This document shows positions 1 to 64,000 of a stretch of DNA of 64,000 nucleotides, piece by piece. Source of the stretch: Candidatus Bathyarchaeota archaeon (GTDB taxonomy: Archaea; Thermoproteota; Bathyarchaeia; Bathyarchaeales; Bathycorpusculaceae); contig JAOZIE010000008.1 in the NCBI GenBank assembly GCA_026014485.1, forward strand, positions 1 through 64,000. The letters are read 5' to 3'. The stretch's first letter is position 1; the number at the start of each line of letters is the position of its first letter. The notes below the pieces were generated by a model. The model was given only the letters and a program-made list of their open reading frames with translations. It made no database searches and had not been told where the DNA came from. A program made the position numbers and the translations under genes.

Positions 1-2
1 CT

Positions 3-191
3 GCACCAACTGGCACTACTGAACCTACAACTGCACCAACTGGCACTACTGAACCTACCGTTGCTCCAACTGTTGAACCAACTGCAGAGCCTGAAGGCGG
101 CTTAGCAATCGAATACATTTACGCAATAATCGCAGTCGTTGTGATTGTTGTCGTAATTGTCGGTGTATACTTCTACACCAAACGAAGCTGA
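3..191 (+). CDS. C-terminal end of a surface-anchored protein (partial)
   Basis: The gene enters from the left edge with codons starting at base 3, so only its last 62 residues are visible. It begins with two near-perfect 30-bp tandem repeats coding for a Thr/Pro/Glu-rich linker (APTGTTEPTT twice), followed by a diverged unit. A hydrophobic segment of about 20 residues follows (IYAIIAVVVIVVVIVGVYFY), ending in the short basic tail TKRS. This is the usual architecture of an archaeal cell-surface protein: an extracellular domain, a low-complexity stalk that is probably glycosylated, and a C-terminal membrane anchor. The extracellular domain lies outside the window, so the function cannot be given. 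Confidence 0.75.
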   Translation, partial: APTGTTEPTTAPTGTTEPTVAPTVEPTAEPEGGLAIEYIYAIIAVVVIVVVIVGVYFYTKRS

Positions 192-514
192 GCAAAAAAC
201 TCCCACCCTTTTCTTTTTTTTCAGGGCTAAACGCAAACAAATGAAAGAACGGAGATAAAAGGGGCTGAGAAGATCCCTGCGGACACCATCATGATTAAGA
301 CTGATTGGTGGTTTTCCATTTATATCACATCTTATAGCCGCAGGAATCCCAGCAAACTCTGAACTCCGTTTCACTTTTCCTCATGCTCAATCAAGCGTGA
401 AAAAGGAAGTCTTTGTAACCGCAAATCCTTTTGCACTCTACACTAAAAATAGGCTTTTGCAGGCGAAATCTACTTTTGCTTTTAGATTAAACAAAGTTTT
501 CTTGTGTTTTCTTG
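192..514. other. Intergenic stretch with a T-rich terminator
   Basis: No convincing gene is present. A pyrimidine/T-rich run at about 202-225, just after the stop of the surface protein, is a likely archaeal terminator. The short open frames here have no recognisable protein character. The gene on the right is convergent. Confidence 0.5.
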
Positions 515-1888
515 TTAGATGGTTCCGCTTAGGGCATCAATGTTTGCCACGTTACCCGTGTCGCCCCAAACGCCTACGGCTATAACGTTGACTTCTCCTG
601 GGTAGGTTTTGTCGAGATGTAGCGTGACGTACCAGTAGGGGTATAGCGTTAAGTTGTCTCCCTTTGGATGTGGATAAAACTCCGCCGTTGCTGGTTCATC
701 CAAAACTATAAAGTTGGACACTTGAGTTCCGTTGACGTTCCAGCTAAAGTTTTCTGCGGCGTCTTTCGCGATTTGTATGGCTTGCTCTTGACTCGTGTTA
801 ACTTGTGCGCTTCCAATGCTGTAGAGGAACCAGTCGTCAGTTAGCTTAGTTATAACGTTGTTATGGGATGTGATGTGTATGCTTTTAGCTGAGAAGTCTG
901 TGCCGTCCTCCGCGTACAGCAAAGTGATTTCTGCGTTGGTCCCGTAAGCGGAGATTTCCAATTTGCTGTTTCCCAACATCTGCACACTGCTACCCGTTTG
1001 ATTAGCAGACGCCAAAAGCGTAAGCATGTCGTCTAAGTAGGAATAGTTCATAACCGACTGGTACCTCTGAATAAGTACCTTGCTTGCTTCAACGGGGCTG
1101 GTCGGTTGAGGCTGCGTGTAAATTGGCGGAAAGTTTGGTGCCCCTTCAATTTGGTCCAACTCAAAGAACGAGAAGTGGCCATCCCTAAACCTCATATTCA
1201 AATCAAATCTGCTTACCTCGTTCACCAGCGAGTACTTGCTTATTTCCTCGACGACTCCGCCCAAGTCAGCGCGAACTTCAGCCGTAGGGCTACCAACTAA
1301 ACTCGCTTGATACTTTGAAACATCGATTTGAACGACATCTTTAAGAAAAGTCATAACTTGACTGGCTGAACTGCTCCAAGATATCAACTGCTGATTTTCA
1401 GCTTTGAGGCTTTCGTAGTCCTGCTTTAACCCCGCAAAGTCAGCTGATAACTGGTTAAACGAGGAATACTGAATATAGGACATGCTAGCCAAAAGCACTA
1501 TGCTTATGAGAAATATGGCAAAAAGGGATTTCCACCGCATCGGCAAGACTGAGAACCGTTTGGATTGGACTTCTGGGACTTCTTCAGCGCCCTTCATCAT
1601 CGCAACTGAAGCTTTCCCGAAGCTGGACAACTTGTATTTCCCATTTTGGTTTTTGATGACTAGTTCGCCCAGATTTTCGAGGTGGTACGTTAGGTGAGAA
1701 CTGGGGATTGCGAGTTCTTCCAGCATTTCCGAGAAAGTCAAAGTTCTCTCTGAGAGCATCCGAAGGATTTTTCGGCGTGCAGGATGCTTCAGAGAGCTAA
1801 ACATTATCGAGTAGGTTTCTTCCTCTGAACCGAACATTCCAACCCCTTGAGGAATAATGTGTGGTACTGCTTTAGAACTTATCTGCAA
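515..1888 (-). CDS. Membrane-anchored winged-helix (ArsR-like) regulator with an extracytoplasmic sensor-like domain
   Basis: The 457-residue protein has an N-terminal winged-helix DNA-binding domain (about residues 25-95, with SLKHPARRKILRML and the recognition-helix region HLTYHLENL). A single membrane helix follows near 118-138, then a short coiled coil (about 145-172), then a region of nearly 290 residues without Cys clusters or known catalytic motifs. Cytoplasmic HTH plus one membrane span plus a large outer domain suggests a one-component sensor that reads an external signal. The start at 1888 is TTG with a G-rich SD just upstream; an in-frame ATG at 1837 preceded by AGGGG is also possible. 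A palindrome at 1942-1958 lies in the promoter region and may be an autoregulatory operator. The ligand and targets are unknown. Confidence 0.75.
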   Translation of the reverse strand: MQISSKAVPHIIPQGVGMFGSEEETYSIMFSSLKHPARRKILRMLSERTLTFSEMLEELAIPSSHLTYHLENLGELVIKNQNGKYKLSSFGKASVAMMKGAEEVPEVQSKRFSVLPMRWKSLFAIFLISIVLLASMSYIQYSSFNQLSADFAGLKQDYESLKAENQQLISWSSSASQVMTFLKDVVQIDVSKYQASLVGSPTAEVRADLGGVVEEISKYSLVNEVSRFDLNMRFRDGHFSFFELDQIEGAPNFPPIYTQPQPTSPVEASKVLIQRYQSVMNYSYLDDMLTLLASANQTGSSVQMLGNSKLEISAYGTNAEITLLYAEDGTDFSAKSIHITSHNNVITKLTDDWFLYSIGSAQVNTSQEQAIQIAKDAAENFSWNVNGTQVSNFIVLDEPATAEFYPHPKGDNLTLYPYWYVTLHLDKTYPGEVNVIAVGVWGDTGNVANIDALSGTI

Positions 1889-1904
1889 AACCCCCCTTTT
1901 TACG

Positions 1905-1958
1905 TGTCAAGAAAAATTGACTAGAAAAAAGTTAGTACATTTTTCTTGTGACAAGAAA
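1905..1958. promoter_or_regulatory. Palindromic operator candidate TTTCTTGT-G-ACAAGAAA plus a half-site
   Basis: A perfect 8+8-bp inverted repeat with a 1-nt spacer lies at 1942-1958, and a related half-site (TGTCAAGAAAA) at 1905-1915. Both lie between the membrane HTH regulator (start 1888, leftward) and the rightward gene at 2019. Symmetry and position suggest an operator for the dimeric HTH regulator; this is inferred, not shown. Confidence 0.5.
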
Positions 1959-2018
1959 TCTTTACAAAAACCGTTTTATGCCAAGAGCAACCCACCATAT
2001 TTTGTCTGAGGCTTCGTA

Positions 2019-2408
2019 ATGAAAAAACCTTCAAGTTGGCAACGATGCTCCCTCGCGGATGCCCCCCCGCTAGAGCTTGATGCCAAAGTGAAATGCGTGT
2101 CTGTAATGGTTTTCGAAAAGTCAGGAAAGACCATAATCCAGCCCCTAGTGGCAGACAGCGAAGCACAAGCTGTGCACGAACTGTTACAGAATAGCACGCT
2201 GGAAGTGTGGCTGCCTAACGGTAAGCTTGACCCCACCCAATTCGATGTAGCCATCCTTAAATACAAGCAGCTGATGCAGCCTTCAACAATGTGCAGCAAA
2301 ACGGAAAACCGAGTTTGCCTAAAGAACTATTTTGAAACCATAACTTCCTGCGAGCAGTGCCCTCTCAACGATTACGGGGCCGAAGACCAGTATGGCAAAG
2401 GACACTAG
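2019..2408 (+). CDS. Cys-containing hypothetical protein next to a radical SAM gene
   Basis: The 129-residue product is of unrecognised family. It has six cysteines (residues 10, 26, 92, 100, 111, 114); the last four form C-x7-C-x10-C-x2-C and could hold a metal or Fe-S cluster. No signal peptide or membrane segment is visible. It starts with ATG and ends 75 bp before a radical SAM/SPASM gene on the same strand, with a hairpin in the gap, so the two may be co-transcribed. It could be a partner of that enzyme, or unrelated. Open frames on the opposite strand of this interval look like shadows. Confidence 0.55.
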   Translation: MKKPSSWQRCSLADAPPLELDAKVKCVSVMVFEKSGKTIIQPLVADSEAQAVHELLQNSTLEVWLPNGKLDPTQFDVAILKYKQLMQPSTMCSKTENRVCLKNYFETITSCEQCPLNDYGAEDQYGKGH

Positions 2409-2410
2409 CT

Positions 2411-2445
2411 CAGCTTCCCGCCTCTATTTTTAGGTGTGGAAGCTG
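2411..2445 (+). repeat. Hairpin between the Cys-rich gene and the radical SAM gene
   Basis: An 8-bp perfect stem, CAGCTTCC (2411-2418) with GGAAGCTG (2438-2445), encloses a 19-nt loop that can itself pair further. There is no T-run after it, so it is more likely an RNA structural or processing element than a classical terminator. Confidence 0.4.
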
Positions 2446-2482
2446 GGCTGGGTCTTGAAGAGGTTTAGGTTGGTGTGATAGC

Positions 2483-3535
2483 GTGTATAAACCCCCCCTG
2501 TTTATGGTTACTTGGCGTTGCACGCGGAGATGTGTCGGCAACTGCATTTACTGTAGCTATACGCCTCCCGTGAAACCTGAAGATGCCGAGGTCAACACTA
2601 AACTGGGTTACAAAATCGTTGACGAAGTTTACGACTTTGGTTCTCCATGGTTCGGAATAAGCGGCGGGGAGCCACTTGTTCGGGATGACATATTTGACAT
2701 AATCGAGTACGCGAAGCGAATCGGCTTCGAAGTTAGCTTGATAACCAGCGGGTTCGCTTTTGACGAGAAAAGGCTGAAAAAACTTGTAAAAAACGAGGTT
2801 CACACGGCAGTCAGTATAGACGGTTCACCCGAATCCAACGACCGCATCAGAGGCAAGGGCAGCTATGACAAGGCGCTTTTTGCAATGAAAAAGCTCTCCG
2901 AAAACGGCATCCTCGATTGTGTGGTAACCACCATGACCAAATACAACATCAAGGACATGGAGCACCCTACCAAACTGGCTGCGGAACTGGGCGCAAGAAT
3001 GGTTGTCTACCACAACTTAGTGCCCGTGGGACGCGCAGGAACCAACATGCCCGACTTGGCACCCACAGCCGACGAATACGAAGCGGCATTCAACCAAATA
3101 TACGATTTACAGGTGGCATACGCCGGCAAAATAAAAGTAAACGTCTACGCCCCATTCTACGCCAGAATCGTCCGCCAGAGAAACCCCGTTGACTTCTGGG
3201 ACTGGTTCCGAAACGGCTTTTTGGGGAAATGCAGCATAGGCGGCAACTACATAAGCATCACAGAAAACGGCGATTACCGAGCGTGCGGATTCCATGAGGG
3301 TCACCGCGTTGGAAACGTGAGGAACAAAACCTTGACGTCAGCATGGAACGACCTGCAGAACTCCGACCTCTACCAGCGACTGCGCGACAAAAGCAACCTT
3401 AAGGGTAAATGTGGTGTTTGTGAGTACAGGGAAATCTGCGGCGGATGCCGAACCCGCGCCGAATACTACACCGGCGACCTCTTCGAATCCGACCCCGCAT
3501 GCAACTACATACCCAAAGTTATGCGAGGGGGATAA
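2483..3535 (+). CDS. Radical SAM/SPASM domain protein
   Basis: The 350-residue protein carries the radical SAM cluster motif CxxxCxxC (C17, C21, C24, in CVGNCIYC) near the N-terminus and the glycine-rich SAM-binding ISGGEP. The C-terminal region has a SPASM-type cysteine set (GKCGVCEYREICGGCRTRA) that would bind auxiliary Fe-S clusters. This layout is shared by peptide-modifying enzymes and by heme-pathway AhbC/AhbD/NirJ-like proteins. The archaeal setting makes an Ahb-like role possible, but nothing nearby belongs to heme synthesis. The start is GTG. It sits downstream of a small Cys-containing protein that may be a partner. Confidence 0.85.
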   Translation: MYKPPLFMVTWRCTRRCVGNCIYCSYTPPVKPEDAEVNTKLGYKIVDEVYDFGSPWFGISGGEPLVRDDIFDIIEYAKRIGFEVSLITSGFAFDEKRLKKLVKNEVHTAVSIDGSPESNDRIRGKGSYDKALFAMKKLSENGILDCVVTTMTKYNIKDMEHPTKLAAELGARMVVYHNLVPVGRAGTNMPDLAPTADEYEAAFNQIYDLQVAYAGKIKVNVYAPFYARIVRQRNPVDFWDWFRNGFLGKCSIGGNYISITENGDYRACGFHEGHRVGNVRNKTLTSAWNDLQNSDLYQRLRDKSNLKGKCGVCEYREICGGCRTRAEYYTGDLFESDPACNYIPKVMRGG

Positions 3536-3848
3536 GTCCTATCACATCTTTCTCTCTCTCAGGTTTCCTCCATTTGTGGGCTCAACGCCCACCCCCCCGC
3601 ACCCAACTCCATATTTAAGCTTCTTTTTCCCCGAATGTTAACCGACCTTTACAGGCGATGCAGGTTGGTGCCTGTTTGTTCCATTCGTTTTCTATACCTG
3701 CCTTAGTCGAGTGTTTTTGAAGATTGCTTTGTGGTGTTTTGGAAAGCAAATGTGTGCCCCTTGAAGAACTTTAAAAAAGTGCGTGCCCATTGTTAGTTAC
3801 CTGCGCGTGAGTCATTCTAACCCCTCACACGTTGTTTGAGGAACGTTG
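3536..3848 (+). other. Intergenic region with two TATA boxes and small inverted repeats
   Basis: A TATA-like element (ATATTTAAGC, about 3611-3620) lies over 200 bp before the next start codon, and a second (ACTTTAAAAAAG, about 3766-3777) about 70-80 bp before it. A 5-bp stem hairpin lies at 3652-3674 (CAGGC/GCCTG), and GTGAG/CTCAC arms flank 3807-3828. No protein gene is seen. The upstream promoter could make a short untranslated RNA or a long leader. Confidence 0.35.
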
Positions 3849-4250
3849 ATGACTAAAATTAGCATTGCTAACCCCCCTCGTAGTTCATGTTCTTTGGCAA
3901 AACAGCAGTGCCTCAACTGTCACAGCCAGTTCAGGGAGATTCGCCCGTTAGTTACAGGCGCCGTAATCACGCATCGCTTCATAAAAGATTTCCGTGACGC
4001 TGAAGAAGCCAAAGCCAACGTCAACGCCATCTTGGAATGCTCAAACCTTGACTACCACGAAATGCACAAGTTCGAAGAAAACATCGACGGCAACCTTGTT
4101 TTCAGAGCAAAAAAAGACGGCGTGCACCTAGTCTACGTTTTGGATAAATCTATGCGTATAATATTCCTTAGGGCGTTTAGGAGCTTTAGTGAATACGGCA
4201 AGTTTCTGAGCAACAAAAAAGAAATCAGGAAAATCCTTGCCCGCGTTTAA
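3849..4250 (+). CDS. Hypothetical protein, possibly RelE/ParE-like in its C-terminal half
   Basis: The 133-residue product starts at the ATG at 3849, with GAGG about 8 nt upstream; the TTG just before it is less likely. The N-terminal third has a CxxC (CLNCHSQF). The C-terminal half has alternating strands and basic residues (NLVFRAKKDGVHLVYVLDK, then RAFRSFSEYGKFL) that loosely recall small RelE/ParE-type folds. No antitoxin-like partner gene is adjacent, so a toxin role is not supported by context. The family is not recognised. Confidence 0.5.
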   Translation: MTKISIANPPRSSCSLAKQQCLNCHSQFREIRPLVTGAVITHRFIKDFRDAEEAKANVNAILECSNLDYHEMHKFEENIDGNLVFRAKKDGVHLVYVLDKSMRIIFLRAFRSFSEYGKFLSNKKEIRKILARV

Positions 4251-4269
4251 CAACGTTTAGAACCACGTT

Positions 4270-4291
4270 TCCCTTCACTGTTTGCTGAAGG
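4270..4291 (+). terminator. Hairpin after the 3849-4250 gene
   Basis: A perfect 7-bp stem, CCCTTCA (4270-4276) with TGAAGGG (4285-4291), closes an 8-nt loop 20 bp after the stop codon. There is no T-run, so a terminator role is tentative. Confidence 0.35.
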
Positions 4292-4451
4292 GTTGCACAA
4301 AGAGCACCGGGAGGGTTTGAACCTGCTGGAGTTTGCTTGGTTCCCGTTTGGTGCGTTCAAAATACGCTGATTTTTACCGTTTCCTGTTCTAAGTTTAGCG
4401 ATTATTCCCTTTCTTTTTTGCTGTATCTGGTCACGCGGTTAAATACCGCTG

Positions 4452-4468
4452 TTTAATTTTATATACTG
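4452..4468 (+). promoter_or_regulatory. TATA box of the hydrogenase operon
   Basis: The AT-rich TTTAATTTTATATACT is a good archaeal TATA element. It would place transcription start near 4490, giving a leader of about 55 nt before the first gene, which has the SD GGAGAG upstream of its ATG at 4546. Confidence 0.5.
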
Positions 4469-4545
4469 CTTCTTCTAGTATTCCTTCGCGCAGTCTTAGT
4501 ATAGAGAGTCCCCGGTCAAAAGGAACATTTGGAGAGTTCCCAAAA

Positions 4546-5031
4546 ATGTTGAAGGATGACAATCGCAAAGGTATGCTTGAAAAAGTATTGAAAGAAAACG
4601 ATTATCAAGAAAGTGCCCTTTTAGAAATCCTCCATAAAGCCCAGGAAATTTACGGCTACCTAGACAAAAACCTGTTAACGTACGTCGCTAACGTTCTGAA
4701 GCTTCCGCCCAGCCACGTTTTTGGCGTTGCCACCTTTTACAGCTACTTCAAACTCAAGGCTCCTGGGCAACATGTGGTTACTGGCTGCTTGGGAACTGCG
4801 TGCTATGTTAAGGAAGTGGAGGACATAATGTCCGCAATCGAGAACGAGTTTAACGTGAAGCGGGGTGGCTCCACATCCGACGGGAAACTCTCGTTGTTCA
4901 TGACCCGTTGTATAGGCGCGTGTGCTATGGCGCCAAACATAATTGTAGACGACGAAGTCATAGGCAAGGCAACCAAAGAGGTTGTGCTTGAGCGAATCAA
5001 GCTTGCACTTGAAGGAGGAGCCTCAGCTTGA
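4546..5031 (+). CDS. hoxE: NAD-linked hydrogenase diaphorase subunit E (NuoE/HoxE-like, [2Fe-2S])
   Basis: The 161-residue protein is of the 24-kDa NuoE/HoxE family. An N-terminal helical region precedes a thioredoxin-like domain with the four [2Fe-2S] cysteines in the usual pattern: CxxxxC (CLGTAC) then CxxxC (CIGAC). It would pass electrons within the diaphorase module of an NAD(P)-coupled hydrogenase. Its stop overlaps the start of the next gene (TTGA overlap), and five tightly packed genes follow in the order E-F-U-Y-H. That order points to a hydrogenase rather than respiratory complex I or a formate dehydrogenase. Confidence 0.88.
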   Translation: MLKDDNRKGMLEKVLKENDYQESALLEILHKAQEIYGYLDKNLLTYVANVLKLPPSHVFGVATFYSYFKLKAPGQHVVTGCLGTACYVKEVEDIMSAIENEFNVKRGGSTSDGKLSLFMTRCIGACAMAPNIIVDDEVIGKATKEVVLERIKLALEGGASA

Positions 5032-6683
5032 AGCCCGCAGACATTCAGAAGATAGCCGAGCACGAGGTTGACTTCCAAAGAGCCTACAAGCACCGCATAA
5101 ACGTGTGCACCAGCAGCGGCTGTGTTCCCTTCGGCGCCCTTAAGGTTCTCAAAGCCTTCGAGGAGGCAGTTAAGGAATTCGGTGTAGAAAAGGAATGCAA
5201 AGTCGCCCGCACGGGATGCGTGGGCACCTGCTCCGTTGGACCAGCCGTGATAATTGAGCCAGGTGACTATCTGTATCAAAGTGTCACTCCTGAAAAAGTC
5301 CGCGAAATCGTCCGCGACCACATAGTTTTGGGCTTGCCCATGAAAGAAAACTTGTATAGCAACGAGGCTTTCTTCACCAAGCAGCAGCGGATTGTGCTGA
5401 AAAACGCTGGCAAAATCGACCCTCACCGCGTCGAGGACTACATAGCCATGGGCGGCTACTCTGCGCTGGTGAAATGTATAACCCGTATGACCCCGCAGGG
5501 AGTCATAGAGGAAGTTAAGGACAGTGGGCTTCGGGGCAGAGGCGGCGCAGGTTTTCCCACTGGTCAAAAGTGGAGCCTAGTGGCGCGAGCGCACGGTTCA
5601 CCTAAATACATCGTGGCGAACTTGGACGAAGGCGACCCTGGTGTTTTCGCGAATCGAACCCTCGCTGAGGCTGACCCTCACTCCATTATTGAAGGCATGG
5701 TTATAGCGGCGTATGCTGTGGGTGCAGAGAAAGGATACATCTACATTCGAGCCGAATACCCATTAGCAATTCAAACGCTCAAACTCGCCTTAGAACAAGC
5801 CAGAGTCCTCACCCTTTTAGGCGATAACATTCTCGAAACAGGCTTAAAATTCAACATAGAACTCAGGTTCGGAGCAGGTGCCTTCGTGGCAGGAGAAGAA
5901 ACCGCCATCCTTGCTTCGGTGGAGGGCCGCAGGGCTAATCCGCGTCCTCGTCCCCCTTACCCCGCAAACTCTGGCTTATGGGGAAAACCAACGTTGATTC
6001 AAAACGTGGAAACGCTGGCTAACATCCCCAACATAGTGCATTACGGCGGCGAATGGTTCGCCAAGTACGGCACACCAAGATGCACTGGCACAAAATGCTT
6101 CTCCCTGACAGGCAAAATTAACAATCCAGGCTTAATTGAGGTTCCCATGGGCATAACGCTTAGGGAAGTGGTTTTCGACATCGGCGGCGGAATCCCCGAC
6201 GGCAGAAAATTCAAAGCTGTGCTGGTCGGTGGTCCTTCAGGCGGCTGCTTGCCTGAGACGCTGCTGGATTTACCCATAGACTACGAAGCGTTAACCCGCG
6301 TGGGCGCCATCATGGGTTCAGGCGGCATCGTGGTGATTGACGACCAATCCTGCATGGTGGACACCGCCAAATTCTTCACGGATTTCTGCGTGGAAGAATC
6401 CTGCGGCAGATGCAACCCCTGCAGAGCGGGACTCGCAAGAGTCAAGGAAATCTTCGATGGCATAACCAAAGGCGAGGGCAAAATGGAGGACATCACAACT
6501 TTGGAGAAGTCAAGCGGCTACATCAAGGAAGCTAGTCTTTGCGGGCTGGGGCAGACCGCGCCTAATCCTGTGGTGACGACGCTGCGGTATTTCCGCGAGG
6601 AATACGTGGAGCACGTAGTGGAAAAGAAGTGCCGTGCGGGTCGATGCTTCAAGAACCTGAATTCGGAGGCAAACAAGCAATGA
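5028..6683 (+). CDS. hoxF: NAD-linked hydrogenase diaphorase subunit F (NuoF/HoxF-like, FMN/NAD/[4Fe-4S])
   Basis: The 551-residue protein begins with a thioredoxin-like [2Fe-2S] domain (CTSSGC and CVGTC, about residues 26-68). Next comes the FMN/NADH-binding NuoF domain with GLRGRGGAGFPTGQKW, then the SLBB-type region. The [4Fe-4S] motif SCGRCNPCRAG lies about residues 460-470. It should oxidise or reduce NAD(P)H at FMN. It lacks the extra C-terminal ferredoxin domain found in some bifurcating HydB proteins, so a HoxF-like role is favoured. The start is TTG at 5028, overlapping the previous stop, with a strong GGAGGAG SD. Confidence 0.88.
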   Translation: MKPADIQKIAEHEVDFQRAYKHRINVCTSSGCVPFGALKVLKAFEEAVKEFGVEKECKVARTGCVGTCSVGPAVIIEPGDYLYQSVTPEKVREIVRDHIVLGLPMKENLYSNEAFFTKQQRIVLKNAGKIDPHRVEDYIAMGGYSALVKCITRMTPQGVIEEVKDSGLRGRGGAGFPTGQKWSLVARAHGSPKYIVANLDEGDPGVFANRTLAEADPHSIIEGMVIAAYAVGAEKGYIYIRAEYPLAIQTLKLALEQARVLTLLGDNILETGLKFNIELRFGAGAFVAGEETAILASVEGRRANPRPRPPYPANSGLWGKPTLIQNVETLANIPNIVHYGGEWFAKYGTPRCTGTKCFSLTGKINNPGLIEVPMGITLREVVFDIGGGIPDGRKFKAVLVGGPSGGCLPETLLDLPIDYEALTRVGAIMGSGGIVVIDDQSCMVDTAKFFTDFCVEESCGRCNPCRAGLARVKEIFDGITKGEGKMEDITTLEKSSGYIKEASLCGLGQTAPNPVVTTLRYFREEYVEHVVEKKCRAGRCFKNLNSEANKQ

Positions 6684-7384
6684 GCATCGGAACCACCACT
6701 TTGAAAATCGACGGAATCGAAGTTACTGTTCCCGAAGGCACAACCATCCTTAACGCGGCAAAGGCAAACGGAATCAATATTCCCACGCTCTGCTATCTGG
6801 AAGGCTTAACTCCTTGGGGCGGATGCCGCATCTGCATGGTGGAAATTCACGGCACCCCCAAACTCTTTCCCGCCTGCGCAACACCCGTGAACACAGGCAT
6901 GGAAGTTATCACCCAATCTGAAAAGCTACGCGAATACCGTAAAATGGTCGTTCAGCTTCTGCTTTCCGAGAGAACCCACGTTTGCTCCGTCTGCGTGGCA
7001 AATAACGCTTGTGAACTGCAGAAACTGGCAGACGAGTTAGGCGTCGACCACGTCATGTTCGAACGTAACTGGACAAGTCAGGAAATCGACAGCACCCACA
7101 AATCCTTGGTCATAGACAGGAACAGATGCATACTTTGCACCCGCTGTATTCGGGTCTGCGACGAGATTGAAGGTGTACACATCTTAGACCTCAAGAACAG
7201 AGGCAAAGACTCACAGATTATAATTGACCTTGACCAGAAATGGGGTGACTCTGACTATTGCACGTCCTGCGGGAAATGCGCCAAAGTCTGTCCAGTCGGA
7301 GCCATCTACGTGGAGTCTGAAGCGCTTTCCGAAACCAAGGATAAACATATAGCTGAATTCATCTTGTCCAGGAGGAACCGCTAA
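6680..7384 (+). CDS. hoxU: NAD-linked hydrogenase subunit U (NuoG N-terminal/HoxU-like Fe-S protein)
   Basis: The 234-residue protein starts with a plant-type [2Fe-2S] ferredoxin domain (cysteines in TLCYLEGLTPWGGCRICMVE and CATPV). A His/Cys-ligated cluster region follows (HVCSVCVANNAC), then two [4Fe-4S] motifs (CILCTRCIRVC and CTSCGKCAKVCP). This is the HoxU layout: the N-terminal part of NuoG without the molybdopterin-like domain. It wires HoxF to the hydrogenase small subunit. The start at 6680 was chosen because GGAGG precedes it and it overlaps the previous stop as ATGA; a longer frame from 6629 would run into hoxF. Confidence 0.88.
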   Translation: MSIGTTTLKIDGIEVTVPEGTTILNAAKANGINIPTLCYLEGLTPWGGCRICMVEIHGTPKLFPACATPVNTGMEVITQSEKLREYRKMVVQLLLSERTHVCSVCVANNACELQKLADELGVDHVMFERNWTSQEIDSTHKSLVIDRNRCILCTRCIRVCDEIEGVHILDLKNRGKDSQIIIDLDQKWGDSDYCTSCGKCAKVCPVGAIYVESEALSETKDKHIAEFILSRRNR

Positions 7385-7926
7385 TGGTAACCGCAGAGAA
7401 GGCACGTGTGGCGACGATTTGGCTAAGCGGCTGCTCAGGGTGCCACATGACTTTCCTTGATCAAGACGAAGCGCTAATAGACTTAGCCAAAAAAATCCAG
7501 TTAGTCTACAGTCCCATAGCAGACGTGAAGGTTTTCCCCGAAAACGTTGATGTGACTCTAGTGGAAGGTGCCGTGGCAAACGACCACCAAGAGGAAATGA
7601 TAAAGTTCGCTCGGGAGCGCACCAAGATTCTGATTTCCTTGGGTGACTGTGCTGTCACAGGTAACGTTCCCGCCTTGAGGAACGCTTGGGTTAAAAGCGA
7701 TGAGGCGGTTCTCAAACGGGCTTACATTGAGACGGCTGATGTGAATCCTCAGATACCCACTGAGGTTCCTGAACTCCTGCCGAAAGCTCATCCGCTCCAT
7801 GAGTTTGTCAAGGTAGACTATTATATTCCTGGTTGCCCACCGCCCTCTGGAGTAGTGAACTACGTCATAACGGAGTTGCTGGCGGGGCGAACGCCTAACA
7901 TGGAGGGCAAATCCAAGTACGGATAA
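7384..7926 (+). CDS. hoxY: [NiFe] hydrogenase small subunit, group 3 type (HoxY-like)
   Basis: The 180-residue protein shows the small-subunit cysteine pattern for the proximal [4Fe-4S] cluster: SGCSGCH near residue 15, GDCAVTGN in the middle and PGCPPP near the C-terminus. It is short, without a Tat signal or extra clusters, as in cytoplasmic group 3d enzymes. The start codon shares a base with the stop of the previous gene (TAATG). It forms the catalytic dimer with the large subunit 20 bp downstream. Confidence 0.88.
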   Translation: MVTAEKARVATIWLSGCSGCHMTFLDQDEALIDLAKKIQLVYSPIADVKVFPENVDVTLVEGAVANDHQEEMIKFARERTKILISLGDCAVTGNVPALRNAWVKSDEAVLKRAYIETADVNPQIPTEVPELLPKAHPLHEFVKVDYYIPGCPPPSGVVNYVITELLAGRTPNMEGKSKYG

Positions 7927-7945
7927 GTAAACGGAGGAAAATGAA

Positions 7946-9370
7946 ATGAAAGAAATCGTGATAAGTCCAATAACCCGCATTGAAGGACACGCCAAAGTAA
8001 CCATATTCCTAAATGACGACTCATCCGTCAGAGACGCACGCTTCGAAGTCGTGGACTTCCGAGGCTTTGAGAAATTCAGCGAAGGCCGACCGTTCTACGA
8101 GATGCCCAGCATAACCGCCCGCGCCTGCGGCATCTGCCCAGTTAGCCACTTGGTAGCGTCAGCGCAGGCATGCGACGACATCGTAGGCGTCACTGTTCCC
8201 CGAACGGTGGAGCTTCTGCGGCGGCTCATGCACATGGGGCAGCTGATTCAGTCGCATGCGCTAAACTTCTTCCACCTGTCCGCTCCTGACTTCCTTCTAG
8301 GCATGGACTACGACCCCGAAAGACGAAACGTATTTGGCTTAATTGAAAAGATGCCTGATGTAGCTAGACAAGGCATCAGACTACGTAAGTTTGGGCAGGA
8401 GATAATTGAGAATGTGGCAGGCAAGAAAATTCACTCCAGCGAATGGGTGGTTCCAGGCGGAGCAAAGTGGCCGCTAACCAAGGAACGCGCCGACTACCTG
8501 CTTTCTAACTTGCCTGAAGCACAGGACACCGCCCTCAAAACGATAAAGCTGTTTAAGGACTGGCTGGCAAGCTGCACCGAGGAGATGGAGACCTACGGCG
8601 ACTTCCCCTCCTACTACTTAGGTTTGGTTACGCCTAACGGGGGACTGGAGCAGTACCGCGGCAAAATCCGCGTGGTCGACAGCGACGGCAAAATAGTCGC
8701 CGACATGATTGACCCCTACCAATACTCTGAGTACATAGGTGAGGCTGTGGAACCGTGGTCTTACATGAAGTTCCCCTATTACAAGCCGCTGGGCTACCCC
8801 GACGGCATGTACCGTGTTGGACCTCTCGCCAGACTGAATGTGTGCAGCCACTGCGGTACGCCCCTTGCAGATGAGGAACTGAAGGAATTCAAGAAACTCG
8901 GCAAAAACGGAGTTGTCCAAAGCAGCTTCCACTACCACTATGCACGGCTGATTGAAGCGTTGTTCTGTATCGAAACAGCCAAAGACATCCTTGAAGACCC
9001 CGATGTGCTGTCGGAACGCGTCTGCACAAGAACCCGCCCCATCAAAAGCGAGGGTATCGGCGTCGCAGAAGCCCCAAGAGGCACACTGATTCACCACTAC
9101 AAAGTAGACCCTCAGGGTATAGTCAAAAGCGTTAACATGATAATCGCCACGGAACACAACAACCTCGCCTTCAACAAAGCCGTCACGCAGGTCGCCAAGA
9201 AATATGTGGAAGCCGAAAAACTGCAGGAAGGCATGCTTAACCGCGTAGAGTCAGTGGTACGCTCCTTTGACCCCTGCCTAAGCTGCGCCACACACATGGT
9301 TGGACAGATGCCCTTAGAATTACGGCTTGTGGACAGCCACGGGAAGTTGATAGACCGTCAAATACGGTAA
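7946..9370 (+). CDS. hoxH: [NiFe] hydrogenase large subunit, group 3 type (HoxH-like)
   Basis: This 474-residue catalytic subunit carries both nickel-binding motifs: RACGICPVSH (about residues 59-68) and DPCLSCATH (about 442-450). About 24 residues follow the last His, the expected C-terminal peptide removed by a maturation endopeptidase after nickel insertion. No maturation gene (hyp or hoxW type) lies in the window, so these must be elsewhere. GGAGG precedes the ATG at 7946; the ATG five bases earlier is out of frame. Association with NuoE/F/U-like genes marks it as NAD(P)-coupled rather than F420- or heterodisulfide-reductase-coupled. Confidence 0.9.
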   Translation: MKEIVISPITRIEGHAKVTIFLNDDSSVRDARFEVVDFRGFEKFSEGRPFYEMPSITARACGICPVSHLVASAQACDDIVGVTVPRTVELLRRLMHMGQLIQSHALNFFHLSAPDFLLGMDYDPERRNVFGLIEKMPDVARQGIRLRKFGQEIIENVAGKKIHSSEWVVPGGAKWPLTKERADYLLSNLPEAQDTALKTIKLFKDWLASCTEEMETYGDFPSYYLGLVTPNGGLEQYRGKIRVVDSDGKIVADMIDPYQYSEYIGEAVEPWSYMKFPYYKPLGYPDGMYRVGPLARLNVCSHCGTPLADEELKEFKKLGKNGVVQSSFHYHYARLIEALFCIETAKDILEDPDVLSERVCTRTRPIKSEGIGVAEAPRGTLIHHYKVDPQGIVKSVNMIIATEHNNLAFNKAVTQVAKKYVEAEKLQEGMLNRVESVVRSFDPCLSCATHMVGQMPLELRLVDSHGKLIDRQIR

Positions 9371-9400
9371 ACCCTTTTTTCTCTTTTTCTTTCTACGCAA
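9371..9400 (+). terminator. T-rich terminator after the hydrogenase operon
   Basis: A pyrimidine-rich run (CCCTTTTTTCTCTTTTTCTT) follows the hoxH stop directly, as expected for an archaeal terminator. The 147 bp from here to the convergent argS stop show nothing else. Confidence 0.45.
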
Positions 9401-9547
9401 ACAGCGTTTTTTCCGCAACTTACCCGCAGTGATGCTGCGTTTTTCGGATTGAAGCCTGATAGTTATCTATAGCTTAAGCGTCTTTGTGGGCTAAAGCGGG
9501 TTTTGCGCTTCACAATGAATATGCTCCAAAGCATGTTGTCCAAGCCG

Positions 9548-11494
9548 CTACATTTTTTCTGGGGCGGTTACGCCGATGAGGTTGAGGGCGTTGCTCAGTA
9601 CAACCCGTATGGCGTCGGTTAGTGCGAGGCGGGCATCTGCCAGTTGGGTCGAGTCGGCTTTTATGACGGGTAGTGCGTTGTAGAAGGTGTTGAACTTGTC
9701 TGCAAGCGCATTTGCGTAATCCGCAACCATGTTAGGTTTAAGGTATTCAGCGCATTCCACAAAGACATCTGGGAAAGAAGCCAGAGCCAGCACCAGTTCA
9801 CGCTCCAAGTTTTCTTTCAGGAGCTCGTAGGCTGGGTTTTGGGGTTTTCGCGCTGCCTTCCGCAGGATGCTGCATGCCCTCGCGTGCGTATACTGAACGT
9901 AGGGTGCGCTGTTGGTTTCGAAGTTGAGTACGCGGTCCCAGGTGAAAACGACGGGTTTGCCTGTGTCCACGTCTATGAGGGCGTAGCGTACGGCGCCTAT
10001 GCCCACGAAGTCGGCGATTTCCCGTTTTTCTTCCTCGGTTAGCTGGGGCGAGCGGTTCGAGACTTCTTCGAAAGCCCGTTTAACGGCTTCGTCTAGCACC
10101 TCGTCGAATGTGATGTAGTGTCCGCGGCGGCTGCTCATTTTGTAGCCTGGCAACGTAACCAAGTTGTAGGCGAAGTGCACAAAGTTCTCCGCCTGCTTCT
10201 CGTAGCCCAAAGCGTAGAGCGCGATTTTCAGTTGTAACTGCGCCAGTGACTGCTCCATGCCAATTACGTTGACGACTCGTTCGGCGCGGTCAAACTTCCA
10301 AAGTGTGTATGCCACATCTCGTGTGGTGTAGAGGGTGGTGCCGTCGGCGCGTACCAGCGTCAGGGGCGGAACTTCCTGCTCTGCCCGCAACCCCAATTTG
10401 CCCCTTAAGTTCTGGGTGTCGACTACTTTTTTCGCGTCGAATTCGAGGACGCCGCCTTCGCTGTACACGTAGCCCGAATCCTGTAGTTGCCCCAGAACGT
10501 CGCTGACTTGGCTGCTCCACACGAAGTCGCTTTCCCAATCCCACGAGTCGTAGGAAATCTCCACCCGCTTCTGTGTCTGGCGGAAGCCTTCCAAGCAGAT
10601 GTCGCTTACTTCGCGGATGAGCTGTTTGGCTTGGGGTTCGCCGTTTTCGTAGGCGCGGTTTAGGCGGTTAATTTCCTCTTCAGGGTTGGCGTCTTGGCTG
10701 ATTTTCTCTGAAAGCGCCTTGAATAATTGGGGGTGTTTCTCTTCGAGTTCGGAGGCTATGGTTGTCCATTCGTTTAGTTCTCTGCTGAGTTTTTCGGTGT
10801 CCTCGGTTGCCTGTACGGCTTTTGCTTGTTCTAGTTGCCGTTTTAATCGGTTGATTTCCACGAGGCACGCGGTAATTGTGTATATTTTTCCCACGAAGTG
10901 GTCGGCTTTTTCGTCGGGAACGGGTTTGCCCAGCTTTACGTATCCGTAGGCTACTACGCTGCTTTGGCGTCCTACATCGTCGATGTAGTAGTGGCGGGAA
11001 ACTTGGTTGCCTCTCCGCGATAGGATTCTGGCTAAGGCGTCGCCGAGCATGGGGTTTCGGGCTTGTCCAATGTGGATGGGGTGCAGCGGGTTCACGCTGG
11101 TGTGCTCCACGATGACTTTGGCGGGCTGGTCGGTTTTTGTGAAGCCGTATTCCCCGCCCAGTTGTCCAATGGATTCCAAAGTTAACGTGGAGAACCTGTC
11201 GAAGTTAACATGAAAGTTGACGTAGCCGCCTGCCGCCTCCACCTTAGCAATCAACGTGAACCGCGTTTGATCCACGGCTTTGGCAAGCTGCGCGGCGAGG
11301 TCTGCGGGTTTGCGTTTAAGATGCTTGGCTAGTTCGAAGCTGACGGAGGACGCGAGTTGCCCAAAGCTGGGGTTTGACGGTTTACCCATGGGCACCGTTT
11401 CAACTTCGGCTTCTGGAAGCGCAGTTTTTAGCGCCTCGGCTAAGATGTTTTGGCATTCTTGACGGAACTCGGCGAAGGGATTCACTGAGACCAT
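9548..11494 (-). CDS. argS: Arginyl-tRNA synthetase
   Basis: This class I aminoacyl-tRNA synthetase of 648 residues charges tRNA-Arg. It has an N-terminal additional domain (tRNA D-loop recognition), the HIGH-type motif HPIHIGQARN, a KMSKS-type motif YKMSSRRG, and an all-helical anticodon-binding C-terminus rich in Arg/Ala helices. A longer open frame begins at 11599, but the ATG at 11494 has the SD AGAGGAGA just upstream and gives the usual family N-terminus (FAEFRQECQNIL). The frame upstream would overlap the promoter region of the divergent gene at 11590. Confidence 0.95.
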   Translation of the reverse strand: MVSVNPFAEFRQECQNILAEALKTALPEAEVETVPMGKPSNPSFGQLASSVSFELAKHLKRKPADLAAQLAKAVDQTRFTLIAKVEAAGGYVNFHVNFDRFSTLTLESIGQLGGEYGFTKTDQPAKVIVEHTSVNPLHPIHIGQARNPMLGDALARILSRRGNQVSRHYYIDDVGRQSSVVAYGYVKLGKPVPDEKADHFVGKIYTITACLVEINRLKRQLEQAKAVQATEDTEKLSRELNEWTTIASELEEKHPQLFKALSEKISQDANPEEEINRLNRAYENGEPQAKQLIREVSDICLEGFRQTQKRVEISYDSWDWESDFVWSSQVSDVLGQLQDSGYVYSEGGVLEFDAKKVVDTQNLRGKLGLRAEQEVPPLTLVRADGTTLYTTRDVAYTLWKFDRAERVVNVIGMEQSLAQLQLKIALYALGYEKQAENFVHFAYNLVTLPGYKMSSRRGHYITFDEVLDEAVKRAFEEVSNRSPQLTEEEKREIADFVGIGAVRYALIDVDTGKPVVFTWDRVLNFETNSAPYVQYTHARACSILRKAARKPQNPAYELLKENLERELVLALASFPDVFVECAEYLKPNMVADYANALADKFNTFYNALPVIKADSTQLADARLALTDAIRVVLSNALNLIGVTAPEKM

Positions 11495-11589
11495 GGCGGT
11501 TCTCCTCTGATTTGGACACCTTAAGCTTTTATTGGATGCGGTACTCTTATTGAGGCGTCTCTTATCTACGTAATGGAAGCAGAACGGGT

Positions 11590-12438
11590 ATGAAGACACC
11601 TATAATCTACTCCGAAAAGTGTCTAAGCTACGGTAACTGGCACATCGAAGGACCCCAGCGAATTAAGAAAGCACAAGAAGTTTTAGAGGCAAAGGGCTAC
11701 AAGTTTTTGGAGCCCCCGCCAGCCTCCGAAGAGGACCTGTTTGGCGTACACGACGCGGATTACATCTTTAACCTAAAAAAGGGTTTAGCGGAGGACCCTG
11801 ACACGCCCGCGTACGACAACATCTTCGAGTACGCAAGCATCAGTGCTGGCGCAGCATGCTTGGCAGCGCAGGTTCATGGTTTCTCGATTACGCGTCCGCC
11901 TGGGCATCACGCTGGCAGAAACGGCGCGGCTTTGGGAGCGTTTACCCGCGGGTTCTGCTACTTAAACAACATCGCTGTAGCTGTGAAGGCTTCAGGTAAG
12001 CCGACGGTGATTTTGGATGTGGATGGGCATCACGGGAACGGGACAGAAGAGATTTTTTTGGGCGACCCAAAAGTCCAGTACGTTTCTCTGCATAGGTACC
12101 CGCATTTTCCAGGTACAGGCTTGGATTCTAAGGGGAACTGCATCAATTTTCCTTTGCAAGCCGACTGCGGCGAGCAGATTTACATGGAGACGCTGGAGAA
12201 GGCGCTGAAAAAAGTGGACTGGGGCAAGGTGGACGTTGTTGCTGTTTCTGCGGGGTTTGACACGCACATGGCTGACTTGGCTTCTTTGGGCTTAACTGAA
12301 GGCAGCTACTTCAAGATAGGCAAACGAATCGGCGAATTAAAGAAACCCACATTCTTTGTTCTGGAAGGCGGCTACCGCGGAGAAACAAACGGATTAGACA
12401 TAGACCAAATGATTCGCGGCTTCGAAGAAAACCATTAA
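11590..12438 (+). CDS. Histone-deacetylase-fold amidohydrolase
   Basis: The 282-residue protein of the HDAC/AcuC/acetylpolyamine amidohydrolase superfamily is Zn-dependent. The active-site motif RPPGHHA lies at residues 102-108 and the metal/charge-relay motif DVDGHHGNG at 143-151; a C-terminal EGGY loop (LEGGYRGE) is also present. Substrates in the family include acetyl-lysine, acetylpolyamines and other acylated amines, and sequence alone does not choose between them. A protein acetyltransferase fusion at 23521 could in principle be its opposing partner. It is divergent from argS. Confidence 0.85.
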   Translation: MKTPIIYSEKCLSYGNWHIEGPQRIKKAQEVLEAKGYKFLEPPPASEEDLFGVHDADYIFNLKKGLAEDPDTPAYDNIFEYASISAGAACLAAQVHGFSITRPPGHHAGRNGAALGAFTRGFCYLNNIAVAVKASGKPTVILDVDGHHGNGTEEIFLGDPKVQYVSLHRYPHFPGTGLDSKGNCINFPLQADCGEQIYMETLEKALKKVDWGKVDVVAVSAGFDTHMADLASLGLTEGSYFKIGKRIGELKKPTFFVLEGGYRGETNGLDIDQMIRGFEENH

Positions 12439-12547
12439 AAACAGCTTTGGTCTTGAAGAAGCTAAAATTAGGCTTTTTCCGATTTTTCCCGTAAGTTATG
12501 TGAGAGGCAAAAATGCCTCGGTGACTTTTAGTTTCTCGCTTTATGCT

Positions 12548-13162
12548 CTACTGCGGCTTCTTTTTGTTTTTGCTTTTCTTTTTGAGGGCTTCGAGTTTCT
12601 CGGAGACTTTTGCGCTTCGTTCTTCTGCTTCTGCAAGTAGCCGTTTCCAGTCTCTGTTTTTGACTGTGACTGTTAATTCTTCGCATTGGGCAGGCATCTT
12701 CTCTACAGCTGCGTTGAAGCGGTTTTCTGCTTCTTCATCGGTAGCTACGAGTTCCAAGGCTTCTTCGGGGCAGAATTCCACACATTGGGGTTCGCCGCCG
12801 CAGAGGTCACATGTTACTGCTAAGCCTGTTTCGGGATGAATGGTAATTCCACCGTGTTCGCAGGCTTGGACGCACCAGTCGCAGCCTTTGCATTTCTTGT
12901 CGCTGACCATGATTACGCCTGTGCCTTCTGCTTGGCTGAGCGCTTTTTCTGGGCAGGCAGTTACGCATTTAGCGTCTTCGCAGCTTCTGCATGCCAACGC
13001 AAAATTGAACAGCGGCTTCATTCTGACAACGCGGATTCTGGACTGCAGTGGGCTGGCTTCGCTTTTCTCTTGGCTGCATGCTAATTCACAGATACCACAG
13101 CCAGTGCATTTGGAGGGGTCAACAGAAACGAATTTCCTTTGAGTGAACTTTACCGGTGGCAT
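12548..13162 (-). CDS. 4Fe-4S polyferredoxin of HycB/CooF type with a charged C-terminal tail
   Basis: The 204-residue electron-transfer protein has four [4Fe-4S] cysteine groups in the order typical of HycB/CooF/DmsB-like subunits: CTGCGICELAC, CRSCEDAKCVTACP, CKGCDWCVQAC and CDLCGGEPQCVEFCP. The last 55 or so residues form a charged helix ending in a Lys-rich tail (KKKSKNKKKPQ). The start was placed at the ATG at 13162; a TTG four codons earlier is possible. No catalytic partner gene is adjacent, so the donor and acceptor are unknown. A CO dehydrogenase link is possible but untested. Confidence 0.8.
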   Translation of the reverse strand: MPPVKFTQRKFVSVDPSKCTGCGICELACSQEKSEASPLQSRIRVVRMKPLFNFALACRSCEDAKCVTACPEKALSQAEGTGVIMVSDKKCKGCDWCVQACEHGGITIHPETGLAVTCDLCGGEPQCVEFCPEEALELVATDEEAENRFNAAVEKMPAQCEELTVTVKNRDWKRLLAEAEERSAKVSEKLEALKKKSKNKKKPQ

Positions 13163-13332
13163 TTCTGTAATCAAATCAGCTTGGTCTATCTAAATATTTC
13201 TGTAAAAACCGCAGAGATTTCACGTTTCTGAACCTGATTCTTGATTGCTGCAGAAACCTTTTGGACTTCCCGTTTCCCCCTTTTTCCCAGCTTTAAACGC
13301 TATCCGCAGCTATGCGAGAGCTTACTTTTAGT

Positions 13333-14388
13333 TTATGATTGCATCGTTTTGAGGAAGGCTCTAACTTTCTTTGCCAGAACCTCTGGGTCCTCCACTGCTT
13401 CTCCGTCCCAGAGCAGGTACGGTGCCGCCCAAGCGTCGGTGAAGCACCACTGCTGGATGCCGGGGCGGCTTATGATTCGCAGGTTCACGTCGAAATAATC
13501 CAGATGCTCGTCCATTGGCCCCGAGGCTACCACGATGTTGAAGCTGCCATAGCCCTGTTCATGGTAGAAACGTAAAACTTTGGAGATGCCGTCTGCCAGC
13601 CCACGCCACTCAGTGTTGTTCAGCTCCAGAAAATTCGATTTTCCAGCCACAACCGCTTGGGCTTCGTTTAAGCCGCGCAGAGGCGCAAACGGAACCAGCC
13701 ACTCCACACCTGAATCGCCAAAGAGATAGCGTTGCCCATCTTTTTCTGCCTTGAGTAGGTCGCTCCAGAAGCTGCTGCCGTTCGCCGCATAGTACGCTTT
13801 GCTTTTTTGCAGCATCAGGTCTGCGAGGTAGAAGGGTCTGTCTCGGACAAGGATTTGCATGTGGGGGTGAAATATGCTGGAGCCTGCAGGCGGCAGATAA
13901 TTAAAAGCAAAAGCTGGGTACCTTATGGAGGCGTCGACTTCGCGCAGCCGCTTCAGGTACTCCACGGCGCCCAAAAAGCCGTCAACAAGCAGGTTAGGCG
14001 TGAACTCGTCCAGCCGCAAATGATGCTTCTTCGAAAGAATAGCCAACATGCTTTGCTCCGCGTGCCCCAGCAGATTCGGCAAAACCACCGCGTCTCCGCA
14101 ACGGATTCTGCCTTCCTCTAGGAAGTCTTCGGTGAACATGGGCGTTTTAGATTGTACGTTCTCGGGGCAAAAAGGGCATGAAACCCGAGTTTTCTCAACC
14201 AACGAGTTCAACTGTTCCACGTCGGAAACGAGAAATTTGCCTTGATAGTCAAGCATGCCCCTGATGACGGTGGTGTTTCTGCCCGTGAGGGGGTCCGCGC
14301 GGTACTCAAACATGATGGTTTCTTCAGCGAAATTCTTCAGAGGGCTACGAATCCTTGCTTGCTTGACGGTTTTCTTAAACTCTATCAC
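13333..14388 (-). CDS. Galactose-1-phosphate uridylyltransferase-like protein (HIT superfamily)
   Basis: The 351-residue protein has the GalT-type nucleophile region HPHMQ (residues 174-178; HxHxQ in the family) and a zinc-type CPFCPE pair (C71, C74). Family members transfer nucleotidyl groups between sugar phosphates or act as ADP-glucose phosphorylases. Substrate specificity cannot be read here. The frame is open further upstream to 14550, but the GTG at 14388 gives the typical N-terminus (IEFKKTVKQARIRSPLKNF). An ATG at 14313 would remove that conserved stretch. It is monocistronic and convergent with nothing nearby. Confidence 0.8.
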   Translation of the reverse strand: MIEFKKTVKQARIRSPLKNFAEETIMFEYRADPLTGRNTTVIRGMLDYQGKFLVSDVEQLNSLVEKTRVSCPFCPENVQSKTPMFTEDFLEEGRIRCGDAVVLPNLLGHAEQSMLAILSKKHHLRLDEFTPNLLVDGFLGAVEYLKRLREVDASIRYPAFAFNYLPPAGSSIFHPHMQILVRDRPFYLADLMLQKSKAYYAANGSSFWSDLLKAEKDGQRYLFGDSGVEWLVPFAPLRGLNEAQAVVAGKSNFLELNNTEWRGLADGISKVLRFYHEQGYGSFNIVVASGPMDEHLDYFDVNLRIISRPGIQQWCFTDAWAAPYLLWDGEAVEDPEVLAKKVRAFLKTMQS

Positions 14389-14705
14389 GGACGGAACCCC
14401 GTTGGTATGCCCTCCGCTGCCGTTAATCTTTTTCCGTACAAAACACAGAAAAAAGAGGGGCAAAATGCGTGGGTTGTTATTCGCTGGCGGCTTTCTTTTC
14501 TTTCTGTAGCTGCTCTTGCGGAATCCTCCAAAACTCTGCCGATAATACATCGCATGTTACCTTTCAAATCTCACCTGTTCGGCTCTGTTTGTTTCTGTAA
14601 CCTTGCGTTTTTCTTGTTGCGTTTTTTGTTTCCTGCAGTTGAGTTGGCATAACAAATTTCAAATATTACCCTTTTACTTTCATCTCAGAAAAAAGGTGCA
14701 CATTA

Positions 14706-15770
14706 ATGAGTGACTCATATTTCCAAAAGAAGCTTGAACCCATCAAAGTCAAGCCGAAAACCGTCAACGAGCTCCTCACGGAGATGGCGAAAACCGCCTA
14801 TCAAGGACGCAAACTCGGCGAAGCCGTTGACATCTGGGAAAAGATGGTTAAAGACCCGAACCTCACCATAGTGATGGGGTACGCAGGCAGCATGGGCACC
14901 GCTGGGCAATGGACTATCGTGAACTGGCTTATCGAAAACCGCTTCATAGACGTCCTTGTCAGTACAGGTGCAAACGTTTCTGAGGACATAGTGGATGCCA
15001 TGGGCTTCGGCTACTGGCAAGGCAGCCACATGGTAAACGACCAAGAGCTCCTCGAAGCAGACGTGAACCGCTACTACGACGTATTCGGCAAAGAGACTGA
15101 CTATCGCAAAATGGAGGAACTCGTCACCGACTTTGTCATGACGCTGAAACCCGACTACCACTACAGCAGCGCAGAATTCTTCTACCTGCTCGGCAAGTTC
15201 TTGAGCGAGAAAAACATCCCCGCCATAGCCGCCAAAGCCTACGAAAACGGCGTGCCCATCTTCAGCCCAGCGTTTCTAGACAGTGCATACGGCGAAACCA
15301 TCCTCATGGCGAAAAACCAAGGTCACCCCATCGTCGTTGACTCCGCCAAGGAATTTGAGCAGTTCGTAACCATAGGCACCAAAACCAAGGACGTTGCTGT
15401 GGTCTACATCGGCGGCGGCGTTCCCAAAGACCTCACCCAACTCATAGCCATCTCAGTTTCACCTATGACCAAAGACCAAGGCGTAGAAGGCAGAAAAGGC
15501 GGCCTGCGCAAAAGCCTACAGGAATACTACTACCCCCACAAATACGCCATACAAATCACCACCGACGCTCCACAGTGGGGCGGCTTAAGCGGCTGCACGC
15601 TGGAGGAAGCCATAAGCTGGGGCAAAATAAACAACGAAGACAACACCCGCGCCGTCTGCTACAGCGACGCCACCATCGCCCTACCGTTAGTGACTCACGC
15701 GCTGTGCGAACGCGTCCAAACCAAACGGAAAGGACCAGACTTTAGCTGGCTGTTCAAAGGCGTCCAATAA
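14706..15770 (+). CDS. Deoxyhypusine synthase family protein, paralogue 1
   Basis: The 354-residue protein of the deoxyhypusine synthase family transfers the aminobutyl group of spermidine, via NAD, to a lysine of archaeal aIF5A. The family's reactive-lysine motif is present as SWGK, with K307, and the NAD-binding features GSMGTAGQW and VSTGANVSED are seen. It differs clearly from the second paralogue at 16463-17419 and is longer. It could be the true enzyme, a divergent one using another polyamine (some relatives make homospermidine), or part of a pair. The SD AAAGGTG precedes the ATG, and a TATA-like TTCAAATATT lies near 14658. Confidence 0.85.
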   Translation: MSDSYFQKKLEPIKVKPKTVNELLTEMAKTAYQGRKLGEAVDIWEKMVKDPNLTIVMGYAGSMGTAGQWTIVNWLIENRFIDVLVSTGANVSEDIVDAMGFGYWQGSHMVNDQELLEADVNRYYDVFGKETDYRKMEELVTDFVMTLKPDYHYSSAEFFYLLGKFLSEKNIPAIAAKAYENGVPIFSPAFLDSAYGETILMAKNQGHPIVVDSAKEFEQFVTIGTKTKDVAVVYIGGGVPKDLTQLIAISVSPMTKDQGVEGRKGGLRKSLQEYYYPHKYAIQITTDAPQWGGLSGCTLEEAISWGKINNEDNTRAVCYSDATIALPLVTHALCERVQTKRKGPDFSWLFKGVQ

Positions 15771-15806
15771 CGCCTCTCTCCTTTTTCAGGTCAATTATTT
15801 TCAAAT

Positions 15807-16370
15807 TTATGTTGCCAGAAACCTGCGTTCCAGTCGCCTTAGCCATGCCGGCGTTTTCCTAAGCGCATAAACAAGCGTTGCAAGCAAAGCCGCTTCTAGT
15901 ACAATTCCCAGCGGCGCAATCAGAAGCATCAGCGTCGGAACGCTGCCCTGAGTGAGCATACAAAACACCAACCCTGAAGATACGGCAATAACAATTGAAG
16001 CTGCAACTATGCCTATCATCAGGAATGATTTCACCGTTGGCTCAAGGCTTGTCTTCTGTGCCTGCGCAGTAATTCTGAGGTATTTTTCATCGTCTGCTGT
16101 GACTTCCGAGGTTAACTGTCGCAGTTGGTTGCAGGCTTTTCTGCCCAAAGAGGTCAGAACATACCTGCGGTTCTCATTCTTTTCTATCAGACCCTCTAGT
16201 TGCTCAAGGTGGTAGTTCATTTTGCCCGTTGAAAGACCCAACTCAGTTATTAGCTCTGTATATAGGGTTCCTTGAGGGTTTGCTTCCAAAATCGTTATTA
16301 TAGTGCGTCTCATCGGATGGGAAAGCGCTTGGAACACGACTGTTTCAATTTCATCGTTGCGTTTTGTCAA
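15807..16370 (-). CDS. ArsR-like winged-helix protein with two C-terminal membrane segments
   Basis: The 187-residue protein has an N-terminal winged-helix domain (about 10-75; LSHPMRRTIITIL and GKMNYHLEQLEGLIEK). A linker is followed by two hydrophobic segments (about 117-138 and 145-168) and a basic tail. Like the regulator at 515-1888 it is a candidate membrane-tethered one-component regulator, but with no outer domain. It lies between the two deoxyhypusine synthase genes. The start is TTG with GGGGTTAAGG upstream. Just upstream, at about 16419-16450, several GACAAG/TTGTC-like half-sites may form its operator. The signal is unknown. Confidence 0.75.
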   Translation of the reverse strand: MTKRNDEIETVVFQALSHPMRRTIITILEANPQGTLYTELITELGLSTGKMNYHLEQLEGLIEKNENRRYVLTSLGRKACNQLRQLTSEVTADDEKYLRITAQAQKTSLEPTVKSFLMIGIVAASIVIAVSSGLVFCMLTQGSVPTLMLLIAPLGIVLEAALLATLVYALRKTPAWLRRLERRFLAT

Positions 16371-16462
16371 CCTTAACCCCGTTTGTTCAGAGGGGGCTTT
16401 GTGTTTAAATCAGTTTTCGACAAGAACTGTCTGACAACTATTCCTGTCAAGGCTTAACCCTG

Positions 16463-17419
16463 TTATTTTTTGCCCAACCGACTCAACAGTGCACTTGTCA
16501 TTACCGGCAGCACAATCGTGGCGTCGCCCTCCACCATGATGTGTTTGGCTTTTTCGCTGATTTTTCCCCATGAAACTGCTTCTCGGGGTCTTGCGCCGCT
16601 GAGGCTTCCATCCCATTCTTCGGCTGTGCTAATGTAAACAACGTAGTCTAAGCCATCTTTGAATTGGTTCCACCAGATGGTGTGGTGTTTGCTGATTCCG
16701 CCGCCGACGATGAGTGCCCCTGACTTTGGGGCGTCGAAAATGATGTTGCTTAGGTCACCTTCGTCTTTGAGCAGGTTAATTTTGAAGTCTTTGTGGTCTT
16801 GGCTGAAGAACCACAGTTGATAGCCCACTGCACCATCGGTTATGCCTGGAACAAAGACGGGTATGTTGTTTTTGGCTGCCCAATAAAGAATTGAGCTCTC
16901 ATCACAGCAGCGTAAGCCGATTTCGCGGTTAAGCTCGCTGGTGGAAAGCTCTCTTTTGCCTTCTTTGTAGAGGTCTTGGAGCATCTGCTGGATTTTTTGT
17001 TCGATGATTATGCCGTAGCTGTCGTTTGGGACAAGCACGTTGCCCAGACGGTTGACGCTTTGGTGGTGCAGTTTGGAGTCGTTCATCATGAAGCTGCCTT
17101 TGTAGTAGTCTTTCCAGCAACGTGCCACGTCATGGTCCAATGTGCCGCAGGTTGTGATTAATATGTCGACGAGTTTACGTTTAACGAGTTCTTTGATTAC
17201 GCCTCGGGTGCCCGTTGCCACTATGTCGGCGGTGAACGAGAAAAACTTGACGCAGCCCTTTGAGTTAATCATGTCCTCCATGATGCTGACGCCCGTGGCA
17301 AGCTTGCCCGCGGTGAAACCCCACGCATTATCCATCTGGTCTACAAGCTCAGCAACCGACATGTTTTCTGTGAGCTGATAATCTTTAACGGGGATTTTAT
17401 GCGTTTTTTCTTTGGGCAT
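16463..17419 (-). CDS. dys: Deoxyhypusine synthase, paralogue 2
   Basis: The 318-residue product is the paralogue closer to the canonical enzyme. It has the family segment SGARPREAVSWGKISE with the reactive lysine at K286, followed by DATIVLPVMTSAL as in eukaryotic and archaeal deoxyhypusine synthases. The NAD-site region TGTRGVIKELVKRKLVDILITT is split over about residues 69-95. It would modify aIF5A with spermidine. The length matches the archaeal family. It is transcribed away from the RLAN/ATP-grasp genes, and the other paralogue lies about 700 bp away on the opposite strand. Confidence 0.88.
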   Translation of the reverse strand: MPKEKTHKIPVKDYQLTENMSVAELVDQMDNAWGFTAGKLATGVSIMEDMINSKGCVKFFSFTADIVATGTRGVIKELVKRKLVDILITTCGTLDHDVARCWKDYYKGSFMMNDSKLHHQSVNRLGNVLVPNDSYGIIIEQKIQQMLQDLYKEGKRELSTSELNREIGLRCCDESSILYWAAKNNIPVFVPGITDGAVGYQLWFFSQDHKDFKINLLKDEGDLSNIIFDAPKSGALIVGGGISKHHTIWWNQFKDGLDYVVYISTAEEWDGSLSGARPREAVSWGKISEKAKHIMVEGDATIVLPVMTSALLSRLGKK

Positions 17420-17499
17420 GGCGTCTGGTCTCCATTTACTGGATAACTAAGCGTTGAAATAAATACATGTCGCAAACGCAAAGCAGGCGGGTTTGGCGG

Positions 17500-18378
17500 C
17501 TACGCCGATAAATAGCTGATTATCCTTGCGTATATGTCCTTATCTTTTTGGTCTTCGTATCCCGCGTAGATGCTTGGGTTATCGTTGATTTCCACCACCA
17601 CAAAGTCGCCGTCAACCTCTTTGAGGTCTACCCCATAGAGCCCCTTGCCGACTACGCTGCAAGCCTTCAAAGCAACTTCCCGCAGCCGACTCGGAACCGT
17701 TTCCCGCTTTAACGCGACGGTTCTGCCCCACGTGAAGGTGGCTTTGCCTCTGAGTTTTGCGCCATGTTTCCATTTGCCCTTCGGAATCATGTATTTACAG
17801 GCATACAAAATGTCGTTGTTGAGCACGCCGATTCTCCAGTCAAAGGCTGTAGGCGTGAACTTCTGCACTGCCAAAACGTCACTTTTTTTGAAGAACCGTT
17901 TAGCTACCTCACGGAAGCTGGATTCGCAGGCGGTTTTTTCCACGTATTTGCTAAAGCTTGTGTATGGCGCTTTGAGGACGACTGGTTTGCCTAGCTGTTC
18001 GAAGATGCCCTTGATTTTTTTGTGGTGCAGTTCATCTTTGTTCAGAAATATGGTGGGTATGCGTGGCACGTTGTACTTTTCTAGGAGCGCGTACTGGTGG
18101 ATTTTGTTGCCGCAGATGGTTATCGATTCGGGGTCGTCGATGACTTTTAAGCCGAGTTCCCAAGCCGTTTTGGAAACAACGTATGCCGCGTTGAGGGGGT
18201 CAGTTGTTGCTCTGATGAAGACCGCGTCAAACTTGGGTATGTCGGAGATGTCTTCGCGGAAGAGGAATTGGAATTCCTGCCCTAACTTTTCTGCAGCTTG
18301 TTTGAAGTTCTGCAGCGCTGCTTGCTCGGTAGGGTCAGAGAAATTGTATTTTTCAACAAAACAGGCGATTTTGGACAA
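17500..18378 (-). CDS. RimK-like ATP-grasp ligase
   Basis: The 292-residue ATP-grasp enzyme is related to RimK (glutamate ligase). The N-terminal pre-ATP-grasp region is followed by the ATP-grasp core with the lysine motifs KPVVLKAPYT and GKGLYGVDLKEVDGDFVVVEIN. The metal-binding NDNPS is near the C-terminus. Such enzymes form amide bonds between a carboxylate, activated as acyl phosphate, and an amine, often adding Glu. The TTG start overlaps the end of the upstream RLAN gene by 26 bp and has GGAGA upstream, so the two are translationally coupled. In many bacteria RLAN and ATP-grasp are one polypeptide, so this looks like a split form. Confidence 0.82.
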   Translation of the reverse strand: MSKIACFVEKYNFSDPTEQAALQNFKQAAEKLGQEFQFLFREDISDIPKFDAVFIRATTDPLNAAYVVSKTAWELGLKVIDDPESITICGNKIHQYALLEKYNVPRIPTIFLNKDELHHKKIKGIFEQLGKPVVLKAPYTSFSKYVEKTACESSFREVAKRFFKKSDVLAVQKFTPTAFDWRIGVLNNDILYACKYMIPKGKWKHGAKLRGKATFTWGRTVALKRETVPSRLREVALKACSVVGKGLYGVDLKEVDGDFVVVEINDNPSIYAGYEDQKDKDIYARIISYLSA

Positions 18379-19066
18379 CTAATGTGTCTCCTTGCTCAGA
18401 AAAGAGCATAACCTCTTTAGAAATCGTTTTGAGGTCTTGGTCTGTTAGTTCTTGTTTGTTTATGGGTTCCAGTCCACATAGGAAGGCTTCATCGGGTGTT
18501 TTCTGGATATGCAGTTTGCATACTGGTATGTTGAATGCTTCGTAGAGTTTTCTGCTGATATTCTGTGACGCTATGTCTTGGCTTTCGCATTTGCCAAAGA
18601 AGCTTTTGAACGTGACCATTTCGCCTTTGAGGGGTTGGGCACAGACAGCGAATTTGTAGTTCATGCCTAAGCTTTTCATGGCGCGGTATAGGGCGCTCTT
18701 GTTGTGTGCGGTTTTGAAGCCTTCGTAGATGAAGGGGTTTACGGCGAAAAGCACTGCTGGGAAGCCCATTTCGGTTGCGATTTTCTTCACCGAGTCCGTA
18801 ACCAAGAAGGGCAGGGTTGGTATTCCTGCTCTGGCGGCTCTGAGAAGCAAAACTGGGGTTCTGCTGGAGTCAATTATGTTTTCGCAGGAGGGAATCACTT
18901 TATTGCCTAAAACTTCGGCGTGTAGAGAAACGTAGTAGCCTGTTTTCAGGTAGCGGTATTCATTGTTGATGTTTAGTGTTGCTTCCTTAATTGTGGAACC
19001 TAAAAACGTTGAGGGTTTCACTACACTCGAATCTATTGTTAGGTCGAGATTAGAGACGACCAGCAC
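18353..19066 (-). CDS. RLAN-domain protein (N-terminal partner of RimK-like ligase)
   Basis: The 237-residue protein matches what I know of the RimK-like ATP-grasp N-terminal (RLAN) domain: a conserved YRYLKTGYYVSLHAEVLGNKVIP stretch, split here over about residues 37-59, with VIPSCENI after it. There is no ATP-grasp core. The gene precedes and overlaps the ATP-grasp gene, so the two products probably form one enzyme. It starts with GTG at 19066; the ATG four bases earlier is out of frame. An inverted repeat between the TATA box and the start suggests repression at the promoter. Confidence 0.72.
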   Translation of the reverse strand: MLVVSNLDLTIDSSVVKPSTFLGSTIKEATLNINNEYRYLKTGYYVSLHAEVLGNKVIPSCENIIDSSRTPVLLLRAARAGIPTLPFLVTDSVKKIATEMGFPAVLFAVNPFIYEGFKTAHNKSALYRAMKSLGMNYKFAVCAQPLKGEMVTFKSFFGKCESQDIASQNISRKLYEAFNIPVCKLHIQKTPDEAFLCGLEPINKQELTDQDLKTISKEVMLFSEQGDTLVVQNRLFC

Positions 19067-19072
19067 TCATGT

Positions 19073-19120
19073 GACACCAGGTAACCAATTGATTGGTGTC
19101 AACGTGGTCATATTTAAAAT
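19073..19120 (-). promoter_or_regulatory. Promoter and operator-like inverted repeats before the RLAN gene
   Basis: On the minus strand a TATA element (TTTTAAATATG, 19110-19120) is followed by two nested inverted repeats: GACACCA (19073-19079) with TGGTGTC (19094-19100), and ACCAAT-TG-ATTGGT (19084-19097). They lie between the TATA box and the GTG start, where a bound protein would block transcription. The Lrp-type protein at 21586 is a candidate binder. Confidence 0.5.
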
Positions 19121-19774
19121 TAACTGAACGCTGGTCAGCTTCAGGGGGTTCTGCTTCGCAATTCTTATTTGCCCCCTCTAAAGAGTGGACCTCTGATTTG
19201 TGGGTGTACGCTTTACTTTGTTTCTTTACTGTTACCCACAAACTGTTGCTGACTTGATGATGCCGCAAACCCTTAAAAGCAAAATCCATCCCAGAATTAT
19301 TTGGGTGCGTTCTGCAATCAAGAAAGATAGTGCATCTGCGGTTGTTCAGTTCACCGATTATGTCCAAGTCTACGAACCTGCCCTTTCGCATGAGGATATT
19401 ATGTGCATCGCGGAAGAGTTCGTTAGAGCACACCCCAAAGAAATCCTGCTTTTTGGATCCATGACGAAATCTCCAGATGAGTTCTCTAAAAAACCCGTTA
19501 ACAGGCAACACTGAATCGGCTTAAGCAGAACTTGTTTAGTTAACAGTAGCATGCTCCAGAAACCAACATGACTCTAACTAACGAGTAATTGAAACCGGTT
19601 GCAGTTCAAATAGCAAAATCATTTTCATCATCTTTGGATTGGTTATCTGGCAGATTAAGCGGGTTTTGTCTGCGTTTTCCTGAATAGACAAGTTTAAAAT
19701 CATCTCTTCATATACACGCTTCTTGGCAAATCAGTCAAGCAGAGAGGAAACTTACGTATAAAACGCTTGAAGTC
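19101..19774. other. Long intergenic region between the divergent ligase genes
   Basis: Almost 700 bp separate the RLAN gene from the GCS2 gene. Apart from the promoter and inverted repeats at its left end and a TATA-like GTTTAAAATC at 19691-19700, it holds one possible small ORF (19257-19514). No RNA gene is seen. Confidence 0.4.
19257..19514 (+). CDS. Possible small hypothetical protein
   Basis: An 85-residue frame from the double ATG at 19257 reads as plausible protein (IIWVRSAIKKDSASAVVQF, then PALSHEDIMCIAEEFVRAHP with amphipathic helices). No family is recognised, no strong SD is seen, and an antisense frame overlaps it. It may be a remnant or a real small gene of the ligase cluster. 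Confidence 0.3.
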   Translation: MMPQTLKSKIHPRIIWVRSAIKKDSASAVVQFTDYVQVYEPALSHEDIMCIAEEFVRAHPKEILLFGSMTKSPDEFSKKPVNRQH

Positions 19775-20944
19775 TTGGGTCCCGAGCATGAATTCTCCTT
19801 AGTGGACGATGCGCTCAAGCCGTTGCCCATCGCAGACCAGGTCATAAAGGGTTACTGTGGAAAAATCATGAACTTCGTGGAGTTGCCTGGCTTCACTTTC
19901 GGCAAGGAAATGCAGTTGCACGTTATGGAGTTGAAGGCGAACGCGCCGTTTCAGGGTCCACGGGTTTTTGAGGAAACCATGCAGAAAGGGGTGACGACGC
20001 TTGCAGCGTTCCTTAAACAAAGGTATGGCGCGCATCTGCTTGGGGCGGGCATGCATCCTCTGCTGAAGCTTGATGAAACAGGCATCTGGACTCACCGCCA
20101 CAGCAAAATCTACCGCGAATACGGCAAAATCTTCAATCTCCAGCAGCATGGGTGGCTTAACATCCAAAGTTTCCACCTGAACCTGCCATACCAAAAAGAA
20201 GCTGACGGCGTTCTTCTGCATAACCTGCTAGCCAACATGTGCCCTTACTTGCCCGCGGTTTCAGCGTCCTCCCCCATATATGAAGGTGCCCTGCATGGAA
20301 AAGTGGATAACCGTTTGGCTTTCTACAAGGCTAACCAGCAGGAGGTGCCCTCCATTTCAGGAGATGTTGTGCCTGAGTACATTTCATCTTTTGACATGTA
20401 CCGCAAAGACGTTATTGGACGGTACTCCCGAGATTTGGCTGCGGCGGGTGCTTCGGAAACGATTCTGTTTAAGGAATGGGTGAACTCGCGTGGGGTAATC
20501 TTCCGTTTTGACAGGTCAGCCCTTGAAGTGCGTATGATGGATGAGCAGGAATGCGTGAAATCTGATGTTGCCTTAAGCTGTTTTGTTCGGGCTGCCCTAC
20601 GCGGATTAATTTCTGGCGCCCCTGAGCTTCTGCCCCATAACCTGCTTGTCTGCGACTTTAATGCGGTTCTTGACAAGGGACTAGACGCAGAAGTGCAGAA
20701 TCCTTATGGTCCAACTGCTCGGCACGTTTGTCAACACCTGTTTGATGTGGCTTGGCAAAACGCAACGGACGAGGAAAAAAATTATTTGCCTCTGGTTAAG
20801 CGTAGACTTGAGGAAGGCAACTTGTCCGATGTCATCAGGCAGAAAGTTCTGAAGAGGGCGCAGCGCACCGATTTGACGGAGGCAATAACAGATGTTTATT
20901 CAACGCTTATTAAGTGCCTTGAAGCTAACAAACCTTACTTCTAA
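19775..20944 (+). CDS. GCS2-family carboxylate-amine ligase (glutamate-cysteine ligase-like)
   Basis: The 389-residue protein of the GCS2/YbdK glutamine-synthetase-fold family is predicted to ligate the carboxylate of Glu or a similar compound to an amine using ATP. The N-terminus has the metal/ATP motif GPEHEFSLVDD and further on MELKANAPFQGP; HTHxH-like residues (WTHRHSKIYREYG) and ALEVRMMDEQE near the C-terminus also fit. The first possible start in frame is TTG at 19775, yet protein-like sequence continues upstream (TYKTLEV) after the SD GAGAGG at 19742. The true start may be a non-standard codon near 19754. The divergent RLAN/ATP-grasp pair supports a shared ligase pathway. Confidence 0.78.
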   Translation: MGPEHEFSLVDDALKPLPIADQVIKGYCGKIMNFVELPGFTFGKEMQLHVMELKANAPFQGPRVFEETMQKGVTTLAAFLKQRYGAHLLGAGMHPLLKLDETGIWTHRHSKIYREYGKIFNLQQHGWLNIQSFHLNLPYQKEADGVLLHNLLANMCPYLPAVSASSPIYEGALHGKVDNRLAFYKANQQEVPSISGDVVPEYISSFDMYRKDVIGRYSRDLAAAGASETILFKEWVNSRGVIFRFDRSALEVRMMDEQECVKSDVALSCFVRAALRGLISGAPELLPHNLLVCDFNAVLDKGLDAEVQNPYGPTARHVCQHLFDVAWQNATDEEKNYLPLVKRRLEEGNLSDVIRQKVLKRAQRTDLTEAITDVYSTLIKCLEANKPYF

Positions 20945-20964
20945 AAACCACAAGAGGCAACCAG

Positions 20965-21513
20965 ATGTCAGAAGACAAAAAAGGCAAAACATACTCGTTT
21001 GACGTTTGCTCCCAGTGCAAATTTACCTGTTGCCAAGATGCTAATCCGCCTTTGACGCTTAACCGACAGAAGATTATACGTAGCTACTTAAGGGAACAAA
21101 AAATCCCCATACAAACCCCCTTTGCAGGTAAAGACTATGTTCATCCCGCCTCAGACTCCGACGGCATCTGTGTATTCTACAACAAGGAAACCCAAAAATG
21201 CGTGGTGCACCCCGTTAAGCCTGAAACCTGCAAAGCTGGACCCGTAACGTTTGACATAAATCTGAAAACGCGCAAAGTGGAGTTTTACCTAAAGAAGGGC
21301 GAAATATGTGGCTTCGCACAGTTTCTTTATGATAATCCTGCGTCTCTTAGGAAACATTTAGAACCCGCGAAGGCAGAGATTATGCAGTTGATTTGCGAGC
21401 TTGACGCTGAGGCTTTGGGCGCAATCCTTAGGATTCCTGAACCTCAAACTTTCAGGATTGCTGAGAATAATTTGCCAAAAGAAGTTATGCAGAAACTTGG
21501 AATAGATGAGTAG
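20965..21513 (+). CDS. YkgJ-type Cys-cluster protein
   Basis: The 182-residue protein has the cysteine arrangement of the YkgJ (CxxCx-CC, zinc- or iron-chelating) family. N-terminal CSQCKFTCCQDA is followed by a central CVFYNKETQKCVVHPVKPETC and a later C (GEICGF). Family members bind metal and are often found with peptide or amide-forming and radical enzymes, but their activity is not settled. It lies 20 bp after the GCS2 gene with its own SD (AGAGG), so it is probably co-transcribed and part of the ligase cluster. Confidence 0.75.
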   Translation: MSEDKKGKTYSFDVCSQCKFTCCQDANPPLTLNRQKIIRSYLREQKIPIQTPFAGKDYVHPASDSDGICVFYNKETQKCVVHPVKPETCKAGPVTFDINLKTRKVEFYLKKGEICGFAQFLYDNPASLRKHLEPAKAEIMQLICELDAEALGAILRIPEPQTFRIAENNLPKEVMQKLGIDE

Positions 21514-21585
21514 CCTAAAGCCTTTTCTGCATCAAGTTAATTAATGTCAAGGTGAAAGTTAAATTATCCAATTGGGGGTAAATTA

Positions 21586-22131
21586 GTGGTCTTAAAAGAA
21601 ATAGAAAAGAAAATGCTTTCTGAACTGATTAAGAATTCAAGAAGAAGCGATAGAGAACTAGCCAAAGCAATCGGTGCTTCACAGCCTACCGCAACAAGAA
21701 TCAGAACTAAACTTGAAAGAGAAGGCTACGTGAAAGAGTACACCACCATTCCCAACTTCAACAAAATGGGCTATGCCATACTAGCCTTGACTTTCATGAA
21801 GCTGGACGTAAAACATGCTATGCCTCCTCAAGACCTTGAACAATTTAGACGCATTCACTATGATGCGGTTTCTAAAACTCCAAGTACGGTGATGTTTGTT
21901 AAACGTGGAATGGGCTTAGGCTATGACGCTGTAATTATCTCTCTGCATCAAGACTACGCTTGCTGTGACCGATTCCGAACCTTCATACGCCAACATATGA
22001 CTGAAAGAGTTTCCGCCATCGACACGTTCCTAGTTAATCTTGAGGAGGAAGAAAACAGCTTACCCTTCAGCTTCAGCTTGTTAGCAACTCAGATGATGGC
22101 AATTAACTGCAAAGACAAACAGCAGGCATAA
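21586..22131 (+). CDS. Lrp/AsnC-type HTH regulator
   Basis: The 181-residue protein has an N-terminal Lrp-type helix-turn-helix (EKKMLSELIKNSRRSDRELAKAIGASQPTA, shown here only in part, about residues 6-55). A C-terminal region of beta/alpha character may be a ligand-binding RAM-like domain, though the match is weak. It starts with GTG, with GGGGGT upstream. It follows the GCS2 and YkgJ genes on the same strand after 72 bp, with a TATA-like GTTAAATTATCC of its own. It is the natural candidate regulator of the amide-ligase cluster. Confidence 0.78.
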   Translation: MVLKEIEKKMLSELIKNSRRSDRELAKAIGASQPTATRIRTKLEREGYVKEYTTIPNFNKMGYAILALTFMKLDVKHAMPPQDLEQFRRIHYDAVSKTPSTVMFVKRGMGLGYDAVIISLHQDYACCDRFRTFIRQHMTERVSAIDTFLVNLEEEENSLPFSFSLLATQMMAINCKDKQQA

Positions 22132-22173
22132 ACACCCTTCTCCCTCTCAGGCTGAAAATTCTTGATTTCTCAC

Positions 22174-22518
22174 TCAGAGGAATCCCGCTTCTCTGAGCTT
22201 TAACGCTAAAGCAATGTTGCCCTTGAACTGCACTTTTCCAGTGAAGAATGCTTTCTCCGCGCTTATTTTGCCGTTGACCAAATCCAAATAGTCTTTCTCT
22301 GCCATTTTCAAAGCCAAATTAGGTGACGGATACACGCCTTCTTTCACATCCAGTTTTTTGTCTTTAATGGTGATAATCCAGTCGCCTCCATTGGCGCCTG
22401 TAATGGAAATTTGAACGATAACATCGACATCGGCGGCTTTGTCTGGGTTAAATTTTTCAGGCAGAATCTTTTCGAAAAAATCTCTTGGTGTTGTAGCTTC
22501 CATATGGTCTCCCTTCAT
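22174..22518 (-). CDS. SCP2 sterol-binding-domain protein
   Basis: The 114-residue single-domain protein is of the SCP2 type: strands IVQISITGANGGDWIITIKD, then LKMAEKDYLDLVNGKISAEKAFFTGKV typical of the family, split here by a few residues. SCP2 proteins bind lipids or hydrophobic cofactors; no enzyme activity is known. The gene overlaps the end of cofE by four bases (ATGA), so it is translationally coupled to F420 synthesis, and the ligand might be a prenylated or polyglutamylated cofactor. That link is inference. Confidence 0.8.
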   Translation of the reverse strand: MKGDHMEATTPRDFFEKILPEKFNPDKAADVDVIVQISITGANGGDWIITIKDKKLDVKEGVYPSPNLALKMAEKDYLDLVNGKISAEKAFFTGKVQFKGNIALALKLREAGFL

Positions 22519-23270
22519 CTGAACATATCTCTTTCTTTTTGTCTTGTTAACTTCCTTGCAGAAACTTCTGAGGTCTGATACTTGTAGCCTCTGATTATGG
22601 CAGCTGGGATTCCCTCATTTGCCTGTCCAATAACCAGCTCCGCTGCTGAAGCCAACTCGTCAGCAATGCAGGTCTGTTTGACCCTTAGAACGTAGCCGTA
22701 GAGATCTTTTTCGCCTCGGCGGTCCCTCAGAGGCAAAATTCCGGCGATGCCTATGGCGATGTTGATTTCTCCCATCCGCAGAGGGCGCCCGTGGGTGTCG
22801 GAGACAATCACTGCGATATTGCAGCCTGTGCTTTCCTTAACATATTGTCTTATGTTCCGTGCGGACAGGTCTGGGTCAACGGGTAGCAGCGCCACGTTTC
22901 GGTTTCCTTCAACGTTTGATTGGTCTATGCCTGAGTTTGCGGCGACTATACCCTGTTTCGTTTCGGTTATGATGCTGTTTGGACCCAACCGCACAATCTC
23001 TTTGGCTTCCCGCAGAACAACTTCAACAATCGCAGGGTCTTTGCCGACTTTAGCTGCTATCTCCAACGCACGGTTCGAAGGCGTTACCTCGTTAAGGTTC
23101 ACGATGTTTCCTTCAGCTTTAGAAACGGCAACATGCGTCACGACCAGAACGTCGCCTTCCTGAAGGGGGGTGCCCTGTTTTTCAGCGGCTTCGCAGATGA
23201 GTCGACCTATATTGTCGCCTTTCTTGAAAAGAGGCAAGTTTTCGACAGCGATAACTTTGACGACGTCCAC
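22515..23270 (-). CDS. cofE: Coenzyme F420:L-glutamate ligase
   Basis: The 251-residue CofE adds glutamate residues to the lactyl phosphate of F420-0 using GTP. Recognisable stretches are VVTHVAVSKAEGNIVNL, ANSGIDQSNVEG, LLPVDPDLSARNIR and VSDTHGRPLRMGEINIAIG, the metal/GTP sites of the family. The length is standard. The start is GTG at 23270 with SD GGGAG eleven bases upstream. It shows that the organism makes F420, in line with the FrhB-like protein at 27031. Divergent from the acyl-CoA synthetase gene. Confidence 0.93.
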   Translation of the reverse strand: MDVVKVIAVENLPLFKKGDNIGRLICEAAEKQGTPLQEGDVLVVTHVAVSKAEGNIVNLNEVTPSNRALEIAAKVGKDPAIVEVVLREAKEIVRLGPNSIITETKQGIVAANSGIDQSNVEGNRNVALLPVDPDLSARNIRQYVKESTGCNIAVIVSDTHGRPLRMGEINIAIGIAGILPLRDRRGEKDLYGYVLRVKQTCIADELASAAELVIGQANEGIPAAIIRGYKYQTSEVSARKLTRQKERDMFR

Positions 23271-23446
23271 TGGCTGCTCCCTTCGCTTTTCGTGTGACTG
23301 GCTACTACTACAGGAAACCTTTAAAGTTTATCTGAGTTCAAAGCTGAAAAACCGCCTTCAACATGTATTTGCCACTTACGCCTCAAAAGAAACACAACAG
23401 CTGTACCGTTCGTTACGTGGGGTCGTTATTTGCGGTGGCTTTGGCA

Positions 23447-23458
23447 AATTATATAACC
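23447..23458 (+). promoter_or_regulatory. TATA box of the acyl-CoA synthetase fusion gene
   Basis: AATTATATAACC is a strong archaeal TATA element. Start of transcription would be near 23480, which rules out the long upstream reading frame and supports translation from TTG at 23521 (SD AGGTGA at 23507-23512). Confidence 0.55.
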
Positions 23459-23520
23459 CTGCACTGTACTATGCAACTAAACATACAACCGCTTCTCTTA
23501 GGCATCAGGTGAATTTAGGG

Positions 23521-26193
23521 TTGGGAATCGAGAACCTCAGCCACATCTTTAACCCCAAACGAGTAGCCGTCATAGGTGCAAGCGAAAGAGCCGAATCCTT
23601 TGGCGCAAGGATACTTCGCAACTTAGCCAGCGCAAGCGATGTGGAGGTTTACCCTGTGAACCCTTTCCGCCGAAAGGTGCAGGGGATACCCGCCTACCCA
23701 ATTATAAGCAGAGTCCCCGCAGAAATTGACCTCGCTGTCGTTGCGACGCCTGCGCATACAGTTCCCCAAATCGTCGAAGAATGCGGAAAAGCACACGTGA
23801 AGGGGATAATCATAACCTCCGCAGGCTTCCAAGAAGATGGAAGTAACAGTCAACTTTTAGAGCGGCAAATTCTGGAACACAAAAAAACCTACGGCATGAG
23901 GATACTTGGAACAAGCAGCTTTGGCGTCATAAGACCCAGCATAAACCTCTACGCCACTTTCGGTAAACAGGCGGCGCTTCCAGGAAAAATCGCGTTTATC
24001 TCTCAAAGCGCTGCTCTTTGCGCTTTAGCTTTGGATTGGGCTGCTGAAGCCCAAGTTGGCTTAAGCGCGGTGGTTTCCACGGGTTCCATGGTTGATGTGG
24101 ACTTAGGAGATTTGATTGACTACTTTGGGATGGATCCGCAGACCCGTAGCATCGTGCTGTACATCGAATCCGTAAAGAATGCACGAAAATTTTTGAGCGC
24201 CGCACGGGGTTTTGCCCGAACCAAACCCATTATCGTGTTAAAGGCTGGATGCTTCCAAGAAACCCGTTTGCCTGCCCTCTGCCACAGTGGACGCTTAAGC
24301 GGACAAGACGCTGTGCATGATGCTGCGTTTAGGCGCGTGGGTATCGTCCGAGTTGATGCTGTTAGTGAACTTTTTAATTGTGCTGGAGCCTTAACGATGC
24401 AGCCTAACCCTGCTGGACCTAACCCTGTTATAGTTACCAATGCGGGGGGCTTGGGGATAATGGCGGCTGACCGTTTAATCGCCGAAGGCGGAAAACTTGT
24501 GGATCTGAGCCCTCAGTCAGCTGAGGTGCTTGCGCATGTTTTGCCCTATTACTGTAGTGTGGCTAACCCGCTTGACATCTTTGAGGATGCCTCTCCTGAG
24601 CGTTTCAAGGCGGCACTGGAGATTTGCCTTGGTGACTCTCAAACCAGCGGGTGTATAGTGATTTTTACGCCTCAAGGCATCACGGAGCCTTCTGCCCTCG
24701 CTGCCGTCGTCATGGAGCTTGCGGGGAAACACCGAAAACCTCTGCTGGTGGCTTTAACGGGCGAGGAAAATAGTTGCCGAGAAGCACGCAAACTTCTGCA
24801 TAGCAACAGGGTTCCCGCGTTCAGGACACCTGAAGAAGCCGTCTCCACCTACATGTACATGTGGCGCTACACCCAGAACTTGGAGCTTCTGTACCAAACT
24901 CCCAAAGAATTCTCTGTAGATTTGGATGTGCCCCATTATCTCAAAGGCATACTGAGGCGTGCTTTCTGCGAGGGACGCGCCGTTCTCACCTTGCCTGAAT
25001 CGCTCAGGTTTTTGGAGGCTTACCAGATTCCAACGGTAAAAACTGTCATCGCAAAAACCCGCCAAGAAGCTACCACGTTAGCTGGACAGTTGGGTTATCC
25101 GGTAGCCATGAAGGTTGTGTCTCCGCAGTTAACGCATAAGTCAGAAATCGAAGGCGTCATACTCAACGTGTGCTCGCCAACGGAAGTTCCCGTCTTCTTT
25201 GACGAACTAGCCTGTAAAGTCAAAAATTGTGGCTTCACCGCCGAATTCCAAGGCGTCGCCCTGCAGCCCATGGTCCGCAAACAGGGCTACGAGCTTCTCC
25301 TCGGCTCAAGGAGGGACCCTCAGTTCGGCTCCATAATCCTTTTCGGTACAGGCGGAACCTCCACTGAACTCTTCAAAGACGCCAGTGTCGGGTTTCCTCC
25401 GCTGAATCAGGTGTTAGCGAGGCGGCTGATGGAAACCACGGCAATCTACAGGTACGCTTCTTCTGCTAAGCATCCGTTGAACGCGGGGATTCTGGATGAG
25501 ATACTTGTCAAGTTTTCCCAGCTAGTCAGTGACTTCCCAGAAATTGACTCTATCGACATTAACCCTGTAATTGCTGATGAATCCAGCGCCGTTGCCGTTG
25601 ACGCCCGCATAGTTATAGACGCCAGCCGAGTCATGCGGGAAGTCGCTGAGCACCATGAGCACCTAGTGATTGCTCCCTACCCCAAAAAGTACATAATCCA
25701 AAGAAAACTCAAAAACGGCGTTGAAGTGCTACTGCGCCCCGTAAAACCCGAGGATGAAGGGCGCTTCAACGAGCTTTTCCAGTCTCTCTCCCCGCAAACG
25801 GTGCATTTCCGGTTTTTCCAGATAATACAAGAGCTGTCCCATGAAACGTTGACGCGTTACTGCAACTTAGATTACGACCGAGAAGTAGCCTTGGTTGCCG
25901 AACTTCAAGACGGCGGCGATTCCAAAATAATTGGCGTTGTCAGAGTGATTTTGGAGTCAGACGGCGAAACGGGGGAATTTGCCCTTCTCGTAGGTGACAA
26001 ATGGCAGCGTCTTGGGCTGGGGTCCAAGCTCATGGACTCCCTAATTGACGTAGCCAAAGACCTGCATCTGAAAAGAATCTTTTCGTATGTGCTTTCCAAC
26101 AACTACAAAATGCTTCAGTTATGCAACAAAAAAGAGTTTAGGGTGGAAATAGTGGATGAAGAGACGGTAAAAGCGTCTCTTACTCTGCGTTGA
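23521..26193 (+). CDS. ADP-forming acyl-CoA synthetase fused to a GNAT acetyltransferase (Pat-like)
   Basis: The 890-residue protein has a CoA-binding domain (about 1-125, NPKRVAVIGASE), two succinyl-CoA-ligase-like domains to about 450, an ATP-grasp domain (about 490-700; GYPVAMKVVSPQLTHKSE) and a C-terminal GNAT domain (about 735-885). The order alpha-beta-GNAT matches bacterial Pat-type protein acetyltransferases. The phosphohistidine of active ADP-forming acetyl-CoA synthetases is kept as H255 in CHSGRLSGQ, so it could make acetate and ATP from acetyl-CoA, not only acetylate proteins. The frame is open back to 23170 over cofE, but promoter and SD place the start at TTG 23521. Confidence 0.85.
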   Translation: MGIENLSHIFNPKRVAVIGASERAESFGARILRNLASASDVEVYPVNPFRRKVQGIPAYPIISRVPAEIDLAVVATPAHTVPQIVEECGKAHVKGIIITSAGFQEDGSNSQLLERQILEHKKTYGMRILGTSSFGVIRPSINLYATFGKQAALPGKIAFISQSAALCALALDWAAEAQVGLSAVVSTGSMVDVDLGDLIDYFGMDPQTRSIVLYIESVKNARKFLSAARGFARTKPIIVLKAGCFQETRLPALCHSGRLSGQDAVHDAAFRRVGIVRVDAVSELFNCAGALTMQPNPAGPNPVIVTNAGGLGIMAADRLIAEGGKLVDLSPQSAEVLAHVLPYYCSVANPLDIFEDASPERFKAALEICLGDSQTSGCIVIFTPQGITEPSALAAVVMELAGKHRKPLLVALTGEENSCREARKLLHSNRVPAFRTPEEAVSTYMYMWRYTQNLELLYQTPKEFSVDLDVPHYLKGILRRAFCEGRAVLTLPESLRFLEAYQIPTVKTVIAKTRQEATTLAGQLGYPVAMKVVSPQLTHKSEIEGVILNVCSPTEVPVFFDELACKVKNCGFTAEFQGVALQPMVRKQGYELLLGSRRDPQFGSIILFGTGGTSTELFKDASVGFPPLNQVLARRLMETTAIYRYASSAKHPLNAGILDEILVKFSQLVSDFPEIDSIDINPVIADESSAVAVDARIVIDASRVMREVAEHHEHLVIAPYPKKYIIQRKLKNGVEVLLRPVKPEDEGRFNELFQSLSPQTVHFRFFQIIQELSHETLTRYCNLDYDREVALVAELQDGGDSKIIGVVRVILESDGETGEFALLVGDKWQRLGLGSKLMDSLIDVAKDLHLKRIFSYVLSNNYKMLQLCNKKEFRVEIVDEETVKASLTLR

Positions 26194-26196
26194 AGT

Positions 26197-26922
26197 TTAG
26201 GTTCGGAACTTCTGCAGTTTCTTTAGCATCTCTTTGTCGCCTTCAGCGTCACCTGCGCATGTGGCGATGATGCCGTCGACAAGGCCTTCCAGCTTTGCAG
26301 CTTTCTCTTCCACGGTGTCCATGGTTGCCGCGACTGGCCAGCCAATCATCTTTACGGTGTCCACGTTTTTGGGTGTTCCCACAAGGAAGTATGCGTAGAT
26401 GGGTTTGTTCATCTTTTTGCATTCTTTGGCGACTTGCTCAAGCACTGGGAACGATTTGTCTTCGAGTCTCATGAAGTAGATGAAGTCCCAGTCGCCCTTT
26501 GCGCGTTCAATGGTTTCCTCAACGGATCTGCGTGCGGTGAGCAGGCAGCCCAGTTTGAGGTTCTTCAGCTTCACGTTTGAACGCAGGAAATCTCGGGCTT
26601 CCTCAGAGGAGGGCAACATTTTGATTGGGTCGCCGAATCTGGGGTTGTCGCCCATTGTGACTGCTAAGCCGTCAAGACCGATGATGTCTGAGGCTAAAGC
26701 TAAGCCGCCCACTTCCACTGGACCTTTATATTTGAGGATGAAGATGGGGCAGACGTATTTCTCTGGGTATTTGTATTTCAAGATGCAGCTTACAACTACG
26801 CCGCTTGGAGCTGGGAAACCAGCCGCGCCGTCTGTGACGTTCCATCCGTCAACTAGGTCCTTGATTTCGTCGGCTAGCTTCAAGAATTTGCGTGTTGGAA
26901 CAAACTCGTTTAGTATTTTCAT
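26197..26922 (-). CDS. Methylenetetrahydrofolate reductase-like (MetF family) protein
   Basis: The 241-residue protein has a TIM-barrel-like sequence resembling the MTHFR/MetF family, with the diagnostic VTMGDNPRFGDPIKM (flavin/pterin region) and later GCLLTARRSVEETIERAKGDWDF in pieces. It is about 50 residues shorter than bacterial MetF. It would reduce a methylene-pterin to methyl-pterin, feeding the methyl branch that meets ACDS. It lies 108 bp after an FrhB-like gene on the same strand, which could be its electron partner. The pterin and electron donor are not known from sequence. Confidence 0.72.
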   Translation of the reverse strand: MKILNEFVPTRKFLKLADEIKDLVDGWNVTDGAAGFPAPSGVVVSCILKYKYPEKYVCPIFILKYKGPVEVGGLALASDIIGLDGLAVTMGDNPRFGDPIKMLPSSEEARDFLRSNVKLKNLKLGCLLTARRSVEETIERAKGDWDFIYFMRLEDKSFPVLEQVAKECKKMNKPIYAYFLVGTPKNVDTVKMIGWPVAATMDTVEEKAAKLEGLVDGIIATCAGDAEGDKEMLKKLQKFRT

Positions 26923-27030
26923 GAGTATGTCATCTCGGCTTAAGAGGAGATAGGTTTGGCTTAAAAAGTCTTTTGCATACGTGAAATTTCCACGTTTTTC
27001 TCTGGGTCAAGGCTTTTTTGTGCTTCCGCC

Positions 27031-27837
27031 TCACGCACGGCAAGCGCTTTTTTGTGCGCGTTCTTTTTTGAGCTTGGACAGCCGTACGATTTCTTCTTTT
27101 TCGGCAGCTATCTTAACGATATCTATCCCTTCCAGTAGCTTCTCTGCCGCGTCTGACCTGACAATAACCGTTGAGTAACCCGCTGGGCTGCCTGCTGAGC
27201 CGATTGAGAGGTCTGCAGACCGCGCTGAAAAGTCGCTACAGACGCGGCATCCTTCTTCGACTGCTCCGTCAAGGTCCCTAATCCTGCAGTTGTGCTCTTT
27301 CCCGTCTGTGTGCACTGTGAATTTTCCTTTGTGTATTTGGGTTTTTTCTGCTTTGTCTATGTCCACGCCCAAGATTCTTTGGGTTTCCTTTTTCAGCTTG
27401 GCATAGTTGAAGGCTTCAAAACAGAACAGCCCAATAACTGTGACCTCCACGTCTGGGGTTTCTGCCTTTAGGGTTTGCTGCATACTCTTTGCCACAAAAG
27501 CCTCGCATGGTGTGCACACAACAGCAATTCTCCTTTTTCCACATGCAACCAACTCCCGCAGCTTAGACGATGTACTCACCCTAAGGTACTCTGTTCTCCT
27601 TGCCGCCATTACTTCATCAGGGGTTTCTGCGGTTGCTGCTTGGGCGCGGTATCCTCCTGTGCGTTGAACCACCACGGCGGCGTCAAACAAGCCCTTTTGC
27701 ATGCCCCAAATCAGCAGAGCAGTGACCATTCCGCCGTCTTGCCCGTCTATGCCGCTTCTGGCTGAAAACACTTCGCTGAAGACACCTATGTTTTCGTCTT
27801 TTTGCACTGCAGCTTCTTCTTTGTTGCCCTCAGCCAT
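27031..27837 (-). CDS. FrhB-like F420/flavin oxidoreductase beta subunit
   Basis: The 268-residue protein of the FrhB/FdhB family resembles coenzyme F420 hydrogenase or dehydrogenase beta subunits. Family features are SEVFSARSGIDGQDGGMVTALLIW near the N-terminus, VVCTPCEAFVAK and LFCFEAFNY in the centre, and an Fe-S region EEGCRVCSDFSARSADLS. It would move electrons between F420H2, flavin and an Fe-S partner. The ATG at 27837 starts the conserved part; the frame is open to 28035 over the divergent gene's promoter. The MetF-like gene follows, suggesting an F420-linked reductase pair. Confidence 0.78.
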   Translation of the reverse strand: MAEGNKEEAAVQKDENIGVFSEVFSARSGIDGQDGGMVTALLIWGMQKGLFDAAVVVQRTGGYRAQAATAETPDEVMAARRTEYLRVSTSSKLRELVACGKRRIAVVCTPCEAFVAKSMQQTLKAETPDVEVTVIGLFCFEAFNYAKLKKETQRILGVDIDKAEKTQIHKGKFTVHTDGKEHNCRIRDLDGAVEEGCRVCSDFSARSADLSIGSAGSPAGYSTVIVRSDAAEKLLEGIDIVKIAAEKEEIVRLSKLKKERAQKSACRA

Positions 27838-28003
27838 ATGCTCAACAAGCTTTCTGTTGGAGCTATGAGGTTTTCTCCAAATAAAGTTTCCACGCAAAAA
27901 CACCTGCCCCTTTCGCCGCCATTTTGCGTCTTTGGCGGGGTTTGATGAGCTAAGAGTTAAATGGGAACCCGCATTTTTGCTTCTTATAGCTTGGCGATCG
28001 CGG

Positions 28004-28486
28004 ATGGGTAAATCTGAAAACGGCGAACTTTGCATATTTTACGTTTCTGGAAACGAAAGCTTGCTGGACGATGTTGAGCCACTGTGGACTAGCCTAAACA
28101 GCATGCTTTTGGGCTGCTCAGCCAATTTTAAGCAGCACTACAGGAACATGACGTTCCAAAACCGCAAGCGATACCTGCAAAAGAAAGCGGCAGCGGGCAA
28201 AATGCGGGTAACCCTCGCCGTGGACGACACGACAAGCCAGAGGGTCGGCTACTGCGTAAGCAGCTTGGATGCGGAGAAAACAGGGGAAATCGAATCCATC
28301 TTTGTCGCGTCCGCTTACAGGGGCAAGGGTGTTGGGGACGCTTTGATGAAGGATGCTTTGGCTTGGATGAGTGCGGAAGGCGCCGAAAAACGGGTGGTTG
28401 CGTTTTCAGCTGGCAACGAACAGGTTTTCGGATTCTATTTGCGGCACGGTTTTTACCCAAGAAAAACGGTGCTGGAACAAGTTTAG
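28004..28486 (+). CDS. GNAT-family N-acetyltransferase
   Basis: The 160-residue GNAT protein has the acetyl-CoA binding motif A in VASAYRGKGVGDALMKDAL and a C-terminal FGFYLRHGFYPRK, typical of motif B. It acetylates an unknown amine or protein N-terminus. The ATG at 28004 was chosen; upstream sequence from 27932 overlaps the promoter of the divergent FrhB-like gene and lacks the GNAT fold. Followed by a good intrinsic-type terminator at 28529. Confidence 0.78.
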   Translation: MGKSENGELCIFYVSGNESLLDDVEPLWTSLNSMLLGCSANFKQHYRNMTFQNRKRYLQKKAAAGKMRVTLAVDDTTSQRVGYCVSSLDAEKTGEIESIFVASAYRGKGVGDALMKDALAWMSAEGAEKRVVAFSAGNEQVFGFYLRHGFYPRKTVLEQV

Positions 28487-28528
28487 CTGTACATATTTGG
28501 ATGCTAATAGCGATTCATTGCAGAAAAG

Positions 28529-28561
28529 ATAGAGGGGTAGGCCTCTATTGGCGTTTTTTTT
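28529..28561 (+). terminator. Hairpin plus T-run terminator
   Basis: Seven-base-pair stem ATAGAGG (28529-28535) and CCTCTAT (28542-28548) with a 6-nt loop, followed by GGCG and at least seven T residues. It looks like an intrinsic terminator for the GNAT gene and insulates the C1 island to its right. Confidence 0.6.
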
Positions 28562-28624
28562 GCTCAAAAATATGGTGTGGGGACGACAAAACCTTATGGA
28601 CAGCGGCTTGCCCTAGTTTGTATA

Positions 28625-28644
28625 TGTAACGTTTACCAGTTACA
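28625..28644. promoter_or_regulatory. Inverted repeat TGTAAC-N8-GTTACA before the TrmB gene
   Basis: Perfect 6-bp arms with an 8-nt spacer lie 37-56 bp before the start of the TrmB-type regulator, a position expected for an autoregulatory operator. A functional role is inferred. Confidence 0.4.
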
Positions 28645-28680
28645 GCAGCCTTTTATCTTCTCAGAATCTACTGGCTGTTG

Positions 28681-29403
28681 ATGCGTATGAAAAGCGTCGT
28701 GGATAGACTTCAACGGGTTGGCTTAACCGAGTACGAGGCAAAAGCGTACTTGGCGCTGCTAAATGCGCATCTTAGTACCGCCACGAAAACCGCGGAGAAG
28801 GCAGGGGTGCCAAGAACCAGAATCTATTCCGTACTTGAATCGCTCAGGGACAAGGGCTGGGTGCGCGTGTACTCAGGCGTTCCTTTGTTGTTCAGGGCAG
28901 TTAAGCCGACGTCGGTCTTTGAGAAAGTCAAAGAGGACTACACCCGCTTCTTGGAGTCCGTTCAGTTGACGCTAAATAAAGAGGTTAACAACATGAAAGA
29001 GAAATTTGTTATAAAAAACTTCGACTTGGGACTGGAAGGTCTCAAAAAGGAAATCAACAAGGCAAAAACCGTGGAAATAAACAACGCTACCACGAATTTC
29101 CTCAGTAAAGTCAGCGACTCCTTTGGCAAAGACGCAGCAGTGAAAGTGCTCATGTTTCCAGGCGAAGCTCGAGCAGTTGGCTTGCCCCGTGTCGAATTCA
29201 AGGAGGCAGAAGTGGCAATAGTGAGCATTGTTCGAAACAGGGAAGTTCCCTCGATGTCAGTCATCTTGGATGAAGAACGCACTTTCACAGCTTTCCAAGA
29301 CCCCGTTGATGGCAAATACATCGTTGACGAGATGCTCTACGACGAATGCCAACGCTGCTTCGCAGGCTGGAGCAACATGAGCTGGAACGCCAAGAACCCA
29401 TAG
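28681..29403 (+). CDS. TrmB-family transcriptional regulator
   Basis: The 240-residue protein has an N-terminal TrmB-type winged helix (about 5-75: VGLTEYEAKAYLALLNAHLS and VPRTRIYSVLESLRDKGWV). A coiled linker follows (about 80-115), then a C-terminal phospholipase-D-like effector domain as in other short TrmB proteins. Family members bind promoters and sense small metabolites. It lies just left of the cooC-cdh genes and 15 bp before a gene for a lone domain similar to its own C-terminal half. ATG at 28681 or 28687 may be the start. Confidence 0.8.
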   Translation: MRMKSVVDRLQRVGLTEYEAKAYLALLNAHLSTATKTAEKAGVPRTRIYSVLESLRDKGWVRVYSGVPLLFRAVKPTSVFEKVKEDYTRFLESVQLTLNKEVNNMKEKFVIKNFDLGLEGLKKEINKAKTVEINNATTNFLSKVSDSFGKDAAVKVLMFPGEARAVGLPRVEFKEAEVAIVSIVRNREVPSMSVILDEERTFTAFQDPVDGKYIVDEMLYDECQRCFAGWSNMSWNAKNP

Positions 29404-29418
29404 GAGACGAAAGAAAAC

Positions 29419-29853
29419 ATGCCGATTGTCGACGGAAAATACGAGGCAAAAATTTCAACCACTTTCGCATCGCCACAAGAAGGCATAGACGAGCTGAAAC
29501 GCATGATCCAAAAATCGCGGCGGATACGAATCAGCAACATCCCCATGCAGCTCTTAGAAGCGCTTACGCCTCTCCTGAAGAACAAGGACCTGATGATTGT
29601 GTTGCCGCAAGGCGAGAAACCAACTGAAGAACTCAAGAAACTGGCGCCAGTTGCCACGACGAAAGCGCGGATTTACGTTGACTACATGGGGCAGGAAGCG
29701 AACTCTGGGGCAGTTAACTTCGCCAGCCGCAGTTTTGGCATCATCTGGGCAAAAGACAAAGTGCTGATGGTTTCCGCGATGGAGTACAGCAAATGCGCCA
29801 AATGCCTCTTGGAAGCCTTTGAGGGCGGCTGGCACTACGCCCAAAAATGGTAA
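29419..29853 (+). CDS. Stand-alone TrmB-like effector domain protein
   Basis: The 144-residue protein lacks an HTH. It resembles the C-terminal effector half of the preceding TrmB protein: KYEAKISTTFASPQEGIDELKR starts like the MKEKFVIKNFDLGLEGLKKE segment, and both end in an ECQRC/KCAKC pair with an aromatic tail (GWSN, GGWHYAQKW). It may bind the same ligand or metal and modulate the regulator by heterodimerisation. The CxxC near its end could bind metal. It is co-transcribed with the TrmB gene (15-bp gap). Confidence 0.65.
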   Translation: MPIVDGKYEAKISTTFASPQEGIDELKRMIQKSRRIRISNIPMQLLEALTPLLKNKDLMIVLPQGEKPTEELKKLAPVATTKARIYVDYMGQEANSGAVNFASRSFGIIWAKDKVLMVSAMEYSKCAKCLLEAFEGGWHYAQKW

Positions 29854-29997
29854 AAGACACGAAAACGAGTTTCTTCTCCTTTTTCTGGAACCGCCCCTTC
29901 TTCGGTAGCCCTGTATTCATTGAGTCATCGAAGAATTTGCAGGTTTTTTGTGGAAATGTAAATTAAATGCTGAAACAAAAATTGTAACGGTGAATTT

Positions 29998-30777
29998 ATG
30001 AAGGTTGCAGTTTCCGGTAAAGGCGGCGTAGGCAAAACCCTCATTGCAGGCGGCTTAGCTCGAGGGTTCGCTGAACGCGGCTTCAAGTCAATGGCTATCG
30101 ACGCAGATTCCTCGCCAAACCTTGCATTGACGTTGGGTTTGACGGCGGAGGAAGCCCGAAAAATTGTGCCGTTAACCGAGAACAAGGAGCTTGTTGACTC
30201 CAAAACAAGCACTGGGTACTCGGGTGTTTATAATCTGAACTTCAGGGTAGACGACATCATACGCGACTACGCCATGAAGACCCCGCTGGGTGTCGACCTT
30301 ATAGTCATGGGCACCGTTAAGGCGATGGGTTCAGGTTGCATGTGCGCCCCCAACGCCATCGTCCGCGCCCTTCTTCGGCACCTGATGGTGGAACGCGACG
30401 AAGCCGTCGTTTTGGATTTAGAGGCGGGTGTGGAGCACATCGGCAGAGGAACCGCCAAAGCCGTAGACAACCTGCTTATCGTCGCGGACTCTAACCTTAA
30501 AAGCCTCGAAATTGCCAAGCACATACGCGACCTGACCTCTGCGGCGGAAATGAAGCAGATTTACCTTGTAGGCAACAGGGTTATGAACAAAACGCAGGAA
30601 GAAGCTATCAAAGACTTTGCGCAGAAAAACGGCTTAGAGGTTCTTACGTTTGTGCCCTTCGACCAGAAAATCATCGAGGCGGATATGCTTGGGGAAACTC
30701 CGTTGAAGAGCAAGGAAAATGCGGCGGTTCAGACCATAGACAATATATGTGATACGTTGCTAAACAAAAACAGTTGA
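29998..30777 (+). CDS. cooC: CooC-type nickel-insertion ATPase 1
   Basis: This 259-residue MinD/CooC-family ATPase serves carbon monoxide dehydrogenase maturation. It has the deviant Walker A GKGGVGKT (residues 7-14), the switch segment AIDADSSPNLA, and the CooC-specific CxC metal motif at C114 and C116 (GSGCMCAPN). CooC dimers bind Ni(II) through this motif and use ATP to load the C-cluster. The adjacent second cooC and cdhA-E support this. Start ATG 29998; a TATA-like region lies near 29958. Confidence 0.88.
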   Translation: MKVAVSGKGGVGKTLIAGGLARGFAERGFKSMAIDADSSPNLALTLGLTAEEARKIVPLTENKELVDSKTSTGYSGVYNLNFRVDDIIRDYAMKTPLGVDLIVMGTVKAMGSGCMCAPNAIVRALLRHLMVERDEAVVLDLEAGVEHIGRGTAKAVDNLLIVADSNLKSLEIAKHIRDLTSAAEMKQIYLVGNRVMNKTQEEAIKDFAQKNGLEVLTFVPFDQKIIEADMLGETPLKSKENAAVQTIDNICDTLLNKNS

Positions 30778-30789
30778 GGTTTGTATGTT

Positions 30790-31560
30790 ATGAAAACTTT
30801 GGTTACTATTGGTCGCGGTGGAACAGGAAAATCTAGCTTCACCGCGTTGATGGCAAAAGCCTTCATCGAGGCAGATAAGTCGCCCTTGTTGCTGGTGGAT
30901 GCTGACCCCGACCAGAACCTTGGCGAAATGCTAGGTATAGACCTTAAGGATGTGGGAAAATCCACTCTTGCCGACCTCATTGTTGATACGTTCATCCAGA
31001 AAGGCGGAACCACCGTGGGCGTCTCTCCCACTGACCGTATAGAAAGCAGAATCTGGGCTAACGGACTATACGAAGGCAAAAACTTTGACTTCATATCCGT
31101 CGGCACCAAATGGGTTGAAGGCTGCTACTGTATGCCAAACGCCGCTTTGAAAGCAGCACTGGAGCACTTAACCAAGAACTACGAGTACATGCTCATCGAT
31201 TCGCCCGCTGGCTTAGAGCACCTGAACAGACGCATCGCCTCAAAAGTGACTGACATATTCGAAATGCTGGATCACTCCAAAAAAAGCGTAGAGCATGCAA
31301 AACGCGCTTTCCGCATCGCCAAAGAAGTTGATATGCAGTTTGATAATTTCTACCTCGTCGGAGGCTACCGTTTTCCTGATGAGTTGAGCAGCAAAGCTGA
31401 AGAGGAGTTGAAGTTTAAGTATGTAGGCAAAATCGTTGCTGACCCGCAGGTAGACGATTACGTTCTTAACGGAAACTCGCTTCTAGACTTGCCCTCTGAC
31501 AACCCTGCCTTCGCTTCTGTAAAAGCAATCATGAAAGCAACGGGTTACATACAACAATAA
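30790..31560 (+). CDS. cooC: CooC-type nickel-insertion ATPase 2
   Basis: This is a second CooC paralogue of 256 residues, with the CxC metal motif at C112 and C114 (EGCYCMPN). Its Walker A reads GRGGTGKS, so the signature lysine of the deviant P-loop (KGGxGK) is replaced by Arg (R9). That may change ATP-dependent dimerisation while the phosphate-binding K14 is kept. It directly follows the first cooC and may act with it as a heterodimer or serve a different nickel site, such as the A-cluster. The start was placed at ATG 30790 after the SD TGAGG rather than the TTG at 30781. Confidence 0.85.
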   Translation: MKTLVTIGRGGTGKSSFTALMAKAFIEADKSPLLLVDADPDQNLGEMLGIDLKDVGKSTLADLIVDTFIQKGGTTVGVSPTDRIESRIWANGLYEGKNFDFISVGTKWVEGCYCMPNAALKAALEHLTKNYEYMLIDSPAGLEHLNRRIASKVTDIFEMLDHSKKSVEHAKRAFRIAKEVDMQFDNFYLVGGYRFPDELSSKAEEELKFKYVGKIVADPQVDDYVLNGNSLLDLPSDNPAFASVKAIMKATGYIQQ

Positions 31561-31640
31561 CCCCCCATTCCTTTGTATAATAATCCCCTTTCAGCGATTA
31601 CATTTTTCGGCGACAACATGACTTTTCAGCGCGAACTCTG

Positions 31641-31654
31641 GAAAGGTTTAAAAC
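31641..31654 (+). promoter_or_regulatory. Promoter of the cdh operon
   Basis: GAAAGGTTTAAAAC combines a purine-rich BRE-like part with a TATA element; transcription would start near 31675, about 25 nt before the cdhA start. Two copies of TTTCAGCG 35 bp apart (31589-31596 and 31624-31631) lie upstream and could be activator sites. Confidence 0.5.
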
Positions 31655-31700
31655 GGCGAAGTTTAAGCTATAATGTCAAAACCTTTACTGAGGTTTGATA

Positions 31701-34049
31701 TTGACCACCAAAAATGTACGCGTCAAGATAGATGAACTGAAGACCAATCTTGGTCTTATAAAAAACCTCGACCTTTCTGTAGGAAAAATTGTTGATGACT
31801 CTTGGACCGAACCCATGGGGCCCACCCCCATGCCGGGTTTAACTACCCTCCGAGACTGGGACATGACCCTCCTCAACAAGTACAAACCCTTCTACATGCC
31901 CGATTGTGACCTTTGCTGTCTCTGCACTTACGGCAAATGTGACTTGACAGCAGGGAAACGTGGAGCTTGCGGACTGAACATAGCTGACCAGTCCTCACGT
32001 ATCGTGCTTATCGCATGCTGCATTGGCGCCGCAACCCACAATGGCCACGCTCGACATGTGGTTGACCACCTGATTGAGAAATACGGTCGACGTTATCCGC
32101 TGGATATCGGCGGCTTAAACGTGAAGGTTGAAGCTCCAGTCACCAGGCTTGTCACTGGAGTACGACCCCAAACTCTAGGCGATTTGGACGAGGTTTTAAC
32201 CTACTGTGAATCACAAATAACCCACCTGCTCTCTGTTGCACACACAGGTCAGGAATCCAGCAACTTAGATTTTGAATCCAAAGCTCTCCACGCTGGCAGA
32301 ATCGACCAAGTAGGCATGGAAGTTGCAGACATCGCTCAAGTTTCGGTCTTTGACTTCCCCAAGGCTGACCCTGAAGCACCCCTCATTAAGATGGGTATAG
32401 GGACAGTTGACCAATCAAAACCCGTTATCATGTGCATCGGCCACAACGTAGTTCCTTCCGTTGGTATCATCGATTACATGAAAGAACAAAAACTCGACGA
32501 CAAAATGGAAGTCGTCGGCTTGTGCTGCACAGCCATCGACAACACACGCTATTTCGACCGCGCAAAAATCGTTGGCCCAATCTCTTGGGAACTCCGATTC
32601 ATACGCGGTGGATTTGCCGACGTAGTCGTTTTGGACGAGCAGTGTGTACGTACCGACGCTTCTTTAGAGGCTGAACGTGTCAAAGCGCCAGTTATAGCTG
32701 CATCCGAGAAGAACTGCATTGGCTACAAGAACCGCACAAACGACCCTGCAGACCAAATAGTTGAAGACCTCGTCAGCGGCAAAGTTCCAGGTGTTCTGAT
32801 TCTGGACCCTGAGAAAGTCGGCGAAGTCGCAGTTAAAGTAGCTAACCGAGTTGCTCCAATACGCAAGAAAATGAAGTCTCTTCCAGAAATAGAAGAAATC
32901 AAAGAACTGGCAAAGAAATGTAGAAACTGCAACATGTGCCAACGAAGTTGCCCGCAAGACTTGAGCATCCCTAAGGCGATTAAAGCAGCAGCTGAAGGAA
33001 ACTATGCGCCACTAGCTGACCTCTACGAAGAATGCATCGGATGCGGACGCTGCGAAGAAGCCTGCCCAGTTAAACTGGAAATCCACAGCTTCATACTCAA
33101 AATCGGCGAGAAAAACATGCTTGAAGAAACAAACTATTGCCGCTCAGGCAGAGGCGCCATCCAAGACGTAGAAATCAGAAGCGTTGGCGGTCCAATCGTG
33201 CTCGGCGAAATTCCAGGAATCGTCGCATTAGTGGGCTGTGCTAACTATCCACACGGCGGCAAAGACGTCTATGACATATGCAGAGAATTCGCTCTCCGAC
33301 GCTTCATCGTGGTAACTTCTGGATGCTCAGCAATGTCTGCAGGTTCATACCGGAACGAAGAAGGCAAGACCCTCTACGAAGAATTCCCAGGCGGATTCGA
33401 AGCAGGAGGAGTACTCAACGTCGGCTCTTGCGTTTCTAACCCACACATCGCAGGCGCAGCAATCAAAGTCGCAAACATCTTCGCCAAACGTAACCTCCGC
33501 GGAAACTATGAGGAAATTGCAGACTACATCCACAACCGTGTCGGCGCAGTCGGCTTAGCATGGGGCGCATACTCACAGAAAGCCGCCTCAATTGCTTCAG
33601 GCTTCTGGAGCCTTGGTGTTCCAGTACTCGTCGGTCCACACGGAAGCAAATATCGCCGCATGCTGCTGGGCAGAGAAGACAAACCAGATAACTGGGAAGT
33701 CTACGATGCACGCACAGGCGACAAAGTGAACGTTGGTCCAGCGCCTGAACACTTATTCCAAACAGTTGAAACCCCCCAGGAAGCAATGGTAACAATCGCC
33801 AAACTTTGCATAAGACCCAACGACACATGGAAAGGACGCAGCATCAAACTGTCACACTACATTGACCTGCACAAGCGTCACTACGGACTCATGCCACCCG
33901 ACATCGACAGATTCATCCGAACCCCCGCCGACATACCCATGACCATGAAAGATGAAATCACAGCACTTCTCAAAGCCAAAGGCTGGAAGGAATCAATTAT
34001 ACCTGACCCGACACTGCTTCCTAGAATGATCAGGAAAACTAAGGAGTGA
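31701..34049 (+). CDS. cdhA: ACDS alpha subunit (CO dehydrogenase catalytic subunit)
   Basis: The 782-residue nickel CO dehydrogenase subunit of the archaeal acetyl-CoA decarbonylase/synthase interconverts CO2 and CO at the Ni-Fe-S C-cluster. The N-terminal cluster motif is DCDLCCLCTYGKCDL with ACG further on (about residues 68-92). An inserted two-cluster ferredoxin domain (CRNCNMCQRSCP and CIGCGRCEEACP, about 407-456), characteristic of archaeal CdhA, is present, and C-cluster cysteines appear in VALVGCANYPHG, SGCSAM and VGSCVSN. Start is TTG at 31701, seven bases after GAGG; TTG at 31695 is too close to the SD. First gene of cdhABCDE. Confidence 0.95.
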   Translation: MTTKNVRVKIDELKTNLGLIKNLDLSVGKIVDDSWTEPMGPTPMPGLTTLRDWDMTLLNKYKPFYMPDCDLCCLCTYGKCDLTAGKRGACGLNIADQSSRIVLIACCIGAATHNGHARHVVDHLIEKYGRRYPLDIGGLNVKVEAPVTRLVTGVRPQTLGDLDEVLTYCESQITHLLSVAHTGQESSNLDFESKALHAGRIDQVGMEVADIAQVSVFDFPKADPEAPLIKMGIGTVDQSKPVIMCIGHNVVPSVGIIDYMKEQKLDDKMEVVGLCCTAIDNTRYFDRAKIVGPISWELRFIRGGFADVVVLDEQCVRTDASLEAERVKAPVIAASEKNCIGYKNRTNDPADQIVEDLVSGKVPGVLILDPEKVGEVAVKVANRVAPIRKKMKSLPEIEEIKELAKKCRNCNMCQRSCPQDLSIPKAIKAAAEGNYAPLADLYEECIGCGRCEEACPVKLEIHSFILKIGEKNMLEETNYCRSGRGAIQDVEIRSVGGPIVLGEIPGIVALVGCANYPHGGKDVYDICREFALRRFIVVTSGCSAMSAGSYRNEEGKTLYEEFPGGFEAGGVLNVGSCVSNPHIAGAAIKVANIFAKRNLRGNYEEIADYIHNRVGAVGLAWGAYSQKAASIASGFWSLGVPVLVGPHGSKYRRMLLGREDKPDNWEVYDARTGDKVNVGPAPEHLFQTVETPQEAMVTIAKLCIRPNDTWKGRSIKLSHYIDLHKRHYGLMPPDIDRFIRTPADIPMTMKDEITALLKAKGWKESIIPDPTLLPRMIRKTKE

Positions 34050-34055
34050 TTATGA

Positions 34056-34601
34056 ATGTCATGTGAACCTTGGCAATGTGCAGAAATTGCAGCAACAAAG
34101 AAAGCAAACCCCATACAGAAACCAGAAATAGCTGTAGCCATGATAAAGAGAGCAGTGCGCCCCATTCTTGTGGTGGGCAGCAACGCTACTGCTCGTTTCA
34201 TGGAAGGTAAACCCCTCATCGACTTCCTCATTGACTTCGCAAATGCTTCAAAAGTTCCAGTCGTCGCAACAGCCCACATGGTCTCAGAATTCCTGAAACG
34301 CGGTTATACTCCCGCGGGCTACATGTCCGCCATGGACATTGGCAACCGCTTGGTTGACCCAACGTGGCAGGGACTAGACGGAAAAGGACACCCTGACCTA
34401 GCTATATTCGTGGGCTTACCCTACTACATGGAATCATTGATTCTCTCTGGACTCAAACACTTCGCCCCTGACCTGAAAACCATGACCATCGACAACCTCT
34501 ACCATGCACACGCAAGCTGGTCCTACCCCAACTCCACCCTAGAAGCGTGGGCGGAAAACCTCAAAGTTATGACTTTAAAATTTAAAGAAGGAGGAAACTA
34601 A
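34056..34601 (+). CDS. cdhB: ACDS epsilon subunit
   Basis: The 181-residue CdhB forms the alpha2-epsilon2 CO dehydrogenase component with CdhA. It contains a Rossmann-like domain (RPILVVGSNATARFMEGKPL in part, and DLAIFVGLPYYMESLILSGLKHF) and is thought to help binding of flavin or ferredoxin electron partners. Start ATG at 34056 follows the SD AAGGAG; an ATG at 34052 is in another frame and stops after four codons. Gap to cdhA 6 bp, to cdhC 4 bp. Confidence 0.92.
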   Translation: MSCEPWQCAEIAATKKANPIQKPEIAVAMIKRAVRPILVVGSNATARFMEGKPLIDFLIDFANASKVPVVATAHMVSEFLKRGYTPAGYMSAMDIGNRLVDPTWQGLDGKGHPDLAIFVGLPYYMESLILSGLKHFAPDLKTMTIDNLYHAHASWSYPNSTLEAWAENLKVMTLKFKEGGN

Positions 34602-34605
34602 GAAA

Positions 34606-36009
34606 ATGTCAATGTTTAAAGATATACCAGTCGAAGTTGGCGTAATCTACGAAGGAGAACGCATCCGCAGAAACGACATGCAAGTCGAACTCGGCGGACC
34701 CACAGTAAAAGAGAAATTTGAGCTCGCAAAAGTCCGACCAATGGATGCAATTGAAGACGGAAAAATCACAATAATCGGTCCCGACCTAAAAGACATCAAA
34801 GAAGGCAGCGCCGTCCCCTTCGGCATACTCGTCGAAGCGGCAGGTCCAACCCTCGACCAAGGCCTCGAAGGCGTAATCGAACGACGCATCCACGGCTACC
34901 TGAACTACATCGAAGGCTTCATGCACCTGAACCAGCGCTACGACATCTGGATGAGATTAGGCAAAAAAGCGTTCCAAAAAGGTCTGAACAGCTTTGAACC
35001 AATCGGCAAAGTTCTCTACCGCCTATTCAAGAGCGAACTGTCCATCATTGAGAAAGTCCAGATAACCTTCATCACCGACCCCGCCAAAATCAACGAAATG
35101 TACTCCGCAGCAGTCGCCGACTACGAAGCAAGAGACGCCAAAGCCCGTGGTCTCAAAGATGAAGAAGTCGACAAATTCTATGGTTGCGTCCTGTGTCAGT
35201 CATTCGCGCCCAGCCACGTCTGCGTCATAACCCCGCAGAGGTACAGCAACTGTGGCGCCATCAGCTGGTTTGACGGCAAAGCCTCAGCAAGCATCGACCC
35301 TAAGGGTCCAGTGTTCGCTATAGACCGCGGCGAAATCATCAACGCGGAAAAAGGCGAATTCAGTGGCGTCAACGAAACCGTCAAGAAACGCACCATGGGC
35401 GAAGTCCAGAAGGTCTGGCTCTACACCGCATTTGATCACCCACACACTTCATGCGGATGCTTCGAAGCAGTAACCTTCTACATCCCAGAAGTCGACGGAT
35501 TCGGCGTAGTCAACCGCAGCTTTAAAGGCGCAACTGTCAACGGTTTACCCTTTAGCACCATCGCGGACTCTGCAGCAGGCGGAAGGCAAGTTGACGGCTT
35601 CCACGGTATGTCCATCGAATATATGCGTAGCAAGAAATTCTTTGCAGCAGACGGCGGATGGAACCGTGTAGTTTGGCTGCCCAAAGAAGTCAAGGAACGC
35701 GTTAAAGACTTTATCCCTGCAGACGTAGTTGACAAAATCGCCACAGAAGAAAACGCAACAAACGTAGAAGACCTCCAAGCTTTCCTGAAAGAGAAGAACC
35801 ACCCCGTCGTTGCAAGTTGGGTAGCGGAAGAAACCGAACCAGCAGCCGAAGCAGAAGAAGCGCAAGTAGTTGAAGGACAAATGATGCCCGTGATGACTGC
35901 ATCCTCACTGCCGATAATGGCTGGCGGATTCAAGATTATCCTCAAAGATGCAAAGATCTACGCCAACAAAGTCATCATCAAGACCGTCAAAGACGAGAAA
36001 GCCAAGTAG
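34606..36009 (+). CDS. cdhC: ACDS beta subunit (acetyl-CoA synthase)
   Basis: The 467-residue CdhC carries the A-cluster, where CO, a methyl group and CoA are joined to acetyl-CoA. The A-cluster cysteines are visible in GCVLCQSFAPSHVC (about residues 193-206), SNCGAISWFDG, and the CGC pair of HTSCGCFEAV (about 280-290), which holds the nickel-bridging thiolates. It lacks the N-terminal domain of bacterial AcsB, as expected in archaea. A flexible Ala/Glu-rich linker near the C-terminus (EETEPAAEAEEAQVVEG) leads to a short terminal beta domain. Strong SD (AAGGAGG). Confidence 0.95.
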   Translation: MSMFKDIPVEVGVIYEGERIRRNDMQVELGGPTVKEKFELAKVRPMDAIEDGKITIIGPDLKDIKEGSAVPFGILVEAAGPTLDQGLEGVIERRIHGYLNYIEGFMHLNQRYDIWMRLGKKAFQKGLNSFEPIGKVLYRLFKSELSIIEKVQITFITDPAKINEMYSAAVADYEARDAKARGLKDEEVDKFYGCVLCQSFAPSHVCVITPQRYSNCGAISWFDGKASASIDPKGPVFAIDRGEIINAEKGEFSGVNETVKKRTMGEVQKVWLYTAFDHPHTSCGCFEAVTFYIPEVDGFGVVNRSFKGATVNGLPFSTIADSAAGGRQVDGFHGMSIEYMRSKKFFAADGGWNRVVWLPKEVKERVKDFIPADVVDKIATEENATNVEDLQAFLKEKNHPVVASWVAEETEPAAEAEEAQVVEGQMMPVMTASSLPIMAGGFKIILKDAKIYANKVIIKTVKDEKAK

Positions 36010-36012
36010 ACG

Positions 36013-37248
36013 GTGACCACCTTGCCTCACCACGACAAAAAAGACAACAAAACCGCCGCTGCCGAAGGTCTGGGCTTAAGCCCCGAACTTCTGGACCTTC
36101 TTGCGAAGTTCCAGGAAATCGAGGTTGAAGACTTCCAGATGGACGTCAGTGAGATGGAGTTGTTCTTCACGCCAGGCATAGCTGGGCAAATGCCCACGCT
36201 AAAATTGCCCTCGGCTCTGAAGGCCAAACCCACTGCTATGTTGCAGGCGGCTTTTGTACCTCCAGTGGAGACTTACCCTGACAAAATTGCTGAGGTAAAG
36301 CTAGGCGGAACCCGAAGCGAAGGCGGCACACGCGGCAGGTCTATAGTGATAGGTGGAGAGACTTCTCCCGCTTTCTACACTTTTGAACGGCCTATAGTGC
36401 ATTCACCCATTGTGACATTGGACGTTTTCGACATGGAAGTTCCGCTCTCCAAAGCCGTCAAAATGCACGTTAAAGATGTCATCGGCGACCCCGCAGCATG
36501 GGCAAAACTGGCAGTGGAGAAGTTCGGCGCAGACATGGTTACTGTACACTTGATTAGCATTGACCCCTTGCTGAAGGATGCCACTCCAAAAGACGCAGTG
36601 AAAACGGTGGAGGAAATTTTGCAGGCAGTTGATGTTCCGCTGGTAATCGGCGGATGCGGTGACCCAGTTAAAGATGCAGATGTGTTTGCGGAAATAACTG
36701 AAACCTTCAAGGGCGAACGCTTCCTAATCAGCTCACTGACACGCGACATGAACATTGACCGATGCGCGAAATTCGTCAAGCAGAACGGTCACGCAGCGCT
36801 CTCATTCACTCCCATGGACCTGAACTTGGCACGGGAACTTAACCGCAGACTCTACGACTACTTAGGCAAAGAAGACATAGTCATGGACTTGACAACCGCT
36901 GCACTCGGCTACGGCTTAGACTACGCTTTCACGAACATGGAACGTGCCCGCATGGCAGGCTTAATGGGCGATGTCGAATTGGCTCACCCGATGTCTTCTG
37001 GCACAACTAACGCTTGGGCAGCACGGGAAGCTTGGCTAAAGATGTCTCCTGAATGGGAACCACGGGAACTCCGAGGTCCACTTTGGGAAGTCACCACCGC
37101 GCTGACGCTTCTGCTTGCAGGCGTAGACCTGTTCATGATGATGCATCCTGCAGCAGTCAAAACCCTCAAGGAAGTGACTAAGAACTTGGTGAAAGGCGGA
37201 AAAGTCGACACAGCAAAATTCGCCGACTGGGTTTCCGTCAAGGCATAG
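36013..37248 (+). CDS. cdhD: ACDS delta subunit (corrinoid protein, small subunit)
   Basis: The 411-residue CdhD forms with CdhE the corrinoid iron-sulfur protein that carries the methyl group from methyl-pterin to the A-cluster. TIM-barrel features such as RSIVIGGETSPAFYTFE, PLVIGGCGDPVKDADVF and MVTVHLISIDPL are typical. No methyltransferase (mtr-like) gene is in the window, so methyl transfer depends on this complex or on a gene elsewhere. The start is GTG (36013), 3 bp after cdhC. Confidence 0.92.
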   Translation: MTTLPHHDKKDNKTAAAEGLGLSPELLDLLAKFQEIEVEDFQMDVSEMELFFTPGIAGQMPTLKLPSALKAKPTAMLQAAFVPPVETYPDKIAEVKLGGTRSEGGTRGRSIVIGGETSPAFYTFERPIVHSPIVTLDVFDMEVPLSKAVKMHVKDVIGDPAAWAKLAVEKFGADMVTVHLISIDPLLKDATPKDAVKTVEEILQAVDVPLVIGGCGDPVKDADVFAEITETFKGERFLISSLTRDMNIDRCAKFVKQNGHAALSFTPMDLNLARELNRRLYDYLGKEDIVMDLTTAALGYGLDYAFTNMERARMAGLMGDVELAHPMSSGTTNAWAAREAWLKMSPEWEPRELRGPLWEVTTALTLLLAGVDLFMMMHPAAVKTLKEVTKNLVKGGKVDTAKFADWVSVKA

Positions 37249-37260
37249 GAGGAGATGCAA

Positions 37261-38679
37261 GTGAGCAAAAAAGCTGGAATAAAAGAACTAAGCCCAATAG
37301 ACGTCTACAAGCTTCTGCCAAAAACTAACTGTAAAGAATGCGGTCAAGAGAACTGCATGGCGTTCGCCACAAAAATCGTGAACCGCGAAATAACCCTCGA
37401 CAGTTGCAAACCGATACTGAAGAAGGAAAACGAGAAATCCTACCTCAAACTGAAAGATATGCTAAAGCCTGCAGTGAAAGAAGTCATTGTCGGCGTCGGC
37501 GAAAAAGCCAAGAAACTCGGCGGCAAACTCGTCATGTACCGCCACGAATTCACCTACTTCAACCCCACAGCCCTCACCATAGACGTCACCGACGAGATGC
37601 CTGAGCAGGAAATCGTTTCCCGCATAAAACGCACCGAGAACTTCAGCTTCGAATACATCGGCTACACCCTGAAACTGGACATGATTGCGATACGCTGCAC
37701 TTCAGGTGACGCAGAAAAATTCAAAGCAGTCGTGAAGAAAGTCTCCGAAATAACCAATCTACCCTACATCCTGTGTACACTCAACGCTGCCATAGCTGAA
37801 GCTGGTTTGATGGCTGCTCCCAAGGCAAATCCGCTTCTGTACGCGGCGAACAGCGAAAACTGGAAAGACATGGCCGAACTCGCAACAATGTATCATTGTC
37901 CGCTGGTTGTTTCTGCACCCAACGACTTGAACCTGCTGGTTTCAATGGTGAAGACCCTTACGGCTTACGGCGTAACCGACTTAGTGCTTGACCCTGGAAC
38001 CTTCATGAACGAAGGCTTAGGCACTACCCTGAACAACTTTACAATGCTGCGCAGAGCGGCATGCAAAGGAGGCGAAGAACTAGCTGGGTACCCGTTGATA
38101 GGTGTTCCCATGATTGCTTGGGTAGGCAAAGGCGAAGCAGCCGACGAAATCATAAAATGGAAAGAAGCCTATCTCGCTTCTATGCTGGTTGTCCGCTACG
38201 CAGACATACTTGTCATGCACGGCAACGACGGCTGGGCTCTGCTTCCAACTGCAGTTCTGCGACAAAACATCTACACTGACCCACGAAAGCCAGTTGCGGT
38301 AGCTCCAGGCTTGAAGGTGTTTGGCACTCCAGACGAGAATTCACCTGTGCTGTTCACCAGCAACTTTGCACTGACATACTACACTGTAGCTTCCGACATT
38401 GAAAGCAACAAAATCAACGCATACCTGATTGTCGTCGAAACTGAGGGTTCAGCAATCGACAGCGGCGTTGCAGGCAGAAAACTCACAGCGGAACGCGTTG
38501 CAGACGCCATCAAAGCTTCAGGCGTAGAAGACAAAGTCAAGCACCGCAAACTTATCATCCCAGGCAAAGCCTCACGCATCAGCGGCGAAATCGAAGAACT
38601 CAGCGGCTGGAAAGTTCAGGTTGGACCACGAGACAGCAGTGAGATACCCAAGTATCTCATTGATAAGTGGCAACCATAA
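37261..38679 (+). CDS. cdhE: ACDS gamma subunit (corrinoid iron-sulfur protein, large subunit)
   Basis: The 472-residue CdhE binds the [4Fe-4S] cluster needed to reactivate Co(II) and forms the corrinoid protein with CdhD. The cluster motif is near the N-terminus (TNCKECGQENCMAFA and a later DSC), followed by a TIM barrel and a C-terminal corrinoid-binding region (VETEGSAIDSGVAGRKL). GTG at 37261 was chosen because the SD GGAGG is 8 nt upstream; the ATG at 37255 is only 2 nt from it. Last gene of the operon, followed by a T-rich terminator. Confidence 0.93.
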   Translation: MSKKAGIKELSPIDVYKLLPKTNCKECGQENCMAFATKIVNREITLDSCKPILKKENEKSYLKLKDMLKPAVKEVIVGVGEKAKKLGGKLVMYRHEFTYFNPTALTIDVTDEMPEQEIVSRIKRTENFSFEYIGYTLKLDMIAIRCTSGDAEKFKAVVKKVSEITNLPYILCTLNAAIAEAGLMAAPKANPLLYAANSENWKDMAELATMYHCPLVVSAPNDLNLLVSMVKTLTAYGVTDLVLDPGTFMNEGLGTTLNNFTMLRRAACKGGEELAGYPLIGVPMIAWVGKGEAADEIIKWKEAYLASMLVVRYADILVMHGNDGWALLPTAVLRQNIYTDPRKPVAVAPGLKVFGTPDENSPVLFTSNFALTYYTVASDIESNKINAYLIVVETEGSAIDSGVAGRKLTAERVADAIKASGVEDKVKHRKLIIPGKASRISGEIEELSGWKVQVGPRDSSEIPKYLIDKWQP

Positions 38680-38685
38680 AAACAG

Positions 38686-38712
38686 CCTTTTTTCTTTCTT
38701 TTTTGTTTTGTT
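38686..38712 (+). terminator. T-rich terminator after cdhE
   Basis: A long T-rich run (CCTTTTTTCTTTCTTTTTTG and more) lies right after the cdhE stop, typical of archaeal termination. It also separates the cdh operon from the convergent ferredoxin gene. Confidence 0.55.
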
Positions 38713-38725
38713 TCTTGAATTTTGG

Positions 38726-39214
38726 TTATTGTTTTTTTAGTCCGTGTTTTTTGCAGTATTCTTCTGCTGTAGGGTAAATGTCGCAGATGCGTTGCATACG
38801 TTTCTCTGCGTTGGCTTTGTCTACCATGACAATGACGTCTTTGGGTTTGCTGAAGGTTTCTGTTTTGCCGTCTGGTCGTTTCCGTGTGACTTTGATGCAG
38901 TCATCAACCATACAGCAGAGCACACAGGCGTCGCAGTGTAGGCATAAGTCGTCGATGACTTCGATGCCGTTGTTGGTCCAGTAGAGCGCGTTTGTGGGGC
39001 AGGCTTTTATGCAGAGTTTACATTGCAAGCCAACACAGGTGTATCTGTTTATGGTTATGGTGCCTTCTGGGTAGAGGTCTTTATCCTTATATTTAGTGGA
39101 TGCAAGAAGCTCTTGCCGCTGGGCATTCTGAGGGGTTTCTGTTTCATCTGCCTTTTTTTCGCTGTCGGAAAGCATATCGAAGATATCTATAGATGAAGAA
39201 TTTTCCTGCGGCAT
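38726..39214 (-). CDS. Ferredoxin-domain protein near the cdh operon
   Basis: The 162-residue protein has a disordered N-terminal 50 residues, then a two-cluster ferredoxin domain with cysteines CVGLQCKLCIKACP and CLHCDACVLCCMVDDC. The insertion in the first motif (CxxxxCxxC) departs from the standard CxxCxxC. It may serve as electron donor or acceptor for the CO dehydrogenase, whose operon ends 47 bp away on the other strand. Start ATG 39214. Its own TATA-like TAATTATAATTC lies upstream near 39270. Confidence 0.75.
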   Translation of the reverse strand: MPQENSSSIDIFDMLSDSEKKADETETPQNAQRQELLASTKYKDKDLYPEGTITINRYTCVGLQCKLCIKACPTNALYWTNNGIEVIDDLCLHCDACVLCCMVDDCIKVTRKRPDGKTETFSKPKDVIVMVDKANAEKRMQRICDIYPTAEEYCKKHGLKKQ

Positions 39215-39532
39215 CTCTTTTTCCTGTTCGACGGTTTGCCTTTGTTATTTGTAGCTATAGGTTCCGAGAATTATAATTACTTATCCCACCTCTTCGGCGT
39301 TTGTACTACATATAACTGCCCTGCTTGACCTCAGGGAGGCATATGGACACGCGGTAACTGCAACGCGGCTCGCATGAAACCAAGCAAGCTCGTATCTTAT
39401 ACCAAACTCCTGATGTCTGCTTTTCTAAAACTCTAACTGCCCTGTACCTTTGTAAGGTGCCTTCTGATAGAGAAAGACTGTTCATTGTATAAAACGGGCA
39501 ACCGGTAGAACGTGCACGGGTTTATCTGTAGA
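39215..39532. other. Intergenic region between ferredoxin and TrmB genes
   Basis: No gene is seen. There is a short direct repeat AACTGCCCTG (39314-39323 and 39435-39444) and a small hairpin ACCTT-TGT-AAGGT (39446-39458). A TATA element for the leftward ferredoxin lies near 39270. The rest appears plain. Confidence 0.35.
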
Positions 39533-40369
39533 TTAGCTGGTGCTCTCTGTTTCTTTGTATAATCTGCCTGTGTTCCATGTTTTTTCAAAGTAGTGTTCAA
39601 CTATTTCCAAAATGCTTTTGCTGGTTGTCCATAAACATGGATGCTTCCCCAAATTTCCTGTTGGGAGAGATGACATGTATATTTGTTGGTTGTCTAGGAT
39701 CATGAATTTGCCTTTGAGGTTTTTGGTGACGGTTTTTAGTTTAAAGTTGCGGTATACTGTGAAGGGTTGTGTGTTTATTTCGCTGTTTTGGGTGTTTATG
39801 TTTCCGTTTTTGTCTGTAATTACGCGGATTTTTACGCCTCTTTTTAACGCTTGTACATACGTTTCAGAAATGTAAAACAGCCATTGCGTAAAAACCCAGG
39901 CGGGGCACATCATGTCTATGTTTTTCTGGGCGTTTTCCGCTGCTTTTTTTATCCTGAGGATAACTCCGTCTTTTTCAGGAAGCAACACAAAATTGGACGT
40001 TTCTTCTTTACCCGCGTTTGCTTGGGTGTCATTGAGGTCCTTTAGTTTTTGGATTAGTTTATCCGTGTTTTCCTGTAAAGCCTGTAGTTCTATGGCTTTT
40101 CTTTCGATTAAACTTGATAACCCCCTGTCTATTGGGGCGGCTTTGTACTTAGTTGGGGTTGATACTATTTTTTCAATTAGCCCTTTATCTTGCAGTTCAG
40201 AGAGTAACCGGTATATCTCTTGTCTGGGTATCTCTGACTGCTCCGCGATTGCTTTTACTCCTGCTAAACCAAGTTTGGTTAGGGTGATGTAGACTTTTGC
40301 TTGGGCTCTGGTGCATCCTAATTGGATGAGGGTTTGAATATCTTCATTATGAATTGCAACTCCCGTCAT
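39533..40369 (-). CDS. TrmB-family transcriptional regulator
   Basis: The 278-residue protein has a TrmB HTH (LIQLGCTRAQAKVYITLTKLG and EIPRQEIYRLLSELQDKGLIEK, about residues 14-72), a coiled-coil linker (about 88-118) and a phospholipase-D-like effector domain ending near residue 270. It flanks the cdh operon on the right as the 28681 gene does on the left, so it may respond to C1 or energy status. A perfect inverted repeat at 40412-40436 sits just upstream of its TATA element (near 40390), which would give a nearly leaderless mRNA. Confidence 0.82.
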   Translation of the reverse strand: MTGVAIHNEDIQTLIQLGCTRAQAKVYITLTKLGLAGVKAIAEQSEIPRQEIYRLLSELQDKGLIEKIVSTPTKYKAAPIDRGLSSLIERKAIELQALQENTDKLIQKLKDLNDTQANAGKEETSNFVLLPEKDGVILRIKKAAENAQKNIDMMCPAWVFTQWLFYISETYVQALKRGVKIRVITDKNGNINTQNSEINTQPFTVYRNFKLKTVTKNLKGKFMILDNQQIYMSSLPTGNLGKHPCLWTTSKSILEIVEHYFEKTWNTGRLYKETESTS

Positions 40370-40411
40370 ACAATCAAACGTTACTACTATAATGGTGCAT
40401 CTTTTGATTCT

Positions 40412-40436
40412 ATGTCATAACAAACTAGTATGACAT
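40412..40436. promoter_or_regulatory. Inverted repeat ATGTCATA-N9-TATGACAT before the TrmB gene
   Basis: A perfect 8+8-bp inverted repeat with a 9-nt spacer (17 bp between centres) lies 43-67 bp upstream of the TrmB start and directly upstream of its TATA element. It may also control the divergent cooT. A dimeric TrmB protein binding here is the simplest reading. Confidence 0.5.
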
Positions 40437-40619
40437 TTGTTTAAAACGTCTTCGTATCTGCCCACAGTGCCATAAATAGAGAAAAGATGTGTGAGGACAA
40501 TAAAGCAGCATGCCCGACCCGCAATTTTTGCAATCAACAGCCGCCCAGTCGGGGAGGACATCATCGTGCAAAGCGCTTATTACCGTGTTTAGGGTCATTT
40601 TATTGATGGTGAATGTGTT

Positions 40620-40805
40620 ATGTGTGAATTCAACGTTGTAGTCAACGGGAAAACCCAGTTTAAAGACGTGGTTTACGCCAAAGCAGACGGCGGCAACGTC
40701 TTGGTCAAGAATGTACTCGGCGAATCCATGGAGTTCAAGAACTGCGTTATAACCGAAGTGGACGTGAACTCCACAAGGCTGGTTTTAACCACAACAGACA
40801 CTTAA
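40620..40805 (+). CDS. cooT: CooT-family nickel-binding protein
   Basis: The 61-residue protein starts MCEFNV; Cys2 directly after the initiator Met is the nickel ligand known for CooT, and the remaining sequence is a small all-beta fold (VYAKADGGNVLVKNVLGESM) of the right length. CooT acts in nickel delivery to CO dehydrogenase in bacteria. Finding it near two cooC genes and cdhA-E strengthens the call. The start is ATG 40620 with GGTGA about 8 nt upstream. It is divergent from the TrmB gene and shares its intergenic region. Confidence 0.8.
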   Translation: MCEFNVVVNGKTQFKDVVYAKADGGNVLVKNVLGESMEFKNCVITEVDVNSTRLVLTTTDT

Positions 40806-41113
40806 TTCTTCTCTTCTTCCGCTGTTGCTGCCCACAATCTACTCCCCCTCAGTTCCAGCGGGCTTTGCAGCTGTCTGCTTTTCTGCTTCAGAACTTGAAA
40901 CGGCTTCTTCTTGAGTACCAAAAAGGCGAAGAAAGGCTGATTTTGGCTCATTTTGGGCGAAAAAGGCAACTTGCCTGTCCTTTTTTTGGGCTAACAGGAT
41001 GGTTTTCTGCGGGGTCTTTGTCTTTGGCCGCGGTTGCGTAAATGAGGGCTGAGCCTCCGTTGCTTTCCCAAAATTTTACGTTATCCGCTTTGGCAGAAGT
41101 GTTTGTCGTCTAC
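40806..41113. other. Intergenic region, no supported gene
   Basis: No gene has a start codon and SD here. On the minus strand, sequence directly after the Dph6-like stop stays open and protein-like for about 50 codons (to about 40948) but has no start, so it may be a gene remnant or chance. Confidence 0.3.
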
Positions 41114-41779
41114 CTATTTTGGTATGAGGTCAGTGTGCCAGAATCGGTTTTCCCTGAAAACTGTTTCGCCCTTCGCGAACGCTATGGGTTTGGTGAGTAT
41201 GGGTCCGTTGTAGACGAAAGTGTGGAATTCGCCGTTTTCTCCGCATGGGTCCACGCCTTCTGGCAGATCCGCTAGAAACTGCTTGTTGTATTCTCTGCCT
41301 GAAAATTCTTTGCCCAGCACCGTTGAATCCACCACCGTCACCACCGCTTTGAAGCCGAGGTCAATGAAGTGCTCTGCAAGAAAGCTTGTGTCGCGTTTCC
41401 ATAGGGGGTAGATTCCGTGCATGCCGATTTTCGCGAGGAGGGTGTCGCGGAACTTTTTGACGTCTTCAAGGAATATGTCGCCGAAAACAACGGTGGTTAC
41501 GCCTTGGGTTTGGTGTCTTTGCAGGCGCGTGAGGAGTTCTTTTTCGTAGTCTTTGTCTGCGGCGCCCGTGGGCAGAAGCATTTCCTCAACGGGAAATCCC
41601 AGAGACTTCGCTTGTTGCTCCAGCAGGATGCGTCGTATGCCGTGGATGCTGACGCGGTCGTATTCTTGGGTTACTGTTGTAAGTAGCCCCACTACATCCA
41701 TTCTTGCTTTCAAAACTTCGTAGAGCGCCAGTGCGCTGTCTTTGCCGCCGCTCCAGCCCACAACCACTTTCTCTATCAT
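41114..41779 (-). CDS. Dph6-like PP-loop ATPase (diphthine-ammonia ligase family)
   Basis: The 221-residue adenine-nucleotide alpha hydrolase has the PP-loop SGGKDSALAL at its start (about residues 10-19) and the family signature GVDPCGENGEFHTFVYNGP near the C-terminus. It is predicted to perform the last step of diphthamide formation on elongation factor 2, amidation of diphthine. Distant paralogues have other roles. Start ATG 41779 has GGTGG upstream. The gene is 17 bp after the mscS-like gene on the same strand. Confidence 0.85.
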   Translation of the reverse strand: MIEKVVVGWSGGKDSALALYEVLKARMDVVGLLTTVTQEYDRVSIHGIRRILLEQQAKSLGFPVEEMLLPTGAADKDYEKELLTRLQRHQTQGVTTVVFGDIFLEDVKKFRDTLLAKIGMHGIYPLWKRDTSFLAEHFIDLGFKAVVTVVDSTVLGKEFSGREYNKQFLADLPEGVDPCGENGEFHTFVYNGPILTKPIAFAKGETVFRENRFWHTDLIPK

Positions 41780-41796
41780 GGTTAGCCACCACACCA

Positions 41797-42753
41797 TTAC
41801 TCTGGCTCTTTTTTAAGCTTCACAGGTGGAAACCCAACAATCTCCATGGTTGCAGATGCAATTTTAACTTTTTCTGCCTTTTCAATCTCCGAAAGAATCA
41901 GCCTGCTCAGCTTGTCGTGTAAGACTCTGCGTTGCCAGACCTCCGTGATGTACCTGATGTCAAAGGTTATCCAGTTATCCGTCAAACTCACAAAAATGGC
42001 TGGCTGCAGTGAGCGTTTTGTTACATAGTACTTCTCTTCTATCTGCGTCATGTTTTTCTGGGCGTTGTCCACAATTTCCTTGGTTTCCCGTTTTACAATT
42101 TCCAAAATTAAGGTGTTAGCTGCGTTCCAGTCGCTGTCATACGTTATGGGAATTGAGATTTCATCCCAAATGAAGTCAAAGTCCCTTGTGTAATTTTGGG
42201 TTACTCCCGACAGAACCACGCCGTTTGGAATGATGGTTAACCGCCCCGTTACTTGGTCTCCCGAGACCCACTCACGTGTCTCCATTAATGTAGTGTAGAG
42301 AATTCCCACGTCGATTACGTCGCCCATTTTCCCATTGATTTCCACGCGGTCACCCGCACGGTAGACCCCGTTCACGAAGAGCATGAGTCCCCCAACGAAA
42401 TTCTTGAAAACATCCTGCACCGCAATCGCCACACCCGCACCGACCAACCCAAACGTAATCAAAATGTTTTGGGTTTCCCCAATCCAGATGCTTGCAAACG
42501 TGACCAAGAACGTTGCTAACGTCAAAATGGCAACCACTTTGCGCAGGGAATACCTTGTCTTGGACTCCTTTACCCTTTTACGAATAACTTCGGAAAGCAC
42601 AATTTCAAAAATGAAATAGATAATGGTCGAAGCTAAAACGGTGTAGAACGTTTTGACCAGATAGTAACTTGGATACTTGCAGTTGACGAACCAGAGCAGA
42701 ACCGAAGCAACCGCTAAAACTACAAGAACCGCCAGTCTAGAGCGCTTAACCAC
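41797..42753 (-). CDS. Small-conductance mechanosensitive channel (MscS family)
   Basis: The 318-residue membrane protein has hydrophobic helices near residues 7-24, 30-55 and 68-90. A pore-lining TM3 region follows (about 94-125, ITFGLVGAGVAIAVQDVFKNFVGGL in part). The conserved beta domain has GDRVEINGKMGDVIDVGILYTTLMETREWVSGDQ, split over about 135-170, and a C-terminal cytoplasmic domain completes it. It opens under membrane tension to release osmolytes. It is the first gene of a two-gene leftward unit with the Dph6-like gene. Confidence 0.88.
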   Translation of the reverse strand: MVKRSRLAVLVVLAVASVLLWFVNCKYPSYYLVKTFYTVLASTIIYFIFEIVLSEVIRKRVKESKTRYSLRKVVAILTLATFLVTFASIWIGETQNILITFGLVGAGVAIAVQDVFKNFVGGLMLFVNGVYRAGDRVEINGKMGDVIDVGILYTTLMETREWVSGDQVTGRLTIIPNGVVLSGVTQNYTRDFDFIWDEISIPITYDSDWNAANTLILEIVKRETKEIVDNAQKNMTQIEEKYYVTKRSLQPAIFVSLTDNWITFDIRYITEVWQRRVLHDKLSRLILSEIEKAEKVKIASATMEIVGFPPVKLKKEPE

Positions 42754-42838
42754 ACCCTTAACCTCGCAAAAACTATCCGCTAACTGCGTATTTAACCTTC
42801 ACCGAAAACACCCACACACAAGAATCTGCAAACATAAG

Positions 42839-42919
42839 TGGCGGACCCGCTGGGATTTGAACTCGGGATTCTCGGCTCCGGAGGCCGACGCCTTAGTCTG
42901 TGCTACAGCACACTACCCG
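42839..42919 (-). pseudogene. Decayed copy of tRNA-Arg(CCG), 3' part conserved
   Basis: On the minus strand, the last 60 or so bases match the intact tRNA-Arg(CCG) at 46346-46424. The anticodon arm (TCGGCCTCCGGAGCCGA) is identical, and the T-loop and CCA are present. The T-stem has two mismatches, and the 5' acceptor strand (about GGTAGTG) cannot pair with the 3' strand (CGGGTCC). It is therefore not a functional tRNA. A conserved 3' portion and lost 5' portion is the pattern left when an element integrates at a tRNA gene. Confidence 0.7.
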
Positions 42920-42952
42920 AGTAGACGACAAGTGGAAAATGGTGTTCATTAT

Positions 42953-42968
42953 GACTAAACTTTTAGTC
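42953..42968. promoter_or_regulatory. Palindrome GACTAAA-CT-TTTAGTC (site 1)
   Basis: A perfect 7+7-bp inverted repeat lies about 9 bp upstream of a TATA-like CCTTAAATTTT of the 43045 gene. Nearly the same 19-bp sequence (TGACTAAA..TTTAGTCCA) recurs at 44463-44478 upstream of the tandem-HTH gene. The two sites bracket these two convergent genes and are probably bound by the HTH protein. Confidence 0.6.
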
Positions 42969-43044
42969 CAAACACCTTAAATTTTGTGCTCCCGAATTAA
43001 AACTCTGCTAAAACCAAGAAGAGCCTGTTACTGGAGAAAAATCA

Positions 43045-43488
43045 ATGATCAGCAAGCCTTTGGGGATAATGGGGGTTTCGAGAATAGTTGGGTGGAGCAG
43101 GCTTCAAGTTTTTGAAGCACTCTACTTCGCAAGCGACCGAATAGTGGTGGTTCGCACAGCGACAGGTATACATTGGGGTTGGGGAGCAGGAGACGCCTTT
43201 CGGGGTTGGAATCAATCAATAAAACAAGAGGAACACATGAGCGACCTTTCAGTTGAAGAAGTTCTAGCCGCAGACATAAACAACTTCGCCGTTACCTACG
43301 ACAAAATCCAAAAAGTGGAACTGAAAAAGTTCGGGAAAGGAGCCTTCATAACCTTCTACTTTGACGATAAAAAAATTCGATGGAACCTGCATCGCCTCTC
43401 GGGCAGCTATAAAGTGGAGGACTTTGAAGCTTTTCTGCAATCACTTTTTGGAGAGAAATATGTGAGAAAAAGTCTCCTGAACCTGTAG
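43045..43488 (+). CDS. Hypothetical protein with a PH-like beta domain
   Basis: The 147-residue protein has no recognised family name. It is rich in beta strands (DRIVVVRTATGIHWG, then KVELKKFGKGAFITFYFDDKKIRWNLHR) and ends in a helix (VEDFEAFLQSLFGEKY), resembling bacterial PH-like (bPH) domains. No membrane segment is seen. ATG at 43045 has GGAG upstream. It shares an identical palindrome with the promoter of the convergent regulator gene 43494-44426 and lies between tRNA-Arg fragments, so it may be accessory. Confidence 0.65.
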   Translation: MISKPLGIMGVSRIVGWSRLQVFEALYFASDRIVVVRTATGIHWGWGAGDAFRGWNQSIKQEEHMSDLSVEEVLAADINNFAVTYDKIQKVELKKFGKGAFITFYFDDKKIRWNLHRLSGSYKVEDFEAFLQSLFGEKYVRKSLLNL

Positions 43489-43493
43489 CCGCT

Positions 43494-44426
43494 TCAGGGA
43501 AGAATATTGGTGTTTTTAACTTGGTAGAGTTTTAAGTCGTCGTTGACTTTGGCGAGGTAAAGCATTGCGGTTGCAGCAAAAGCCACAATCACTACGTTTA
43601 TTGCTGCGGTTTCGCTGCTGAAAGCGCCGCGCGTATAGAGTAAAAAGTTGGCTGCAAGCATTAAGGCGGAGACGAGGGCTATAGCGAACCATTGGTGCCA
43701 CAGCGGATTAATTTTAAGCATGCTGTTTGCGTTTTTGATGCTGCGCTGCGAGTTGTAGGCGAATACACCTTTCTTGGTCAACGTGTACTGACCCGTTTCA
43801 TCTACAGACACCACGCTGCTTAAGGCTTTAAGGTGGTAGTTCATCTGTCCGCTGCTGTCCACCTTTGCGGCTTTCATAAGTTCAGTGTAACTTAACCGTC
43901 CGTTTTCCCGAAGCAAATCGACTATCTTCCGCCGGGTCTTATCATTTAGTGTTTCAAGCAGGGAAGTATCGGTGCTGCGGCAAGAACCTAACCTGCTGCT
44001 TTGAACCTTAACAAAAACAACCAACGCTGCCGAAATCGCGCACAGCGTGATTGAAGTGCCCAGTAACCATTCGAAGGTTAGGTGCTGATGGTAAGTTAAG
44101 AAGTAAATCGCCACTAACCCTAAAGCAATGGCGTTGCGTCCGTATTTTATGGTGGTGGCTAAGCGGGTTTTTTGGTTGTATGAGAAGTCTTGAAGCATTT
44201 TCCAAGTGGTTGTGCCCTGTTCGCTGAGGCTGTAGCCGTTATCGGTTTTGTTTAGCAGTGGCACTAACGTTTTTAGGTGGTAGTTTAGTCTGCCGCGGTC
44301 TTGCATGTGGAGGGCTTCCTGTAGGTCGGAGTAGGTGAGGACGGTGCGGTCGTGTAGCAGGATGATTATCTGGCGTCTTGTTCCGTCTCGGAGAATCTTG
44401 TTCAGCCCAGCTAAATCAGAATGCAT
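43494..44426 (-). CDS. Membrane protein with two winged-helix domains in tandem
   Basis: The 310-residue protein has two ArsR-like winged helices, each followed by two membrane helices. HTH1 is at about 5-75 (LRDGTRRQIIILL, RGRLNYHLKTL), with TM near 93-112 and 117-140. HTH2 is at about 152-225 (TRRKIVDLLRENGRLSYTELMKAAKVD in part, GQMNYHLKAL), with TM near 243-265 and 272-293. The duplicated HTH-TM-TM unit is unusual and resembles two copies of the 15807 protein fused. It is a candidate membrane-tethered one-component regulator that could bind two half-sites from one chain. A palindrome lies 37-52 bp upstream of its ATG. Ligand unknown. Confidence 0.75.
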   Translation of the reverse strand: MHSDLAGLNKILRDGTRRQIIILLHDRTVLTYSDLQEALHMQDRGRLNYHLKTLVPLLNKTDNGYSLSEQGTTTWKMLQDFSYNQKTRLATTIKYGRNAIALGLVAIYFLTYHQHLTFEWLLGTSITLCAISAALVVFVKVQSSRLGSCRSTDTSLLETLNDKTRRKIVDLLRENGRLSYTELMKAAKVDSSGQMNYHLKALSSVVSVDETGQYTLTKKGVFAYNSQRSIKNANSMLKINPLWHQWFAIALVSALMLAANFLLYTRGAFSSETAAINVVIVAFAATAMLYLAKVNDDLKLYQVKNTNILP

Positions 44427-44462
44427 AACATTATTTTGTGGTTCACTGATTTAGGAGTTGTT

Positions 44463-44478
44463 GACTAAATTTTTAGTC
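44463..44478. promoter_or_regulatory. Palindrome GACTAAA-TT-TTTAGTC (site 2)
   Basis: This is the second copy of the palindrome at 42953-42968, here about 8 bp upstream of a TATA-like CCTAAATC in the promoter of the tandem-HTH gene (minus strand). The same distance to the TATA element at both sites argues for real co-regulation. Confidence 0.6.
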
Positions 44479-44668
44479 CATTAACTTGGTTTGTTTGTCG
44501 CTTGCTGTTTAGCCCAAACTGCCTGAGGAAAACGCTACAACCAGCCAGCCGCCCAACACAAACGCAGAACCCAAAAAGCAACCCTCCACCAAACCCGCTG
44601 GTAGCTGAAGAATACGGGCAACATTCTCTTCTTCTTAAACTAAAAAACAAAAACACCTAAACAATTGT

Positions 44669-44700
44669 TGGCGGACCCACTGGGTTTGACCCTCGACCCC
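44669..44700 (-). repeat. Second 3'-end fragment of tRNA-Arg
   Basis: About 30 bases on the minus strand repeat the 3' end of the tRNA-Arg gene: acceptor strand GGGTCC, discriminator G and CCA, preceded by a T-arm-like GGTCAAACCCAG. There is no anticodon arm. It lies directly after the stop of the flavodoxin gene and has the same orientation as the intact tRNA at 46346 and the decayed copy at 42839. Confidence 0.55.
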
Positions 44701-44702
44701 AC

Positions 44703-45185
44703 CTATTGTTTTAGCTTTAGAGCGAAATCTTCTGCGTGTTTTAGGTCTTCTTCGTTTGGTCTGCCCTTGTTTATTCCACCTAGGTACTTCAAGAATTTGT
44801 TTGTGTTGAACCCAGCACAACCAAACTCGCCCACAATCGCGTAGCCTTTTGATTGAAGGGTTTCTTTAAGAGTTGTGTGGCATTTGCTGGTGTATTCTTC
44901 TACTCGCTGTTGACCAGAAATTCCAATAGGCATTCCACTGGTTGAGAAGACGAACGCTTTCTTACATGCAACTTGAGGTAGCCTGTCTGCAAAGTCAAGG
45001 AGCTCCTTGTAGTTTTTACCACTGTCTATCCCTGACCCAAAGCCTACTAAGTCATAATCTTCAAGCACTTCTGGGTTAGTCTGTTGGGGCGTTTTAATTT
45101 CTGCATCAAACACTTTTGCCATCGCTTCCGCTACTTTCTGGGTATTATTGTGATGGTACGAATATACAACTAACAAACACTTCAT
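44703..45185 (-). CDS. Flavodoxin
   Basis: The 160-residue flavodoxin-fold protein starts MKCLLVVYSYHHNNTQKVAEAM, the FMN phosphate loop. SGIDSGKNYKELL and FSTSGMPIGI follow as further flavin-binding loops, with an alpha/beta pattern to the end. It is an electron carrier or a flavodoxin-domain oxidoreductase partner. The start was set at ATG 45185 (SD AAAGGAAG) rather than the frame opening at 45206. A 10-bp perfect palindrome about 58 bp upstream may be regulatory. It lies between two tRNA-Arg 3' copies, so it may have come with an integrated element. Confidence 0.85.
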   Translation of the reverse strand: MKCLLVVYSYHHNNTQKVAEAMAKVFDAEIKTPQQTNPEVLEDYDLVGFGSGIDSGKNYKELLDFADRLPQVACKKAFVFSTSGMPIGISGQQRVEEYTSKCHTTLKETLQSKGYAIVGEFGCAGFNTNKFLKYLGGINKGRPNEEDLKHAEDFALKLKQ

Positions 45186-45206
45186 CGGAAACACTTCCTT
45201 TCCCAC

Positions 45207-45545
45207 TTAATCCTTTAGCCGCCCTCATACGTACAGCCTTTTGTATCGATACCCAATACAATGAGTCTTGAGCAAATGTGTGATGCCAAGCCAAATGTGA
45301 CCCTAAACATGAGCTAAAAAACCCTGCAGTTCTTACAGTCTTGCGTGGCGAACGATTTGTGACTTGGTTTGTTGTCGTACTGGGGCTCCTTGGCTTTTCA
45401 TTTACGATGCATACTGCCTATAAGCTTTTCTCAAGCATACAATCACAAGATAGATGAACATAGCCGGAAGGCGTTTTCGTTGGACGGGGACCAATTAACT
45501 CTAAAAGCTTAAAAAATGACCCGTTTATATGGATGACTGGTTGGC
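45207..45545. other. Intergenic region between flavodoxin and GNAT-YoaP genes
   Basis: This divergent promoter region has no gene. The palindrome GTATCGATAC (45243-45252), extended by TTGTAT/ATACAA arms, lies upstream of the flavodoxin gene. A TATA-like GCTTAAAAAATG near 45507-45518 would give the 45546 gene a very short leader. Nothing else is seen in the remaining 250 bp. Confidence 0.4.
45243..45252. promoter_or_regulatory. Palindrome GTATCGATAC upstream of flavodoxin
   Basis: A perfect 10-bp palindrome lies 58 bp upstream of the flavodoxin start codon. Operator role is inferred from symmetry and position only. Confidence 0.3.
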
Positions 45546-46328
45546 ATGTCCAAACAAACAATAGGCGAAAGTGACATTTCAATAGTTGACCTCACGCCGG
45601 AGACTATCGCCGATTTCGGCGTCTGCGGCTACAAAGACGTCAACAAACATGTCGAATTGAGAAGAAAAATCGCTTGGTTCCAAGAGTACTATCCTAAAGG
45701 TCTTAGAATCAAAGCCGTCATGTCCAAAACCGGCGGCTACCAAGGCATGCTCGAGTACCTCCCCGGCAAATACGCCCACAGACCCGTCGCCGCAGCCGAT
45801 TACATGTTTATCCACTGCATTTTTGTCGGCTTCAAACGTCCCTTCAAAGGCAAAGGGTTAGGCTCTGCTCTACTTGATGAATGCATAAAAGACGCCAAAG
45901 AGGCGGGGCTGCAAGGTGTTGCTGTTGTTACAAGAAACGGGCCGTTCATGGCTAAGAAAGGTATTTTTCTGAAAAAAGGCTTTAAACTGGTGGACAAAGC
46001 GGAACCTGACTTTGAACTCTTAGCCCTAAAATTCAACGCAGCAGCCGCTGACCCCAAATTCACAATCCCAACAGCGGCATATCCTGACGGGTTAACGGTT
46101 ATCCGTTCGCCCCAATGTCCCTACTCGGAGAAAAACGTTAACGAAATCTTGAAAACCGCCAAAAAACTGGGAATCCCAACTAAACTTGTCGATTTGCAGG
46201 ATTTTCGTGAGGCACAACAGTCACCATGTGCTTTTGGCACCTTCTGCATAATCTACAACGGCAAAATCATCAGCCACCACCCAATCAGCAACACACGATT
46301 CGAAAACATCATGAAGAAAATGCGCTGA
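45546..46328 (+). CDS. GNAT acetyltransferase with YoaP-like C-terminal domain
   Basis: The 260-residue protein has an N-terminal GNAT domain (about 12-160; the acetyl-CoA loop lies in RPFKGKGLGSALLDECIKDA). The C-terminal domain (about 175-260) resembles YoaP: a thioredoxin-like start (TVIRSPQCPYSEKNVNEILKTA in part) and a second Cys pair in SPCAFGTFCIIYNG. The cysteines suggest redox or thiol chemistry together with acetylation; the substrate is unknown. It lies next to the intact tRNA-Arg, converging on it, and its stop is 17 bp from the tRNA 3' end. Confidence 0.78.
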   Translation: MSKQTIGESDISIVDLTPETIADFGVCGYKDVNKHVELRRKIAWFQEYYPKGLRIKAVMSKTGGYQGMLEYLPGKYAHRPVAAADYMFIHCIFVGFKRPFKGKGLGSALLDECIKDAKEAGLQGVAVVTRNGPFMAKKGIFLKKGFKLVDKAEPDFELLALKFNAAAADPKFTIPTAAYPDGLTVIRSPQCPYSEKNVNEILKTAKKLGIPTKLVDLQDFREAQQSPCAFGTFCIIYNGKIISHHPISNTRFENIMKKMR

Positions 46329-46345
46329 ACCCCAAAAGTTTTGAG

Positions 46346-46424
46346 TGGCGGGCCCGCTGGGATTTGAACCCAGGGTCTTCGGCTCCGGAGGCCGACGCCT
46401 TAATCCGTGCTCGGCGACGGGCCC
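46346..46424 (-). tRNA. tRNA-Arg (anticodon CCG)
   Basis: On the minus strand the 79 bases from 46424 to 46346 fold as a tRNA. The acceptor stem is GGGCCCG with CGGGCCC. The D arm is GCC..GGC, the anticodon stem TCGGC/GCCGA with loop CTCCGGA, and the T arm CTGGG-TTCAAAT-CCCAG. The discriminator is G and CCA is encoded. Anticodon CCG reads the Arg codon CGG. No intron is seen. Two partial copies of its 3' portion lie to the left in the same orientation (42839 and 44669). Confidence 0.93.
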
Positions 46425-46465
46425 AACCGCACAGAAACAGAGTTTAGGCGGATTTAAGTTAATCG

Positions 46466-46969
46466 CTATTCTTCCCCGATTACGTCCTCGTTTATCCACC
46501 ACGCCTTCTTTTTTCCTGATTTTTCGCCTGCGTAGTAGTCGATTGCTGCTTTGCCCAGTTGTTTGCGGCTAGCTTTCTGCATTTTTCGCAGTCTGTTTAG
46601 CACTAGCCACCGGTTAATCTGCAGGTACTCCGCCAGCTCAGGCGTGGTGGCGCCCTTATAATGCAAGAGGTAGTCCACGATTTTGTGGTCTAAATCGTCG
46701 ATGCAGAAGCTGTGGGGATTTACCTTCTGGTGCCCAAAAGTGAGCAGCTCTAAATCCGCCAGAGTTTTGCGTATGCTGCCCAGTTCCCCCTCGATTTTTT
46801 TCATGCGGTCTTCCAGATGCAGGACTCTGTCTGCCCGCGGGGTCTTCTGAAGCTTGTCCATTATGGCTTCGCGGATGAAGTCGCTTCGGTCGCCTTCGGG
46901 AATCCGCAGAGCTAACTCGTTGTAGACTTCTTCTGGAATCTTAGCTGAAACCACTTTGACCTTGCCCAT
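46466..46969 (-). CDS. Ribbon-helix-helix plus winged-helix regulator
   Basis: The 167-residue protein begins with an RHH/CopG-like domain (KVKVVSAKIPEEVYNELAL, about residues 3-40, continuing GDRSDFIREAIMDKL). A coiled coil follows (about 47-72), then a C-terminal winged-helix region (LDHKIVDYLLHYKGATTPELAEYLQ in part, about 93-140). Two DNA-binding modules on one small chain suggest a transcription factor. Targets are unknown. ATG at 46969. It lies directly behind the tRNA-Arg on the same strand. Confidence 0.75.
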   Translation of the reverse strand: MGKVKVVSAKIPEEVYNELALRIPEGDRSDFIREAIMDKLQKTPRADRVLHLEDRMKKIEGELGSIRKTLADLELLTFGHQKVNPHSFCIDDLDHKIVDYLLHYKGATTPELAEYLQINRWLVLNRLRKMQKASRKQLGKAAIDYYAGEKSGKKKAWWINEDVIGEE

Positions 46970-47093
46970 CTAAGCTGCCTCTGCAACATCTGTTACGTGG
47001 TCTTAGTATTTCACGATTTCTTCAAAGACCCGCAGTTCAGAAACTAACTAAAAACTTAAATTCCCATACAACAGAGGTTTATGTGGGTTGTTT

Positions 47094-48224
47094 GTGCCCA
47101 AAAAAACTACAATTTCTCTGATTAAATGTGACGTCGGCTCCTTAGCTGGTCACCATATTGTTCCTAAACCTCTTTTTGATATCGCAGAAAAAAACATGAA
47201 AAACGCCGCCGAGACGGGTTTAATCAACAGTTACTACGTCTTTAACGCTGGCGATGACCTTGAGCTTTTGATGGTTCACGAGAAAGGCGAACATAACCAC
47301 ATGATTCACGAGCTTGCTTGGAACACCTTCAAGGAAGCCGCCGATAAGGCTTTGGAACTGAAGCTTTACGGCGCCGGGCAAGACATCTTGAAAACGGCGT
47401 TCAGCGGCAACGTCTGCGGCATGGGTCCAGGCGTGGCGGAGATGGAAATCGAGGAGCGCGGCGCCGACCCCATCGTGGTTTTCGCTGCTGACAAAACCAG
47501 TGCAGGCAGCTTTAACTATCCGCTTTTCCGTGTGTTTGCTGACCCGATGAACACCGCGGGGCTTGTCATCGACCCGAATATGCTTTGCGGGTTCAAATTT
47601 GATGTGGTGGACACTGTTGAAAACAAGGCGATAACGTTGAAGTGCCCCGAGGAAACCTATGAGCTTCTTGCTTTAATCGGGACTGTGGGTAGGTACGTCA
47701 TCAGCCGTGTCCGCCGAGCCAGCGACGACCTGATTTGCGCTTCCAGTAGCGTCAGCAAACTTTCTTTGATTGCGGGAAAATATGTGGGGAAAGATGACCC
47801 AGTTATGATTGCCCGCGCCCAGCATGGGTTACCTGCGGTGGGCGAGGTCTTGGCGCCTTTCATGCACACCTACTTTGTTATGGGGTGGATGCGGGGTAGC
47901 CACTGGGGGCCTCTTATGCCCGTCGGATTGAACGCGTCCAAATGCACCGTCTTTGATGGTCCCCCCAGAATCGTTGCTTTAGGCTTCCAAGTCGCGGACG
48001 GCGGAATCGCCAGTGACGAAGGTAAACCGCTTATCGCTGACCTGTTTGATGACCCCGCGTTTGATTTGGCGCGTCAAGAAGCCGTAAGAGAAGGCGCAAC
48101 ATTGCGGCGGATGGGCGAGTTTGAACCCGCACGTTTAGGTCCTGAAGAGATGGAGTACACCACAATTCAGCAGGTGCTACACAAGCTTGCCAAACGCTTC
48201 ACAACCGTAACATCCGACGACTAA
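47094..48224 (+). CDS. fbp: Fructose-1,6-bisphosphate aldolase/phosphatase
   Basis: The 376-residue bifunctional archaeal FBPA/P makes fructose 6-phosphate irreversibly from triose phosphates in gluconeogenesis. Family stretches present: TTISLIKCDVGSLAGHH at the N-terminus (metal site), DDLELLMVHEKGEHN, GAGQDILKTAFSGNV, MGPGVAEMEIEERGADPI and RVFADPMNT. The length is standard. Start is probably GTG 47094 (family proteins begin near KTTIS); TTG at 47088 is an alternative. It fits an organism building sugars from acetyl-CoA made by ACDS. Confidence 0.95.
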   Translation: MPKKTTISLIKCDVGSLAGHHIVPKPLFDIAEKNMKNAAETGLINSYYVFNAGDDLELLMVHEKGEHNHMIHELAWNTFKEAADKALELKLYGAGQDILKTAFSGNVCGMGPGVAEMEIEERGADPIVVFAADKTSAGSFNYPLFRVFADPMNTAGLVIDPNMLCGFKFDVVDTVENKAITLKCPEETYELLALIGTVGRYVISRVRRASDDLICASSSVSKLSLIAGKYVGKDDPVMIARAQHGLPAVGEVLAPFMHTYFVMGWMRGSHWGPLMPVGLNASKCTVFDGPPRIVALGFQVADGGIASDEGKPLIADLFDDPAFDLARQEAVREGATLRRMGEFEPARLGPEEMEYTTIQQVLHKLAKRFTTVTSDD

Positions 48225-48237
48225 ACAATGCAAGCGT

Positions 48238-48801
48238 TCACGCAGGGGGACTTGCTTGCTCCATTGCCTTTGATAGCTTCACGCATCGACTTTCCACCAA
48301 TTCATGGATTTTCTCTCGAAGCTTCTCCACAGGCAGCCTTTTGCTCTTAAGAAGCCCAGTTTCCTTTGCGAGTTCTGCATCGCCAAGAGAACTAAACCAC
48401 GCTTCAAAGTCTCCGCGGCTGAAGTGAAACATAATTGAATCCGCGTTGATTTTTCCTATTTTTTCGCGGAAATCCAGCAGGTCTTGGGCGTGTATGTTTA
48501 GTGGTTTGCCTATGTCTGTGTAGAAGTGGAAGGTTTTGTTGTGGGGTGTTTGTCCCAAAATCTTCAGTGCGAGGTCCTTGGTGACTTGAGGTAACCCTAA
48601 CGCTTTTTTGCCGTTTTCTGAGATGAGGTAGCACCCTTTTGCAGGAGACTCTGCGTAGCCCATCCTGACTAAGCCGATGAGATGCATCTGAACGGCGGGG
48701 CGCTCCTTTCCCGTTTCTCCAGCGATTTCTACGGCTTTCACTGGTTTTTCGTGAAGCAACAGGGCTTCAAGTATTTCAAGTTTAACAGGTGACAAATCCA
48801 T
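48238..48801 (-). CDS. Winged-helix protein of unknown role
   Basis: The 187-residue protein has an N-terminal winged-helix domain (about 3-72: KLEILEALLLHEKPVKAVEIA, KERPAVQMHLIGLVRMGYAE). A C-terminal part of alternating helices (about 95-187) with FHFYTDIGKPLNIHAQDLLDFR has no known family. It may be a DNA-binding regulator. ATG at 48801 has TTGGAG upstream, which favours it over the TTG at 48816. It is convergent with the FBP aldolase/phosphatase gene (13-bp gap) and divergent from the glycosyltransferase. Confidence 0.65.
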   Translation of the reverse strand: MDLSPVKLEILEALLLHEKPVKAVEIAGETGKERPAVQMHLIGLVRMGYAESPAKGCYLISENGKKALGLPQVTKDLALKILGQTPHNKTFHFYTDIGKPLNIHAQDLLDFREKIGKINADSIMFHFSRGDFEAWFSSLGDAELAKETGLLKSKRLPVEKLREKIHELVESRCVKLSKAMEQASPPA

Positions 48802-48970
48802 TCGACTACGCTCCAAGTTATAATATTCGCATTTGGGCTAAACAAACTTTTCTAGCATAAAACCCTAAAAGCGGCGCCTTTATCTTGGCTTTTGGAAACC
48901 TTAAGAACTAGATTGGGCAAAGTATTAGTAGAAACAGAACTTCTATGTTGAAAACGGTGAAGAACTATCC

Positions 48971-50221
48971 ATGAAGATTGCGGTTCTAGTTTATGAGTAT
49001 CCCCCTAAGATTGTCGGTGGACTGGGAACGTACGCTGCGGAAATCACGCGTAAATTTGTTCTTCAAGACAACGACGTAACTGTTTTCACCATGAACGACG
49101 ACGCGGGCACTTTGCCGACCCGTGAGATTTGGCGGGGTATCGAGGTTCATCGTCCCCTTCACCTTGACATTTCTGACTCTTTACCTGACGTGATTGCTGA
49201 AGACATCAGGAAGTGGGGGCGCGGCATTCACCTGTTTGGTAAACTCATGGTCTACAACTACTTGTCAGCGGCAAAACTCGTCAACGAACTCATCAAGAGG
49301 GAAGCCATGAAATACGATGCAGTGGTCGCGCATGACTGGCTTTCGGTGATGGGTGGCATCACAGTGAAGCGGGAAACCAATCTTCCCTTCGCGTTTCACG
49401 TGCATTCAACCGAGCAGGGCCGAACTCTGGGGAACGGCAGCAGTGTCGTGAGCAACATCGAGTTGCGAGGCGGCAAAATGGCGGATATGGTGGTGACTGT
49501 GTCTTACGCCATGAAAGACGAACTTGTCCAGCTTGGGTTCCCACGGGATAAGATTGAAGTGAGCTACAATGGTGTGGACCCCCAGAAGTATAATCCAGCG
49601 GACATCACGGCTGAGCAGACCCGAAGAATCAGGGCGCTCTACGGCATAAAAGATGACGATTTAATGATTCTCTTTTTGGGGCGGCTTGTAGCCGTTAAAG
49701 GTATCGATAAACTCATCATGGCTATGCCCCACATCCTGCCCAAGTTTCCAAACGCCAAACTCGTCATCGTCGGCGTAGGCGACCTGCAAGAGTACCTGCA
49801 GAACCTTGTTAGAACCGTGCGGCTAGACGAGTACGTGCGGTTCCGCTTCGACTTTATCCCTGAGGAAGAACGCATACTCCACTACGCCGCGTGCGATGTC
49901 GCAGCTTTCCCCAGTTTCTATGAGCCGTTTGGCATTGTAGCTTTGGAAGCCATGGCGATGGAGAAGCCCGTGGTGGTGGGTGCTGCAGGCGTCAGCGGCA
50001 TGCGCGAAATCGTCATATGCTGCGGTGAAGAACAATGCGGCTTCCACATCGACCCAAATAACCCCTCAGACATCGCATGGGGCTTATCCAGCGCGCTTGA
50101 AAGCCCCGAAAAACGCAGGTGGCTGGGCAAAAACGGCAGAAAACGTGTCCTTAGTGAGTTCACATGGGACAAAATCGCGCGTAAAACCGTTGAGCTCTAC
50201 GAAAAAATGACTCGTCGTTGA
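48971..50221 (+). CDS. GT4-family glycosyltransferase (glycogen synthase-like)
   Basis: The 416-residue GT-B fold enzyme has an N-terminal KIAVLVYEYPPKIVGGLGTY (acceptor and donor loop) and a C-terminal domain with FLGRLVAVKGIDKLI. The GT4 donor-site signature is AFPSFYEPFGIVALEAMAMEKP, spread over about residues 316-337. GT4 members of this size include archaeal glycogen/starch synthases and sucrose or sugar-lipid transferases; donor and acceptor cannot be told. It is followed 6 bp later by a nucleotidyltransferase gene, probably co-transcribed. Confidence 0.85.
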   Translation: MKIAVLVYEYPPKIVGGLGTYAAEITRKFVLQDNDVTVFTMNDDAGTLPTREIWRGIEVHRPLHLDISDSLPDVIAEDIRKWGRGIHLFGKLMVYNYLSAAKLVNELIKREAMKYDAVVAHDWLSVMGGITVKRETNLPFAFHVHSTEQGRTLGNGSSVVSNIELRGGKMADMVVTVSYAMKDELVQLGFPRDKIEVSYNGVDPQKYNPADITAEQTRRIRALYGIKDDDLMILFLGRLVAVKGIDKLIMAMPHILPKFPNAKLVIVGVGDLQEYLQNLVRTVRLDEYVRFRFDFIPEEERILHYAACDVAAFPSFYEPFGIVALEAMAMEKPVVVGAAGVSGMREIVICCGEEQCGFHIDPNNPSDIAWGLSSALESPEKRRWLGKNGRKRVLSEFTWDKIARKTVELYEKMTRR

Positions 50222-50227
50222 CCCACT

Positions 50228-50860
50228 TTGCCGCAGCGAACAAAAAAGCAGAACTCCGCAGGTTCACGAAGCAAAGTTGCCAAAGAAGCTGCTTCGCTTC
50301 TGTATTCTGGGTTAGAAAAAGAGTATCGGCAAGCCAAACTGAAAGCTGCAGAGAACTTGGGCGTTCACGTTCTCCCCTCAAACCTTGAAGTTGCCTTGGC
50401 GCTGGACCAGATAGCGGAAGAAACTGAGGGTCCCCGCAGACGGGAACGGCTGGTTCAGATGCGGATTGCCGCTTTAGAAGTTATGCTTGTTCTGGAATTG
50501 TACTGTCCCGTTCTGATTGGCAGCGTCTGGAGAGGAAACATCCGCAAGGGCAGCGATATAGACATCGAGGTGTATCATGATGAGCCTCAGGTTATCGTTG
50601 CCGCGCTTGAGGAACGCAAGCTGCCGATGCCGAAAACTGAGTGGGTAACCGTAACTGAACGTGGGGAACTCCGCAGGTCATTTCATATCTACGCCGAATC
50701 ATCTCAGGGATACACCGTTGAAGTTGTGGTACGTAGCTTGGAGGAAGCTGGACAGAAACGGACATGTGACACTTTCGGAGACGAAATCCGCGGGCTCACC
50801 ATTCGGGACCTCGAAAAGCTGCTTACAACATACCCCGCTGGGCGCTTTCTTCCCCTTTAA
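50228..50860 (+). CDS. Nucleotidyltransferase-fold protein
   Basis: The 210-residue protein has an N-terminal helical region (about 1-80) and a nucleotidyltransferase-fold core with the metal motif GSVWRGNIRKGSDIDIEVY (GS-x10-DxD, about 98-116). A third acidic position lies in TVEVVV. It could be a minimal nucleotidyltransferase acting on protein, RNA or antibiotic-like small molecules. It starts with TTG at 50228 right after the glycosyltransferase, so a sugar-related role is possible but not shown. Confidence 0.7.
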   Translation: MPQRTKKQNSAGSRSKVAKEAASLLYSGLEKEYRQAKLKAAENLGVHVLPSNLEVALALDQIAEETEGPRRRERLVQMRIAALEVMLVLELYCPVLIGSVWRGNIRKGSDIDIEVYHDEPQVIVAALEERKLPMPKTEWVTVTERGELRRSFHIYAESSQGYTVEVVVRSLEEAGQKRTCDTFGDEIRGLTIRDLEKLLTTYPAGRFLPL

Positions 50861-50967
50861 CTGCATCAACGCGTCTTTGGTATGTTGAAATCTTTTTTGA
50901 CGGCAAAAAGGAACATAAACCTGCATTTCCATGATATACTAAAGCACTCTGATGTAGGCTGACTGCT

Positions 50968-51360
50968 GTGGGAATCGACAGAAAATCCGTTAAAAAGATG
51001 TTTCCGAACCTGATCAAGGAACTGGAAGGTAGCGAAAACAGGGTTTCCATAGATGCCGTGCGCGCCGACGCCGCCAAAGCCGAAGTTACCGTGGATGATT
51101 CCGACGAGGTGCTGCAGGCTGAAGCAGAAAACGCTTTACCTGATAAATTCCGACATTACAACCCGACTGTTGTCGATTTTATGCGCCGATGCGACACTAA
51201 TGCTCAGGCTGAAGAAATAATTTCTTACATGCAAAAGAGGGGCGAAATAACTGAGGAATACGCCTGCGAATTAAGGGTGCAGCTGAAGAAAGATGGTTTG
51301 CGGAGTTTCGGGCCTAAAAAGGAAGAGAACTATTACTTTAAAGAAGGCGGACTCTGCTAA
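50968..51360 (+). CDS. Conserved archaeal protein, possibly DUF2095-like
   Basis: The 130-residue protein starts with GTG. It opens with MGIDRKSVKKMFPNLIKELEG and contains DKFRHYNPTVVDFMRRCDTN and EIISYMQKRGEITEEYACELR, which recall an uncharacterised archaeal family (DUF2095 as far as I remember). No enzymatic motif or membrane helix is visible. Its neighbours (nucleotidyltransferase, surface protein) do not suggest a role. Confidence 0.6.
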   Translation: MGIDRKSVKKMFPNLIKELEGSENRVSIDAVRADAAKAEVTVDDSDEVLQAEAENALPDKFRHYNPTVVDFMRRCDTNAQAEEIISYMQKRGEITEEYACELRVQLKKDGLRSFGPKKEENYYFKEGGLC

Positions 51361-51413
51361 ACGGCGCTTATGCCCTTCTGGTTTCTTGTTTTCTTTTTTG
51401 GTAAGAGAGGTTC

Positions 51414-51433
51414 TAGACGAAAGTCTAAATATG
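51414..51433 (+). promoter_or_regulatory. GAAA-loop hairpin and TATA element before the surface-protein gene
   Basis: A 5-bp stem TAGAC-GAAA-GTCTA (51414-51427) with a GNRA loop overlaps a TATA-like CTAAATAT. A second TATA-like CCTTAAAATAG lies near 51474-51484. They probably form the promoter region of the 51513 gene, which has SD GGAGG before GTG. Confidence 0.35.
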
Positions 51434-51512
51434 TCCAACGCGTAGCATGGTCTAAAAGTAAATAAACAAGGTCACCTTAAAATAGTGAAAACTGTCAACT
51501 GGAGGAAATCAA

Positions 51513-53261
51513 GTGAAGAAACCCGCTGTAATCTTTGCGTTAATCATTTTCTCAATGGCTATTTTCCTGCCCTTCTCTCTAAGCAATCAGGCAGCTAACG
51601 CCCAAACATCAGGCTATACAATCCAAAACGTGGACCAAACTGTTCAAGTGCTTTACTCGGGACACGTTGTCGTACTGGAGCAAATCCAACTTTCAGGACA
51701 ACTCCCCGGCACCTTTGAGCTCGGGCTTCCCTACAAATACGCCACTCACATCCTCACTGCTTCCGCCTTTGACAGCAACAACAACATTCTCCCAATAACC
51801 TTGGGTGTGCAGTTGCAGGAGCAAAGCGGCTTCTATGGCGCCATCGTAAGCCTACCTTCAGGCACCTCCAACAACTTCACCGTAGCCTTCACACTGTCAA
51901 ACGCAGTTCTCACGAAGGATACAGATGGGTTCAGCCTTGATTTCCCTGCTTACCCCGCATTTGTCCAAACCGTTGCCGAATGCAACGTGAACTTTAATCT
52001 CCCCACAACAGGCGCCCTTATGAGCATAGACAAACCTGACGGCGTGGTTTACAGTGCAAGCTACAGCAAACAGAATTTGCCTGCTTTCACTTATGCACCT
52101 GCGACGGCTGAATTCAGCGTCTCAAGCGGATACCTTGAGAAAATAGACGTTCTGTCTTTAACTCGTCAAGTTAACATCAGCCCATCAGGCGCCATAACGA
52201 GCACTGACTCCTTCAAAATAGCAAACAACTCTACAGGTTACATCCGTAACTTGCTACTTAACCTGCCGCTTAACGCGAAAAATGTGGTCGCGCGGGACCA
52301 ATTCGGCAGAATCTTGAGTGCATCCAAGCTGACACAACTTGACTCTCGACAGCTCGTGTACAACGTGACGTTCGCTACCTCTGTAAGTCCAGGAGCCTTC
52401 AACATCGTTACTCTGGATTACTCTTTGCCGAGTGTTTCTCCATCTCAGTTCTCCCAGTACACTTTGGACCTGGATCTGTTCCCGTACTTGAACTGCTACG
52501 TTGACTCAGCTTCGGTTACATTTACTCCGCCTGAAGGCGCCAAAATTGTGACTCCTGATTTGTCCCAGCTTGGCTCTTCCACGGACCTGTCTCGAAACGT
52601 CTTCCAAGAAACCCTTGTGGTACACAAAGACGGAGTCAGCTTCGTCGATAGCCTCATACCCTCTGGGGATTTCGTTTCCTTAACGTTTGATTATAACCCG
52701 CTGTGGATAGCTTTCCGTCCAACATCCTGGATGTTCGCACTGGCAATCGTGGGCGTCATCATCGTCCTTGTGTACATGCGGCCCAAAGCCAAGAAAGAAG
52801 CGCCGAGAATCTCTGTAGTGAAGATGGCTCGGGGCGTAACATTAAGCGCTGAGCACATCACAAACTTCACCGAGGCATACGAAGAGAGAAGCAAGATAAA
52901 TCAGGAGATAAAAGCGCTTGCAGCCAGAGCCAAACACGGCAGGATACCCAGACGCCGATACAAGGTACAACGCAGAACCCTAGAGCTCCGCTTGGAAAAT
53001 CTGTCGCAGACCATCGCCCGTCTAAAAGCAATAATCAGCAACGCGGGAGGAAGCTACGCTGACATCGTTAGGCAACTTGAAGCTGCCGAGGTTGAATTAA
53101 ACGAGGTTCAGTTAAGCCTTGAAACCATCGAGGTTCGGCACGAAGCAGGAGAAATGCCTCTGGAAACGTACCGTAAACAGCTAACTGACCTAGAGCGGCG
53201 CAAAGAAAAAGCTGAAGCTGCGGTGGACGGACTTCTGCTAAGACTACGTGGAGAAGCCTGA
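51513..53261 (+). CDS. Exported membrane-anchored protein with cytoplasmic coiled coil
   Basis: The 582-residue protein has an N-terminal signal peptide (KKPAVIFALIIFSMAIFLPFSL and an Ala-rich cleavage region, about 1-30) and an outer beta-rich region of about 370 residues. One membrane helix follows (about 405-424, MFALAIVGVIIVLVYM), then a C-terminal cytoplasmic part of about 150 residues that is almost all coiled coil (EERSKINQEIKALAARAK to ERRKEKAEAAVDGLLLR). The topology is that of a surface sensor or cell-envelope linker. No domain is recognised in the outer part. Start is GTG after GGAGG. Confidence 0.8.
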   Translation: MKKPAVIFALIIFSMAIFLPFSLSNQAANAQTSGYTIQNVDQTVQVLYSGHVVVLEQIQLSGQLPGTFELGLPYKYATHILTASAFDSNNNILPITLGVQLQEQSGFYGAIVSLPSGTSNNFTVAFTLSNAVLTKDTDGFSLDFPAYPAFVQTVAECNVNFNLPTTGALMSIDKPDGVVYSASYSKQNLPAFTYAPATAEFSVSSGYLEKIDVLSLTRQVNISPSGAITSTDSFKIANNSTGYIRNLLLNLPLNAKNVVARDQFGRILSASKLTQLDSRQLVYNVTFATSVSPGAFNIVTLDYSLPSVSPSQFSQYTLDLDLFPYLNCYVDSASVTFTPPEGAKIVTPDLSQLGSSTDLSRNVFQETLVVHKDGVSFVDSLIPSGDFVSLTFDYNPLWIAFRPTSWMFALAIVGVIIVLVYMRPKAKKEAPRISVVKMARGVTLSAEHITNFTEAYEERSKINQEIKALAARAKHGRIPRRRYKVQRRTLELRLENLSQTIARLKAIISNAGGSYADIVRQLEAAEVELNEVQLSLETIEVRHEAGEMPLETYRKQLTDLERRKEKAEAAVDGLLLRLRGEA

Positions 53262-53326
53262 TAGTTCACCTAAACGCTTTTATCCCTCTTTTTCGTTTTT
53301 GATAAAAATCAATAGAGGTATGAGAT

Positions 53327-53509
53327 ATGGTAAAAATAATGGTTGACAACGAAAAATGCAACGGATGCGAGACCTGCGTAAACACCTGCCCAGTAGGCGT
53401 TTACGAAATGAAAGACGGCAAATCCACACCCGTCAAAGTTGACGAGTGCCTTGTTTGCCGTGCTTGCGAAGCTCAGTGCCCACAAGGCGCAATTCAAGTA
53501 ATCGAGTAA
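53327..53509 (+). CDS. 2[4Fe-4S] ferredoxin
   Basis: The 60-residue bacterial-type ferredoxin has two cluster motifs, CNGCETCVNTCP and CLVCRACEAQCP. It is a low-potential electron carrier and candidate partner for the CO dehydrogenase and other oxidoreductases. A TATA-like CGCTTTTATCCC lies about 50 bp upstream. Monocistronic. Confidence 0.92.
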   Translation: MVKIMVDNEKCNGCETCVNTCPVGVYEMKDGKSTPVKVDECLVCRACEAQCPQGAIQVIE

Positions 53510-53627
53510 GCACAGCTTAGCTTGCCACTTGCAACGTTGGTTAACTCTTCAGAGGCAGCGTCAGCTGACTCTTCCTTTCTTTATCAAAACTTTCTAGCCG
53601 AACCTTTCATGTTCTGATGGCTTTTCT

Positions 53628-55076
53628 TTATTCATTAGCTTTTGTTTTTAGAAACAGTTGGTTTATGTATTCGCCTAAACTCAGGTTTTGTTTCTTAGCC
53701 AACCTCTTAAGGGCGTTGCTTATTCCTGTGCTGTACTGCACCGCCTTCTTTGGCTTCTCAGCTATGCTGTTTGGCAGTCCCCAGTTCTTTGCGGTTCTCC
53801 TCAACGCCAGCTTCCGAAGCGAATCCGCCTTACCCTCAAACTTCAATTCGGTGGGTAAGCTCATAGCGAACTCTGCCAGCTCAAACGACGCAAACGGCAA
53901 CCGCAACTCCACATCAAACGCATTACAGATTTTTTCGTCACGCTCAATGTTGCTTTCATGAATCACCGCGACATCATGGAACATGGTTCGCCTCACCTTA
54001 TCATCTCCCGCCCTCAGGTATTCGTTGACATATCGCTGGTAGCCGCCGAAAAGCTCATCTGCACCCTGACCCGCAAGCAGCACTCGGTAACCTGCCTCTG
54101 CAGCTTTCTGTGCATTCCAGTAGAACGGCACACCGACGCTGGCTTTTATGGGGTCAGGTTCTTCGATGAGTTCCACAACTTTGGGAACCGCTTTTTCCAC
54201 GTCGGCTTCTGTGAACAGGTGAACCTGCATAGGCAAATCAAGCTGCACGGCGGCTCTGCGCGCCTCATCCGTTTCAGGTTGCCCCTCCAAGCTCACATGA
54301 ATCAACTGAACATCCACGCCGCACCGCTTAGCCAACCACGCGACCACGCTGCTGTCCAAGCCACCTGAAAAAGCCACCGCAACCTCCTTCAACCCAGAAA
54401 CGCGGCGCCGCACTGACTGCTCCAGCAACTTCTGCAGTTGTTTAGCCGCTTCATCCATGCCGATTGCTTGTGGCTCAGCAAACGCCAGCGTCTGGAAGGG
54501 TTTAAACATGAAGCCCTCTTTGGTGGCGACTCCCAGATGCCCCGGCGGAAACGATTCAGGCTCAGCTATCCCCAGCGCCCACAACGTTTTACGGTTCGAT
54601 GCCAACGCCGCCACAGCTTGGTTCTCGCCATAGTAAAGCGGCTGTACCCCCACAGGGTCTCTTGCCGCAAACAGGCTTCCAGGTTGTGCCATCAAAACGG
54701 AAAAGTCGCCCTCAAGGCTCCCCAGGAATCTAACTGTTTCTTTTTGGTCGCTGCAGATTTCTTTGGCGACAAACTCGGCTGCCGACGCCTCAATTTGGGG
54801 TGCGTAGATTCTGCCGTCAAACGCCACCGCTGAATCTTGGGTGTTCAGCATCTGTGTCTGGTTTCGCTCAGGCGCGGAGGAGACCGAACAGATGGCTGTG
54901 GCGGATTCCTCTTTTTGGGGGCACAATGCTTTGGTGTTCTGTGCTGTTGTCAGTTTTGAGGGGGTTGCTAACCAGAAATGGGTGTTACCGTCTGGAACCG
55001 TTTTTTCTATGGTAGAGACCGCCGCTTGCGCTGCGTTTTGTGCCGCTTTGTCTAGAACTGCAACTGTTACCTTCAC
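53628..55076 (-). CDS. Asparagine synthetase-like protein lacking the glutaminase cysteine
   Basis: The 482-residue protein has an N-terminal glutamine-amidotransferase-like domain (about 1-200) fused to an asparagine synthetase domain with the PP-loop SGGLDSSVVAWLA and ADELFGGYQRY. The N-terminus reads MKVTVAVLDK, so the Cys nucleophile expected right after Met is absent. It may therefore use free ammonia or have another role. Start is GTG at 55076, and no later start puts a Cys at position 2. Family members are usually over 500 residues, so it is slightly short. Confidence 0.8.
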   Translation of the reverse strand: MKVTVAVLDKAAQNAAQAAVSTIEKTVPDGNTHFWLATPSKLTTAQNTKALCPQKEESATAICSVSSAPERNQTQMLNTQDSAVAFDGRIYAPQIEASAAEFVAKEICSDQKETVRFLGSLEGDFSVLMAQPGSLFAARDPVGVQPLYYGENQAVAALASNRKTLWALGIAEPESFPPGHLGVATKEGFMFKPFQTLAFAEPQAIGMDEAAKQLQKLLEQSVRRRVSGLKEVAVAFSGGLDSSVVAWLAKRCGVDVQLIHVSLEGQPETDEARRAAVQLDLPMQVHLFTEADVEKAVPKVVELIEEPDPIKASVGVPFYWNAQKAAEAGYRVLLAGQGADELFGGYQRYVNEYLRAGDDKVRRTMFHDVAVIHESNIERDEKICNAFDVELRLPFASFELAEFAMSLPTELKFEGKADSLRKLALRRTAKNWGLPNSIAEKPKKAVQYSTGISNALKRLAKKQNLSLGEYINQLFLKTKANE

Positions 55077-55168
55077 GTTTCCATCTGTCCTGCTTGGTGT
55101 TGTGCACTAGTGTGTTTGGTAAAACATTAATCTTTAAGCCGCATAACATTGTGCAAGGAGACTTACAC

Positions 55169-56503
55169 TTGCCCATTTTACCCATAGATACGGGTCGCTA
55201 CGGAACCCCCGAAATGCTTGGCGTCTTCCAAGAGCAGACGCGCATCCAGAAACTACTTGACGTCGAAGCGGCTTTGGCTTGGGCGCACGCCGAAGTCGGA
55301 GACATATCCAAAAAAGACGCTGAAAAAATCGCTTCCATGGCTTCTACACAGTACGTTAAGGTTGAACGGGTGAAAGCCATTGAGAAAGAAATCAAACATG
55401 ACCTTGCCTCGCTGGTTCGTGCGCTTGCGGAACAGTGCGGCTCCAGCGGCGCCTACGTGCATCTGGGTGCCACAAGCTACGACATCGTGGACACCGCCAA
55501 CGCCCTGCAACTCAAAGACGCCACAGCAATTATTGAACGGCGCCTCAGCTGCTTGAAGGCTGTTTTGCAGAAGCAAGCGGGGCAGCACAAAGAGACCGTT
55601 ATGATGGGGCGAACCCACGGGCAACACGCTCTGCCCATCACGTTGGGCTTCAAGTTTGCGGTTTGGGGACGCGAAGTGGAGCGTCATCTGCAACGGCTAA
55701 ACCAAAGCCGAGAACGCGTTTTAGTCGGCAAAATCAGCGGCGCAGTCGGCACGCAGGCAAGCCTTGGCGAACAAGCCCCCCGCATACAGGAACTCGTCAT
55801 GAAACGCCTCGACTTACGGGCGGCGGAAATTTCCACGCAGATTGTGCAGCGCGACCGCTACGCCGAATTCGTCTGCGACTTAGCAATGCTTGTGTCTTCG
55901 CTGGATAACTTTGCCACAGAAATCCGCGAGTTAGCCCGACCAGAAATCGGAGAGATGTTTGAGTCTTTTGAGGCGGAAAAGCAGGTGGGTAGCTCTACGA
56001 TGCCGCATAAGCGGAACCCCGAAACCTGCGAGCGAGTCTGCGGGTTAGCCCGCGTCGTCCGAAGCCTTACCGTTGTCGCATTAGAGAACATAGTTACATG
56101 GCATGAACGTGACTTGACCCAGTCATCGGCAGAGCGGTTTCTGCTGCCTGAAGCATGCATACTCACCGACTATCTGCTGTCGTTGATGAACCGTATCGTG
56201 GCTAACCTGAGGGTGGACGAGCAGCGGATGCTGCAGAACGTGAGCTTAACGCAGGGGCGATGCATGTCCGAATCCGTCATGATGGCAATGGCACGCAAAG
56301 GCGTAAACAGGCAGGACGCCCACGAACTCCTACGCAAACTCACCATCGTAAGCGAGGTCGAAAAGAAGCCCTTCAGGGAAATCCTGCTAGCAGACCCCCT
56401 CGTGCACAAGACGCTTAGCTGCGAGGAAATCGACGCTGCGTTGAACCCGAAAAGCTACTTGGGCACCGCAGTTAAGCAGGCGGAAGCCTTCGCCAAAGCC
56501 TAA
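55169..56503 (+). CDS. purB: Adenylosuccinate lyase
   Basis: The 444-residue PurB splits adenylosuccinate and SAICAR in purine synthesis. The fumarase/aspartase-superfamily signature is GSSTMPHKRNPETCE. MGRTHGQHALPITLGFKFAVW (about 150-170) and the N-terminal DTGRYGTPEML are typical of the enzyme. Start TTG at 55169 has AAGGAG 8 nt upstream; the longer frame from 55040 overlaps the divergent gene and lacks support. A TATA-like ATCTTTAAGCC lies near 55129. Confidence 0.95.
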   Translation: MPILPIDTGRYGTPEMLGVFQEQTRIQKLLDVEAALAWAHAEVGDISKKDAEKIASMASTQYVKVERVKAIEKEIKHDLASLVRALAEQCGSSGAYVHLGATSYDIVDTANALQLKDATAIIERRLSCLKAVLQKQAGQHKETVMMGRTHGQHALPITLGFKFAVWGREVERHLQRLNQSRERVLVGKISGAVGTQASLGEQAPRIQELVMKRLDLRAAEISTQIVQRDRYAEFVCDLAMLVSSLDNFATEIRELARPEIGEMFESFEAEKQVGSSTMPHKRNPETCERVCGLARVVRSLTVVALENIVTWHERDLTQSSAERFLLPEACILTDYLLSLMNRIVANLRVDEQRMLQNVSLTQGRCMSESVMMAMARKGVNRQDAHELLRKLTIVSEVEKKPFREILLADPLVHKTLSCEEIDAALNPKSYLGTAVKQAEAFAKA

Positions 56504-56661
56504 GGCTCGTGTCCACAATGATTTGAAACAAGGTTCATCCTCTGCTTGGCTTCCTTTGGAGCAGTTTCAAACATTATTCCAAATGTTTTTTGATTTTGTT
56601 CGTCAAACCTGCATTGAATAGCTCTGAGAATTGTTTTAAATAGAGTATCGTCCAATACCTA
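56504..56661. promoter_or_regulatory. Promoter of the 56677 gene
   Basis: TTTTAAATAG at about 56634-56643 is a clear TATA element; transcription would start near 56667, giving a leader of only about 10 nt before ATG 56677. No gene in this interval. Confidence 0.45.
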
Positions 56662-56676
56662 TTGTCAACAATACTA

Positions 56677-57225
56677 ATGGCGAAGGAGAAGAAGCGAAAA
56701 ATGAGCACAGGATGGGAAGATGTTTTTCGACAAAGAATTGACAAGTTTGAAGCCCCATTTTTGGACAAAGATTATGGACGGCCAATATCAATAAAAATGC
56801 GAGTCAATGGCGGTTGCTTTTGCCACGGCCACGCTCCTTATGCATGGCGGGAAATCTCTCGGGAATTAGAGTCCCGTTACACCAAAAACGCAAAATTCTC
56901 TTTCGAAGACCACGAGACAGGTCCCGAACTACTCGTATATGTTACTTTTGGCGCCGCTGGAATTACTCTCGCTGCAGGTATCATCAATTTAGTTACGGCA
57001 ATAATCAAGTCTCGCTCAGAAGGAGTCATGCACGGTGACCATCCATACAATTCCATCGAACTTATTGTTCGCGGATTTGATGACGATGGCAAAATTAAGC
57101 AGGAAATTGTCCACAGATTCGAATCGCGGGACCCTGTTGATAAGGAATTCATTGAAGCATCTTTGAAGACGGGTATTCGCGAGTTGTTGTCAAAACCCCC
57201 CAAAAAGAACAAGCGCAAAACGTAA
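56677..57225 (+). CDS. Hypothetical protein with a central membrane segment
   Basis: The 182-residue protein is unrecognised. It has a basic N-terminus, a Cys/His patch (GGCFCHGHAPYAW, about residues 45-57) and a hydrophobic stretch (about 88-108, VYVTFGAAGITLAAGIINLV in part). A hydrophilic region with DHPYNSIELIVRGFDDDGK follows, then a Lys-rich tail. The Cys/His group could bind metal. ATG at 56677 fits the promoter; an ATG at 56662 would precede the likely transcription start. Convergent with the Hel308 gene. Confidence 0.55.
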   Translation: MAKEKKRKMSTGWEDVFRQRIDKFEAPFLDKDYGRPISIKMRVNGGCFCHGHAPYAWREISRELESRYTKNAKFSFEDHETGPELLVYVTFGAAGITLAAGIINLVTAIIKSRSEGVMHGDHPYNSIELIVRGFDDDGKIKQEIVHRFESRDPVDKEFIEASLKTGIRELLSKPPKKNKRKT

Positions 57226-57249
57226 CTTTTCGCAGTGAAGAAACAGACT

Positions 57250-59481
57250 TTAGTAATCCGATAGGGCTTTTTGCTTCCACTCTTCACCTTTGTCAAGTTG
57301 CTCCCACTGCTGTTTCTTAACAAAACCGCCGACCTGCTCCTTGAGTTTCTTAGCTAACCGCGGACCAATCGTGGGCAAATTAGTCAAGTCGTCTAAGTTG
57401 GCGTGGCGGACGTCTTCGACGGTTTTATATCCCGCGTTGAAGAGGATTCTGCCGCGTGTGCGTCCCACGCCCTCTAGCTTCACGATGGGCAGCAACTCTT
57501 TTTTGATGCCTTTGGAGACCCGTTCATTAAACTCGTACAATAGGGGCAGCACTTCTTTTTCGCCCAGCAACCCTGCCAACTCGCCTGTGGCGTGCAGTAG
57601 CCACTTGCCGTTCTCCACGATGCGGTACAAGTCGCCGGGCTGCACCCTGAACCTCTCCAGCAGCTGCTCTTCGCTGGTTTCCTCCATCCACGCATTCATA
57701 ATCATAGCGGTCTTCAGCTCGCCAAGGTATTCTTGGAAGGTGACTGGGTCTTCCCATTCATTGGGGGGTGGAACGAAGAGTTCTTCGCGGTGCTGTTCGG
57801 CTTGGACGGCTATTATCTCGATTTCTTCGCCGTAGGGGCGCATGACGGGTCCCATGTCAGGCGTACGTGTAATGAGGTGTAGCATGCTCAGTTCCGTTAG
57901 CCTTTGCGGTTTCTGTTTGAGGGCTTGGCGGATGGTTACTGCGGTGACGGGGTCGATGTAGAGTTCGCTGGTGCGTTTGCCCAGTCGGGTGGCGATGAGG
58001 TTTTCTCTGTCCACGTACAGCAACTGCTCGTCGAAGAGGAACTTGAGTATCTTGGCTATGACGGCTTTGATGGCTTTCACGTCGTACTGATACGCATAGA
58101 AGGTTTTGCCAAAAAACTCATACACCCCCCTCTCGGTGTGCGCAAAATCCGACGCCACCGTCGCAAGCACGTGTCCCCGCAGGATTTTCTCCACTGCAAG
58201 CCGCGACCAAATCCGCTCTGGACGCGCCAAAATGAAGTTGTCCATGAGGTAGTCTTGTTCGTCGGCGTTTTTGGCTATAAGGACGGCTTCTCCGTTTTTG
58301 TCGTATTTTGGTCTGCCTGCGCGCCCCGCCATCTGCTTGTACTCTAAGACGCTTATGGGGTAGTAGCCGTAGCCTGCCTCGTAGCGGCGGTAGTCCTGAA
58401 CGATGACGACACGTGCGGGCAGGTTCATGCCGAAAGCCAGCGTCGGCGTCGCGGTGAGCACTTTGATTTTTCCCTCGCGGAACAGTTCCTCCACGATTCT
58501 GCGGTGAGCCCCACCCAAACCCGCATGGTGAAAAGCTGCGCCGCAACTAACCAGCTCCGCTAAGGATTCGCTGAGGCGGGTTTTCTCGTCTGCCGTGCGG
58601 ATTCTTTCGGCTTCACGCATCAGCGTTCTTTTGGTGGCTTTGCCCAGTTCCTTGCCTGTTTGGTCAGCGATTTTTCTGGCAAGCGACGCGGCGTTTTTGC
58701 GTGTGGAAGCGAAAACCAATGCTTGCCCACCTGTCTTCATGGTGGTTAGGGCGAGGTTGACGGTGTCATTGCTGGTTTTGCGTTCGATTTGGCGGGCGTC
58801 GCCGTCTTTGAATTGGATTTCGGTGTGGAGCAAAACGCCCTCTTTAAGGTTGACCGGTCGCCACTCGGTGATGACGTACTTTGCTTTGAGCCACGCAGCA
58901 ATTTCATCAACGTTGCCCATGGTGGCGCTTAAGGCGAGGACTTGGATGTCGGGGTTAACCTGCATGAGCCGCGCCAAAACCACCTCCAACGTAGGACCAC
59001 GCTCCGACTCGTTAAGCAGATGCACCTCGTCGGCGACAACCAACGAAATCTCATCCATCCACTTAGCACGATGCCGTAGGAGGCTGTCGGCTTTCTCGTT
59101 GGTGGTTATGATGATGTCGTATCTGCCCAGCCACGGGTCGCCGCTGTCAAAGTCGCCTGTGCTGATTCCGACGTTGACTGTTTGTCCGTTCTGTTTTCTG
59201 AGTTTGGTGTAGCGTTGGAAGTCGTCGAATTTCTCGCTGGCAAGCGCCCGCAACGGAGCCAGATAGATGACTTTGCCGCCCCGCTCCAACACATGCTTAA
59301 GACTGCAGAGCTCGGCGACAAGCGTTTTGCCGCTGGCGGTCGGGCTGGCAAGCACAAGGTTCCTGCCCCGCAGAGCCCCCGCTACCACAGCTTCCTCCTG
59401 CGGCGGATACAACTCCCCTATTCCACCCTGCAAGATGAGCTCCTTAAGCTGCATGGGGATGTCGAGTTCAGCTACCTGCAC
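57250..59481 (-). CDS. hel308: Hel308-type superfamily 2 DNA helicase
   Basis: This 743-residue Ski2/Hel308-family helicase acts at stalled forks. The Q-motif-like LYPPQEEA is followed by Walker A ASPTASGKT (residues 45-53), motif Ib PLRALASEK, DEVH (VVADEVHLL), motif III ALSATMGN and motif VI QMAGRAGRP. A winged helix and a C-terminal helix-hairpin-helix region (LTNLPTIGPRLAKKLKEQVGG in part) complete it. Archaeal members are 680-760 residues. Start is GTG at 59481, with GGTG 8 nt upstream. Confidence 0.92.
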   Translation of the reverse strand: MQVAELDIPMQLKELILQGGIGELYPPQEEAVVAGALRGRNLVLASPTASGKTLVAELCSLKHVLERGGKVIYLAPLRALASEKFDDFQRYTKLRKQNGQTVNVGISTGDFDSGDPWLGRYDIIITTNEKADSLLRHRAKWMDEISLVVADEVHLLNESERGPTLEVVLARLMQVNPDIQVLALSATMGNVDEIAAWLKAKYVITEWRPVNLKEGVLLHTEIQFKDGDARQIERKTSNDTVNLALTTMKTGGQALVFASTRKNAASLARKIADQTGKELGKATKRTLMREAERIRTADEKTRLSESLAELVSCGAAFHHAGLGGAHRRIVEELFREGKIKVLTATPTLAFGMNLPARVVIVQDYRRYEAGYGYYPISVLEYKQMAGRAGRPKYDKNGEAVLIAKNADEQDYLMDNFILARPERIWSRLAVEKILRGHVLATVASDFAHTERGVYEFFGKTFYAYQYDVKAIKAVIAKILKFLFDEQLLYVDRENLIATRLGKRTSELYIDPVTAVTIRQALKQKPQRLTELSMLHLITRTPDMGPVMRPYGEEIEIIAVQAEQHREELFVPPPNEWEDPVTFQEYLGELKTAMIMNAWMEETSEEQLLERFRVQPGDLYRIVENGKWLLHATGELAGLLGEKEVLPLLYEFNERVSKGIKKELLPIVKLEGVGRTRGRILFNAGYKTVEDVRHANLDDLTNLPTIGPRLAKKLKEQVGGFVKKQQWEQLDKGEEWKQKALSDY

Positions 59482-59828
59482 AGTTCACGCACCAACAAAC
59501 GTCAGTTCTTGTCTGGGGTATGGGGCTGTGGGGGTTAATAGTGTTTATTCGCCAAAAATGTCAGTTTCGACACGGGTTTGACGTTGTTTTTGTGTGTTTT
59601 GTTGATGCTTTTGTATACAAAAAACAAACTTGCCTTGAGGTTTCGATTTTTCCCTCAAACTTTCCGTCACTTGGGTTCTTTACAGAGCATATCAGCGAAA
59701 ATTCTCGTGCATACCCTACACTTGGTGCCTTCAGACTTTTCTGTTGGCTTATGCCTAAGCTTTTTCTACTTGAACCCACAGTATTATTTTAAGCCTGTTG
59801 TTATTTCTGTGATTATGGACGTGATTGT
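59482..59828. other. Intergenic region before the Fe-S assembly operon
   Basis: No gene is seen in about 350 bp. It contains the leftward promoter of hel308 and a TATA-like TATTATTTTAAGCC near 59781-59794 for the rightward operon, about 35-45 bp before its first start codon. Confidence 0.4.
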
Positions 59829-61052
59829 GTGGTTGAAAATGTAAAGGAGCTTCTCAAACTTCATGAGGGCATAAAACACGAAGTTTACCTTGACAACGAA
59901 AACAGCACCGTCGTCCCTCAAGAGGTGCTGGACGCGATGTTGCCTTACTACGGTAAGCTCGCCTACGGGAACCCCACATTGACTCATAAGCCTGGGTGGG
60001 AAGCCTTCACTGCCATTATGACTGCCTCTAAGCAAATTGCGGAGTCCGTGGGCGCCAAAAACTTGGAGGAAATCACGTTTACGCCAGGCGAAACCGAAGC
60101 TAACAACCTTGCCTTGATGGGAGCAGCCGCGGCGAACCCGCAGAAAGGCAAAAAAATCGTCATCAGCGAAATCGAGCCTATAAACGTCCTCAACGTCACT
60201 GACCTGCTCAAGAAGCAGGGTTACACAACCACCAAAGTCCCCGTAGACAAAGAAGGTACCCTCAGCCTCGAAAAACTAAAGGAAGCCGTGGACAAGGACA
60301 CCGCGCTGGTCAGCATTCATCTGGTGAACAACGAAATCGGCACCATCCAACCCATCAAAGAAGCAGTTGAAATAGTCAAAGACCAAAATCCCGCTGCCAT
60401 TTTCCACACCGACGCCTCCGATGCGTACGGCAGAATTCCTTTCAACGTGCAGGACCTTAAAGTGGACATGGCGACGCTGAGCAGCTTTAAGATTCTGGGG
60501 CCCCGCGGCACAGGTGCACTGTATATCCGCGAAGGCATCAACGTTGAACGCATCTTGGAGGGACCGATTGGCACGCAGAAGCTGTGGCCAGGCATCGAAA
60601 ACACGCCGCTCATCATGGGCTTCGCCAAAGCCTCCGAGTTGGCTTTCAGTAATTTCAACGCTAACGTTGCCCGAATGCGTTACCTGCGGGACAAACTAGT
60701 CAACGGTGTACTGCAAACGATGACGGATGTGAAGTTCAACGGAGCCACAGGCGACAGGCGTAGCCCTGACAACGCTAACATTAGCTTTTTGCGGTGCGAA
60801 GGCGAAGCCCTCACTATCGAGTTGAGCCTTAAAGGTGTCTACGTTAGCAGTGGTAGCGCCTGTAGCAGGCGGCTTTTGCAGCCTAGTCATGTTCTTGTTG
60901 CCCTTGGCAGGCATTTTAGTGAAGCTCACGGCAGCATCCTCATGAAGACGACGCGGTACCAGACAGAGGAAGATATTAATTATGTGTTGGATTCGATTCC
61001 TAGCTCAGTGGAGCGCATAAGAGGCATCGTGGGCTCTACAGGAGTGGATTAA
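59829..61052 (+). CDS. Cysteine desulfurase-like aminotransferase (NifS/IscS family)
   Basis: This 407-residue PLP enzyme is of the NifS group. The N-terminal YLDNENSTVVP replaces the usual YLDNNATT. The PLP lysine is in SSFKILGPRGTGAL (usually SAHK), and the phosphate/PLP region reads HTDASDAYG (usually HxDAxQ). The catalytic Cys is kept in SSGSACSRR. It would supply sulfur to the IscU-like protein encoded 2 bp downstream. The substitutions around the cofactor suggest altered activity. Start GTG 59829. Confidence 0.8.
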   Translation: MVENVKELLKLHEGIKHEVYLDNENSTVVPQEVLDAMLPYYGKLAYGNPTLTHKPGWEAFTAIMTASKQIAESVGAKNLEEITFTPGETEANNLALMGAAAANPQKGKKIVISEIEPINVLNVTDLLKKQGYTTTKVPVDKEGTLSLEKLKEAVDKDTALVSIHLVNNEIGTIQPIKEAVEIVKDQNPAAIFHTDASDAYGRIPFNVQDLKVDMATLSSFKILGPRGTGALYIREGINVERILEGPIGTQKLWPGIENTPLIMGFAKASELAFSNFNANVARMRYLRDKLVNGVLQTMTDVKFNGATGDRRSPDNANISFLRCEGEALTIELSLKGVYVSSGSACSRRLLQPSHVLVALGRHFSEAHGSILMKTTRYQTEEDINYVLDSIPSSVERIRGIVGSTGVD

Positions 61053-61054
61053 CC

Positions 61055-61564
61055 TTGTCGCGTGTACCCCTACCCTACACAGCTAAAGTTTTGGATTTGT
61101 TCCGTAACCCAAAGAACCTTGGAAAAATGGAGGACGCCACCGTCGTTGCCGTGGCAGGCAACCCCGCATGCGGAGACATGGTGACCTTCTACCTGAAAAT
61201 CTCAGACCAAGAAGTCATCGAGAAAGCCACGTTTGAAAGCTACGGATGCGCCGCTAACATAGCCACCAGCAGCATCGTCACCGAAATAATAAAAGGCTTA
61301 ACCTTGAAAGCCGCGTGGGAAGACATCACGTGGAAAAAAGTCACTGAAGAAGTCGGCGGGTTACCCAGCATAAAATTCCACTGCGGCGTCCTCGCCGTCG
61401 GCGCCTTGAAGCGGGCAATCAGGCTATACTTTGAGAAGAAAGGCGCAGCGCCCGAGTGGCTGCCTAAAGACCACACGTTTGAGGAGAAGCAGGCGCTGGA
61501 AGAAGAGGAACTCGCCAAAATGCTGAGTAAACGGCTCAAGACTGCTGAGGAAGAGAAAAAATAG
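61055..61564 (+). CDS. IscU/NifU-like Fe-S scaffold protein
   Basis: The 169-residue scaffold has the three conserved cysteines in NPACGDMV, YGCAANIA and FHCGVLAV, which hold the nascent Fe-S cluster; the Asp after the first Cys is also present. The C-terminal 40 residues are an extra acidic/basic helix beyond the usual IscU length. Start is TTG at 61055, 2 bp after the NifS stop. Co-transcribed with both desulfurase genes. Confidence 0.88.
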   Translation: MSRVPLPYTAKVLDLFRNPKNLGKMEDATVVAVAGNPACGDMVTFYLKISDQEVIEKATFESYGCAANIATSSIVTEIIKGLTLKAAWEDITWKKVTEEVGGLPSIKFHCGVLAVGALKRAIRLYFEKKGAAPEWLPKDHTFEEKQALEEEELAKMLSKRLKTAEEEKK

Positions 61565-61566
61565 CT

Positions 61567-62805
61567 ATGTTCGACGTTCAACGCGTTCGCGAAGACTTCC
61601 CCATCTTGAAGCGGAAAATCAACAGCTACCCCCTCATCTACTTCGACAACGCCGCCACCACACAGAAGCCTCAGCAGGTTCTTGACGCGGAACGGGACTT
61701 CTACGAGAACCACAACGGCAACGTCCACCGCGCAGTGCACACCCTCAGCCAAGAAGCCACTGACCTCTACGAAGCCGCCCGCGAAACCACCGCCAAATTC
61801 ATCGGCGCCAAAAACTCCGCAGAAGTCGTTTTTGTGAGGGGCACCACCGAAGCCATAAACCTTGTCGCGTACAGTTGGGGAATACCCAACCTTAAGGCAG
61901 GCGACGAAATCCTTGTTTCTACAATGGAGCACCACAGCAACATCGTTCCATGGGAACTCGCCGCGAAACTCACGGGCTGCACCGTAAGATACGGCAAAGT
62001 CCACCCCGACGGCACCTTGGACACCGCGGATTTCGAGGGCAAATTCAACAAAAACACCAAACTCGCCAGCTTAAGCCAAGTCAGCAACGTCAGCGGCGTC
62101 ATAAACGACGTGAAACACATAGCCAAAGTCGCCCACGAGCATGGCGCCTTGATGCTGGTGGATGGCGCGCAGTCGGTTCCCCACATGCCCGTGGACGTGG
62201 CGGATTTGGATGTGGATTTTCTGGCGTTCAGCGGGCACAAGATGCTGGGACCCACAGGCATCGGTGTGCTGTACGCTAAGAAGCCGTTGCTGGAGCAGAT
62301 GTCTCCTTTCGAAGGCGGCGGCGAGATGATACGGGATGTCACTGTGAATCAGCAGACGGAGCGTTGTGGCATAAGCTGGAATGACCCTCCGTGGAAGTTC
62401 GAGGCGGGCACCCCCAACATATGTGGCGCCGTCGCCCTCGCAGCAGCCATCAAGTACCTGCAGCATTTGGGTATGGCAGAAATTTTCCAGCATGAAAAAG
62501 AGTTAACCGTGTATGCCATGGAGCAGATGCTTTCCTGCTGCACTAAACTGAGGCTTTACGGAACCACCGATGCCTCCCTCAAATGCGGCATCATGCCCTT
62601 TGGCGTGGAAGGCTTAAGCAGCCACGACGTCGCACTGTTCTTGGACAACTACGGCGTCATGATACGCAGCGGCTACCACTGCGCCCAGCCTCTACACCAA
62701 GTTTTCAACTTAGCATCCAGCGCAAGAGCCAGCTTCTACATCTACAACACCAAAGAGGAAGTGGACCGCTTCGTGAAGATTCTCAAGGAGATGGAGCAGT
62801 TCTAA
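61567..62805 (+). CDS. sufS: Cysteine desulfurase, SufS type
   Basis: This 412-residue group II cysteine desulfurase has the PLP lysine in FSGHKMLGPTGIGVLY. The catalytic cysteine is in SGYHCAQPLHQ, and the N-terminal YFDNAATTQKP and GNVHRAVHTLSQ are typical of SufS. It releases sulfur from Cys as a persulfide. The SufS and NifS copies in one operon differ clearly, so they may serve different targets. The stop overlaps the next start (TAATG). Confidence 0.93.
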   Translation: MFDVQRVREDFPILKRKINSYPLIYFDNAATTQKPQQVLDAERDFYENHNGNVHRAVHTLSQEATDLYEAARETTAKFIGAKNSAEVVFVRGTTEAINLVAYSWGIPNLKAGDEILVSTMEHHSNIVPWELAAKLTGCTVRYGKVHPDGTLDTADFEGKFNKNTKLASLSQVSNVSGVINDVKHIAKVAHEHGALMLVDGAQSVPHMPVDVADLDVDFLAFSGHKMLGPTGIGVLYAKKPLLEQMSPFEGGGEMIRDVTVNQQTERCGISWNDPPWKFEAGTPNICGAVALAAAIKYLQHLGMAEIFQHEKELTVYAMEQMLSCCTKLRLYGTTDASLKCGIMPFGVEGLSSHDVALFLDNYGVMIRSGYHCAQPLHQVFNLASSARASFYIYNTKEEVDRFVKILKEMEQF

Positions 62806-63074
62806 TGGCAACCCTAGAAGATTACGTGGCGCGCGTCGAAGGTACCTGCGGCGCAGAAAAAGATGTCATAGTCACCTTCCGATACGAAAAAAAGGAGCAA
62901 GCCATCGCAAGCATACTCAAAAAAGCCACCCTCAAAAACAGCCTGCAGGGCATAATTCACGAGTTAACTTTCGATGGCATATCCTTCCGCGTTTACAGCA
63001 GCGGCAAAGCCATCTTCCGAAGCGTAAAAAACAGGGAAGAACTCAACCGCCTCTTGTCGACGCTTCTGCTTTAA
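62805..63074 (+). CDS. Small hypothetical protein of the Fe-S assembly operon
   Basis: The 89-residue protein is of unrecognised family: an N-terminal helix with one Cys (C15), a central beta strand VIVTFRYEKKEQAIASILKKA, and LTFDGISFRVYSSGKAIFRSVKN, an alpha/beta pattern. Its start overlaps the sufS stop (TAATG), so it is translationally coupled. It could help target or regulate the desulfurase. The longer frame from 62583 lies inside sufS and is not used. Confidence 0.65.
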   Translation: MATLEDYVARVEGTCGAEKDVIVTFRYEKKEQAIASILKKATLKNSLQGIIHELTFDGISFRVYSSGKAIFRSVKNREELNRLLSTLLL

Positions 63075-63079
63075 CGCCT

Positions 63080-64000
63080 TTATCTTTTAATCCGCACTTT
63101 GGTTCGGCTAATCCAGTTAAACACAGGCACGGCTGAACCCTTTAGCCAATTTGGCAGGGCGTCTTTTGCTTCTCTATGCAGCCCCAGCTTAGTTGCCAAG
63201 CGACCCTTTTTGGTGAGGCGAACAAAATACCGCGTTAGCGTGCATTTGGTGAAGCCGTTGTTTATCTTGAAGTTGTCCAGCGACGGGTGGTTGCCCATTC
63301 TGCCGTACATGAGCCACGACGCATTTTCCGCGGCGCAGACCTCCACCGCTTTTGCCACAAGCGCGTTGTTAAGGGCTTTATCCCAGTGTTTCTGCAGCGA
63401 AAGAATCTGCGCCATAACCGTTATCTGGTCACCGTCTACCAGCTGCACAAACCCCACCAATTCGCCTTCCAAGTATGCTCCGATGAAGGTGCTGTTGGCC
63501 GTAGCAAACAACACTCTTTTGACATCCTGCGGTCTCCAGCCGTAATGTGAAAATGCTCTGCCCTGCCGAATCGGCGTTTCATTGAAAATCCTGCTTATAC
63601 CCTCTGCCAGCTGCTCCGACGCCTCAACCACCTCGGTTTTCACGCCGCTTTTCTCGGCTTTGCGAATCATGTTCCGCGTTTTCTTTCCAACTTTAGCAAG
63701 CCACTCGCTGTAGGGGATGATTTGGAGAAGCGCGATGTTATCCTCTGCCCTCAGCCACTTGCTGGACGGTGCGTTGATGGGGCTGCACCATGTCCGCTCC
63801 ACAAAAGAGTATATGTCTACTCCCCGCTCTGCAAGCTTTGCAAGGAAACCGTCGGATGGGTAGCCGTCTTTTACGTATTCGTACTGTTCTTGGTACTTGG
63901 CGACTTTGGCAAAGCCCCGTTTTCGCACGGCTAAGTTGTCGAACTGGGTGTCCACTTGCAGAAGTGTCTTGAGCGTTCTGTAGTAGGGTCCTCTGTGGTT
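63080..64000 (-). CDS. FemAB/GNAT-like acyltransferase (partial, runs off right edge)
   Basis: At least 306 residues are visible. Although a GTG lies at 63955, the frame stays open to the edge with protein-like sequence (RGPYYRTLKTLLQ), so the N-terminus is probably outside. The protein resembles the GNAT/FemAB superfamily: IPYSEWLAKVGKKTRNMIRKAEKSGVK in the first half (split at about residues 90-116) and GAYLEGELVGFVQLV in the acetyl/aminoacyl domain. Such enzymes transfer acyl or aminoacyl groups to amines. Specificity is unknown. Confidence 0.72.
   Translation of the reverse strand, partial: NHRGPYYRTLKTLLQVDTQFDNLAVRKRGFAKVAKYQEQYEYVKDGYPSDGFLAKLAERGVDIYSFVERTWCSPINAPSSKWLRAEDNIALLQIIPYSEWLAKVGKKTRNMIRKAEKSGVKTEVVEASEQLAEGISRIFNETPIRQGRAFSHYGWRPQDVKRVLFATANSTFIGAYLEGELVGFVQLVDGDQITVMAQILSLQKHWDKALNNALVAKAVEVCAAENASWLMYGRMGNHPSLDNFKINNGFTKCTLTRYFVRLTKKGRLATKLGLHREAKDALPNWLKGSAVPVFNWISRTKVRIKR

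Follow-up and report, generated by a model that had tools for sequence, protein, structure and literature searches.

Genes at the locus and their distribution

The window, which is the whole stretch of 64,000 nucleotides analyzed here, carries the five genes named in a preliminary description, and all of them have a Pfam or HTH assignment (Table 1). The ORF of the stand-alone RLAN protein overlaps the start of the ATP-grasp gene by 26 nt, in line with the coupling of these two genes claimed earlier.

Table 1. Genes and sequence elements at the RLAN/GCS2 locus (positions refer to the window).
Feature	Position	Strand	Remarks
Second deoxyhypusine synthase paralog (DHSa), neighbor	14706-15770	+	NCBIfam PRK00805, 440 bits
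Canonical deoxyhypusine synthase, neighbor outside the core module	16463-17419	-	NCBIfam PRK01221, 453 bits
RimK-like ATP-grasp ligase	17500-18378	-	PF08443, E=1e-7; start TTG (18376-18378); translationally coupled to RLAN
Stand-alone RLAN protein	18353-19066	-	PF14401, E=1.2e-21; start GTG (19064-19066)
Inverted repeat TGACACCA..TGGTGTCA	19072-19101		between TATA and RLAN start; not conserved
Shine-Dalgarno CTGGTG of RLAN	19075-19080	-	8 nt before GTG; near-invariant in 43 homologs
TATA-like element CATATTTAAAATTAACT	19109-19125		conserved in the intergenic regions inspected from relatives
Shine-Dalgarno GAGG of GCS2	19744-19747	+	6 nt before ACG
GCS2 (YbdK-like) carboxylate-amine ligase	19754-20944	+	PF04107, E=1.3e-31; start ACG
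Initiation codon ACG of GCS2	19754-19756	+	ACG in 41/45 distinct homologs
YkgJ-type Cys-cluster protein	20965-21513	+	PF03692, E=4.6e-9; ordinary ATG start
Lrp-type HTH regulator	21586-22131	+	adjoins YkgJ only in few related genera (g1, g3, g21)

RLAN scores 77.4 bits against PF14401 (Pfam gathering score 25), and the alignment of its homologs has invariant columns. Its C-terminal part resembles ATP-grasp ligases of the ArgX/LysX/Ddl/RimK type (Foldseek, E about 1e-7) and is predicted to be a degenerate ATP-grasp domain. The ATP-grasp protein itself belongs to the superfamily, being above the cut-off of PF08443 and having K136, D251, E263, and N265 invariant in 20 homologs; it scores 73.2 bits against the RimK family alpha-L-glutamate ligases (TIGR00768, cut-off 143.4). 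GCS2 is assigned by Pfam (PF04107, 110.5 bits) as well as by fold, as its AlphaFold model (pLDDT 83) matches YbdK (1r8g / 1tt4, Foldseek E 6e-11 to 1tt4) and plant glutamate-cysteine ligase (2gwc). It reaches 40.2 bits against the YbdK family carboxylate-amine ligases (TIGR02050, cut-off 176.4). Because both enzymes stay below the respective NCBIfam cut-offs, substrates are not transferable from the YbdK and RimK families. The Cys/His pattern of YkgJ is invariant in 15 homologs.

Among 163 genomes of the order, RLAN was found in 46 and GCS2 in 44, with both present in 42, and the two co-occur in a genome even when their genes are far apart or on separate contigs. The divergent arrangement (RLAN and ATP-grasp versus GCS2 and YkgJ) is kept across Bathyarchaeia genera and recurs identically in G578, a genome from another class of the same phylum. 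Two Asgard genomes have one collinear run (RLAN>ATP-grasp>GCS2>YkgJ), and YkgJ lies beside GCS2 in 30 of the neighborhood loci. This four-gene module is common to Bathyarchaeia and a few other archaea, across phyla. The Lrp-type regulator, previously taken as a constant part, had to be removed from the module because of its restriction to few genera.

RLAN and ATP-grasp are separate ORFs in all archaeal loci examined, and a fusion was encountered in none of these. Bacterial proteins with PF14401 and PF08443 likewise consist of RLAN followed by the same ATP-grasp enzyme (37-39% identity) but the one from the bacterium checked (L128) is a single protein of 550 aa, whereas the archaeal form is always split and accompanied by GCS2 and YkgJ. 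Beside the L128 fusion gene, no match to GCS2 or YkgJ was found; according to ORF reading, its neighbors are a GNAT/C39-peptidase gene and a desuccinylase-like gene. The preliminary description had proposed a split archaeal RLAN/ATP-grasp module with a GCS2 ligase and had named loss of the neighbors in relatives as one observation that would speak against it. The neighbors are kept, and the proposal is supported.

Start codons of the module genes and of HflX

The start of GCS2 had been placed at TTG 19775, which is wrong because a start at this position would truncate the conserved LEVLGPEHEF motif. The ORF offers no usable ATG, GTG, or TTG start, and comparison of homologs brings it close to proven that GCS2 starts at ACG. 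This codon is found at the start in 40 of 44 distinct homologs (41 of 45 when G578 is included), among them those from both Asgards and relocated copies, and GAGG is located 6-10 nt 5' of ACG in 35/40. In G578, ACG is kept although the following codons have diverged (TRWSLKALGPEHEF). The two departures from ACG are independent on the tree, one of them being an ATG at exactly that position (L162). Genus g19 has the full module with a GCS2 that starts with ATG, so ACG is not indispensable. The fourfold sites of the GCS2 homologs are saturated (third-base identity 31%, near random). A single C-to-T change, a common mutation, would turn ACG into ATG; given that ACG is nevertheless kept from Bathyarchaeia to Asgards, it must be under selection.

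A screen for further ACG starts, covering 333 gene families in four Bathyarchaeia, singled out only GCS2 and HflX, a ribosome-rescue GTPase; with 2/333 families, the idea that these genomes use ACG starts at large was rejected. HflX has an ACG start in 45/49 homologs. The stretch from the preceding stop codon to ACG is devoid of NTG in 43/45, and in three homologs the stop codon directly precedes ACG. The same position is occupied by GTG in one relative and, apparently, by ATA in others. Both GCS2 and HflX combine a conserved non-NTG codon with Shine-Dalgarno spacing, as expected for a near-cognate start, and they have no common motif flanking the ACG. HflX alone passed a stricter test on 188 families, which GCS2 probably missed due to a weak Shine-Dalgarno in one of its sequences.

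The tRNA genes for Met(CAU) and Thr(CGU) are only of the ordinary types, and the 44 tRNA matches include no special initiator tRNA carrying a CGU anticodon. We infer that ACG is decoded directly by the initiator tRNA. In the literature searched, we found no mention of archaeal genes starting at ACG. A reconstruction of 61,358 ancestral AUG starts lists switches to GUG, UUG, CUG, and AUU, with none to ACG (Belinky et al., PMC5622118). Gene finders accept ATG, GTG, and TTG, and ACG-start genes are therefore truncated or missed: a mechanical gene call drops the initial residues of GCS2, and for the Asgard homologs the catalytic motif is lost as well.

The other two ligase-related genes nearly lack ATG starts: the start column has 37 GTG, 6 TTG, and no ATG for RLAN (43 homologs) and 24 TTG, 15 GTG, and 2 ATG for ATP-grasp (41 homologs). 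Starts other than ATG are frequent in these genomes (ATG share about 61-66%), which weakens the argument from these two genes. A small overlapping reading frame that opens with AUG 4 nt ahead of the GTG of RLAN is present in many homologs; it is lost in several genera and was rejected as a general device. The inverted repeat described between the TATA element and the RLAN start does exist, but a role as regulatory signal is not supported, given its absence from the intergenic regions inspected from relatives. Three features had been overlooked: that GCS2 has a conserved ACG start, that RLAN and ATP-grasp avoid ATG, and that a degenerate ATP-grasp fold is predicted for RLAN.

It is highly improbable that the ACG of GCS2 is an internal Thr codon, with the real start located upstream or downstream or reached by a frameshift. 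In 11/40 homologs, the 60 nt upstream of ACG do contain an NTG in frame that is reached before any stop, but in 20/40 an in-frame stop is found within 20 codons upstream with no NTG in between, and codons 2-20 are devoid of NTG in 26/40. Many homologs also lack an out-of-frame start able to feed a frameshift, and a frameshifted or upstream start was rejected on these data. An internal Thr codon would be expected to vary like the other conserved Thr columns, in which all four codons are used and none exceeds 46%. That the mRNA undergoes C-to-U editing, so that ACG becomes AUG and initiation is normal, is very unlikely. A genomic ACG facing ATG in one relative is the classical mark of an edited start codon. 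The chloroplast genes rpl2, psbL, and ndhD also have a genomic ACG at the start, which is edited to AUG (PMC9845219). However, GTG and the apparent ATA at the HflX start are not explained by C-to-U editing, the absence of a common flanking motif argues against it, and no report of C-to-U editing of archaeal mRNA was found in the literature searched.

Proposed pathway and alternatives

We favor, with a probability of about 0.6, a two-ligase pathway that leads to a glutamyl amide and in which ACG, as a near-cognate start kept by selection, throttles or regulates the GCS2 step. The module probably joins glutamate to a partner. The carboxylate that GCS2 would activate and couple to an amine is most likely the gamma-carboxyl group of glutamate; the second amide bond would be formed by the RimK-like ATP-grasp enzyme, aided by RLAN as a degenerate ATP-grasp partner that is a separate, translationally coupled subunit. 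This order of the two ligases is what we infer. YkgJ, a Cys-cluster metal protein, may act in the same pathway. Synthesis of GCS2 would begin at the selected ACG behind its Shine-Dalgarno, and this start may limit or regulate expression, either by keeping the ligase scarce or by making its output dependent on start-codon stringency.

Polyamines are the best hint as to the amine partner. A canonical deoxyhypusine synthase gene lies downstream of ATP-grasp in many, not all, relatives. DHSa is found in 94/163 genomes and belongs to the core genes of the family whether the module is present or not, so that simple synteny may account for the adjacency in Bathyarchaeia, and deoxyhypusine synthase was rejected as a module member. 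Outside the family, the pairing remains as a hint to polyamines: in both Asgards a deoxyhypusine synthase-like gene adjoins the module, and in G024 GCS2 shares its strand with the gene of a pyruvoyl-dependent arginine decarboxylase and lies close to a deoxyhypusine synthase-like gene.

GCS2 shares the fold and the GxExE-type catalytic acids with YbdK-type ligases and glutamate-cysteine ligase but differs from them by its scores below the NCBIfam cut-offs, its other amine-side motif, and the conserved ACG. A glutathione-like thiol pathway, with GCS2 making gamma-glutamylcysteine, ATP-grasp adding a third residue, and ACG merely setting a low constant level, seems rather unlikely to us: the fold match to plant glutamate-cysteine ligase and YbdK and the parallel between GCS2/ATP-grasp and GshA/GshB argue for it, while GCS2 is far from gshA-related models (40 bits, cut-off 176) and, by alignment reading, has HGWLNIQ in place of the usually His-rich motif (HxHV).

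RimK/RimBK, which glutamylate ribosomal S6, and the Pseudomonas rlo operon also have a RimK-like ATP-grasp enzyme; here, the RimK cut-off is missed, and among the archaeal neighbors we noticed neither a peptidase of the RimB/RloA type nor a transglutaminase-like RloB. Bacterial infC, which codes for IF3, starts at AUU, and its product alters start-codon discrimination and thereby exerts feedback. We consider it unlikely that the module, instead of making a free small molecule, acts on the translation apparatus by modifying a ribosomal protein, aIF5A, or a different factor, with its ACG, GTG, and TTG starts and start-codon stringency forming a similar feedback loop. In favor of this, glutamylation by RimK itself is directed at a ribosomal protein (PMC12239564), the sole other ACG-start gene found codes for HflX, ATG is almost never the start of RLAN and ATP-grasp, and a gene for deoxyhypusine synthase, the enzyme that modifies aIF5A, recurs in the neighborhood. 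Nevertheless, known GCS2 enzymes act on small substrates, a target protein is not encoded nearby, and the deoxyhypusine synthase neighbor is not module-specific.

The module is predicted to form an uncharacterized two-ligase pathway found in more than one phylum. The conserved ACG suggests a deliberate, previously undescribed device by which archaea slow or switch protein synthesis, and two genes with such starts make archaeal start-codon choice testable by simple reporters. That one of them codes for the ribosome-rescue factor HflX is reminiscent of the AUU of bacterial IF3, which also is a conserved near-cognate start with a Shine-Dalgarno; the codon, the domain of life, and the products (GCS2 and HflX) differ, and autoregulation is a feature of infC that serves here as an analogy only. 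As a tentative and rather doubtful extension, Bathyarchaeia and the archaea with these genes may have a small set of ACG-start genes (HflX and GCS2 so far) whose output tracks start-codon stringency and which would sense, or feed back on, the state of the ribosome, with the RLAN/ATP-grasp/GCS2 module being part of that circuit.

Gene content and distribution of the module

ORF listing, translation, and Pfam assignments bear out the five genes of the preliminary description, which lie in a Bathyarchaeia genome (G000) of 2.37 Mb that is 96.5% complete. The genes for RLAN and the RimK-like ATP-grasp protein overlap by 26 nt. Next to RLAN, the plus strand encodes GCS2, then YkgJ and a regulator of the Lrp type. 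The five genes are flanked by a pair of deoxyhypusine synthases at one end and by SCP2 and CofE, the F420 ligase, at the other end.

Coordinates of the features discussed in the text
Feature	Position	Strand	Basis or remark
RimK-like ATP-grasp	window 17500-18378	minus	ORF and Pfam
RLAN	window 18353-19066	minus	ORF and Pfam; degenerate ATP-grasp fold predicted for C-terminal part
Out-of-frame ATG ahead of RLAN	window 19066-19070	minus
GCS2	window 19754-20944	plus	ACG at 19754-19756
HflX	G000:C23:75976-77247	minus	TIGR03156, 299 bits vs. 216.75; outside window
Selenocysteine tRNA (anticodon TCA)	G000:C23:130724-130806 (L223:225-308)		ARAGORN
RLAN fragment	G046:C16:42049
RLAN fragment	G054:C381:1999
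Asgard RLAN N-terminal extension	L123:830-1130
Asgard RLAN N-terminal extension	L124:7779-7990

The module is real and conserved. The order is represented by 163 genomes, of which 46 carry RLAN and 44 carry GCS2; comparison of the two genome lists yields 42 which have both. Four genomes have RLAN only, either as mere fragments (G046, G054) or at or near a contig end (G033, G139), and two genomes from family f4 have GCS2 only (G015, G024); no close ATP-grasp relative was found in these two, the best match having ca. 30% identity. The RLAN fragments look like decayed module copies and are located near a deoxyhypusine synthase paralogue. Most loci show the gene order <YkgJ<GCS2 | RLAN>ATP-grasp>. 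In several genomes the two gene pairs are separated and yet co-occur, being 84 kb apart in G147 and on different contigs in G034 and G035. The divergent layout is also found in one genome from another class of the phylum (G578), and two of 228 Asgard genomes carry a single run, RLAN>ATP-grasp>GCS2>YkgJ. The Lrp-type regulator, previously counted as part of the module, adjoins YkgJ (3′ side) in a few related genera only.

Two further observations concern the module surroundings and RLAN itself. In genera without a neighboring deoxyhypusine synthase, a conserved gene set downstream of ATP-grasp (L060, L061, L062, and relatives) encodes, among others, several small proteins of redox-like appearance and one that resembles flavorubredoxin. 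The Asgard RLAN proteins have an acidic N-terminal extension with Ser/Asp repeats (GDSSSGDEEGSDSDSDSD).

Predicted folds and possible product

The ATP-grasp protein retains the catalytic residues of its superfamily and scores below the RimK cut-off. GCS2 retains the catalytic acids of its family; the structural matches to its model (pLDDT 83) are YbdK and the glutamate-cysteine ligase of plants. YkgJ retains an invariant set of Cys and His residues. The RLAN model (pLDDT mostly 81-96 over residues 70-220) has its matches among ATP-grasp ligases, ArgX and LysX for example (E about 1e-7, TM about 0.5). Judged from this one model, RLAN looks like a degenerate ATP-grasp partner devoid of catalytic residues, and together with the ATP-grasp protein it may form a pseudo-heterodimer, both halves being ATP-grasp proteins. 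On these grounds, the module can in principle form two amide bonds. The biochemical reading proposed earlier is reasonable but unproven.

Gene neighborhoods hint at a polyamine as the amine partner. In G024, the gene ahead of GCS2 (L163) on its strand encodes a pyruvoyl-dependent arginine decarboxylase; a FemAB-like protein is encoded on this strand as well, and a deoxyhypusine synthase-like gene is divergently placed nearby. A deoxyhypusine synthase-like gene is also the module's neighbor in the two Asgard genomes; in Bathyarchaeia this neighbor proves little because it is a core gene there.

The initiation codon of GCS2

The most surprising feature of the locus, unseen in the preliminary description, is a conserved ACG start. 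In the window, the earliest ATG, GTG, or TTG in the GCS2 frame is TTG 19775, which lies within the conserved motif TYKxLEVLGPEHEF. Stop-to-stop reading of relatives shows, with few exceptions, ACG as the opening codon of this motif and GAGG just upstream of it. ACG is found in 40 of 44 distinct genes, and in 41 of 45 when G578 is added, where it is kept although the subsequent residues differ (TRWSLKALGPEHEF). It is retained in copies relocated away from RLAN (L135-L141, L151) and in the Asgard copies, which have an in-frame TGA as the third codon upstream. The exceptions are two genes of one genus that read ATG ACN CCN TAC and, in family f4, L162 with ATG TAC exactly at the ACG position and L163 with AAG plus an upstream ATG; the tree requires only two departures from ACG. 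From this comparison of sequences, we consider ACG very probably to be the GCS2 initiation codon (about 93%). Archaeal genes with ACG starts were not found described in the literature searched, which took in a minority of the subscription journals.

An ordinary threonine codon at this position would be expected to vary like its counterparts. Threonine columns elsewhere that are shared by 80% or more of the GCS2 genes draw on all four codons, the commonest accounting for 35-46%. The share of ACG among threonine codons is about 20%, and at fourfold sites the third bases match in 31% of pairs, which is near random. As to initiation elsewhere in the frame, 20 of the 40 ACG genes have an in-frame stop at most 20 codons upstream without intervening ATG, GTG, or TTG, and 26 of 40 lack any of these at codons 2-20. 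A start fed by frameshifting was rejected, out-of-frame starts being absent in many homologues.

The other module genes differ in start codon usage: RLAN uses GTG (37) or TTG (6) and never ATG (n = 43), with an almost invariant CTGGTG ahead of the start; ATP-grasp uses TTG (24), GTG (15), and rarely ATG (2; n = 41); YkgJ mostly has ATG. The avoidance of ATG by RLAN and ATP-grasp is suggestive only, since ATG accounts for ca. 61%-66% of starts in these genomes (two rough counts). As a separate observation, an out-of-frame ATG precedes the RLAN GTG by 4 nt, as in many of the 43 homologues, and opens a short overlapping frame (MSAGRL-stop in the window).

HflX and a possible link to the stringency of initiation

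In a screen for further ACG genes, four Bathyarchaeia genomes were compared over 310-400 kb each. This gave 333 families of two or more members, and 188-191 of the families were present in at least three genomes. Some pairs appeared to have no standard start; when the list was read by eye, nearly all of them could be put down to shadow frames or to chance conservation immediately ahead of a normal start. This left two families, GCS2 and the ribosome-rescue GTPase HflX. HflX occurs in 147 of the 163 genomes. Its start was read in 49 genes (L310-L359) that span many of the order's families, and 45 of these begin with ACG, with GGAGG upstream. In 43 of these 45, there is no ATG, GTG, or TTG between the upstream stop and the ACG, and in three genes the stop codon immediately precedes it. 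The four exceptions have GTG (one gene) or other codons (three genes) at this position; in the latter, ATA is likely the start.

Because HflX is a second, independent case, direct initiation at ACG is the simplest reading. Editing of the codon to AUG would restore a standard start, but some HflX genes have GTG or, probably, ATA at their start, which argues against the need for it. The tRNA set is ordinary, with the initiator Met(CAU) present and no initiator-like CGU tRNA. A selenocysteine tRNA was also called in this Bathyarchaeia genome, on the contig that contains the window.

For direct initiation, the initiator tRNA would read ACG as a near-cognate codon, which would lower GCS2 synthesis and might make it dependent on the stringency of initiation. 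Bacterial infC uses an AUU start in a comparable way, as described in work cited in PMC9845219, and Sulfolobus aIF1 favors discrimination against non-canonical starts (PMC6237735). The second ACG gene, the sole further one to emerge from the screen, codes for a ribosome-rescue GTPase, which fits a link to initiation stringency but does not prove it.
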